From the IMG/VR virus record IMGVR_UViG_3300020421_001872, positions 1-31,625 of that record: a stretch of DNA of 31,625 nucleotides; one strand, written 5' to 3'. This DNA is from a virus. The notes below the pieces were generated by a model. That model saw nothing but the letters and a program-made list of their open reading frames with translations. It was not told the origin of the DNA and ran no database searches. This document shows positions 1 through 31,625 of this stretch, in pieces; the stretch's first letter is position 1; the number at the start of each line of letters is the position of its first letter. The position numbers and the translations under genes were made by a program.

Positions 1-1320
1 AGAGACGAAATTGCTCAAGACTTACGAGTCATGGGTGCTTGGATGGGCGATTTAGAAGAAGCAAAAAGAATTGAAGAAGATAAAAACATGTTTAATGAGT
101 TGAGAATTGATGACAACACATATATTTCCGACGGCAATAAAGAAATCACACCTGATGAGGTTGGCCCCGGCTTTTATATATTGGGTTATGACAGAGACGG
201 CAGATGTTTTGAAATGAGTAAAACTAGCAAAGAAAATGCTAAAAACCATATAACTGGTTATGGTGAATATAAAGTTTCTGACGCAGACATTACTGATTTT
301 GACGGCGCACGTTATTATTACAATGACAACATGTCCGACGGTGGCATACTCCACATAAAAAGTTTATCTGGTGTAAAAGCAGTTAGCGAAAATGAATCTA
401 TCAGCGAAGCAACTTTAGGTGCTGTACATGGTTCACTAAAAACAAGTTATCAACCACTAGACAATGTAAAACTTGTTGTAAAACATTCTAAACCTGTAAA
501 CGAAGAAGTACGTGGTGCTAGAAGTAGAAACATCAGCAAAATTTTTATTCAAGCAAATGAAGAACGTTTTTATTTTCCTAGTAAAAATTTACAAGGTGCA
601 AGAGCAATGGCAAGACACATTTATAATGGTGGTGTAATGCATGACACAGTAGGTGAAAGCATTGTACAAATGTGTAAAGACTTTGGTACATTAAAAGAGT
701 TTGTACGTTATGTTAATAAACAAGGTTTAATAAATGAAGATAATCAAGAGTATGTAACACTTGCAAGACAACAAATGGATAACATTAGAACATCTTTTAA
801 AAGAGTTGCTGGTGTTAAAACATACAGTAAAGCAGTAGAAAGTATAACAGATGAGTCGAATATAGATATCGTAACAGAAGTAAACTTAGCAGACCACTTT
901 ACAGAAACACACTTTGATGACAAAGTCGGTAATGCACATGAAACATTATCAAAACTTGTAAATAGAAAAAATGCATTTGAACAATACATTATGACAGCAA
1001 TTGAAAATGAAAACTTTGCAAATGCAAAAGAACTTATACAAGAAGAACCAATAGAGTTTGAAAACCCACATCAAAGATTAGGATATCAAGTTGGACAATT
1101 AAGCAGTTGTGTACAAGACAGCAAATTAGCAAACTACTTAGGTGGCATAGGAAACAAACTATCCACTGGTGGACAATTAGATGCAATGGAGTATAGAGCA
1201 GTAAAGGCTTCTTTATTATCAGCACAAAGACCACAACAAACTGTTATGGCAACTGAGATGTCCCTTGCAGAAAGTACAAAATACCAAAAATTCATTGAGA
1301 GTTTTGACGTAGAGGTATAA
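1..1320 (+). CDS. Conserved T4-type phage protein, probably virion structural (5' end outside window)
   Basis: The reading frame is open from base 1, so the real start lies upstream; the first in-window ATG is at 31. The visible 439 residues are hydrophilic, with no signal peptide or membrane segment. The N-terminal third is acidic and Tyr/Asp rich. The middle (about residues 190-260 of the visible part) has the look of a family I associate with marine T4-like phage structural proteins (FPSKNLQGARAMARHIYNGG and following). The C-terminal part is helical and Gln-rich. It ends just before a late-type promoter motif that leads into gp32. No catalytic motif was recognised. The coding call is firm; the structural role rests on memory of similar phage proteins and is tentative. 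Confidence 0.7.
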   Translation, partial: RDEIAQDLRVMGAWMGDLEEAKRIEEDKNMFNELRIDDNTYISDGNKEITPDEVGPGFYILGYDRDGRCFEMSKTSKENAKNHITGYGEYKVSDADITDFDGARYYYNDNMSDGGILHIKSLSGVKAVSENESISEATLGAVHGSLKTSYQPLDNVKLVVKHSKPVNEEVRGARSRNISKIFIQANEERFYFPSKNLQGARAMARHIYNGGVMHDTVGESIVQMCKDFGTLKEFVRYVNKQGLINEDNQEYVTLARQQMDNIRTSFKRVAGVKTYSKAVESITDESNIDIVTEVNLADHFTETHFDDKVGNAHETLSKLVNRKNAFEQYIMTAIENENFANAKELIQEEPIEFENPHQRLGYQVGQLSSCVQDSKLANYLGGIGNKLSTGGQLDAMEYRAVKASLLSAQRPQQTVMATEMSLAESTKYQKFIESFDVEV

Positions 1321-1323
1321 ATA
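1316..1323 (+). promoter_or_regulatory. Late-type promoter motif TATAAATA upstream of gp32
   Basis: Exact match to the T4 late consensus TATAAATA, which cyanophages use as NATAAATA. It overlaps the stop codon of the preceding gene. T4 spacing predicts a start near 1329 and a leader of about 125 nt ahead of gp32. Overlap with a TAA stop makes chance occurrence possible. Confidence 0.5.
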
Positions 1324-1328
1324 CTACT

Positions 1329-1453
1329 ATAACAAGACAACGGTTATTGTCGAAAGACAAAAAAAGGTTGACAACATGGCACAAAGAAAGTAAACTTAGG
1401 CACATACAGTAATCACAGATTACAAACATGGCACATACATAGGAGATATTATT
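1329..1453 (+). promoter_or_regulatory. Structured gp32 leader with alternative hairpins, possible second promoter and mini-ORFs
   Basis: TTGTC at 1347-1351 can pair with GACAA at 1336-1340 or, through a GAAA tetraloop, with GACAA at 1356-1360, giving two mutually exclusive hairpins. A second inverted repeat, GTAATC-ACA-GATTAC, lies at 1409-1423. A TTGACA at 1368-1373 with a 17-base spacer to TAAACT (1391-1396) is a possible weak sigma-70 promoter. The 10-base word ACATGGCACA occurs twice (1374, 1426), each copy opening a tiny frame (MAQRK-stop at 1376, MAHT-stop at 1428). The gp32 ribosome site AGGAG is at 1441-1445. T4 gp32 represses its own translation through a leader pseudoknot; this leader is a candidate counterpart by inference. 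Confidence 0.4.
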
Positions 1454-2452
1454 ATGGCATCTTTGGCAGAAATAAGGGCTAAATTGGCAAGCATGGAGAA
1501 CAACAAAAGTTCTAGCCAATCATCAACAGGCGGCGACAACGCCATTTTCCCACATTGGAACATCGACGAAGGTACAAGTTGTACACTTAGATTCCTTCCT
1601 GATGAAGATCCTAACAACACGTTTTTCTGGGTAGAAAGACAAATGATTAGGTTATCTTTTCCAGGTGTGAAAGGTGGAGACGCAAAACCTGTTACAGTAC
1701 AAGTTCCGTGTAACGAAATGTACGGCGAAACTTGTCCAGTACTAACTGAGGTTCGTCCTTGGTTTAAAGACGCAAGTCTAGAAGACATGGGTCGTAAGTA
1801 TTGGAAAAAAAGAAGTTACATATTCCAAGGATTTGTAACTGAAAATCCGTTAAATGAGGAAACACCTGAAAATCCAGTAAGGCGTTTTGTTATTTCCCCA
1901 CAAATCTTTAACATTATTAAATCAGCATTGATGGACCCAGACATGGAAAACATTCCTACTGATTATGTTAATGGTACTGATTTTAGAGTTACTAAAACTA
2001 CTAAAGGTCAATACGCAGATTATTCAACTTCTAAATGGGCACGAAAAGAACGTGGCTTAAATGAAGAAGAGTTAAAAGCAATTGATACAAATGGTTTGCA
2101 TAACTTAAACGACTTTTTACCTAAACGACCTGGCGCAGAAGAACTACAAGCAATCAGCGAAATGTTCCAAGCATCAGTAGACGGTGAATTGTATGATGTT
2201 GAAAGATGGGGTAATTTCTACAAACCTTACGGAGTAGATGTTCCTAAAACTCAATCAACAACACCAGCGGCTCAACCTGCACCTACAGTAACAACTGAAC
2301 CTGTAGCACAAGTTAGTGCGCCGGCACCAGCAGTAGCAGAAACAACAGCACCAGCAGTTGAAACACCTGCACCTGCACCAGTACAGGAACAAGCAAGTGG
2401 TGAAAAACCAAGTGCAGATGACATTTTGAATATGATCCGTAAAAGGTCGTAA
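1454..2452 (+). CDS. 32: Single-stranded DNA-binding protein, gp32-like
   Basis: A 332-residue protein close to the usual length of T4 gp32. It would coat single-stranded DNA at the replication fork and coordinate replication, recombination and repair. The N-terminus (residues 1-15, MASLAEIRAKLASME) is a basic helix like the gp32 self-interaction domain. The core (about 30-230) has the OB-fold pattern of these phages, beginning FPHWNIDEG and including Cys86 and Cys94 (VPCNEMYGETCP) where T4 gp32 holds its zinc. A Pro/Ala/Thr/Glu-rich linker (about 255-315) leads to a short conserved tail ending ADDILNMIRKRS, the likely partner-binding tip. AGGAG precedes the ATG. It heads the uvsX-uvsY cluster with a structured leader that suggests translational control. 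Only two of the usual zinc-binding cysteines are evident. Confidence 0.88.
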   Translation: MASLAEIRAKLASMENNKSSSQSSTGGDNAIFPHWNIDEGTSCTLRFLPDEDPNNTFFWVERQMIRLSFPGVKGGDAKPVTVQVPCNEMYGETCPVLTEVRPWFKDASLEDMGRKYWKKRSYIFQGFVTENPLNEETPENPVRRFVISPQIFNIIKSALMDPDMENIPTDYVNGTDFRVTKTTKGQYADYSTSKWARKERGLNEEELKAIDTNGLHNLNDFLPKRPGAEELQAISEMFQASVDGELYDVERWGNFYKPYGVDVPKTQSTTPAAQPAPTVTTEPVAQVSAPAPAVAETTAPAVETPAPAPVQEQASGEKPSADDILNMIRKRS

Positions 2453-2463
2453 GGAGATACATC

Positions 2464-3573
2464 ATGCAGAAACCATTTGACTTAACCAAGTTCAGAACAG
2501 GGCTGACTAAAAGTATCACTGGAATCAGTGCAGGCTTTCATGACCCGCAAGATTGGATATCAACTGGTAACTACACTTTAAACTACCTAATAAGTGGGGA
2601 CTTCCAAAAAGGAGTTCCCCTTGGTAAGGTTAGTGTATTTGCTGGAGAATCCGGTTCTGGTAAAAGTTTTATCTGTTCTGGTAACTTAGTGCGTAATGCA
2701 CAACTACAAGGCTGTCAAGTAGTATTGTTTGACAGCGAAAATGCACTTGATGAAGATTGGCTACAAGCATTAGATGTAGACACTAGTCCTGAGAAACTTC
2801 TCAAAATTAGTGTTAGCATGATTGATGATGTTGCTAAAACAATAAGTGATTTTGTAAAAGATTATAAAACTAACTATGGTGATTTACCATATGAAGAACA
2901 ACCTAAAATGCTATTTGTAGTAGACAGTTTGGGTATGTTACTTACACCAACAGACGTAGCACAATTTGAAAAAGGTGATATGAAAGGTGATATGGGTAGA
3001 AAGCCAAAGGCATTAACAGCCTTAGTTAGGAATACAGTTAATCAACTTGCACCACATCCGATAGGATTAATTGCAACTAACCATACATACGCATCGCAAG
3101 ACATGTTTGATCCTGATGATAAAATATCAGGCGGACAAGGTTTTATATATGCTAGTAGTATTGTAGTAGCAATGAAAAAACTAAAACTTAAAGAAGATAT
3201 TGACGGCAATAAAGTGTCTACAGTACAAGGTATTAGAGCGGCTTGTAAAGTAATGAAAACTCGTTACAGTAAACCGTTTGAAAGTGTTCAAGTAAAAATT
3301 CCATACGAAGAAGGTATGGACCCATATAGTGGGCTCCTAGAAATGCTTGAAGCAAAAGGTATTGTAGAAAAAGTTGGAAATAAACTTTCTTATGTTTCTC
3401 CTGTAACAGGTGAAGAAATTAAAGAGTTCAGAAAAGGCTGGAGTGGAGATAAACTTCAGATAATTATGGACGAGTGGAGTCATATTCAAGAACCCATTGA
3501 AGAGGAGATTGAAGTAGACGAAGAAACTTTAGTTGATGAACCTACAGTAGAGGAGTTAAAACATGAATCCTGA
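2464..3573 (+). CDS. uvsX: UvsX, RecA-like recombinase
   Basis: 369-residue recombinase of the RecA/UvsX family that forms filaments on ssDNA and performs ATP-dependent strand exchange, used in T4-type phages for recombination-dependent replication. Walker A is GESGSGKS (61-68). Walker B is MLFVVDSLG with Asp154. A RecA-type loop follows around ATNHTYASQDMFDPDD and GGQGFIYAS. The C-terminus is strongly acidic (about 340-369). The ribosome site AAGGAG lies just upstream, 11 bases after gp32 ends, so the two are probably co-transcribed. It overlaps the next small gene by 11 bases. Length and motif order match the family. Confidence 0.95.
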   Translation: MQKPFDLTKFRTGLTKSITGISAGFHDPQDWISTGNYTLNYLISGDFQKGVPLGKVSVFAGESGSGKSFICSGNLVRNAQLQGCQVVLFDSENALDEDWLQALDVDTSPEKLLKISVSMIDDVAKTISDFVKDYKTNYGDLPYEEQPKMLFVVDSLGMLLTPTDVAQFEKGDMKGDMGRKPKALTALVRNTVNQLAPHPIGLIATNHTYASQDMFDPDDKISGGQGFIYASSIVVAMKKLKLKEDIDGNKVSTVQGIRAACKVMKTRYSKPFESVQVKIPYEEGMDPYSGLLEMLEAKGIVEKVGNKLSYVSPVTGEEIKEFRKGWSGDKLQIIMDEWSHIQEPIEEEIEVDEETLVDEPTVEELKHES

Positions 3574-3796
3574 TTTGCAATTATTAATTAGTACTTGGGA
3601 CACTATCAAGAACTATATAGTCAAAAAAGATAGAGTAGAAGCCGCAGAGCATCTAGTTCGAGTCTTTGATGAAGAATGTGATATAACCGGAGTGGAAGAC
3701 GAAGCACATACTTTTGATTCTGCCTTAAAAGCCGCTGTAATTGGACATTATGGTTTTGGCGAAGAAGAAGCAGAAGAGGATGATTGGGATTACTAA
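3563..3796 (+). CDS. Small acidic protein of unknown function between uvsX and uvsY
   Basis: A 77-residue, strongly acidic protein (final stretch FGEEEAEEDDWDY) whose start overlaps the uvsX end and whose stop codon overlaps the uvsY start (TAATG). AGAGGAG lies upstream of the ATG. It is predicted mainly helical and has no recognised domain. Tight coupling on both sides suggests a role with the recombination machinery, but that is only context. Coding is supported by overlap, ribosome site and position. Confidence 0.75.
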   Translation: MNPDLQLLISTWDTIKNYIVKKDRVEAAEHLVRVFDEECDITGVEDEAHTFDSALKAAVIGHYGFGEEEAEEDDWDY

Positions 3797-4257
3797 TGGC
3801 AGGTTGGTATAATTCAGTTGTAGATGATTTAAGTAAAATAGTCGAATCTATTGACCATTACGAAAATGAACTACAACAAGCCAAATACGAATGCAGTATA
3901 AAGGGTAGCCTGGAGAAATCCAGTGCCGCCCTTCCTGGCATTACAGAGCATCGATTCAATCAACTCCAAGAGATTGAAGCAATATTAGAACACCTAAACA
4001 TTGAACTTCGAAAGGAGAGAAGTAAAACTTTCAGAAAATATCTCGAATCCTATAACAGACAGTTAAGTAGTAGAGACGCAGAAAAGTTCGTTGATAGTGA
4101 AGATAGTGTGATAAACCTAACACATCTTTGCAACCAATACAGTCTACTTAGGAACAAATATCTAGGTATAATGAAAGGCTTAGACACAAAGCAATGGCAA
4201 ATAGGACATATCACAAGGCTCAGAACAGCCGGAATGGAAGACATAGTAATAAGTTAA
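3796..4257 (+). CDS. uvsY: UvsY, recombination mediator
   Basis: 153 residues from the ATG that overlaps the preceding stop. A TTG 12 bases upstream is in frame but less likely. T4 UvsY (137 aa) loads UvsX onto gp32-covered ssDNA. The protein is helical and charged, with features seen in UvsY homologues: an N-terminal segment with WYNSVVDDLSKIVESIDHYENEL, a basic helix ELRKERSKTFRKYLE, and a C-terminal NKYLGIMKGLDTKQWQIGHITRLR. Placement directly after uvsX plus one small gene supports the assignment. There are no catalytic residues to check. Confidence 0.85.
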   Translation: MAGWYNSVVDDLSKIVESIDHYENELQQAKYECSIKGSLEKSSAALPGITEHRFNQLQEIEAILEHLNIELRKERSKTFRKYLESYNRQLSSRDAEKFVDSEDSVINLTHLCNQYSLLRNKYLGIMKGLDTKQWQIGHITRLRTAGMEDIVIS

Positions 4258-4287
4258 TCCCTACCAAATCAAGCACTTACAAAAAGG

Positions 4288-4318
4288 TTGACAATATATC
4301 TAATGATGTTAATATAAG
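4288..4318 (+). promoter_or_regulatory. Possible sigma-70-type promoter before the metallopeptidase gene
   Basis: TTGACA (4288-4293) is exact, within the recurrent context AAAAAGGTTGAC that also occurs near 1363 and 5575. The -10 is weak: TAATAT after 16 bases or TATAAG (4313-4318) after 19. It sits in the gap between uvsY and the AGGAG ribosome site at 4338, which fits a start at 4350. Confidence 0.4.
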
Positions 4319-4349
4319 CGATATTGAAAACTGGTGTAGGAGCCAAGAT

Positions 4350-4775
4350 ATGGTCCATGTTCAAATCTATGGGCAATTCAAAAATAAAAGATTCGTGGAA
4401 AACGTATCTGAACTTTTAGTAGAAAACATTCTACCTACAAATATTCGCAGACCTGTAAGTATAGATGTATGGATTCACAATGCATTGGATGAACAAGCAG
4501 GTGGATATTGTTGGGGTGATAAAAATTCTATAGAAATTGAACTTGCTAGAACTAGTGAGGGATATAGATTTTCTAGGGAAGAAATATTGATAAATCTCAC
4601 ACATGAGTTAGTTCATGCAAAACAGTTTATCGCAGGTGAATTATCTCCAACCACTGCAAGATGGAAAAAAGCAGATTATTCTAAAGTACCTTACAGTAAG
4701 CAACCTTGGGAACGTGAAGCATACTATTGGGAAAAACGTCTTTACGAAAAATACTTCGAAAAACTTAATGCATAA
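4350..4775 (+). CDS. Small HExxH zinc metallopeptidase-like protein
   Basis: From ATG 4350 the product is 141 residues. This start is preferred because AGGAG (4338-4342) is 7 bases upstream and a promoter-like element lies before it. The frame extends to an ATG at 4194, but that start lacks a ribosome site and would overlap uvsY by 64 bases. The motif LTHELVHAKQF contains HExxH (His85, Glu86, His89), and WEREAYYWE further on (Glu121 or Glu123) offers the third zinc ligand of gluzincins. This resembles SprT/IrrE-like minimal metallopeptidases. Substrate is unknown: processing of a host or phage protein is possible but not shown. No signal peptide, so cytoplasmic. Confidence 0.75.
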   Translation: MVHVQIYGQFKNKRFVENVSELLVENILPTNIRRPVSIDVWIHNALDEQAGGYCWGDKNSIEIELARTSEGYRFSREEILINLTHELVHAKQFIAGELSPTTARWKKADYSKVPYSKQPWEREAYYWEKRLYEKYFEKLNA

Positions 4776-4780
4776 TTAGG

Positions 4781-4809
4781 TTGACATTACCCACAAATTT
4801 TCGTATAAT
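4781..4809 (+). promoter_or_regulatory. Consensus sigma-70 promoter (TTGACA-17-TATAAT)
   Basis: TTGACA at 4781-4786, a 17-base spacer, and TATAAT at 4804-4809: a perfect match at both hexamers with optimal spacing. It drives the 54-aa gene and probably the exonuclease gene behind it. Such strength is typical of phage early promoters read by host RNA polymerase. Confidence 0.85.
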
Positions 4810-4838
4810 ACATGTTATATTCATTTTAGGAGTGAAAT

Positions 4839-5003
4839 ATGGAAATATTTGAATACGATGAAAGCCTAAGTTTTGAACAAAACTTTACAGTTTGGTATGA
4901 CATGAATTGTAGAGAACGTTCTGCTTGGAATGAAAAACAATACACACTTGAAGAAGCAAAACTTGTTTTTAAAGGTTTGTATGCTGTTGACGTAACAAAT
5001 TAA
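4839..5003 (+). CDS. Small 54-residue early protein, unknown function
   Basis: ATG at 4839 preceded by TAGGAG (4827-4832) and located about 20 bases downstream of the predicted start of a consensus promoter. The 54-residue product begins MEIFEYDESLSFEQNF and ends AVDVTN. It is acidic and aromatic-rich, with no membrane segment or recognised domain. It ends 9 bases before the exonuclease start, so the two form a small operon. A strong early promoter directly ahead of a tiny acidic protein fits a host-takeover role, but this is inference only. Confidence 0.75.
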   Translation: MEIFEYDESLSFEQNFTVWYDMNCRERSAWNEKQYTLEEAKLVFKGLYAVDVTN

Positions 5004-5012
5004 GGAACACTT

Positions 5013-5552
5013 ATGACCACCCACGCAATGATTGATATAGAGACTTTGGCTACAACGCCTGAAGCAGTTATATTAAGTGTGGGTGGTGTAAAGTTCGATC
5101 CTTACACAAATGATGAACCACATACATTCTTTGATGCTAAATTGGATATCGATAGCCAAACACAACTAGGTAGAGATGTTGACCAAAGCACAATAGAGTG
5201 GTGGGGTAAACAATCACAAGAAATTCAGGATATTGCATTTGCCGAAGAAGGCAGAGTTCAACTAGATGAATTTACTAAATCACTTAATAAATGGCTTGTA
5301 GGCTGTGACCAAATATGGTGTCAAGGCCCACAATTTGATATGGTCATTATTGAGAATCTATACAAAATGCTAAACACCCACACAAATTGGGCATATTGGC
5401 AAATCAGAGATAGCAGGACTGTATTCAGTTTAATGGATGTAGACCCTAGAAAAGGCGTTCAAGAAGCATTACATAGTGCTGTAGATGATGCCAAATGGCA
5501 AGCAAAATGCTTACAAACCTGCTTATTCATGCTAAACATCAAAAAAGATTAA
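5013..5552 (+). CDS. DEDDh 3'-5' exonuclease (DnaQ/DexA-like)
   Basis: 179 residues of the RNase H-like DEDD exonuclease fold. Motif ExoI is MIDIETL (Asp8, Glu10). ExoII Asp is probably Asp109 in QFDMVIIENLY. ExoIII is HSAVDDA (His154, Asp159), which makes it the DEDDh type. Such enzymes remove nucleotides from DNA or RNA 3' ends with two metal ions. T4 DexA and the Rv2179c-like family share this layout. The length is short for DexA (227 aa) and typical of a single catalytic domain. AAGGA precedes the ATG. It could help degrade host DNA or trim ends in recombination; DNA versus RNA preference cannot be read from sequence. Confidence 0.88.
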   Translation: MTTHAMIDIETLATTPEAVILSVGGVKFDPYTNDEPHTFFDAKLDIDSQTQLGRDVDQSTIEWWGKQSQEIQDIAFAEEGRVQLDEFTKSLNKWLVGCDQIWCQGPQFDMVIIENLYKMLNTHTNWAYWQIRDSRTVFSLMDVDPRKGVQEALHSAVDDAKWQAKCLQTCLFMLNIKKD

Positions 5553-5581
5553 CTTTTTTACCACTTTTTTTGGTAAAAAGG

Positions 5582-5609
5582 TTGACTTACACTCAAAAAG
5601 AAGTATAAT
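5582..5609 (+). promoter_or_regulatory. Sigma-70-type promoter (TTGACT-16-TATAAT) before the AAA+ ATPase gene
   Basis: TTGACT at 5582-5587, 16-base spacer, TATAAT at 5604-5609. It is preceded by the AAAAAGG context shared with other promoters here. The predicted start near 5616 leaves about 54 bases of leader before ATG 5670. A TTTTTACC/GGTAAAAA hairpin (5555-5579) lies immediately upstream. Confidence 0.75.
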
Positions 5610-5669
5610 AGTATATAAGAGTTAGGGAAAGGGTCCTTGCTCATAAACATAACAGTCGGGGATGACATT

Positions 5670-6710
5670 ATGAAAAAAGATACTTTAAACTATGTAAAAG
5701 TTAAGGCTGGTACATACCGTAAAAACGAAATCGTTAATACAGTATTTCCAGTTATTAAGCCACTTAACATTGGCAAAAAGGGTGCTTTTATTACCGTAGA
5801 TGGTAGTGAAGCAATGGGCGATAAATTTTCTAGCATTAGGATTTTAATTGAAGATCCTACTAGGGACTTGGAATATGTAACTCCTAGTGTTTATGCAGAA
5901 CAGCCTAAAATCGAAAACACTCCAAAAGAAGAAGAGAGTGAAAAAGATGCTATTGAGAGAATCAAAGAAAGATTTGATATTCTTGATAGAATGACTCATG
6001 CAGTAGCAGAAGGTACTGTAAGGGGTATGATTGTAAGTGGCCCTCCAGGAGTTGGTAAGTCATTTGGTGTTGAAACTGTTCTTGAAGAATACGACATGCT
6101 TACTCAGGTTGCTGGTAAACCTGCAAGGACTGAAGTTGTAAAAGGTTCTGTGACACCAATTGGTTTGTTCCAGACATTGTTTAACAACTCTGCACCTGGT
6201 AACATATTAGTATTTGATGACTGTGATAGTGTATTGTTTGATGAAGTATGTTTGAACATGCTCAAGGCTACACTTGATTCAGGTAAGAAACGATACATTA
6301 CTTGGAAGTCAGAGTCCCAAGCACTTCGTAGGGAAGGTATACCTGATAGGTTTGAGTTCAAAGGTGGTTGTATCTTTATTACTAACGTGGACTTTGAAAA
6401 CGTTCGTAGTAAGAAAATTAAGGATCACTTGGCGGCACTTATGTCAAGATGTCACTACTTGGATCTTACAATGAACAGTATTAAGGATAAGTTTATCCGA
6501 ATCAAGCAAATTGTTAGGGACGGTATGCTTGATGAATACAAGTTTGGTAAAGAAGGCGACCAAGAAGTTATAAACTTCATGCTTGACAATGCAGACAAAC
6601 TTCGTGAAGTTAGTTTGCGTATGGTTCTTAAGATTTCAGACCTTAAGAAGATGGAGCCTAAAAATTGGCAGTCATTAGCCAGAACAACTTGCATGAAGGG
6701 TGCAATATAA
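5670..6710 (+). CDS. AAA+ ATPase of unknown role
   Basis: 346 residues from ATG 5670; an in-frame TTG at 5637 would add 11. A leading beta-rich region (about 1-75) is followed by an AAA+ module. Walker A is GPPGVGKS (124-131). Walker B is LVFDDCDS (Asp183-Asp186). A sensor-1-like ITN is in CIFITNVDFE, and an arginine-containing segment LMSRCHYLDL follows. This resembles single-domain ATPases of marine T4-like phages, perhaps a helicase loader or remodelling factor. It has its own promoter and is followed by a terminator, so it is probably transcribed alone. The substrate is unknown. Confidence 0.85.
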   Translation: MKKDTLNYVKVKAGTYRKNEIVNTVFPVIKPLNIGKKGAFITVDGSEAMGDKFSSIRILIEDPTRDLEYVTPSVYAEQPKIENTPKEEESEKDAIERIKERFDILDRMTHAVAEGTVRGMIVSGPPGVGKSFGVETVLEEYDMLTQVAGKPARTEVVKGSVTPIGLFQTLFNNSAPGNILVFDDCDSVLFDEVCLNMLKATLDSGKKRYITWKSESQALRREGIPDRFEFKGGCIFITNVDFENVRSKKIKDHLAALMSRCHYLDLTMNSIKDKFIRIKQIVRDGMLDEYKFGKEGDQEVINFMLDNADKLREVSLRMVLKISDLKKMEPKNWQSLARTTCMKGAI

Positions 6711-6718
6711 AATAAATA
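6711..6718 (+). promoter_or_regulatory. Possible late promoter motif AATAAATA
   Basis: Matches NATAAATA directly after the ATPase stop codon. T4 spacing (last A plus 6) puts the start at 6724, one to two bases before the first stem of the RNA described next. The surroundings are very AT-rich, so chance is a real possibility. Confidence 0.35.
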
Positions 6719-6723
6719 TATAT

Positions 6724-6809
6724 TGCTAACGGTTCCCTGGTGCTCATACGTTAGTCATCCCCCAATAGAGCACCAAGATGCCCGGAGTTTCCTCCGGGCA
6801 TCACTTTTT
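6724..6809 (+). ncRNA. Candidate structured RNA: H-type pseudoknot followed by intrinsic terminator
   Basis: Stem 1 pairs CTAACG (6726-6731) with CGTTAG (6749-6754). Its loop carries TGGTGCTC (6738-6745), which is perfectly complementary to GAGCACCA (6768-6775) downstream; together they form an H-type pseudoknot with 6-base, 3-base and 13-base connectors. One base later the perfect terminator hairpin begins. A late promoter motif would start transcription at the 5' edge of stem 1, giving an RNA of about 86 nt. It could instead be the 3' end of the ATPase mRNA or a regulatory element controlling that terminator. I do not recognise a known riboswitch class. Confidence 0.45.
6777..6809 (+). terminator. 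Perfect rho-independent terminator
   Basis: An 11-bp perfect stem, GATGCCCGGAG (6777-6787) with CTCCGGGCATC (6792-6802), has a TTTC tetraloop and is followed by a short T-run (6805-6809). It is far more GC-rich than its surroundings. It separates the AAA+ ATPase from the TonB-receptor transcription unit. Confidence 0.93.
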
Positions 6810-6830
6810 GTAAAATAAAAAAGTTTTTAC

Positions 6831-6858
6831 TTGACTTTTCCATAATAAGACGTATAAT
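6831..6858 (+). promoter_or_regulatory. Sigma-70-type promoter (TTGACT-16-TATAAT) for the TonB-receptor gene
   Basis: TTGACT at 6831-6836, 16-base spacer, TATAAT at 6853-6858. The predicted start near 6865 leaves a leader of about 22 bases containing GGAG (6878-6881). It lies just after the terminator, so the receptor gene starts a new unit read by host-type sigma. Confidence 0.82.
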
Positions 6859-6886
6859 TATAAGTTGTTAATAACCTGGAGAAAAT

Positions 6887-8620
6887 ATGAATTCAATTAA
6901 CAAGGAACGTGTGGAGAAAGAGAGTAATAAAAACTTTCATATAAACTTCTCTCCAATGTACGCCATGTTTGCCTGGTCATTGATATTTGCAATAGCAGTA
7001 TGTCTTAGTCCAAAAGCAAACGCAGAAGAAATAGAAGAAGTTGTAGTAGTGGGACAACAAAATACAACTGTAAAAGCAGACCCACTAAAAGGTAATTCTT
7101 TAATAAGAGCATTACTACCTGGTCATACATGGACTGCTGGTGGTTATGGTGCTTTCCAAGGATACAATGAACGTGGTGCCCAAAATGTGCATACCGCAGT
7201 TTACAAAAATGGCATACCAGCAAACTTGCCTGGTAGTGCATGGTTTGATTTTGGTAATGAACTAGCAACAGGACAAGAAGTAAAAATTATTACTGGCGGT
7301 AATAGTGTTGTGTATGGCAGTGGCAGTATTGCTGGTACTATATTAATTAAAGATAATATTGAACAAGGTGTTACTGCAATATTAGGTTCACAGGATCACA
7401 AAATGGTTAGTGTTGCACCTGCAAAATGGTTTCAATATACTGCAATGGAAATCAATCAAGATAGTGTTAGAAATGATAATACTGAAAAAGACTTGTACAC
7501 GAATAGAAATGCAAAGTTAAATTTTGATGTACAAGATTTTAGAATCACAATGGACTACACTGATTACAGTTATGATTATGACAACTGTTATGATTCTAGT
7601 TTTAATCAGTCTAATGAATGTGAGCAAGATGGTCAAAAATACAATATCGCATTAAACAATGAATATTTTACATTAGGCAGAACACATGACAAGGCAGACT
7701 ATTACACAGGCGAATGGATGTCATATGCAAATGAAAGTAGTACAGATTACTTAAGAGTTGGTGACCAAACTAACCTATCTAATAAATTGCAAATTGCATA
7801 TGGTGTAGATGCTAGTCATGAAAAGTATCAAAGTCTAAACAACGAAGAACATAGCAGAGACAATTATGGAGCATACTTAAATATCAATGCCGACTTTGCC
7901 ATGAAATACAACTTTGGTTTTAGAGTTGGCAATGAAGACCAGAACGCATTAAGATTTGGTTTAGAAAGCGGACCATTCTTTTTTAATGTTGGTAACAGTT
8001 ATAGAAGACCTACACTTTATGAATTACATGGTGACGGTTGGGTTGATGCTAACTTAGACTTACTGCCTGAAGAAGGTGTTGGTTACGAAATTGGATTTGG
8101 TGTATTAAGTATTTTTAAATATGAGTTTGAACAAGCAATAGAATATACACCAGGTGGAAGTAATGATGTTATTAGTGTAACTTATGATGCAGAAGGTAAT
8201 GCTAGTACAACCACTACAACAGAATACTACAATCCAAAGTATTACAACACAGGTGCATACGACACACAAGGTATTAGATACTCGCAATGGTTTGGTAATT
8301 TTATGATTACATTAAAATATACAGACACAGAACAAGCAAGAGTGCCTAAGTATATTGGCGTAGTTAAATGGAACCAATCATTTGGCAGTCATGAATTTGA
8401 TATTACTTATAGAGGTAACTTTGAAAGAATACCTGGTCTATATGATGGAACAGAATTAGAGGACTTGCAAAACTTGTCTTTTAGATATATTAAAACTTTT
8501 GCTAACAAAGTTGATTTAGCATTAACAATAGACAACATCTTAGATGAAGAAGTAGAAGTACTTCCAGGATATAACAATCGTGGAAGACAAATTATGTTGA
8601 CAATTCAAAGGAAATGGTAG
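6887..8620 (+). CDS. TonB-dependent outer-membrane receptor
   Basis: 577 residues with the full layout of a TonB-dependent receptor. An extended signal peptide has its hydrophobic core at about residues 25-42 and a predicted cleavage after ANA (about 47). A TonB box EEVVVVGQQ follows, then a plug domain (about 60-155) with NERGAQNVHTAVYKNGIP and VKIITGGNSVVYGSGSIAG. The barrel (about 160-577) is rich in alternating aromatic strands and ends TIDNILDEEVEVLPGYNNRGRQIMLTIQRKW, with the typical C-terminal aromatic residue. It is slightly smaller than BtuB (about 600 aa). The ligand is unknown: siderophore, cobalamin or another substrate. It lies between phage genes, and the uvsW promoter is inside its 3' end, so it is integrated rather than stray host DNA. 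Possible roles are nutrient uptake during infection or receptor replacement/superinfection exclusion. Confidence 0.88.
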   Translation: MNSINKERVEKESNKNFHINFSPMYAMFAWSLIFAIAVCLSPKANAEEIEEVVVVGQQNTTVKADPLKGNSLIRALLPGHTWTAGGYGAFQGYNERGAQNVHTAVYKNGIPANLPGSAWFDFGNELATGQEVKIITGGNSVVYGSGSIAGTILIKDNIEQGVTAILGSQDHKMVSVAPAKWFQYTAMEINQDSVRNDNTEKDLYTNRNAKLNFDVQDFRITMDYTDYSYDYDNCYDSSFNQSNECEQDGQKYNIALNNEYFTLGRTHDKADYYTGEWMSYANESSTDYLRVGDQTNLSNKLQIAYGVDASHEKYQSLNNEEHSRDNYGAYLNINADFAMKYNFGFRVGNEDQNALRFGLESGPFFFNVGNSYRRPTLYELHGDGWVDANLDLLPEEGVGYEIGFGVLSIFKYEFEQAIEYTPGGSNDVISVTYDAEGNASTTTTTEYYNPKYYNTGAYDTQGIRYSQWFGNFMITLKYTDTEQARVPKYIGVVKWNQSFGSHEFDITYRGNFERIPGLYDGTELEDLQNLSFRYIKTFANKVDLALTIDNILDEEVEVLPGYNNRGRQIMLTIQRKW

Positions 8621-8626
8621 TATAAT
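8597..8626 (+). promoter_or_regulatory. Consensus promoter (TTGACA-18-TATAAT) placing the start site at the uvsW ATG
   Basis: TTGACA at 8597-8602, 18-base spacer, TATAAT at 8621-8626 immediately after the receptor stop codon. Only six bases separate the -10 from ATG 8633, so transcription would begin at or next to the start codon. No ribosome-binding site is visible, consistent with a leaderless mRNA. Confidence 0.8.
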
Positions 8627-8632
8627 AACAGT

Positions 8633-10090
8633 ATGGCTAAATGTGTTCTTGAAATAAGAGATGAAGTAAATGTGAAATTCGTTGGATTAGACGTCAAAAC
8701 AAGACGTGCAATATCTGACGAAGCCAAATATTTTTTACCTTATGCATATCATATGCCTGCTTATAAACTAGGCAGATGGGATGGTTGTGTAAGGTATTGT
8801 GATATTGGCGGCAGAACTTACATGAACATATTAGACAAACTGTTACCCATTGTGCAAAAAGCAGGATATGAGATTGAAATAGATGACAAACGTCACCCTT
8901 ACAATTTTAACTTTCCTGCTATAACCGATACTAGGTATGAAAACACAATGTGGCCCAAAGGTCATCCTGCTGAAGGAGAGCCTGTAATTTTAAGAGACTA
9001 TCAAGTTCAGGTTATTAATGAATTTTTAAAGAACCCACAAAGTTTACAGGAGGTGGCTACAGGTGCCGGTAAGACGCTCATAACCGCCGCCTTAAGCGAT
9101 ATGTGTGAACAGTATGGTAGAAGTATTGTTATTGTTCCCAACAAAGACTTGGTAGTACAAACTGAAAGAGACTATAAGAATTTGGGTCTTGATGTTGGTG
9201 TGTTGTTTGGTGATAGAAAAGAATATGACAAAACCCACACAATATGTACTTGGCAAAGTTTGAGTATATTAGAAAAGAAAAGTAAAAACTATGAAGCAGA
9301 CTTTCCGTTAGATGATTTCATTGACGGTGTTGTATGTATTATGGTTGACGAAGTTCACAAAGCAAAAGCAGATGTGTTAAGAAATCTTTTAAGTGGACCT
9401 TTTAAACATGTACCAATACGTTGGGGTTTAACTGGAACAATTCCAAAAGAAGAACATGAAGCAGTTGGTTGTGTATGTAGTATAGGTCCTGTTATAGGAA
9501 ATCTTAGTAGTAAAGAATTGCAAGACAGAGGTGTACTAGCAGAACTAGACATAAACATTTTCCAATTACAAGACGGTGTATTAGGTTTCAATAACTATGC
9601 ACAAGAACTAAAATGGCTTGTAACAGACGATGGTAGAGTTAATCATATTAGCGAAATCATTAGAGGTTTGAGCGGGAGTGGTAATACACTGGTGTTAATA
9701 GATAGATTAGCAACAGGTGAATTACTAATTGAAAAGAACCCAGACTGGGTGTTTATCAGTGGAGATATGAAAGTAAAGGACAGACAGTCTGAGTATGCTG
9801 AAATATCAGAAGCAGATAATAAAGTCATTGTTGCTACATATGGTGTGGCGGCAGTTGGTATTAACATACCTAGAATATTTAATTTAGTACTTTTAGAACC
9901 TGGCAAAAGTTTTGTTAGGGTAATACAAAGTATAGGAAGAGGTATTCGTAAAGCAGAAGATAAAGATTATCTACATGTCGTAGATATTACCAGTAATCTG
10001 AAATACAGTAAAAGGCATTTAACAAAAAGAAAAGCATTTTATAAAGAGCAAGGATTTCCGTTTACAGTAACAAAAGTGGAGTATAAATGA
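8633..10090 (+). CDS. uvsW: UvsW-like ATP-dependent DNA helicase
   Basis: 485-residue superfamily-2 helicase, near T4 UvsW (503 aa), which unwinds and remodels branched DNA and R-loops and helps switch from origin- to recombination-dependent replication. An N-terminal domain (about 1-110) contains the UvsW-like AYKLGRWDG. Motif I is ATGAGKT (142-148), motif II is DEVH (239-242), motif III is LTGT, and motif VI is QSIGRGIRK (432-440). The first residues align well with the expected UvsW N-terminus, so ATG 8633 is right even though no ribosome site precedes it. It is the first gene of a long overlapping operon; its stop overlaps the next ATG (ATGA). Confidence 0.93.
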   Translation: MAKCVLEIRDEVNVKFVGLDVKTRRAISDEAKYFLPYAYHMPAYKLGRWDGCVRYCDIGGRTYMNILDKLLPIVQKAGYEIEIDDKRHPYNFNFPAITDTRYENTMWPKGHPAEGEPVILRDYQVQVINEFLKNPQSLQEVATGAGKTLITAALSDMCEQYGRSIVIVPNKDLVVQTERDYKNLGLDVGVLFGDRKEYDKTHTICTWQSLSILEKKSKNYEADFPLDDFIDGVVCIMVDEVHKAKADVLRNLLSGPFKHVPIRWGLTGTIPKEEHEAVGCVCSIGPVIGNLSSKELQDRGVLAELDINIFQLQDGVLGFNNYAQELKWLVTDDGRVNHISEIIRGLSGSGNTLVLIDRLATGELLIEKNPDWVFISGDMKVKDRQSEYAEISEADNKVIVATYGVAAVGINIPRIFNLVLLEPGKSFVRVIQSIGRGIRKAEDKDYLHVVDITSNLKYSKRHLTKRKAFYKEQGFPFTVTKVEYK

Positions 10091-10590
10091 AAATTTTAAC
10101 AGTAGAAAATGAGGTCTATGAAATAGACCAGGTACCTGACGAAGTAGATGATATTAGATTTGGAGTTTTCGATACAAGCGATCCTGAGTGGATGGATTAC
10201 TATTTTTTACCTCTAATATTTTTAGAGAGTTTTTACGCACCTGCAATATGTTTACAAATAGGCGAACACAATATTCAAATGCCTATGGATTGGAGTATAG
10301 CAATTACAGATGAAGATTTAACAGGTATAGAAGTAATACCTTTGACTAGTTTAAACAATAGAGGATTTTTAACTGCAACATTAAATCCTTTGAGTGGTAA
10401 GATTTTGGAATGCCATGAAATAAGAATCACAAACATCTTTCAAGATGTAAAATGGTTTTTTCCAAAATTAAAAAACGGACACATGTTAATTGCTCCGTTG
10501 GAAGATAAAGCAGATCCTAGATGTGCTATGTTTGTGAAAGAAGCAAACAAAATTCCGGCTGAGATTGATATTGGTTATTTGTTAGACTAG
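10087..10590 (+). CDS. Hypothetical protein downstream of uvsW
   Basis: 167 residues, start overlapping the uvsW stop (ATGA), so translation is probably coupled. Acidic, mixed alpha/beta composition, with no signal peptide or membrane segment. A central hydrophobic, aromatic stretch (DYYFLPLIFLESFYAPAICLQIG) and the segment TATLNPLSGKILECHEIRI are the most distinctive parts. I do not recognise a domain. The operon position suggests a DNA-metabolism or virion-assembly accessory role, which is only inference. Confidence 0.8.
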   Translation: MKILTVENEVYEIDQVPDEVDDIRFGVFDTSDPEWMDYYFLPLIFLESFYAPAICLQIGEHNIQMPMDWSIAITDEDLTGIEVIPLTSLNNRGFLTATLNPLSGKILECHEIRITNIFQDVKWFFPKLKNGHMLIAPLEDKADPRCAMFVKEANKIPAEIDIGYLLD

Positions 10591-10598
10591 GAGGATAT

Positions 10599-11351
10599 AT
10601 GAAATACAAATATAGAATAGATGGTGGAAGATACGGAGGAGAACTTGCAGTAGGTACTGTAACAGATGAGTTCGTTGAATATTGGGCACCTAAAATTGAA
10701 GAAGAAGGAGCATATGAATCCTTTATACCGCATGTACTTTGTTTAAGTGAATGGGATGATGATGAAGATATCGATTCTAAATCTCCTAGCATAATGGAAG
10801 ACAGTAATGAAATTCCAGGTTGGTATGAAGTAGACGACATTGAACACATTAACAATGCTTATGCAGATGGCGGCTTTACAGTTACTAACATCACTGATGA
10901 AGATGACGAGTGGGCATACAATGAAAATGAAATAGAAGTCGAAGGTCATTGTCTAAAAGGTAGGGAAGGTGCTTATATCAGCACTGATGACCCTGCAGGA
11001 GAGTATGAGCCAGAAGATTACACTCCAGTAATGCTATTTCATAGTTCTGAAAAAGGTGGCTTTGCAAGTTGGTTTGTGGAAACAGACGAACCTTTTGAAC
11101 CTAACAAACTAGTGTTCAGTATTGTAGAAACACATTTAGGTGAATTTGTAGAAGATGTTTGGTATGATAAAGAACTACTAGAAGCAAACTTTGACTATAA
11201 CGATACAACAGGTAAAAGTTATGAAGCCGCAGTTGGGTGGATCACAAACAAATGGAGAGACCCTTATGTTGATCCTGAAGATGCAGACCTAACAGAAGCA
11301 TGGGAAGAATATGATTCAGACATAGAATGGGAATTAGAGAATGGATCTTAA
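10599..11351 (+). CDS. Very acidic hypothetical protein
   Basis: 250 residues, AGGAGG-type ribosome site upstream, overlapping the next gene by 11 bases. Asp and Glu are abundant throughout, with runs such as EWDDDEDIDSK and a strongly acidic tail ending DSDIEWELENGS; Trp and Tyr are also frequent. The protein has no membrane segment or recognisable catalytic motif. High acidity with many aromatics is compatible with a DNA-mimic or partner-binding protein, but composition alone does not establish that. Confidence 0.8.
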   Translation: MKYKYRIDGGRYGGELAVGTVTDEFVEYWAPKIEEEGAYESFIPHVLCLSEWDDDEDIDSKSPSIMEDSNEIPGWYEVDDIEHINNAYADGGFTVTNITDEDDEWAYNENEIEVEGHCLKGREGAYISTDDPAGEYEPEDYTPVMLFHSSEKGGFASWFVETDEPFEPNKLVFSIVETHLGEFVEDVWYDKELLEANFDYNDTTGKSYEAAVGWITNKWRDPYVDPEDADLTEAWEEYDSDIEWELENGS

Positions 11352-11871
11352 AGATGTAATAAAAACTGTACCTGATTTTCCTGTAAAAGGAATCATGTAC
11401 AAAGATGTTACTAGTATTTTAGAAAATCCACAAGCATTCCAATATACTGTTACTAAACTAACAGACTATTGTTTGAGGAATAAAATAACGGATATTGTGG
11501 CTCCTGATGCCAGAGGATTTCTTTGGGGAAGTCCGATAGCATTAGATATGGAAATACCATTACACATTGTTCGTAAGCCAGGTAAACTGCCAGGACCGTT
11601 ACATACACATCATTTTACATATGAGTATGCAGAAACTAACTTAAACATAAAGCAAGACGCAAAATTAGGGCCAGACAGCAACGTTTGTATCATAGATGAT
11701 GTAAGTGCTACGGGTGGTACTGCAAGTGCTATATACGAGCTCTTACAGAACTTTAGAGTATCAGAAATTAAATATGCATGTGTAATAGACTTGACTTTTT
11801 TACAAGGTACTGCTAAACTAAAAGATTACTGTAATGTAGATACATTTAGTGTGGTTGAATATGATGCGTAA
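11341..11871 (+). CDS. apt: Adenine phosphoribosyltransferase
   Basis: 176 residues, close to bacterial APRT (about 180). The enzyme makes AMP from adenine and PRPP. The N-terminus (IKTVPDFPVKGIMYKDVTSILENPQAF) aligns closely with E. coli Apt. ARGFLWG and VRKPGKLPG are family motifs. The PRPP-binding loop is VCIIDDVSATGGT (Asp119, Asp120). The C-terminus FSVVEYDA resembles the Apt end. It overlaps the next gene, a nucleosidase that would release adenine, so the two form a salvage module. ATG 11341 overlaps the previous gene; no clear ribosome site, suggesting coupled translation. Confidence 0.93.
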   Translation: MDLKDVIKTVPDFPVKGIMYKDVTSILENPQAFQYTVTKLTDYCLRNKITDIVAPDARGFLWGSPIALDMEIPLHIVRKPGKLPGPLHTHHFTYEYAETNLNIKQDAKLGPDSNVCIIDDVSATGGTASAIYELLQNFRVSEIKYACVIDLTFLQGTAKLKDYCNVDTFSVVEYDA

Positions 11872-12415
11872 TATAATTTTAATAGCCTTAGAACAAGAAG
11901 CACCTAATATGGCAGAATGGGAAAACGTATTTTTTACAGGTGTTGGAAAAGTAAATGCAGGTATTACTGCGGCTAGATTAATAGAAAAGTATCAACCTGA
12001 AACAGTTTTTAACTTTGGTACTGCAGGTGGTGTTAGTGTATCCAGTGGCATACATGAAATACAAAGTTTTATACAACGTGATATGATGTGTTGTGAATTA
12101 GGATTCGAAGAAGGACAAACTCCTTTTGAAGAAGAAAGTGTTATTAGTTTTGGAGATGTTATAAGTGACATGTGTTGTAGTACTGGTGATAATTTTGTTA
12201 GTGGTTATTCAGATGATTGGGCTATCACAGATGTGGTAGACATGGAAGCCTATGCAATAGCAAAAGCATGTAAACAAGCAAATGTAAATTTTAGATGTTT
12301 TAAGTATATAAGTGACCAAGCAGATAAAAACGCAAACACAGATTGGCAAGAAACAGTTGCAGATGGTGAAAAATATTATATAAAACTCTTTGAACAAATT
12401 ATAGGCGGAAGTTAA
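11861..12415 (+). CDS. mtnN: MTA/SAH nucleosidase-like protein (PNP/UDP phosphorylase superfamily)
   Basis: 184 residues from ATG 11861 (ATG 11864 or GTG 11849 are alternatives). MTAN cleaves 5'-methylthioadenosine and S-adenosylhomocysteine to adenine. Sequence landmarks match E. coli MTAN: ALEQEA (Glu13, for Glu12), TGVGKVNAGITAARL, FNFGTAGGV, VVDMEAYAIA (Glu129, for Glu174) and KYISDQAD (Asp152, for Asp197). All three catalytic residues are therefore present. It is about 50 residues shorter than E. coli MTAN (232), lacking part of the N-terminal sheet and some loops. It overlaps apt, and its stop overlaps the next start. Specificity (MTA, SAH or another adenine nucleoside) is not decided by sequence alone. 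Confidence 0.85.
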   Translation: MMRNIILIALEQEAPNMAEWENVFFTGVGKVNAGITAARLIEKYQPETVFNFGTAGGVSVSSGIHEIQSFIQRDMMCCELGFEEGQTPFEEESVISFGDVISDMCCSTGDNFVSGYSDDWAITDVVDMEAYAIAKACKQANVNFRCFKYISDQADKNANTDWQETVADGEKYYIKLFEQIIGGS

Positions 12416-12882
12416 TGGCAAAGAAACCACAGATACCTTTAGCAGAAGTTATGCGAGCCATAGATAAAAAAGACAGAGGCTGGTATAACAAACTAACACC
12501 TGAACAAAAGAAAGCATTTAGTCCTTGGATGATGATGAGATATGCTAGTAGTGTGCAAGGCAAACAAGCACCTGACTATGTGTGGATGGTAAATGAATTA
12601 ATAAATCACAAGTTTAGTGATGTTAGTAAGCACCCTGAACTACAATGGTTATTGATGACTGCGGCTGGTAGTGGTAAAGTACAACATCATCCATATATAA
12701 AACCACCTAATGCAAGAAAGAAGAAAAGTAAAAGGGTAGATTTTATTAATGATATATTGCCACATTTAAAACAAGATGAAATTGATTTATTGTTAAGTAT
12801 AAACAATGATGATGACTTAAAACAAATGGCAAGAGACTTTGGTTTAGATGATAAAACAATAAAGGAAATATTTAAGAAATGA
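12415..12882 (+). CDS. 62: Probable clamp-loader small subunit, gp62-like
   Basis: 155 residues, start overlapping the upstream stop (TAATG) and end overlapping the next ATG. The layout follows marine-phage gp62: a segment SPWMMMRYASSVQGKQAPDY followed by VWMVNELINHKF, then HPELQWLLMTAA, a basic stretch PPNARKKKSKR, and a helical tail ending KQMARDFGLDDKTIKEIFKK. gp62 works with gp44 to load the gp45 sliding clamp. I see neither gp44 nor gp45 here, so the assignment relies on the pattern. Basic, cytoplasmic. Confidence 0.6.
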   Translation: MAKKPQIPLAEVMRAIDKKDRGWYNKLTPEQKKAFSPWMMMRYASSVQGKQAPDYVWMVNELINHKFSDVSKHPELQWLLMTAAGSGKVQHHPYIKPPNARKKKSKRVDFINDILPHLKQDEIDLLLSINNDDDLKQMARDFGLDDKTIKEIFKK

Positions 12883-13547
12883 AATGCAAATGGTGTGGCA
12901 AAGAGTTTAGAAGTGAAAGCACACTTGCAGTTCATATGTGCGTAAAGAAAAGACGTTGGACTGATAGAGATATGAGTCATATACGTTTGAGCCACAGAGC
13001 ATTTCAAATGTTTTATGAAATAAACACTAGTGCTAAACAACCAAAAAGCATGGAAGACTTTATAATGAGTCCTTACTATGAAGCATTTGTAAAGTATGGT
13101 AGAGCATGTCAGGTTAATGAATGGTTAGAACCAGAGAAGTACACAGAATGGTTAATTACAAAAGGTGTAAAGTTAAAACAGTGGACATCAGATAAATCTT
13201 ACAATACTTATATTCAAGACTTTGTGAGAAAAGAAACAGGACTAAGAGCATTAGAAAGAACAGTTATATATCTTTCTAAATGGAGTGAAGAAACTGATAA
13301 AGATTGGCAGTCCTATTTTGAAATAGTATCGCCTAGTAGAGCAGTACATGATATTAGAAGTGCAAAAATTAGTCCTTGGGTAATTTATCTAAGTAAAACA
13401 GGAGATGAACTGTTGAAGAAATTCAATGATGAACAAGTAGCAATGATAAAAGACTTTATTGATCCTCCGTTTTGGATGAAATTGTTTGCAAATAATAAGG
13501 AAGAAGTAAAAGAAATTAAATCAGCATGTGAGGAGGCAAACATATGA
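12879..13547 (+). CDS. Zinc-finger protein of unknown function
   Basis: 222 residues. The N-terminus has a single C2H2-like knuckle: Cys3, Cys6, His19 and Cys21 (MKCKWCGKEFRSESTLAVHMC), followed by basic KKRRW. The rest is helical and rich in Trp/Tyr/Lys with no catalytic motif. It overlaps both neighbours by 4 bases (ATGA), so it is coupled within the uvsW operon. The finger suggests nucleic-acid or protein binding. Similar proteins occur in T4-like marine phages, I believe, but I cannot name a function. Confidence 0.8.
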   Translation: MKCKWCGKEFRSESTLAVHMCVKKRRWTDRDMSHIRLSHRAFQMFYEINTSAKQPKSMEDFIMSPYYEAFVKYGRACQVNEWLEPEKYTEWLITKGVKLKQWTSDKSYNTYIQDFVRKETGLRALERTVIYLSKWSEETDKDWQSYFEIVSPSRAVHDIRSAKISPWVIYLSKTGDELLKKFNDEQVAMIKDFIDPPFWMKLFANNKEEVKEIKSACEEANI

Positions 13548-14461
13548 GTACAATATTGTTTGCAGGTGACAGTTATGCAGTTGCAGATCCTGAACACAAA
13601 CATCACGGCGAAATAATTGCAGAGCATTTTGGTCTTAAATGTAAATTAGAAGGCATTCCTTTTAGTGATGTACAAGCAAATGGCTATGTTACTATAGGTA
13701 GAATTATAGAAGACCCTAGCATTACACATTGTTTATATTATGTAACTAGAGCAACACATTTACATTTACATGATAACAATATAGATGAAAATTTATTACC
13801 ACCTTTACCAGAAGATATTAAAAATGGTAATCAAAAAATCAAATATACGCAGGAATGGTTTAAAAGTCATTACCAAGCAGAGTACGATAATATACCTGGC
13901 ATGGAGGCTATATTTGCCAAACCTACTGCAGAACAAGAATTTGATGATTGGTTTTTAAAATGGTTACCTAATCCTTCTAAAAAAAGAGCAAGAGAAGGTA
14001 ATTTAGTTTGGGTATCCATGTTAGGTGCAGATGATAAAGCAAAACCACGTGCATACCAAAAAGACCGTATATATAAATTTGACCAATATGACTCTTGGGG
14101 TAATTATACTGCAGGACCTAACGATTTAGAAGAAGTATTTAAAGTACCTGCATACAGTCATGCTATGAGATTCTTTGGAACACTAGCATTAATACAGAAA
14201 GTATGTGATGAAAAAAATGTTAAATTAAAACTAGTACATCACATGCCTGAATTAACGTCTTTGAACACACTTGCAAAAAATTTAAAAATGTTTGATACTT
14301 GGGACATGAGCAAAGATGTCTTTGGTTCACATGATGCGTTATTAAAAATAAGGCATGAGCAAAATCTTAATATGATAAAGTCGCATTACACAAAAGAACT
14401 GCATGAAAAAATTGCAGAAACATTTATAAAAACACAAGGAGATTGGATAAGTGAAAGTTAA
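13544..14461 (+). CDS. SGNH/GDSL hydrolase-like protein
   Basis: 305 residues. The start ILFAGDSYAVAD carries the block-I GDS motif (Ser10) of SGNH hydrolases. A C-terminal SHYTKELHEKIAETF places a His near the expected catalytic position, though the usual Asp-x-x-His is not clear. SGNH enzymes are esterases or lipases acting on carbohydrate or lipid esters. AGGAGG lies 8 bases upstream of the ATG. A second protein of this superfamily is at 18250. With no signal peptide, it would act in the cytoplasm unless released at lysis. Enzyme activity is uncertain. Confidence 0.7.
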   Translation: MSTILFAGDSYAVADPEHKHHGEIIAEHFGLKCKLEGIPFSDVQANGYVTIGRIIEDPSITHCLYYVTRATHLHLHDNNIDENLLPPLPEDIKNGNQKIKYTQEWFKSHYQAEYDNIPGMEAIFAKPTAEQEFDDWFLKWLPNPSKKRAREGNLVWVSMLGADDKAKPRAYQKDRIYKFDQYDSWGNYTAGPNDLEEVFKVPAYSHAMRFFGTLALIQKVCDEKNVKLKLVHHMPELTSLNTLAKNLKMFDTWDMSKDVFGSHDALLKIRHEQNLNMIKSHYTKELHEKIAETFIKTQGDWISES

Positions 14462-15119
14462 ACTAATAAGTCATTCACAAGCACCAGACTTTAACGAGTC
14501 AGCATTAGACTTAGTGGCATATTGTGCCAGGGTAAGTAATCCTACTAACCAAAACAATAAAGAAACAAGTGAGAAACTTGTAAAGTATTTGATGAAACAC
14601 AAACATTGGTCGCCATTAGAAATGGTTTCAGCATGTTTGGAAATTGAAACCACTAGAGATATTGCTAGGCAAATACTAAGACATAGAAGTTTTAGTTTCC
14701 AAGAGTTTAGCCAAAGATATGCTGATCCTACAAACAATTTAGATTTTGAAGTTAGAGAAGCAAGATTCCAAGATCCTAAAAATAGACAAAATAGTATTCC
14801 AGTAGACGGCGATACAGATTATGAGATTATTGATACTTGGAGAAAAACACAAGAAGATGTAATTAGGACTTCACGAGCGGCATACTTTTGGGCAGTAGAA
14901 AATGGTATTGCTAAAGAACAAGCAAGAGCAGTATTGCCAGAAGGCAATACATTAAGTAGAATGTATGTGAATGGAACATTACGAAGTTGGATACATTATA
15001 TAGAATTACGTGGTGCTAATGGTACACAACAAGAACATATTGATATTGCACATGCAGTAGCAGATGTTATTGCTAAGATATTTCCGTTAGCAGAAGAATT
15101 TAAAGGAAAAGACATTTGA
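14451..15119 (+). CDS. thyX: Flavin-dependent thymidylate synthase ThyX
   Basis: 222 residues, typical ThyX length. It makes dTMP from dUMP using methylenetetrahydrofolate and FAD/NADPH. The ThyX signature RHR-x7-S is exact: Arg77, His78, Arg79 and Ser87 in RHRSFSFQEFSQRY. The later segment LPEGNTLSRMYVNGTLRSWIHYIELR fits the substrate-binding region. It starts with GTG at 14451, preceded by AAGGAG, and overlaps the previous gene by 11 bases. A phage supply of dTMP matches the AT-rich genome. The motif makes the call firm. Confidence 0.95.
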   Translation: MKVKLISHSQAPDFNESALDLVAYCARVSNPTNQNNKETSEKLVKYLMKHKHWSPLEMVSACLEIETTRDIARQILRHRSFSFQEFSQRYADPTNNLDFEVREARFQDPKNRQNSIPVDGDTDYEIIDTWRKTQEDVIRTSRAAYFWAVENGIAKEQARAVLPEGNTLSRMYVNGTLRSWIHYIELRGANGTQQEHIDIAHAVADVIAKIFPLAEEFKGKDI

Positions 15120-15202
15120 GTGAATGGTGGTATAACTTCTTGACTTGGTTTGTATTTGGAGGTATAATAATAACCTGTATTCAAATACTATTAAAAAAAT
15201 GA
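15116..15202 (+). CDS. Candidate 28-residue single-pass membrane peptide
   Basis: A TTG start at 15116 overlaps the thyX stop and is preceded by AAAGGA (15102-15107) at normal spacing. It encodes 28 residues, MSEWWYNFLTWFVFGGIIITCIQILLKK, read here in two parts: an aromatic N-terminus MSEWWYNFLTWF and a hydrophobic helix VFGGIIITCIQILLKK ending in two lysines. That pattern is typical of small membrane proteins. The same bases contain a promoter (15140-15168), so the coding appearance could be coincidental. It could affect lysis or host membrane function if translated. Confidence 0.5.
   Translation: MSEWWYNFLTWFVFGGIIITCIQILLKK
15140..15168 (+). promoter_or_regulatory. Sigma-70-type promoter (TTGACT-17-TATAAT)
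   Basis: TTGACT at 15140-15145, 17-base spacer, TATAAT at 15163-15168. Predicted start near 15175, about 38 bases ahead of ATG 15213. It lies inside the candidate membrane-peptide frame. Confidence 0.75.
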
Positions 15203-15212
15203 AGATAAAATT

Positions 15213-15437
15213 ATGAATGAAGCATACGCAAAAGAGTGCATAGTAGAATGCACAGATAATGGCAAAACTGTAGAAGCAGAAGTTGGTAACTTTAAACCAG
15301 AAGAGTTTTTACAAGTGTTTATGAATACAGTTAAAGTAACATTACAATATCAGCCGGCACATAAAGTTTATGTGGGCAGTATGGCTGGTATGGAGTTTGT
15401 TACAAACGGACCAAAGGTAGTTGGAACTTATAGATGA
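15213..15437 (+). CDS. Hypothetical 74-residue protein
   Basis: Starts about 38 bases downstream of a predicted promoter start and overlaps the next gene by 4 bases (ATGA). The 74-residue protein begins MNEAYAKECIVECTDNGKTVEAEVGNF. It is mixed alpha/beta in composition, with two Cys near the N-terminus, and has no membrane segment. No domain is recognised. Its neighbour is a DnaE-like fragment protein, so it may share that role, but nothing in the sequence shows it. Confidence 0.7.
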   Translation: MNEAYAKECIVECTDNGKTVEAEVGNFKPEEFLQVFMNTVKVTLQYQPAHKVYVGSMAGMEFVTNGPKVVGTYR

Positions 15438-16003
15438 AAATAAATTTTGATGTAGACATAGACATGGCAGATAGAAACAAGTTTTTAGAACTTGTTGAAC
15501 ATATACCTGCAAGTATTAAAAAGGACGATGTGTTTGATAAACACAATACTGGTGTTTACTTTCAACCAATTCCAAGTTTTCCAATAGAAGGATATAGCAC
15601 AATAGACCATAAAGAAGCAGAAGAGATGGGATATTTTAAGGTTGACTTTTTAAACAATCACATATATGAAGGCATTAAGAACGAAACACATCTTGATAAA
15701 CTATTAGAAATAGAACCTTTGTGGGAATTGTTTGGACACAAAGAAGTAGTTGAACAACTATTTCATATTAATAATCATTATGATATTGTACAACAACATA
15801 AACCTACAAGTATAGAACAACTTGCAATGATACTAGCAATGATTAGACCAGGTAAAAGATATTTGGTTGGAAAGAGTTGGGAGGAAGTAGAAAAAGACGT
15901 TTGGACAAAAACAGATGACTATTTCTTTAAACGCAGTCATGCTATCGGATATGCAACTGCTATATGTGTTCAATTAAATTTGATAGTTGAGCAATTAGGT
16001 TAG
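15434..16003 (+). CDS. Mini-protein resembling part of DNA polymerase III alpha (DnaE)
   Basis: 189 residues, overlapping the previous stop. In order it shows segments resembling the C-family polymerase: IDHKEAEEMGYFKVDFLNNH (cf. the DnaE KFDFLGLRTL region around catalytic Asp555), VEQLFHINNH (cf. VFQLESRGM), SIEQLAMILAMIRPGKRYL (cf. FEDMIALVALFRPGPL) and YFFKRSHAIGYATAICVQLNLI (cf. GFNKSHSAAYALVSYQT). The segment between the RPG and KSHA motifs is strongly shortened. The PDIDxD motif carrying the other two catalytic aspartates is absent, so it is unlikely to be a polymerase by itself. Possible roles are interference with, or binding to, host replication components. Comparison is from memory, not a search. 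Confidence 0.65.
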   Translation: MKINFDVDIDMADRNKFLELVEHIPASIKKDDVFDKHNTGVYFQPIPSFPIEGYSTIDHKEAEEMGYFKVDFLNNHIYEGIKNETHLDKLLEIEPLWELFGHKEVVEQLFHINNHYDIVQQHKPTSIEQLAMILAMIRPGKRYLVGKSWEEVEKDVWTKTDDYFFKRSHAIGYATAICVQLNLIVEQLG

Positions 16004-16371
16004 TCTACCTTTTTAACCAATTGTACTGTTCTTCTTTTGATTCTCTTTTTAAGAATATTCTGCATACTTGTTACAGGACCAAATAAAACTTCAGTCTCTT
16101 TTAGTACAAATGTTCTTAAACAATGTCTAAATTCTTGCATTTCTTTAAATAAAAATACATCTATGGGTAATAGTCTATTACTTTCCCACCACCACAAGTC
16201 TCCTAATTCTAGTAAAATTTTCTTTTCTTCATCGTTTTTACATTTTTCTATATCGTAAAAACTCATTATTTGGGCATCTTTATTTTGTACTATTCCTACG
16301 AATTCTTCCTGTGCAAACTCAATACCTGTGAGAAAGGGAAATTTCTCTTGTAGTTCTTCATGTTTAGTCAT
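16000..16371 (-). CDS. Conserved hypothetical protein, only minus-strand gene
   Basis: 123 residues on the reverse strand, start codon at 16371 (complement). It converges with the DnaE-like gene, sharing 4 bases at the stops, without a visible terminator. The sequence features TWWWESN-like LWWWESNRLLPIDVFLF, EMQEFRHCL and a basic C-terminus KKRIKRRTVQLVKKVD. I recall close relatives of this protein in marine T4-like cyanophages, where the function is also unknown. A TATAAATA on the minus strand lies 6 bases before the ATG, so it is likely a late gene with a leaderless mRNA. The basic tail may contact nucleic acid. Confidence 0.85.
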   Translation of the reverse strand: MTKHEELQEKFPFLTGIEFAQEEFVGIVQNKDAQIMSFYDIEKCKNDEEKKILLELGDLWWWESNRLLPIDVFLFKEMQEFRHCLRTFVLKETEVLFGPVTSMQNILKKRIKRRTVQLVKKVD

Positions 16372-16377
16372 CGTAGA

Positions 16378-16385
16378 TATTTATA
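16378..16385 (-). promoter_or_regulatory. Late promoter motif TATAAATA on minus strand
   Basis: TATTTATA on the + strand at 16378-16385 reads TATAAATA on the minus strand. T4 spacing predicts the start at 16372, one base before the ATG at 16371. It lies 10 bases from the opposing + strand motif at 16395. Confidence 0.6.
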
Positions 16386-16394
16386 ACCACATAT

Positions 16395-16402
16395 GATAAA
16401 TA
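16395..16402 (+). promoter_or_regulatory. Late promoter motif GATAAATA
   Basis: GATAAATAC upstream of the gene at 16426. Predicted start near 16408, an 18-base leader. The same GATAAATAC word precedes other late genes at 29272 and 29761. Confidence 0.65.
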
Positions 16403-16425
16403 CTACACAAAGATGGTATTAATTT

Positions 16426-17238
16426 ATGTCGTATGCAAGTAGTAAAACATTATATATATTAAATTATCAGTCTGTAGACTTAGTATTGACTACGGACGGA
16501 ATAAAAGTGGATAACAGACCTATGAACCAACAAAGATTAGTAGTACACAAAGGTTTTGATAATCAATTGAACTTTTTTGTACGAAATAGAGATAGAGCAT
16601 TACAGAATATTAGTAATAAAACATTATATGCTAGTGTATTAAATCCGAATACTAGAAGAAGGGTTATGTACAAACCACTAACATTAGTTAGTAGTGGTAC
16701 AACAGGTGAAGCAAAATTAAGTTTTGTACCTGGTGACCTAAGCGATTTAGAACCTGGAATTTATCAATTAGCAGTAACAGAAAGTACTGATAGCGGTGTA
16801 ACTCAGTTCCCGTTGTATGCAAACCAAGACGACAAAATTATAACAGACCTCGAAGTAAAAAGCAGTTTGGAACATGAACCAGTTGCTTCACAAAGTCTAA
16901 CTTCATTCTCAGAAGAAAGTTCTAATGTTTATGTTAGTAGTGCTATGTACGGAAATCAAGATAAAAATTTCAGACACAGTAGACACACTATTGCATTATA
17001 CATGACAGGCTTTACAGGTAATGTCACATTACAAGGTAGTGCATTAGAAAGCACTCCAACACAACCAAGCGATTGGTATGACATTAACCCTTCTGGAGAT
17101 GGTAACGAATCTAAATTACCTTTCACAACTTTTTCAGGCATAGATCCTTTTAATTTTACTGTAAACACTAATTGGATACGAGTAAAATATGAAGATAATA
17201 GTGCCGGTACTTTAGACAAAGTTTTATTAAGAAACTAG
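16426..17238 (+). CDS. Probable virion/baseplate-type structural protein
   Basis: 270 residues of mainly beta composition, with no signal peptide or membrane segment. The section FFVRNRDRALQNISNKTLYASVLNPN...GEAKLSFVPGDLSDLEPGIYQLAVTE resembles the N-terminal Ig-like/BppU-type domains of phage tail and baseplate proteins. The C-terminal half (TIALYMTGFTGNVTLQGSALES onward) reads as a second beta-sandwich. A late promoter motif lies 24 bases ahead. It is flanked by replication genes, so it is an isolated late gene. The structural role is inferred from composition and promoter type. Confidence 0.7.
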   Translation: MSYASSKTLYILNYQSVDLVLTTDGIKVDNRPMNQQRLVVHKGFDNQLNFFVRNRDRALQNISNKTLYASVLNPNTRRRVMYKPLTLVSSGTTGEAKLSFVPGDLSDLEPGIYQLAVTESTDSGVTQFPLYANQDDKIITDLEVKSSLEHEPVASQSLTSFSEESSNVYVSSAMYGNQDKNFRHSRHTIALYMTGFTGNVTLQGSALESTPTQPSDWYDINPSGDGNESKLPFTTFSGIDPFNFTVNTNWIRVKYEDNSAGTLDKVLLRN

Positions 17239-17267
17239 TTGACTTTATTTCATTTGGGTGTTATAAT
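17239..17267 (+). promoter_or_regulatory. Sigma-70-type promoter (TTGACT-17-TATAAT) abutting the primase start
   Basis: TTGACT at 17239-17244 overlaps the end of the structural gene. After 17 bases comes TATAAT at 17262-17267. Eight bases separate the -10 from ATG 17276, so the mRNA would be leaderless or nearly so. No ribosome site is visible. Confidence 0.78.
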
Positions 17268-17275
17268 GTGTTGTT

Positions 17276-18253
17276 ATGCATCATCATGAACTAGTTGACG
17301 AAGTACACAGATTACTAATGGACAATTTGCCTATTAATGCAGGCAAAACTCCTAGTGGTTGGACTACATTCAATTGTCCAGTATGCAATGATAAAAGAAA
17401 ACGTGGTGGTGTAATACAAAGCAATTCTAAAATAAGTTATCATTGTTTTAATTGCGGATACACTACAGGCTGGGCACCGTCTCCCAAACTAGGCGGCAAA
17501 TACAAAAAACTATGTGAAGCATTAGGTGTATCAACTAGTGATATACACAAAGTTGTTTTGAATCTAATGAAGCATGGTGATGAATTAGACAGAAGTGAAA
17601 CAGATGATTATGTTTATAGTGCGGCAAATTTTAAAAAAGTTGATTTGCCAGAAGATACACAATTTGTAGATAATTTACCTGATGACCACAAAGTTAAAAA
17701 GTATGCAATTGAACGTGGATTGTTAGGACAGTATCCATTGTTGCATTTTAATGATAGTATGTATAATGCTAGATTAGTTGTTCCGTTTTTATATAATAAT
17801 GAACTTGTTGGTTGGACAGGTAGACATATAAATCCACCTAACAAAGAAACTGCTAAGTATTTAAAAAATCAACAAAGTGGTTATGTGTTCAACATAGACA
17901 AATTTGTAGACACTGACAGAGACTTTGTAGTTGTTGTTGAAGGTGTATTTGATGCAATACTAATAGATGGTATTAGTGTATTGGGAAATGGCGTTACACC
18001 TGAACAAGCACATCTAATTGACAAATTAAACAAACGTGTTATACTTTGTCCTGATAGAGATAATGCTGGTAAAGACTTAATTGACAAAGCAATTGAGTTG
18101 GGCTGGGAAGTTAGTTTTCCGCCTTGGAGCAATGATTGTAAAGACGCCGCTGATGCAGTGAATAAATATGGTAAACTATTGACACTTGCCAGCATAGTAA
18201 AATTTGCAAGTGATAATAAAATAAAAAACCAAGTACAGGCAAAAATGTTATGA
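17276..18253 (+). CDS. 61: DNA primase, gp61-like
   Basis: 325 residues, close to T4 gp61 (342). Primase makes RNA primers for lagging-strand synthesis and works with the gp41 helicase encoded just downstream. An N-terminal zinc ribbon is formed by CPVC (Cys34, Cys37) and CFNC (Cys57, Cys60). The TOPRIM core shows VVVEGVFDA (Glu222) and CPDRDNAGKDL (Asp260, Asp262). The start is placed by the promoter and by similarity to the gp61 N-terminus. Its stop overlaps the next ATG (ATGA). Confidence 0.92.
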   Translation: MHHHELVDEVHRLLMDNLPINAGKTPSGWTTFNCPVCNDKRKRGGVIQSNSKISYHCFNCGYTTGWAPSPKLGGKYKKLCEALGVSTSDIHKVVLNLMKHGDELDRSETDDYVYSAANFKKVDLPEDTQFVDNLPDDHKVKKYAIERGLLGQYPLLHFNDSMYNARLVVPFLYNNELVGWTGRHINPPNKETAKYLKNQQSGYVFNIDKFVDTDRDFVVVVEGVFDAILIDGISVLGNGVTPEQAHLIDKLNKRVILCPDRDNAGKDLIDKAIELGWEVSFPPWSNDCKDAADAVNKYGKLLTLASIVKFASDNKIKNQVQAKML

Positions 18254-19083
18254 CAACAAATATTTTAGCAAACGGATGTAGTTTTACATTTGGACATGGC
18301 TCCATACAATATCCTGATACAGGAGAAACTATGCCACCTAGAACTTGGGTTTGGCCCTTTGCCTTAGAAAGGAGAGATCCGAACATTAAATGTAATAATA
18401 TTTCTATAGGCGGTGCCAGTAATAATAGAATTCTTAGAACAACAATTGACAGCATAGAAAAAGAAACACCTGATGCAGTAATTGTTCAATGGACTAGTCC
18501 TTTTAGAAGTGAGTGGTATGACGAATTTTGGGAAACTTTTTATACATTAGTTCCAGGTAACGTAACAGATGAAATGCAAAGAAACATTCAAGCATTAAAA
18601 ATGTTTGGTGAACCATGTGTTTTTATACCTGTTCCTAAATTAAAAAACTATGGCCCACACACAGAATATTTTGAAAAGGTAACAACAGCATCACAGCATT
18701 ATCAGGCATATATGGAAAATCACACTAATGCTATTATTGATTTTTGCAAAGACGTATTAGTGTTGCAAAGTTATTTAGATAAGAAAAAAATACCATATCT
18801 ATTTTCTGGTATGTCGAATTCCTGTATGCTAGGAAGAAAAGATGGACCAGATATTTGGAGCATATTAGATTGGGCCAATGAAAAACCAATAGATTACATT
18901 ATACAGTTGCGTAAAGAAATAAACCCTGAGAAATGGACACATTATGCATTTAGTAGGATGATGGCAGATAACATTGTTTCAAAAGAACCATATGATCCAC
19001 ACCCAAACAATTTAGGACACGAGTTAATTGCTAGGGAGTTACACAAAGAAATTGTTAGAAGAGATTTATTAAAGGATAATTAG
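18250..19083 (+). CDS. SGNH/GDSL hydrolase-like protein, between primase and helicase
   Basis: 277 residues with clear SGNH landmarks: block I NGCSFTFGHG (Ser11), block III GGASNNR (Asn58), VQWTSPFR, and block V DPHPNNLGH (Asp249, His251). The motif set is more complete than in the protein at 13544. Family members hydrolyse esters of lipids or carbohydrates. It overlaps primase by 4 bases and ends 5 bases before the helicase start, so it is co-transcribed with replication genes. That place is surprising for an esterase; a role with polysaccharide or modified nucleic acid cannot be told apart. No signal peptide. Confidence 0.8.
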   Translation: MTTNILANGCSFTFGHGSIQYPDTGETMPPRTWVWPFALERRDPNIKCNNISIGGASNNRILRTTIDSIEKETPDAVIVQWTSPFRSEWYDEFWETFYTLVPGNVTDEMQRNIQALKMFGEPCVFIPVPKLKNYGPHTEYFEKVTTASQHYQAYMENHTNAIIDFCKDVLVLQSYLDKKKIPYLFSGMSNSCMLGRKDGPDIWSILDWANEKPIDYIIQLRKEINPEKWTHYAFSRMMADNIVSKEPYDPHPNNLGHELIARELHKEIVRRDLLKDN

Positions 19084-19088
19084 TAAGC

Positions 19089-20471
19089 ATGGATAATATT
19101 ACTGAATACACAGAAGAAATACAAGAAATGTTTTTAAAGTTTCTTGTGTCTGATCCTGAATTGTTTGTTAGAGTAAACAATATTGTTGAACCTTATATGT
19201 TTAACAGAAAGTATCAAGACACAATTAAGTTTTTAAAACAACACAGTACTGAGTATAGTAGTATTCCTACTATTGACCAAATAAGTGCAACAACAGGTGT
19301 TGAGTTAGAACGTATTGATGGTATAACTGAAAACCACACAGAATGGTTTTTAGATAGTTTTGAACAATTTTGTAGACATAAAGCATTAGAAAAAGCAATA
19401 CTCGACAGCACAGACTTATTAGAAAAAGCAGATTATGGTGCAGTAGAAACTAAAATTAAAGATGCAAGTCAAGTAAGTTTAGTAAAAGACTTGGGACTAG
19501 AGTATTTTGAAAATCCCAAAGAAAGATTACAATATATTAAAAGTCAAGCAGGTGCAATTAGCACAGGTTGGAAGAAGTTTGACCAAAAACTTTATGGCGG
19601 ACTAAACCGAGGAGAGATTACAATCTTTGCTGGTGGTAGTGGTGCAGGTAAGAGTTTGTTCTTACAAAACTTAGGTGTCAATTGGGCATTAGCAGGTCTT
19701 AATGTAGTTTATATCAGTTTAGAATTAAGTGAACAACTTATCAGTATGCGTCTAGATGCTATGGTTAGTGAGTATAGCACAAAAGAAATAATGAAAAACA
19801 TGGACGATGTAGACTTAAAAGTTCGTATGAAAGGTAAAGGTGCTGGTAAATTTAGAGTAAAACAAATGATTAGTGGTGTAAATGCTAACGATATTAGAGC
19901 ATACGTTAGAGAATATGAAATTAATAAAGATGTTAAAGTAGATGCAATACTTGTAGACTACTTAGACTTAATGAGTCCTATTAGTGCAAGAGTAAGTCCA
20001 GGTGATTTGTTTATCAAGGACAAGTATGTGTCTGAGGAATTGCGTAATTTAGCAATGGAAACAGGTACATTGTTTGTTACAGCATCGCAGTTGAACAGAG
20101 GTGCAGTAGAAGAAATAGAATTTGACCACCACCATATTGCAGGTGGTATTAGTAAAATACAAACGGCTGACAATGTTGTGGGTATATTCACAAGTAATGC
20201 TATGAGGGAACGTGGTAGATATCAAATACAGTTTATGAAAACACGTTCTAGTAGTGGTGTAGGCAGTAAAGTAGATTTGAAGTTTAACCCTGATACATTG
20301 AGAGTAGAAGATTTAGATGAAGAGGAAGATGAAGCAATGACAATGCAATCTTCCACATTGATTGACCAACTAAAAAGAGGCAATAGCATTAAAGCAGAAG
20401 ACGAAGATAGTAAGAGTACAATTAATACTGCTTTGAACATGCGTGAGTTTATGAAGAAAAATGACATATAA
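19089..20471 (+). CDS. 41: Replicative DNA helicase, gp41/DnaB-like
   Basis: 460 residues, similar to T4 gp41 (475), the hexameric 5'-3' helicase that drives the fork together with primase. The N-terminal region (about 1-140) is helical. The RecA-like core has Walker A GGSGAGKS (182-189), VYISLELSE, Walker B VDAILVDYLDL, and QLNRGAVEE. ISTGWKKFDQKLYGGLNRGEI is the typical DnaB lead-in. The acidic tail is followed by a late promoter. It is the third gene of the primase operon. Length and motif order are normal. Confidence 0.94.
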   Translation: MDNITEYTEEIQEMFLKFLVSDPELFVRVNNIVEPYMFNRKYQDTIKFLKQHSTEYSSIPTIDQISATTGVELERIDGITENHTEWFLDSFEQFCRHKALEKAILDSTDLLEKADYGAVETKIKDASQVSLVKDLGLEYFENPKERLQYIKSQAGAISTGWKKFDQKLYGGLNRGEITIFAGGSGAGKSLFLQNLGVNWALAGLNVVYISLELSEQLISMRLDAMVSEYSTKEIMKNMDDVDLKVRMKGKGAGKFRVKQMISGVNANDIRAYVREYEINKDVKVDAILVDYLDLMSPISARVSPGDLFIKDKYVSEELRNLAMETGTLFVTASQLNRGAVEEIEFDHHHIAGGISKIQTADNVVGIFTSNAMRERGRYQIQFMKTRSSSGVGSKVDLKFNPDTLRVEDLDEEEDEAMTMQSSTLIDQLKRGNSIKAEDEDSKSTINTALNMREFMKKNDI

Positions 20472-20473
20472 AT

Positions 20474-20481
20474 GATAAATA
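20474..20481 (+). promoter_or_regulatory. Late promoter motif GATAAATA
   Basis: GATAAATAT just after the helicase stop. Predicted start near 20487, 17 bases before ATG 20504 with AGGAA between. It opens the late gene block that runs to 28636. Confidence 0.65.
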
Positions 20482-20503
20482 TGCTTAATAGGAAATAAAA
20501 TAT

Positions 20504-20776
20504 ATGTCACAAGGTAAAACACGAACAATTTTAGAAGAACTTAACTCTATCAGTGTTGATAGAAATAAGCACCATGTACTTGAAAATAGAGTAGAACATT
20601 TAGTTAGTGGTGTTGAAAATGTTAAGAAAATTCTAAGAGAAGCATATGATGAATCCACTGCATTAGACTTAGAACGTAGAATGATAAACAGTTTAAAAAG
20701 TGGTGATTCTAAAAAATTCTCACGTGGCATTAAAAAAGTAATTAAAGAGAGCCACGATGACAATCCAAATTCGTAA
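20504..20776 (+). CDS. Small late protein upstream of the giant protein
   Basis: 90 residues, helical and charged, starting MSQGKTRTILEELNSISVDRNK and predicted to form coiled-coil helices (EHLVSGVENVKKILREAYDESTALDLERRM). It overlaps the 1540-aa gene by 20 bases, so its translation is coupled to it. AGGAA precedes the ATG. Likely a virion or assembly partner of the giant protein by position; there is no recognised domain. Confidence 0.78.
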   Translation: MSQGKTRTILEELNSISVDRNKHHVLENRVEHLVSGVENVKKILREAYDESTALDLERRMINSLKSGDSKKFSRGIKKVIKESHDDNPNS

Positions 20777-23700
20777 TGACATAAATCTAATAACAGAAAG
20801 TATTGCTATAAATGAAGCATGGCAAGAACTACCATTAGAAGTAAGGGAAGACCTTAAAACATTAGTTCAAGAATTAAAAAGACTCGATGAGGCTCCTTTA
20901 CAACCAGACCAAATTCAAACAGTATTTTCACAAATGGTCACCAATAGAGGTGAAGGTGGAAATACACAACAGTTAGCAAAAAAAGTCCAAGCACAATTAA
21001 CACCATTATTTGCTAAAATCACAGGCAACCCTAAACTAAAAGCAGTACTAAGCAAAGTTGGTAATGCAGTACCTATCGATGGTATTAAGAAAATGGTTGC
21101 AAAACTACCTGACCCGGCTGGTAAAGCCGCCACTAATGTTGTAGCACAAATACAACGTGGTGCTCAAACAATTGAAAATGATGAAGACGTTGCGGCATTC
21201 AAAGGAATGATGATGTTGGTAATCACAATTGGTATGGGTGCGGCAGGAGTTGGTGGTCCAGCGATGTTGGGTGTTATTGGAACTGCGGCAGTATTTAGAA
21301 CTGTAGTAGATAGTGCCATTAAAGCCGCGGCAGGTGGTACAGTTGCAGATGTTGGTAAGACAGCGGCGGCTGGATTAGCCAAAGGTGCTATTGCAGGTGC
21401 AGTTGGTATGGCAATTGGAGAACTTGCAAACGAATTATTTCCACCAGAAGTTTCACAATCATTTATGTCAGCAGACGGAACTGAAATTGACTTCAATCAA
21501 TTAGAAGCATACAATGTTGCTGATGTATCAGAACTTACACCTGAATCAGCAGGAGAATTATTAAAGGCACAAGGAGCCTTTGAACAGATGATTAAATCAT
21601 CTGCTATGGATGGTGCCGACTTTACAGATGAACAAATTGAAATTATTAAACAAGCAAATCAAGATTTAGCAGATAAAATTACAGGATTAGGTGGACAAGA
21701 CCAGTTAGAAGAACTTTCAGGACTTACAGGTTCTGACTTAGAACAAGTAACAACTGCAAGAGCAAATATAACTTTTGCTGATTACGAAGTTCAAGATGGT
21801 GACAACCTAAGCATGATTGCTTACAATAACAATGTTGCTGTTGACGATTTAGTACAGGCTAATCCAGATATAGAAGACCTTAACAATATACAACCTGGAC
21901 AAACAATCAAAATACCACCTAACTTAGGATCAGGTGCATTAAATCCTGATGATATATCTGATTTAGATGCATTAACTGATCCTCAGGATACATATCGAGG
22001 TGGAGTTGGAGCAGGCGACGATGCAGTTGACCAAGCCGCAATAGGCAAAGCACAAGACCAATTTGGAATGAATGCAGTGGATACTAATATTGATCCTGAT
22101 AGTGCCTTAGGAGCCGCTGGTGCAGGTGGAGAAGTTGATTTAACAGGTTTAGAATTATCACCAGAAGCAGAAAAAGTATTATCAACATTTAAAGTTGACC
22201 CTGCTAGTTTAGACAATAACGGTCCTGCATTAGGTGAACTAATGCAAAGAAGTGGATTGACCGATGAACAAGCAACAGAAATTCTTACTAAAGCAGGAGC
22301 CAGTCCAGCAAATATTGAATCAACAGTAGCACAGGCTAGAGAATTTGCAGGTCCTGTAGATCCAAGTATAGATTTAGATGCTCCAGAAGGAGATTTTGAC
22401 ACAAGTGATTATGATGGCGATGGAAAAATTGATGCAATAGATAAAACAGTCTCTAGTCAAGGTAGTGTAAGTGCCGCAGAATTAAAACAAGCAGGAATGA
22501 ATCTAGACACTATACAAGAACTTGGCCCAGAGTCAATGGAAGTATTAAATGGATTAGATTTAGATCCTGAAACATTAGAAAGTGTAAAACAATGGATAGA
22601 GATTGAAAAAACATTAGATGTTGAAAAATTTATGGGGCAAGAAATCAGTGCTGAAAATATTTTAAGTACTGAATATGGACCAGTTGCACAACAGGCTCTA
22701 GATGATTCAGGTGCAACAGTTGATTCATTCGCAATGAAAGATGCTTCTACATTACAATCAACAATTAAAATTACTTTACCTGGCATGGATTCTCCATTAG
22801 AAGGTATTGCTAGTTATGATATACAAAATAATGGTGCAGTTTTCAGTACAGATGTACAACTAACTGCTAATCCAATGGGAGATTGGGCAGACAGTTTAAC
22901 ACCAGAACAAGCAGATGCAATATTTGGACTTAAAGATTTACCGTCTGGATTATCAGACATTAATACTGCTGTTGACAGCACGGCACAAAATTTATTAAAA
23001 GCAGTGGCAGTACCAGCCGCGGTTGTTGCCGTAAAAAGTTCAGACGAAGCAGTACAAGAATTACAAAAAAGAACAAAAGAAACAAAAGAATCTTTTGTAC
23101 ACCCACAGTGGAAAGAATTATTATCAGAAGAAATTGGACCAGAGTTTGATGCATTTGCAAAAGAATATGGTGATGAAGTGGCAGTATATGCCATGTTTGA
23201 ATGGTACAACAAATGGATTAAAGAACATACAATAGTATTAGAAGGCTTTGAACATTTACAAGAATATAAACTTGTTGAAAATATAGAATCATTGTTAAAA
23301 GAAGCACCAGGTGACGAAGAGCAGGCAAGTCTTATTCCACCCGCAGGATCAACACAAGCACCAGCCACACCAGCAGGAGCAGGTGTTCAAGATACAGGCA
23401 AAGAAAAAGGCGGCGTTGTTAGAGGAATAGGTAAAGCATTCAGAAAGGCAACAGGTGCCATTGGTAAAGGTGTTGCAGGAGCAGTTGGCGGTGCAATAAA
23501 CGTACTAGTAAAACCAATCTTAAATAGTGCTCCAGTAAAAGGTTTCTTAAACAAAATACAACAAGCAGTTGGTATGCAGGGTGCAATAGATCCTGCTAAA
23601 CTACAAACAGATTATGAAGGCGCAGGTTCACCAACAGATTCAGATGAAGTTGGTAAATTCTTAATTAAAAATGCAGGTGCAACAAAAGGCGAAGTTGATG

Positions 23701-25379
23701 CCGCATTTAAAGGTGCAGGTGTAGACGCACAAGCACCAGAAGAAACACCAGATGATGATCCAACTCCTCCAGAAGGCGGAGATACTCCTCCAGGTGGCGA
23801 TACACCTCCAGGTGGTGGAGAAGAACCTAAACCAGGCGAAGAACCTAAACCAGGCGAAGAACCTAAACCAGGCGAAGAACCTAAAGGTGGTGCTACAGGC
23901 GGTGGTGCCGGTGGTGCTACAGGCGGAAAAGAAACACCTAAAGGAGCAACAGGTGGAACAGATGGCAATGCATTTGATCCAAACAAACCAGACAATCCAA
24001 ATATTAGGAAAGCACCTCAAGTAGATGCACAAGGCAAAAGAACTGGTGGACTGATTTTTGATCCTCAAAATGAAACATATTATGTATATGGTACAGACGG
24101 GAACTTATATCCAGCAGATAAAAGTGGTAAAGTAACAGACAGAAAACCACTTAATAATGATAGTTTACAAGCAAAAAGAATTCAAGGTATATTCACTCCA
24201 GGTATGGAAATAGATCCTAAAACAGGTGAAGAGAAACCACGTGGTGGTGGTCAAGTTGGCAATCCAAAAGGAACAGAACCTGAACTAGATCCAGTAACAG
24301 GAAAGCCAGTTGGGTTAATTAGAAAAGGTATGCAAGCCGTTGGTAAAGCATTAGGCGGACCTTTAGCAAAAGCCACAAGAGGCGACAAAGATGCAGGTGG
24401 CTTGCAAAAAGCAGGCGGAGTAGTTGGTGCAGGCGTTGGTAGAGCAATGGGTGCCGTTGCTAAAGGCTTAGGCAAATTAGCAGGTGGCAGTAATACACCA
24501 GCACAACCTAATCCAAACGATACAAACAATGATGGTAAAGATGATAAAACAGGTAAACCTGTAACTCCACTTATCAACCCAGGACCAGGCACACCTCCAC
24601 CAGGTACAGCACCAAAACCTACTACACCTCCAGTTGATACAAACAAAGATGGTGTTGATGATAAAACTGGTGCAGAAGTAGATGCAGACGGTGACGGTAA
24701 AAATGATGTTACAAAGAAACCAGTTAAACCAGGAAACAGACCACAAGGTGGCGGTAGACAAAAAGGTGAGTTAAGTCAAACACCCGGTGCTATTAAAAAA
24801 CGTCAAGCAAGAGCAGACGCAAAAGCAAAAGCACAGGCAGATGCAAACAAAGATGGTAAAGATGATGCAACTGGAGAACCTATTCAGCAACAACCAGCAA
24901 CAGCAGGGCAACCTAATGTAGGTGGTAAAGGTGCCGCTCAAGCAGATGCACAAGCAGGTGATATTGCCGCAAGAAAAGATGCAGTTGCACAGAGTAAAGC
25001 ACAAAAAGGTGCAATTACTCCACAAGACCATCAATTAATAAGAAATGATTTAGCCGCACTGGCGCAGACTAAAGATCCAAAAATTGCAAGAAAAATTGCA
25101 GACAAATTAAGTGCATACAAAGACCAAGGAACAGATGTATCAGATTATGCAAATTCCTTAAATGCTGTACAAAAGAAAGCAGGTATTAAAGGAACAGCGG
25201 CAAAAAGTGCTAGAGCATTACGTTCTGAAGCATATCAGTTTATGAACAGCATACTAGAATCTGTAAATTTAACTTGGCAAGATATAGGTTATGATGTTAT
25301 AATGTTAGAAGAACAAACAGAATATGTATATCTAGTCCCTGCAGGATTACAAAGGATTAGAGAGTTAGCCGGTGTATAA
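20757..25379 (+). CDS. Giant (1540-aa) LysM-containing repeat protein, probable virion component
   Basis: Order of parts: helical N-terminus (1-140); Ala/Gly-rich hydrophobic stretch (about 145-225) like membrane-inserting segments; LysM domain (about 343-388, YEVQDGDNLSMIAYNNN), which binds peptidoglycan sugars; Asp-rich loop DYDGDGKID (551-559) resembling an EF-hand or dockerin; helical middle; second Gly/Ala stretch (about 886-923); Pro/Gly/Glu-rich linker with PGEEPK repeats (about 1022-1045); third Gly/Ala stretch (about 1195-1243); Asp-rich NDGKDD-type loops near 1255, 1294 and 1362; helical C-terminus. The loops resemble thrombospondin-type-3 or EF-hand calcium sites. There is no lysozyme or amidase motif. 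A structural or ejected protein that meets the cell wall is the best guess, based on LysM plus hydrophobic segments and the late position. Confidence 0.8.
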   Translation: MTIQIRNDINLITESIAINEAWQELPLEVREDLKTLVQELKRLDEAPLQPDQIQTVFSQMVTNRGEGGNTQQLAKKVQAQLTPLFAKITGNPKLKAVLSKVGNAVPIDGIKKMVAKLPDPAGKAATNVVAQIQRGAQTIENDEDVAAFKGMMMLVITIGMGAAGVGGPAMLGVIGTAAVFRTVVDSAIKAAAGGTVADVGKTAAAGLAKGAIAGAVGMAIGELANELFPPEVSQSFMSADGTEIDFNQLEAYNVADVSELTPESAGELLKAQGAFEQMIKSSAMDGADFTDEQIEIIKQANQDLADKITGLGGQDQLEELSGLTGSDLEQVTTARANITFADYEVQDGDNLSMIAYNNNVAVDDLVQANPDIEDLNNIQPGQTIKIPPNLGSGALNPDDISDLDALTDPQDTYRGGVGAGDDAVDQAAIGKAQDQFGMNAVDTNIDPDSALGAAGAGGEVDLTGLELSPEAEKVLSTFKVDPASLDNNGPALGELMQRSGLTDEQATEILTKAGASPANIESTVAQAREFAGPVDPSIDLDAPEGDFDTSDYDGDGKIDAIDKTVSSQGSVSAAELKQAGMNLDTIQELGPESMEVLNGLDLDPETLESVKQWIEIEKTLDVEKFMGQEISAENILSTEYGPVAQQALDDSGATVDSFAMKDASTLQSTIKITLPGMDSPLEGIASYDIQNNGAVFSTDVQLTANPMGDWADSLTPEQADAIFGLKDLPSGLSDINTAVDSTAQNLLKAVAVPAAVVAVKSSDEAVQELQKRTKETKESFVHPQWKELLSEEIGPEFDAFAKEYGDEVAVYAMFEWYNKWIKEHTIVLEGFEHLQEYKLVENIESLLKEAPGDEEQASLIPPAGSTQAPATPAGAGVQDTGKEKGGVVRGIGKAFRKATGAIGKGVAGAVGGAINVLVKPILNSAPVKGFLNKIQQAVGMQGAIDPAKLQTDYEGAGSPTDSDEVGKFLIKNAGATKGEVDAAFKGAGVDAQAPEETPDDDPTPPEGGDTPPGGDTPPGGGEEPKPGEEPKPGEEPKPGEEPKGGATGGGAGGATGGKETPKGATGGTDGNAFDPNKPDNPNIRKAPQVDAQGKRTGGLIFDPQNETYYVYGTDGNLYPADKSGKVTDRKPLNNDSLQAKRIQGIFTPGMEIDPKTGEEKPRGGGQVGNPKGTEPELDPVTGKPVGLIRKGMQAVGKALGGPLAKATRGDKDAGGLQKAGGVVGAGVGRAMGAVAKGLGKLAGGSNTPAQPNPNDTNNDGKDDKTGKPVTPLINPGPGTPPPGTAPKPTTPPVDTNKDGVDDKTGAEVDADGDGKNDVTKKPVKPGNRPQGGGRQKGELSQTPGAIKKRQARADAKAKAQADANKDGKDDATGEPIQQQPATAGQPNVGGKGAAQADAQAGDIAARKDAVAQSKAQKGAITPQDHQLIRNDLAALAQTKDPKIARKIADKLSAYKDQGTDVSDYANSLNAVQKKAGIKGTAAKSARALRSEAYQFMNSILESVNLTWQDIGYDVIMLEEQTEYVYLVPAGLQRIRELAGV
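23820..23886 (+). repeat. 18-bp tandem repeat encoding PGEEPK units
   Basis: Three identical 18-bp copies (unit GAAGAACCTAAACCAGGC) and a partial fourth, 23820-23886, in frame inside the giant gene. They encode the repeating PGEEPK in a flexible linker. Such repeats can change copy number by slippage without breaking the frame. Confidence 0.9.
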
Positions 25380-26674
25380 TGAAATTTGTAGAAATATCAA
25401 AACCTTTAGTAACACAACTACTTTCTGAAAGTTTAATACTTGAAGCAGAAGGTAAAAATACTCATCTAGAACATCTAGAAGATAATATCTTCAATAAAGG
25501 TTTTGCAGGAGCCAAAGAAGCAGTAAATTATCTATACAGTTTACATCAAATGCTAGAAGGCAATTCAAAAGAAGCAGTAAGCATGACAACTAAGTGGGAC
25601 GGTGCACCAGCCATTGTGGCAGGCAAGGATCCTGAAACAGGTAAATTTTTTGTAGGTACTAAAGGTGTATTTGCCAAAAAAGCAAAAATTAATTTTACTG
25701 ATAAAGACATAGATATTAATCATGCAGATGTAGGCGATAAAGACGGAAGTGGTTTAAGAAAAAAACTTAAACTTGCATTACAATATTTAAACAGATTAAA
25801 TTGGGACACAGTTGCACAAGGAGACATGTTGTTTGCAGGACCTGAGGATATCGAATCTGCTACAATAGACGGGGAAGAATATATTGCATTCAAACCCAAC
25901 ACAATTACCTATGCAATACCTAAAGACAGTGATTTAGCAAAACAAATAACAGGTTCAGGATTTGGTATTGTATGGCATACAGAATATGTAGGCGGGCCTA
26001 CATTAGCAGACACAACTGCCAAGTTTGGATTTGACAGTAGTGTATTAGGACAAGCAAATGGTGTGTGGCATAGAGACGCCACAATAAAAGATTTAAGTGG
26101 TACAGTTACACTTACAAGTGAAGAAAGTGCAGATGTATTACAAGCAATTAAAGAAGCAGATACATATTTAAAAAGTATAGACAATGAAACATTTAGTTGG
26201 CTTGAAAAAGGGAATGATTTAATAGGTAAAGATTTTTTACAACAGTTAAAAGCACATGTAAACAATGCCATTAGAGCAGGTGGATTTGAACAAAATCCTA
26301 CAAAGTTTGCACAAAGTTTTGTACAAAAATACATAGACTTTATGACCAAAGAAATAGACAAAGTAAAAACTCAAGCAACTAAAGATAAGAAAACAGACCT
26401 TATGGTTCAAGGTGTAAAATTTATTAAAGAACATGTTGAAGGTATAGTTGCAGTTTATGATTTGTATCTTAAAATCATAGAAGCAAAAGTAAAATTGTTA
26501 AATAAACTAGGAACGTTACAACAAATACCTACATTTATTAAAAGTGAAAAAGGTTATGAAGTAACAGGAGAAGAAGGTTTTGTTGCAGTAGACAGAATGG
26601 GTAATGCATTAAAACTAGTAGATAGATTAGAATTTAGTAGGCAGAATTTTCAAACAGGAATGCCAGGAAAATAA
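25379..26674 (+). CDS. Conserved phage protein with ligase/nucleotidyltransferase-like motifs
   Basis: 431 residues, start overlapping the previous stop. The N-terminal half contains MTTKWDGAPAIV (Lys72-Trp-Asp74-Gly75), which fits motif I (KxDG) of covalent nucleotidyltransferases such as ATP-dependent DNA and RNA ligases; GTKGVF follows; then QGDMLFAG (147-154), like motif III; and EYIAFKP (168-174), possibly like motif IV. The C-terminal half is helical and lacks a known domain. I think relatives occur in the late blocks of cyanophages as an uncharacterised family (possibly DUF6267). Ligase-like activity is an inference from short motifs. Confidence 0.75.
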   Translation: MKFVEISKPLVTQLLSESLILEAEGKNTHLEHLEDNIFNKGFAGAKEAVNYLYSLHQMLEGNSKEAVSMTTKWDGAPAIVAGKDPETGKFFVGTKGVFAKKAKINFTDKDIDINHADVGDKDGSGLRKKLKLALQYLNRLNWDTVAQGDMLFAGPEDIESATIDGEEYIAFKPNTITYAIPKDSDLAKQITGSGFGIVWHTEYVGGPTLADTTAKFGFDSSVLGQANGVWHRDATIKDLSGTVTLTSEESADVLQAIKEADTYLKSIDNETFSWLEKGNDLIGKDFLQQLKAHVNNAIRAGGFEQNPTKFAQSFVQKYIDFMTKEIDKVKTQATKDKKTDLMVQGVKFIKEHVEGIVAVYDLYLKIIEAKVKLLNKLGTLQQIPTFIKSEKGYEVTGEEGFVAVDRMGNALKLVDRLEFSRQNFQTGMPGK

Positions 26675-27441
26675 TGGAATTAGAATTTGTAAACCAAGAA
26701 ATAAGTGAAAGTAAACTGTTTAGATTTACAGGTTCTTTCTCACGTCTTACTGGTAGAGATATTGCAGATTTATTATACTTGCAAACATTGAGTGTAATAA
26801 TGTTTTCTAAAGATAGTGAACAACAGGATTACGCAGTTGCTTATGCAAGAAAAAGTACTGCATACGGACCTTTTGCATTGTTTAGAACACATGCAACAGA
26901 TATCTACATGTTGTCTTATGCGATTAAACAATCAGATAATAGTAGTTTAAAAATAAGCGGTAAAGACAGAAGATTCTTAGACGGACTACAATTTAACAAT
27001 AGACAATATTACAACTTCCTAAGAAAGTTAGGGCAGACTGCACCTACAAGAAGTGAAGTAAGTTCTTTCCTAATAAGATTAGAAAGACAATTAGACATCA
27101 AAGACTCACAGTACAAATTGTATAGACGTTTGATAGTTGACTGGAGTGATTTAAAATACTCACAGAAACAAATGGTAGTGGCTAGAATCATGCAAAAAAT
27201 GAGAATAAAAGCCAGACCTAGTGAAGTATTTCAACACTTAGTTGCTATGAAAACAACTAGGGCATACAAAGAGCCTAAGAAAAAATCAGACACACTAAAA
27301 AGAACAGCCGCTACTGTTGGCGGTGCATACGTTGGAAGTAAAGTCATTCCAAAACTAACCAAGGGTAAACTTGGCTCAAAGACTGGTGCTGGTATAGGTG
27401 CAATAGCAGGTTATTGGGCAAGTGGCAGAAAAAAACTTTAA
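26674..27441 (+). CDS. Late conserved hypothetical, probable structural/assembly protein
   Basis: 255 residues, start overlapping the previous stop and end overlapping the next GTG start by 20 bases. The main part is helical and basic (RLTGRDIADLLYLQTL, RKLGQTAPTRSEVSSFLIRLERQ). The C-terminus (about 200-255) is Lys/Gly-rich with two Gly-rich hydrophobic segments (VGGAYVGSKV, GAGIGAIAGYWASG). No catalytic motif was seen. It sits in the giant-protein operon, so a virion role is likely. I recall similar late genes in cyanophages but no named function. Confidence 0.78.
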   Translation: MELEFVNQEISESKLFRFTGSFSRLTGRDIADLLYLQTLSVIMFSKDSEQQDYAVAYARKSTAYGPFALFRTHATDIYMLSYAIKQSDNSSLKISGKDRRFLDGLQFNNRQYYNFLRKLGQTAPTRSEVSSFLIRLERQLDIKDSQYKLYRRLIVDWSDLKYSQKQMVVARIMQKMRIKARPSEVFQHLVAMKTTRAYKEPKKKSDTLKRTAATVGGAYVGSKVIPKLTKGKLGSKTGAGIGAIAGYWASGRKKL

Positions 27442-28636
27442 ACATTTATTAAGTTTATCTCCTCCTAGAACAGGGACTACCTATCTTTTTGATTTGTTTG
27501 CTTCTATTCCACAAGTAAGAGAAAAGACAGCAGTATTAGGTGGCTGGGATAGACTGATGGATGAAGCATATAATGTAATGTCAGCAGACGATATAAGGAA
27601 CAAACCTATATTTGATGTACCTAGAAGAACACATGCTAAAGAAAATGTTGCTATTCATCATGTAATGAGAAAGGGTGTTGTGAGCCCTACATATATACCT
27701 TCAAGTAATTTTACTAATGGACTTACAGTAAATGTTGAAAACTATTGTAGAATGTTCAATGCAAAAGATAATCAAACATGTTTATCTATAAACCCTGCAA
27801 TACACGATAATTCTGTAGAGATAGATAATAATCTTACAGAAAAAAAATTAAAAAAAGTAATTAAAGACTTTTCAAATACCGCAGAGCAAACTGTTGAATG
27901 CTTACAAGAATACACTGATATTAAAAAAGATGTATTTTTAAAATTAACATTAGACTTTATGCAAGTGTGTGATACAAAAATTTTAATTGGTATGCGTGAA
28001 CCTTTTGTAACTTTTGAAAAAAATATTGAATTAAAAACCAATATGTACAAAAGATATCTACAACTTTTAAAAGCCAGAGATTTTAAAAAACTTTTTTCAA
28101 TTAGTAAAAAGAATCCAAACTATACATTCTCTCCTAATATAAGAAATGATGATAAACAATACGAAACACTTTTAAATATTATGGAAGAAAGACTAGTATT
28201 AGATGATGTAATAAACAAACAAATTACTAACGGAGTCTTTGATTTAGAGGAACATAAAGATACTGCACCTTCTTACGTGGCAGTAATGGAACAACTGTAT
28301 CCGAATTTTGAAGATTATATATTTTTTGCAGAATGGTTTAAATTTTTAACTAAATTCACAATGTATGAACAATTAGAAAGTGTAATAACTTTTAAAGGCA
28401 TTGACACTATAATATACAATATGGACGATTTAAATGATGCAACACAGTTGCATAGTAAATTTAATTTATTCGATAGTGTAGAACAAATACAAACTTCTGA
28501 TTTTTATGCAAAAAGAAATAATGAAATGAAAAACTTTTTAGATACAAAAGAAAAATTTCATAATTTAAAATTAAATATGGATTTCATAGATGCAGTACAA
28601 AAGAAATCAAATGACATATATAACAGTTATAGATAA
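27422..28636 (+). CDS. Sulfotransferase-like protein
   Basis: 404 residues from GTG 27422, overlapping the previous gene by 20 bases. The N-terminus, LLSLSPPRTGTTYLFDLF (Arg16-Thr17-Gly18-Thr19), matches the PAPS 5'-phosphosulfate loop of sulfotransferases. KILIGMREPFVTFEKNIE (around residues 194-211) is a candidate 3'-phosphate segment (R-x-P plus downstream residue). These enzymes move sulfate from PAPS to sugars, proteins or small molecules. The rest is helical and Asn/Lys rich. No signal peptide, so cytoplasmic. It is the last gene before a new late promoter. It may modify a virion or surface glycan, but the acceptor cannot be read. Confidence 0.7.
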   Translation: MAEKNFKHLLSLSPPRTGTTYLFDLFASIPQVREKTAVLGGWDRLMDEAYNVMSADDIRNKPIFDVPRRTHAKENVAIHHVMRKGVVSPTYIPSSNFTNGLTVNVENYCRMFNAKDNQTCLSINPAIHDNSVEIDNNLTEKKLKKVIKDFSNTAEQTVECLQEYTDIKKDVFLKLTLDFMQVCDTKILIGMREPFVTFEKNIELKTNMYKRYLQLLKARDFKKLFSISKKNPNYTFSPNIRNDDKQYETLLNIMEERLVLDDVINKQITNGVFDLEEHKDTAPSYVAVMEQLYPNFEDYIFFAEWFKFLTKFTMYEQLESVITFKGIDTIIYNMDDLNDATQLHSKFNLFDSVEQIQTSDFYAKRNNEMKNFLDTKEKFHNLKLNMDFIDAVQKKSNDIYNSYR

Positions 28637-28639
28637 ATA
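28632..28639 (+). promoter_or_regulatory. Late promoter motif GATAAATA placing the start on the ATG of the next gene
   Basis: GATAAATA overlaps the stop of the sulfotransferase gene. T4 spacing predicts the start at 28645, exactly the A of the ATG of the next gene, which has no ribosome site. Confidence 0.55.
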
Positions 28640-28644
28640 GTAGT

Positions 28645-29229
28645 ATGAAAATATCAGAAGTAATCATTGTTGAAGATGTAAACGAATTAGTTAGGCAAGA
28701 ACTTGAAGATAAAATTGGTCCTATAAATAAAAGAAGACCTGGTTGGGAAAACGTAAACACACCATTAATTTTATCAACAGCAAAAGGTTATGCTACAACA
28801 GGTGGACCTAGTATGACTCCAGGATTGGCTGTAGACTTGGCTATTGAAGAAGTTCATCCTGAATTTAAAGACAAAATGAAAGCAAAGTTTGGTTATAAAC
28901 GTGATAAACCAGGCGTAGACAATGATAGATTAAAAACAAGTTTTGATGGTGGCAATAGCAGTGATGATTCAAGAAACAGACAAGATGCTATTGGCAGAAA
29001 CTTAAAACACGATAGATATTATGGCACCGATGAACCAGAAGACCTAGGTAAAAGAGTTGGTATTGCTAAACGGTTTAAAGATGTAGATTCAATTAGAAAA
29101 ACTAAAAGTCCTACAAAATTTGCAAAAGCGGCGGCTGGAACATTAAGAGATTTAGAAAGAAGTGTTTCAAAAGTAAGAGCACTAGCACCACAAACTCAAA
29201 AAGGCGTTAATTTCAAGAAAAACTACTAA
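28645..29229 (+). CDS. Late hypothetical protein, basic
   Basis: 194 residues beginning MKISEVIIVEDVNELVRQEL, an N-terminus of the kind common in small marine T4-like phage virion proteins. The rest is basic, hydrophilic and Gly/Asp/Arg rich (FDGGNSSDDSRNRQDAIGRNLK), with helix KFAKAAAGTLRDLERSVSKVRAL near the end. There is no membrane segment or catalytic motif. Another TATAAATA occurs inside the gene at 28722. Probable virion protein by promoter type and composition. Confidence 0.75.
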   Translation: MKISEVIIVEDVNELVRQELEDKIGPINKRRPGWENVNTPLILSTAKGYATTGGPSMTPGLAVDLAIEEVHPEFKDKMKAKFGYKRDKPGVDNDRLKTSFDGGNSSDDSRNRQDAIGRNLKHDRYYGTDEPEDLGKRVGIAKRFKDVDSIRKTKSPTKFAKAAAGTLRDLERSVSKVRALAPQTQKGVNFKKNY

Positions 29230-29353
29230 TAATATTCCATTATTACTATACTTTAAATTCCTTATATATTCGATAAATACTTTTATCCAAAGTATGTTCT
29301 TAAAAACGGTGGTGGTTTAGAGACCACGAACATACAAACAGTAGGAGACTATC
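29230..29353 (+). promoter_or_regulatory. Late promoter (GATAAATA, 29272-29279) and hairpin leader
   Basis: GATAAATAC at 29272-29279 predicts a start near 29285. The leader then forms an 8-bp stem GTATGTTC (29292-29299) with GAACATAC (29328-29335), enclosing a stem GTGGT (29312-29316) with ACCAC (29323-29327) that abuts the outer stem on its 3' side. A ribosome site TAGGAG lies after it, before ATG 29354. Such 5' structures can stabilise abundant late mRNAs or regulate translation. Confidence 0.6.
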
Positions 29354-29686
29354 ATGGCACAAACTAGAGTAAATGGTGCAGTTCTTGATAACAGTCAACT
29401 TATGGTTGGTACTTTAAGTCACTTCATTATTGATGAAGTAGATGGTACTGACAATATTAGCCAATTTGGTTACTCAGCAGGAGCGGCCCAAAAAGGTGAA
29501 TTAGTAGTTCAAGGTATATCAACAATTTGTACTCCAGTACTAATCAACAGCATTTCTGCAACAGTAATGCATGTTGCTGTTGAAGGTTCCCCTACCGCGG
29601 CTAGATTACTAGCGGCTATTCAACCAATGCTTACAGGTAACGGTGCAAACGCAACGGTAACTGCAGGAGAATATAGAGTAGTGTAA
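29354..29686 (+). CDS. Small late MAQTR protein, probable virion component (first copy)
   Basis: 110 residues beginning MAQTRVNGAVLDNSQLMVG. It is Ala/Gly/Thr-rich and of beta composition, with no membrane segment. AGGAGA lies 8 bases upstream, and the gene has its own late promoter and terminator, as expected for a highly expressed virion protein. Its first 15 bases (ATGGCACAAACTAGA) are identical to those of the next gene, but similarity beyond the start is not obvious. Function unknown. Confidence 0.8.
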   Translation: MAQTRVNGAVLDNSQLMVGTLSHFIIDEVDGTDNISQFGYSAGAAQKGELVVQGISTICTPVLINSISATVMHVAVEGSPTAARLLAAIQPMLTGNGANATVTAGEYRVV

Positions 29687-29690
29687 CCTA

Positions 29691-29738
29691 AAAAGTTTAG
29701 AACTTTTAAAATCCCCGCCTTGTGTGGGGATTTTTTTT
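29691..29738 (+). terminator. Rho-independent terminator after the first MAQTR gene
   Basis: The stem AAATCCCC with GGGGATTT (29709-29716 / 29726-29733), a GCCTTGTGT loop, and eight T (29731-29738) form a standard terminator. A 7-bp AAAAGTT-TAG-AACTTTT hairpin (29691-29707) precedes it. Confidence 0.9.
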
Positions 29739-29760
29739 GACTTGTTAATCTATGTAATGT

Positions 29761-29768
29761 GATAAATA
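29761..29768 (+). promoter_or_regulatory. Late promoter motif GATAAATA before second MAQTR gene
   Basis: GATAAATACAG right after the terminator; predicted start near 29774, about 21 bases before ATG 29795, with AGGAGA between. A TTGACT at 29737-29742 also lies nearby, but without a good -10. Confidence 0.7.
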
Positions 29769-29794
29769 CAGTTATTACATACACAGGAGACAGT

Positions 29795-30199
29795 ATGGCA
29801 CAAACTAGAACGGGAGCAATGGCATCCGTAGAAGTATTAACAGGTAACATTGAGTTTTTTACTTTGTTCACTTCTTTAGACATAACAGCATCAGGAAATT
29901 TTGCAGACAATAGTCAAAAAGATTTTGAAAGTGTTGTACAAGTTATAGGAATGAGAGCAATGCCAACTGTGATGAATAATCCAGTTCAACTTAATGGAGT
30001 AGGTACAAACCAATTGGAAAATTTTGGTGCACCTACATTAACTGGAGCAGGTTATATTTTTAAATTTGCTACAGAAGTACCAAATGCTCATACAGTAGAC
30101 ACACTTAAAGATGAATTAAATGGTGTAGTGCTAAATGCAGGCACCATAGATACTAAAAGTTCCGTAAATATGGAATTTACTAAACAGGATTTATTATAA
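29795..30199 (+). CDS. Small late MAQTR protein, probable virion component (second copy)
   Basis: 134 residues from ATG 29795, with AGGAGA upstream; an in-frame GTG at 29759 lies before the late promoter's predicted start and is rejected. The product begins MAQTRTGAMASVEVLTGNIEFF, is beta-rich, and has no membrane segment. It shares its first 15 bases and promoter style with the previous gene, suggesting common expression control. A virion role is likely. Confidence 0.8.
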   Translation: MAQTRTGAMASVEVLTGNIEFFTLFTSLDITASGNFADNSQKDFESVVQVIGMRAMPTVMNNPVQLNGVGTNQLENFGAPTLTGAGYIFKFATEVPNAHTVDTLKDELNGVVLNAGTIDTKSSVNMEFTKQDLL

Positions 30200-30200
30200 G

Positions 30201-30449
30201 ATGAAAAAACCTGAACCAGAAACAAAGCCAGTTGAAAAACAGGTGTATGCTGATTCTAGTAATTTAGAAGCACATATAATTGCTGACATGTTGCGTATTG
30301 AAAGTATTACTACTGAATTACGTGAATTTAAAAATGATACTAAAAGTCGTTTAGACAAAATTGAAAATTGGCTAATTGCTATTGTGGGTACAAGTTTTAC
30401 AACTCTAATTGCATTAGTTGTTGGTTTATTAATCAATATGGTAGGATAA
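30201..30449 (+). CDS. Coiled-coil protein with C-terminal membrane anchor, XhlA/holin-like
   Basis: 82 residues. The N-terminal part is hydrophilic; residues about 22-55 form a likely coiled coil (HIIADMLRIESITTELREFKNDTKSRLDKIENW), and 58-80 a hydrophobic helix (IAIVGTSFTTLIALVVGLLINMV). Short soluble coil plus C-terminal anchor resembles the XhlA/holin-associated family. It starts 1 base after the previous stop and ends 1 base before the next ATG. A lysis role is plausible, but the sequence alone cannot separate it from a small membrane structural protein. Confidence 0.75.
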   Translation: MKKPEPETKPVEKQVYADSSNLEAHIIADMLRIESITTELREFKNDTKSRLDKIENWLIAIVGTSFTTLIALVVGLLINMVG

Positions 30450-30450
30450 T

Positions 30451-30732
30451 ATGTTAATTAGTGATTTAACAGAAGAACAAATTACCGAAGCCAGAATGGT
30501 CTGGCGTAGAATGGGTAAAACAATTAAACGTGCTGTTCGTTGTACAAGTGGTAGGCGTAAAGGTAGAGTTGTGAGTAAACCTTCACAATGTACAGCACCT
30601 ATCAATATGAAAAAACGTATGGTGCTTAAAAGAACAAAAGCCAGAATGGGCAAACGTCTTAGTAGAATTAGTCAAAGAACTAAAAGAATGAATCCAGCGG
30701 CTAGAAGATTAAAACAACTTAACAGAAGATAA
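30451..30732 (+). CDS. Small very basic protein, likely virion or DNA-binding
   Basis: 93 residues, rich in Arg and Lys throughout (MVWRRMGKTIKRAVRCTSGRRKGRVV; the C-terminus ends RRLKQLNRR). Two Cys residues (in RCTSG and SQCTAP). I recall similar proteins in marine T4-like phages (…SGRRKGR…PSQC…) with no known function. It probably binds DNA or RNA or sits in the capsid. It starts 1 base after the previous stop, so it is co-translated. Confidence 0.78.
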   Translation: MLISDLTEEQITEARMVWRRMGKTIKRAVRCTSGRRKGRVVSKPSQCTAPINMKKRMVLKRTKARMGKRLSRISQRTKRMNPAARRLKQLNRR

Positions 30733-30736
30733 ACGC

Positions 30737-31625
30737 ATGAAAGCAAAAGATGTTAGAACGTTAGAAAGTGTACTATTAGAATATGGCATGTCGTCAGGTG
30801 CTAGTACGCCTACATCTGCACAACAAACAGGTGCTAGTGCAAAAGCAAACAAAAAGACTAGTCCAACAACTCAAAAAACAACACCACCCAAAAAAGATTT
30901 AGGCAGTCCAACAACAAGTCCAGGACTTAAAGTAGAACCAGAACAACCTGAAACACCTCAACCAGTTGCCAAAAAAGCAGGTGAACTAGAAGTAGATGCA
31001 GAGTTCAAAGATGACAAAGGCGAAGTTGCAGGCACCGTAGTAAGCAAATTAGGTGACAGACCACAACCAGACAAAGTAGTTGTGCAAGATCCTAAAGGAG
31101 ATTACAAAATTGTGGATCCTAAAGATGATGTATTTGTTGATTTAGAAGAAAATGAAAAAGTTAAAAAATTGTCTCAAAAGTCAACAAACAAAGTTAAAGC
31201 ACACATCAAAGACAGCAAGAAAAAAATTAAAAGGCTTGCTAAACTGGGTTTAAAAGAATCAGAAGAAAAATTATTTGAGATAAACTTTAATAGGAAAGAA
31301 ATTGTAAACAGTTCACTTGATGCACAAATACGTTGTGGCTGGGAGGCAGAAACTCTTTGGGCAGACATAGAAGGCGATAGTGATGATATAGACAATCTAT
31401 CATTAAGTGAAATAGATGACACGTACGGTGGAGTAGATTGGGATAGTATTAGTGAAAGTTATACAGATTGGCTATATGAATACAAAGTAGAAGAATTTAT
31501 GGACGACATGATTTCAGACTTTGTCAACGAACGTGAAGATGACGAAGATTACATCAACGAATTTATAGAAAATGAAGGAATAGAAGAAACAGATTGGGAT
31601 AGTTACAGAGAAGATGTTTTAAGAA
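30737..31625 (+). CDS. Late protein, 3' end outside window
   Basis: ATG at 30737 opens a frame that runs to the last base without a stop, so 296 residues are visible. After a helix (MKAKDVRTLESVLLEYG) comes a Thr/Pro/Lys/Gln-rich linker (about 20-80), then an acidic mixed region, a basic helix (STNKVKAHIKDSKKKIKRLAK) and a very acidic C-terminal part (DIEGDSDDIDNL, NEREDDEDYINEFIENEGIEE). No recognised domain. The Pro/Thr-rich linker and late position resemble the giant protein at 20757. Virion role likely but unproven. Confidence 0.8.
   Translation, partial: MKAKDVRTLESVLLEYGMSSGASTPTSAQQTGASAKANKKTSPTTQKTTPPKKDLGSPTTSPGLKVEPEQPETPQPVAKKAGELEVDAEFKDDKGEVAGTVVSKLGDRPQPDKVVVQDPKGDYKIVDPKDDVFVDLEENEKVKKLSQKSTNKVKAHIKDSKKKIKRLAKLGLKESEEKLFEINFNRKEIVNSSLDAQIRCGWEAETLWADIEGDSDDIDNLSLSEIDDTYGGVDWDSISESYTDWLYEYKVEEFMDDMISDFVNEREDDEDYINEFIENEGIEETDWDSYREDVLR

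Follow-up and report, generated by a model that had tools for sequence, protein, structure and literature searches.

A phage family of BtuB-like TonB-dependent receptors with a shortened plug connection, encoded beside uvsW

In Gram-negative bacteria, scarce nutrients enter mainly through TonB-dependent receptors (TBDRs), which are also common phage receptors. A gene for such a protein in viral DNA raises the question of whether it belongs to the phage genome and, if so, whether it feeds the infected cell or keeps other phages out. The original prediction for this locus had offered both roles. Our data lean towards uptake, by the conservation of the TonB box, plug and loops. The stretch of DNA analysed, hereafter the window, spans one entire IMG/VR viral record (31,625 bp, 35% GC) and encodes the T4-type replication genes for a gp32-like SSB, UvsX, a DnaB-type helicase, UvsW and thymidylate synthase.

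Locus, promoters and distribution among viruses

The TBDR open reading frame covers exactly positions 6887–8620 (+ strand, 577 aa) and, as had been predicted, sits between the genes for an AAA+ ATPase (5637–6710, +; PHROGs match to phrog_1250) and the UvsW helicase (8633–10090, +; PHROGs match). Its GC content and third-position GC resemble those of the neighbouring genes. A strong intrinsic terminator (6777–6802, +), an 11-pair stem with 8 GC pairs and a subsequent T-run, closes the AAA+ gene upstream and would insulate the TBDR gene. It is followed by a sigma-70-type promoter, TTGACT-16-TATAAT (6831–6858, +; 11/12 consensus match), and by a Shine-Dalgarno sequence, GGAG (6878–6881, +), which was read from the sequence and also precedes the gene in most relatives. 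The uvsW promoter, TTGACA-18-TATAAT (8597–8626, +; 12/12), overlaps the last TBDR codons. Both the near-consensus promoter ahead of the gene and the uvsW promoter in its tail had been proposed originally, and the former recurs widely: an 11–12/12 promoter was found upstream of 52 of 72 distinct TBDR-family genes (picked by TonB-box pattern), with 0.4 expected from shuffles. The sigma-70 consensus, and this alone, suggests an ‘early’ timing. Further downstream, the window encodes a 1540-residue protein (20757–25379, +) with Pro/Gly-rich low-complexity repeats and, by eye, a LysM-like segment, which is probably structural.

When viral contigs were selected by UvsW only, 72 of the 80 best loci had the TBDR as the gene immediately before uvsW, in most cases with the AAA+ gene on its other side, and one locus was too short to judge. 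A protein search of viral contigs returned 43 loci with the TBDR and a plug-alignment search 169 matches, of which 80 were kept; loci overlap between the searches and some share contigs, so that these counts do not represent independent genomes. Five loci without the TBDR have a clean site of ~116 bp with a terminator-like sequence and the uvsW promoter. In two others (L218 and L219), a deletion is flanked by the TBDR promoter with codons of the leader on one side and by the final TBDR codons on the other, which reads as a clear remnant of the gene. Between the AAA+ gene and uvsW this remnant holds tandem copies of the promoter-like sequence TTGACGCAGTAAAGTGTATAAT, and a promoter similar to that of the window persists before uvsW even here.

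In other contigs (L015, L031–L037, L042, L043 and others), a nucleosidase gene precedes the TBDR instead. The window itself has an adenine phosphoribosyltransferase gene followed by an MTA/SAH-nucleosidase-like gene (11341–12415, +), a pair that might form a route from MTA or SAH to AMP. An obligate link between the TBDR and such purine/SAM salvage was considered and rejected: the genes are adjacent in one clade, but neither the 250-kb relative (G014) nor several fragments gave a match to PF01048.

The pairwise identities of the AAA+ protein correlate with those of UvsW at 0.84 and with those of the TBDR at 0.35. For one pair of loci (L010 and L021), identities are 0.96 for the AAA+ protein and 0.94 for UvsW, and only 0.49 for the TBDR, while a further locus (L120) combines the upstream part of one clade with the TBDR and downstream part of another. 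TBDR alleles have been partly exchanged independently of their neighbours, and the gene has been lost repeatedly. The lineage probably consists of jumbo phages, since its longer members attain 217 and 250 kb. Among isolates, UvsX and UvsW find their best matches in jumbo phages of Proteobacteria. The TBDR-bearing viruses are probably a widespread group of large bacterial viruses, and parallels in the literature suggest a marine one.

Architecture of the receptor and kinship to BtuB

The 577-residue product was predicted to be a TBDR with a plug, and this assignment is borne out by a Pfam Plug match (PF07715; E 6e-7, 30.4 bits against a curated cut-off of 23.9), by the match of the family HMM to BtuB and by the AlphaFold2 model with its structural match. 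Plug is matched in 20/20 aligned relatives; the window sequence matched no Pfam barrel model. Residues 1–46 (6887–7024, +) form a leader, a putative signal peptide with the hydrophobic stretch AMFAWSLIFAIAVCL and an ANA preceding EEIEE. Behind the ANA, at the end of this long leader, the sequence continues as EEIEEVVVVGQQ; the stretch EIEEVVVVGQQ follows the ANA. The TonB box, originally given as EEVVVVGQQ, is IEEVVVVGQQ at residues 49–58 (7031–7060, +). In 91 distinct phage ORFs, it stands at an identical place relative to GGxG, with one E and one V conserved in 100% and the first Q in 99%, a count that was anchored on GGxG and did not use the box itself for selection. A shortened plug domain (7061–7360, +) leads into a β-barrel (7361–8617, +) of the 22-strand TBDR type, as judged by DSSP of the model and the structural match to BtuB. 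The C-terminal residue is W, in agreement with the predicted aromatic end.

The family has two exchangeable leader types, of which the window leader is one. In L077 (303–2267) and L079 (5258–7234), the mature parts are 99% identical, with leaders of unrelated types that are 21% identical. The long type has a conserved DKNFHINFSPLY-like segment ahead of the hydrophobic stretch, and neither type was found on any other protein in the loci examined. The TBDR N-termini of L230, L232 and L234 carry a His-containing insertion (DHNVTWHGHTVDE) between leader and TonB box, which could possibly bind metal.

A profile of 20 relatives aligns to E. coli BtuB over nearly its full length (E 2e-5; model positions 68–580), and hhalign of the family profile against BtuB gave a probability of 97.5%. 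A first AlphaFold2 model built from 20 sequences was of moderate confidence (pLDDT 68) and already matched TBDRs; with 44 sequences, the model reached a pLDDT of 83.7 and a pTM of 0.81. This model has both plug and barrel, and its best match in the PDB is the BtuB:TonB complex (Z 37.4, 2.9 Å over 503 residues). Cobalamin transporters from E. coli or Bacteroides thetaiotaomicron fill all of the top 15 structural rows; they include the sequence-divergent BtuB proteins of the latter, and the heme receptor ChuA (Z 31.3) comes next. Because the score gap between BtuB and ChuA is small, the fold ranking is a hint on the ligand and not a proof. The identity as a phage-borne TBDR with plug, TonB box and its own sigma-70-like promoter is strongly supported, and the protein shows the full set of leader, TonB box, plug and 22-strand-type barrel.

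The phage protein resembles BtuB in its full-length fold, size, TonB box, plug and acidic loops at positions 2 and 3. However, it is only ~18–20% identical to BtuB and has its own pair of invariant cysteines, and cobalamin binding is only a candidate property. The window TBDR matches no BtuB family model (NF007926/TIGR01779), and its best relative scores ~20 bits against cut-offs of 600–836. In SusC proteins, a carboxypeptidase-regulatory-like domain precedes the TonB box, whereas the box lies directly behind the leader here, without such a Pfam domain. The Lc porin of the lambdoid phage PA-2, which displaces OmpC, is also phage-coded; it is trimeric, acts in a lysogenic setting and has neither plug nor TonB box. 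The two have in common that a phage-coded outer-membrane barrel would alter the infected cell surface, but Lc has a porin fold without a plug and the window protein a plug and TBDR fold, so that the originally drawn comparison stands as an analogy only.

A TBDR search by tblastn of 50,697 phage records found no relative, and PHROGs gave no convincing family for the window TBDR. INPHARED records matching a cellular TBDR were, among the matches listed, mostly bacterial-looking or unannotated faecal contigs. Only one related viral model was present in BFVD, a longer SusC protein (805 aa, 12% identical) from an uncultured marine phage, which we infer to be of the Mar_Mega_1 type. Phage TBDRs as such are already known from a few reports, namely SusC of the marine megaphage Mar_Mega_1 (PMC9723777) and a TBDR annotated in pelagiphage Skadi-1 (PMC10504331). 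The SusC-like TBDR of Mar_Mega_1 and LR745206 is likewise phage-encoded and marine, and nutrient uptake has been proposed for it (PMC9723777). The Skadi-1 gene, also a marine phage gene annotated as TBDR, differs in lying among tail-tube and capsid genes, and its authors take it as a pointer to the adsorption receptor (PMC10504331). This comparison uses the published description of the Skadi-1 gene; the window protein matched no phage record. In the literature searched, which included few subscription papers and preprints, a widespread phage-specific BtuB-like family with a short plug connection appears undescribed.

Two scans of cellular genome contigs yielded no close TBDR relative, with ~31% identity over the plug only in Kordiimonadales and others, and the best match in 398 Pseudomonadota genomes scored 52 bits over the N-terminal part only; this cellular sample omits Bacteroidota and some likely hosts. 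These scans pointed to no particular host. Kordiimonadales were considered as the source of the gene and found unsupported, the match being weak and confined to the plug. A tree of 44 phage and 15 cellular TBDRs groups the phage proteins in a single clade (100/100 support) whose stem measures 2.17 changes per site; the small cellular sample and the long branches restrict what the tree can tell about the origin.

Other envelope-related genes occur in the longer relatives. CsgG genes are present in G014, G426 and G423, and a locus from the 250-kb G014 (L135:8697–13079, −) has a curli-type cluster in which CsgG (E 4e-48) and CsgF (E 3e-11) are accompanied by a protein with a FecR domain and by one with weak curlin repeats under the Pfam cut-off. 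In pelagimyophages and Melnitz, curli pores of the CsgG/CsgF type are a further case of outer-membrane pore genes in marine T4-like phages, but their fold and machinery are unrelated to those of the TBDR (PMC9004378). Those phages are reported to have csgF and csgG without csgA/csgB (PMC9004378), which makes possible fibre subunits in the L135 cluster of interest. The 250-kb relative further encodes a DUF481 outer-membrane-type protein (L141:1850–2530, −; E 3e-22), an exported plastocyanin/azurin-family copper protein (L131:3744–4178, −; Pfam Copper-bind, E 4e-18) and a radical-SAM protein with weak matches to the STM4011 and prokaryotic viperin families (L131:9031–10104, −).

The TonB box–plug connection and the acidic loops

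Two traits of the family were absent from the original prediction, namely a shortened connection between TonB box and plug, and near-invariant acidic loops. The distance from the TonB box to the GGxG anchor is 28 residues in the phage proteins compared with 45 in BtuB. Measured to the LPG-type anchor, which in typical TBDRs lies ~37 residues from the box, it is 21 residues in the phage family and 34–37 in 13 cellular sequences, a set that includes one probable false ORF (L161). The plug lacks ~16 residues that cellular TBDRs have between TonB box and core. Matches to the Plug model begin at model position 9–38 in the phage records and at 2–9 in the cellular matches listed, which are the best-scoring ones and thus biased to complete plugs. 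Since the model places the first plug strand (residues 59–63) directly after the TonB box, it seems to be mainly the linker that is missing. The short connection is a variant trait and does not define the TBDR superfamily.

The acidic motifs fall into two predicted extracellular loops. In loop 2, whose counterpart in BtuB was assigned from the order of the strands together with the HMM alignment, lies R-N-D-N-x-E-x-D-x-Y (residues 195–204; 7469–7498, +), and in loop 3 YDYDNC...NEC with two invariant cysteines (residues 229–245; 7571–7621, +). In the family forms, RNDNxExDxY and YxYDNC...NxC, most residues are invariant in 45 proteins that are <90% identical. BtuB binds B12 by its loops L2 to L5 and Ca2+ in a five-aspartate cage (PMC7360065). 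In the HMM alignment, the phage YDYDN segment falls on YGYDN of BtuB, and the RNDN motif is in the loop that in BtuB, by strand order, holds TDNDG. The conserved acidic residues of the phage TBDR are in the same two loops as those of BtuB, a correspondence drawn at the level of the loop.

Predicted extracellular loops are not more variable overall than the strands, with conservation values of 0.71 and 0.62, respectively. Loop length varies, with insertions after residues 318 and 438; loop numbering by strand is uncertain beyond residue ~400. Over 54 close pairs, which are not independent, dN/dS is 0.13, and the gene is under strong purifying selection. By part, dN/dS rises from 0.036 in the TonB box through 0.088 in the plug, 0.093 in the acidic loops and 0.12 in the other barrel to 0.27 in the leader; the sets for dN/dS, loops, promoters and identity correlation were picked by TonB-box pattern, which possibly biases the value of the box low.

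Uptake during infection and its alternatives

Our preferred reading, to which we give slightly better than even odds (about 0.55), is that the TBDR is a phage-adapted BtuB-like importer that takes up one conserved, scarce ligand during infection. It builds on the TBDR architecture, the purifying selection, the promoter, the site beside replication genes and the conserved box, plug and acidic loops. Host RNA polymerase would transcribe the gene from its own sigma-70 promoter, and the product would be exported via Sec and inserted by the host BAM machinery. Host TonB-ExbBD would then energise the receptor, and the imported ligand, common to the whole phage family, would benefit the phage. A search of 14 phage records, most of them fragments, gave no match to a TonB C-terminal domain, and the phage TBDR would for this reason depend on host TonB.

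As ligand, a corrinoid (vitamin B12-like) may be guessed first and a metal or metal complex second. Against a corrinoid stands that the guess derives from how the folds rank, with BtuB also one of the TBDRs closest in size, and that no BtuB family model is matched by the window protein. B12 for a class II ribonucleotide reductase was considered and rejected for the 250-kb relative, whose enzyme is of the iron-dependent class Ia and does not require B12; as a consequence, B12 would serve host enzymes and not the phage reductase. The import reading itself is weakened by the phages of the group that lack or lost the gene and by the MTA/SAH-nucleosidase gene not being linked to the TBDR everywhere, and the missing plug linker could hamper normal TonB coupling. 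In a more specific version, which we consider doubtful, the protein would be a virus-specific corrinoid importer with its TonB box joined all but directly to the core of the plug. The force of host TonB would then reach the plug without the usual linker, in a TonB-driven gate that the virus has tuned to the cell it infects.

Superinfection exclusion, in which the phage protein would displace or cover a host TBDR that serves related phages as receptor, is unlikely, if the best-surviving of the alternatives. It would fit the exchange of the TBDR independently of its neighbours (L010/L021), its optional presence and its variable loop lengths, as well as the established use of TBDRs as phage receptors. 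However, displacement requires neither a constrained TonB box and plug nor near-invariant motifs on the ligand side, and among the sampled cells there is no close relative to mimic. A mask would moreover be expected to be most variable in its outer loops. We favour uptake over masking because the TonB box, the plug and the two putative ligand loops are precisely the conserved parts.

There is a slim chance that the protein is a gated pore or lysis aid, its shortened plug leaving a channel that leaks or opens easily and would help release, or the influx of small molecules, at a late stage of infection. The box–plug connection is short in all 91 proteins, and the 217 and 250 kb relatives also encode CsgG-type pores, for which a phage CsgGF proposal exists (PMC9004378); yet the gene's promoter follows the host sigma-70 pattern, and the model shows an intact plug core. 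Slimmer still is the chance of TonB titration, where the TonB box of an abundant phage receptor would occupy host TonB-ExbBD and thereby bar TonB-dependent phages or bacteriocins. This would account for the conservation of the TonB box, and the short linker might confer an unusual TonB affinity, but the conserved extracellular loop motifs and plug are left unexplained. Chance carriage of a host gene, or an artefact of the contig, found no support (the viral record is a fragment) and is refuted by the same site in dozens of viral contigs (72/80 of the uvsW-selected loci), the gene’s own promoter, a dN/dS of 0.13 and the single deep phage clade, and the TBDR is part of the phage genome, as originally proposed.

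If the uptake reading is true, these viruses would control the nutrient uptake of the cells they infect, by keeping or altering it. The shortened plug connection offers a natural experiment on how TonB opens such gates, and this phage TBDR lineage provides a simple test of whether a viral receptor feeds the cell or shuts out rivals.

Follow-up and report, generated by a model that had tools for sequence, protein, structure and literature searches.

Overlapping APRT and MTA/SAH-nucleosidase-like genes form a recurrent phage gene pair predicted to recycle the adenine of spent SAM

The stretch of DNA analysed here (hereafter, the window) is a 31,625-nt (31.6-kb) virus record, IMGVR_UViG_3300020421_001872, taken from position 1 to 31,625. 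It encodes UvsX, UvsY, UvsW, an ssDNA-binding protein, a primase, a DnaB-like helicase and ThyX, a gene set that identifies it as a fragment of a T4-superfamily phage. Among deposited phages, its UvsW-like helicase comes nearest to those of jumbo phages (Paride, PA5oct and Phosso, for example), though at just ~56%. Two overlapping frames (Table 1) have this helicase on their left and two conserved small genes, side by side, on their right, one running from an ATG at 11341 to a TAA at 11869–11871, the other from an ATG at 11861 (alternatives: ATG 11864 and GTG 11849) to 12415. The coordinates and frames of the overlapping pair that had been predicted from the sequence, 11341–11871 and 11861–12415, were thereby confirmed. 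The flanks of this slot (10087–10590 and 12415–13547) hold phrog_11279, phrog_11758 and phrog_11058 genes, which are present in almost all relatives; the phrog_11058 product gave a weak C2H2 zinc-finger match.

Table 1 Features of the window at and around the gene pair
Feature	Position	Strand	Evidence or remark
UvsW-like helicase	8633..10090	+	phrog_16 E 5e-66; left edge of slot, slot-survey anchor
APRT (adenine phosphoribosyltransferase), 176 aa	11341..11871	+	NF002636 172 bits, PF00156 52 bits, PDB APRTs E 2e-34
PRPP-binding loop VCIIDDVSATGGT, APRT residues 115-127	11683..11721	+	alignment of 15 phage APRTs
MTA/SAH-nucleosidase-like protein, 184 aa	11861..12415	+	PF01048 63 bits; PRK05634 96 bits; 4pr3 E 2e-14; AF2 Z ~19 to MTANs
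Overlap of APRT and nucleosidase frames, 11 nt (with ATG 11861)	11861..11871	+	reading frames
Catalytic Glu13 (= E. coli Glu12)	11897..11899	+	invariant; aligned to Mtn
Phe112 (= E. coli Phe151, adenine pocket)	12194..12196	+	invariant; aligned to Mtn
Catalytic Glu129 in VDMEA (= E. coli Glu174)	12245..12247	+	invariant; aligned to Mtn
Catalytic Asp152 (= E. coli Asp197)	12314..12316	+	invariant; aligned to Mtn
Conserved gene phrog_11758	12415..12882	+	right edge of slot; defines complete slots
ThyX thymidylate synthase, nucleotide-metabolism gene nearby	14451..15119	+	PF02511 143 bits

The upstream gene had been described as a full APRT, and this description stood: the protein is full length, its PRPP loop contains both the DD and the ATGGT elements of the APRT motif, and its score against the NCBIfam equivalog NF002636 exceeds the cut-off of 125 bits. 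Seven residues of the loop (D119, D120, A123, T124, G125, G126 and T127) were invariant among the 15 phage APRTs aligned. While these properties are shared with APRT (EC 2.4.2.7), the window protein differs in scoring below the cut-off of a second model, TIGR01090 (167 versus 185.85 bits), and in grouping with other phage APRTs. PHROGs returned only a weak family match for it.

The downstream protein scored well above the gathering cut-off of the Pfam family PNP_UDP_1 (63.4 versus 25.1 bits), and alignment to E. coli Mtn bore out the prediction that Glu13, Glu129 and Asp152 are the three MTAN catalytic residues. E13, F112, M128 (which aligns with Mtn M173), E129 and D152 were unchanged across 39 phage nucleosidase sequences. 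An AlphaFold2 model (pTM 0.85, with a single low-confidence loop at residues 111–115), for which 39 sequences from the window and from phages were used, has the MTAN fold, matching solved MTANs with an rmsd of 2.5–2.8 over ~180 residues. Thus, the fold and the catalytic Glu/Glu/Asp are shared with E. coli Mtn (EC 3.2.2.9), whereas the two proteins are only 27% identical, the window nucleosidase is 48 residues shorter, and it falls below the MTAN equivalog cut-offs (TIGR01704, 53 versus 73.8 bits; PRK05584, 76 versus 169 bits). The nearest curated model is that of the short PRK05634 'nucleosidase' (NF004168), whose cut-off of 129 bits is reached neither by the window protein nor by the bacterial homologues scored against it (71–128 bits); PHROGs had no family for the protein at E 0.01. 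Since the PRK05634-like relatives in bacteria (model length 185) are equally short, at ~185–192 aa, the length counted from ATG 11861 is normal for the subfamily; of the 'shortened 184-aa frame' noted originally, the 184 aa held and the shortness proved ordinary. We conclude that this is a PNP-superfamily protein of the MTA/SAH-nucleosidase fold with all MTAN catalytic residues and with predicted substrates. Because the MTAN equivalog cut-offs are missed, the proposed specificity for MTA and SAH is not assured, and because H. pylori futalosine hydrolase matched the model with a fold score equal to that of the MTANs, the fold alone leaves the substrate unfixed.

Among the 80 best viral nucleosidase homologues, 50 had APRT directly upstream on the same strand, 28 did not, and 2 were cut by a contig end. 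Phage genomes house the pair in no fewer than three unrelated settings, namely the helicase slot, a jumbo-phage slot behind a conserved five-gene run, and beside RNR in phage C48C1. Where the two genes meet, their frames overlap, abut or touch at a TAATG. Values of dN/dS from 0.07 to 0.30 show that purifying selection acts on both. Large phage contigs with the nucleosidase but without any PRTase made up 13 of 16 records. Across 50,697 deposited phage records, C48C1 (OQ984149) alone has the pair; there the two genes overlap as in the window and adjoin RNR genes, but the genome context differs and both are labelled 'hypothetical protein'. A hit titled 'Acinetobacter phage MD-2021a' (L094, CAKLQH020000009) carries 5S rRNA, ileS, ribF and lspA and was rejected as a phage carrier, being a bacterial chromosome filed as phage. 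The content of the slot does vary, as it would if the two genes were chance neighbours within a hypervariable region, but their order, strand and overlapping or abutting frames recur across dozens of divergent phages and in several phyla of bacteria. We therefore regard chance adjacency as virtually inconceivable and rejected it. Two complementary enzymes of predicted adenine salvage are thus kept together across many phages, as the original prediction had implied, and the pair appears to be a genuine metabolic module that phages maintain and that is widespread in uncultivated water phages, with enzyme activities predicted from sequence.

Gathering relatives through the UvsW-like helicase yielded 70 complete slots, of which 31 held APRT and the nucleosidase, 28 APRT and MetK, 6 all three genes, 4 APRT alone and 1 none of them. 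The MetK of the slot was identified by all three Pfam domains, and it sometimes overlaps APRT as the nucleosidase does (L365). Upstream of MetK-APRT, sister phages encode a fusion of an APS-kinase-like P-loop kinase with a nucleotidyltransferase-like domain (L349:8713-9513 and L366:4294-5088). MetK and the nucleosidase tended to exclude each other (Fisher p 9e-9, with relatedness ignored); since most MetK slots lack the MTAN and vice versa, a phage rarely encodes the full cycle at this slot. Three of the largest jumbo contigs with the nucleosidase and without APRT have MetK elsewhere in the contig. Because MetK turns ATP and methionine into SAM, its occurrence in the same slot indicates that the locus, taken together, deals with the adenylate that SAM carries. 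MetK and the nucleosidase jointly point to handling of the SAM cycle, and APRT points to adenine as the prize. A broader interpretation, which we think improbable, would make the slot a modular 'SAM-adenylate' unit, with APRT constant and MetK or the nucleosidase variable, in which control of SAM, SAH and adenylate could protect the phage from adenylate-depleting or methylation-based defence.

The APRT itself has also been replaced beside a constant partner. Phage APRTs divide into deep subclades, and along the nucleosidase tree the two main APRT types switch three times; a tree with all type-A carriers in a single clade was rejected by the nucleosidase data (p-AU 2e-58, for a group named after the trees had been seen). 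In the clearest example (L003 and L005), the nucleosidases are 96.6% identical and the helicases 86%, while the APRTs are only 46% identical. APRT has been swapped in place for a distant allele with the pairing intact, which is the pattern expected if selection holds the pair together.

The same pairing exists in bacteria. When one genome was scanned for each species, the short nucleosidase turned up in SAR116, Pelagibacteraceae, Rhodobacteraceae, Dehalococcoidia/SAR202, Litoricola-type gammaproteobacteria, Neomarinimicrobiota, Moraxellaceae and others; many of these have APRT immediately upstream of it, usually overlapping by 8 nt. APRT is located away from the nucleosidase in those genomes of Pelagibacteraceae and Rhodobacteraceae that were checked. 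Nor is the short nucleosidase family general, being present in only 2 of 96 SAR116-class genomes. Superoxide dismutase is found near the pair in SAR116 and purine genes near it in SAR202 (surroundings read by eye, from protein starts). The operon of SAR116, Litoricola-type bacteria, SAR202, Neomarinimicrobiota and Verrucomicrobiota resembles the phage unit in its enzymes, gene order, short overlap (~8 nt) and two-gene make-up. It differs in that phage APRTs stand apart from the paired APRTs of SAR116 and Litoricola, with which no grouping was seen in the tree, and in that the nucleosidases of phages fall into a single, well-supported group (100/99), joined by just three Verrucomicrobiota loci. 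These loci (L098, L099 and L100, from Verrucomicrobiota MAGs) carry the APRT-nucleosidase pair nested within phage clades. Binned phage was rejected as their source, the neighbours of L098 and L100 looking chromosomal when read by eye; the 'phage' clades of both trees therefore include these bacteria. As the Verrucomicrobiota loci nest in the phage group and two of them are apparently chromosomal, an exchange of the whole pair between phages and one or more groups of bacteria seems to have taken place.

We consider it probable that the two genes form a module that recycles the adenine of spent SAM to AMP; its substrates, co-translation, flux and benefit to the phage are inferred. The nucleosidase would split the N-glycosidic bond of SAM-derived adenosine by-products (SAH, MTA and probably 5'-deoxyadenosine) to release adenine, and APRT, translated from the overlapping upstream frame, would convert this adenine and PRPP to AMP. 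The AMP could then feed the ATP and dATP pools, while APRT would draw the nucleosidase product away, so that adenylate would be refilled during infection; the use of the AMP for phage DNA that the original prediction envisaged is conjectural. A comparable salvage is described in a bacterium, where adenine arising from MTA through MTA nucleosidase in spermidine synthesis is recovered by a pathway that includes Apt (PMC13192272).

Where the by-products would come from was approached through the phage genes that might generate them. Among 20 records searched, most of them fragments, SpeD was found in none, and MethyltransfD12 (Dam-type), the one methylase family searched, was absent from 19 and found in C48C1 only. 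A phage-made source of MTA or SAH was thus not found, and host metabolism may supply them. The scarcity of Dam-type methylases also tells against the relief of methyltransferase feedback through SAH removal that the original prediction proposed, and against a stronger version in which this relief is the main role and adenine salvage a by-product. MetK occupies the same slot, as one might expect for such a role, and a T4-like phage from Lake Baikal, which has three methyltransferases besides MTAN and MetK, was interpreted as boosting the SAM cycle (PMC7678222). The stronger version would, however, leave the strict coupling to APRT unexplained, and we hold it to be quite unlikely.

Bacterial MTAN hydrolyses 5'-deoxyadenosine, and jumbo phages bearing the nucleosidase have up to 19 radical-SAM genes, so the enzyme might mainly clear this inhibitory product from the phage's own radical-SAM enzymes, with APRT salvaging the adenine. 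We judge this unlikely: relatives without the nucleosidase are equally rich in such genes (5.9 versus 5.3 per 100 kb, p 0.34), while such genes are absent from the window record and few or absent in most of its T4-like relatives. A radical-SAM link was accordingly dropped as the main cause. The jumbo phages G001, G006, G007, G009, G014 and G157 (behind loci L036, L048, L053, L056, L078 and L263) each have up to 21 radical-SAM genes; in G007 these are near-continuous from ~56 to 76 kb, independent of the nucleosidase.

Recycling of SAM-derived adenine also has to be weighed against counter-defence, in which adenylate would be restored after immunity based on ATP nucleosidases or NAD depletion, or an adenine-containing signal would be destroyed by the nucleosidase. 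APRT would in principle recapture free adenine, and PADLOC gave a weak match (1.2e-5) to PN-family effectors. These matches are at the superfamily level only, which leaves the earlier suggestion of a broad nucleosidase or a part in counter-defence with little to stand on. Moreover, marine bacteria carry the pair on the chromosome as an ordinary operon, the partner of APRT swaps with MetK, and in the window the pair is surrounded by replication genes, none of its neighbours being recognised as a defence or anti-defence gene. We therefore consider counter-defence very unlikely; the bacterial operon and the MetK of the phage slot fit adenine recycling from SAM by-products instead. A rescue of NAD was dropped as well, the 'NAD synthetase' after the C48C1 pair being a GIY-YIG endonuclease. 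This product (L093:12455-12949 in OQ984149) matches SegE at 119.7 bits.

No description of the APRT-nucleosidase pair in phages was found in the open-access literature, in agreement with the original remark that no phage system of exactly this kind was known, and none of the bacterial operon in the literature searched. Within the scope of these searches the pair is new for phages, and the pairing itself already exists in bacteria. A close published parallel is the Lake Baikal methylotroph phage VP_139, a T4-like phage that, like the nucleosidase-bearing phages here, encodes an MTAN, and that also has MetK; together with its radical-SAM genes and RNR, these were read as SAM-cycle metabolic genes (PMC7678222). 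The parts of that report considered here describe no APRT-MTAN pair and leave APRT unmentioned. The module is real and widespread, with a hypothetical function, and lies within known phage nucleotide and SAM-cycle metabolism; it is not a new type of system.

Nevertheless, the pair would give phages a concrete, widespread and nearly unannotated route to recover adenine in aquatic settings, where purines may be limiting. It has also brought to attention a bacterial operon with a clear enzyme logic. The in-place swaps at the slot, of one APRT allele for another and of MetK for the nucleosidase, offer a testable case for phages editing the SAM cycle as a unit.
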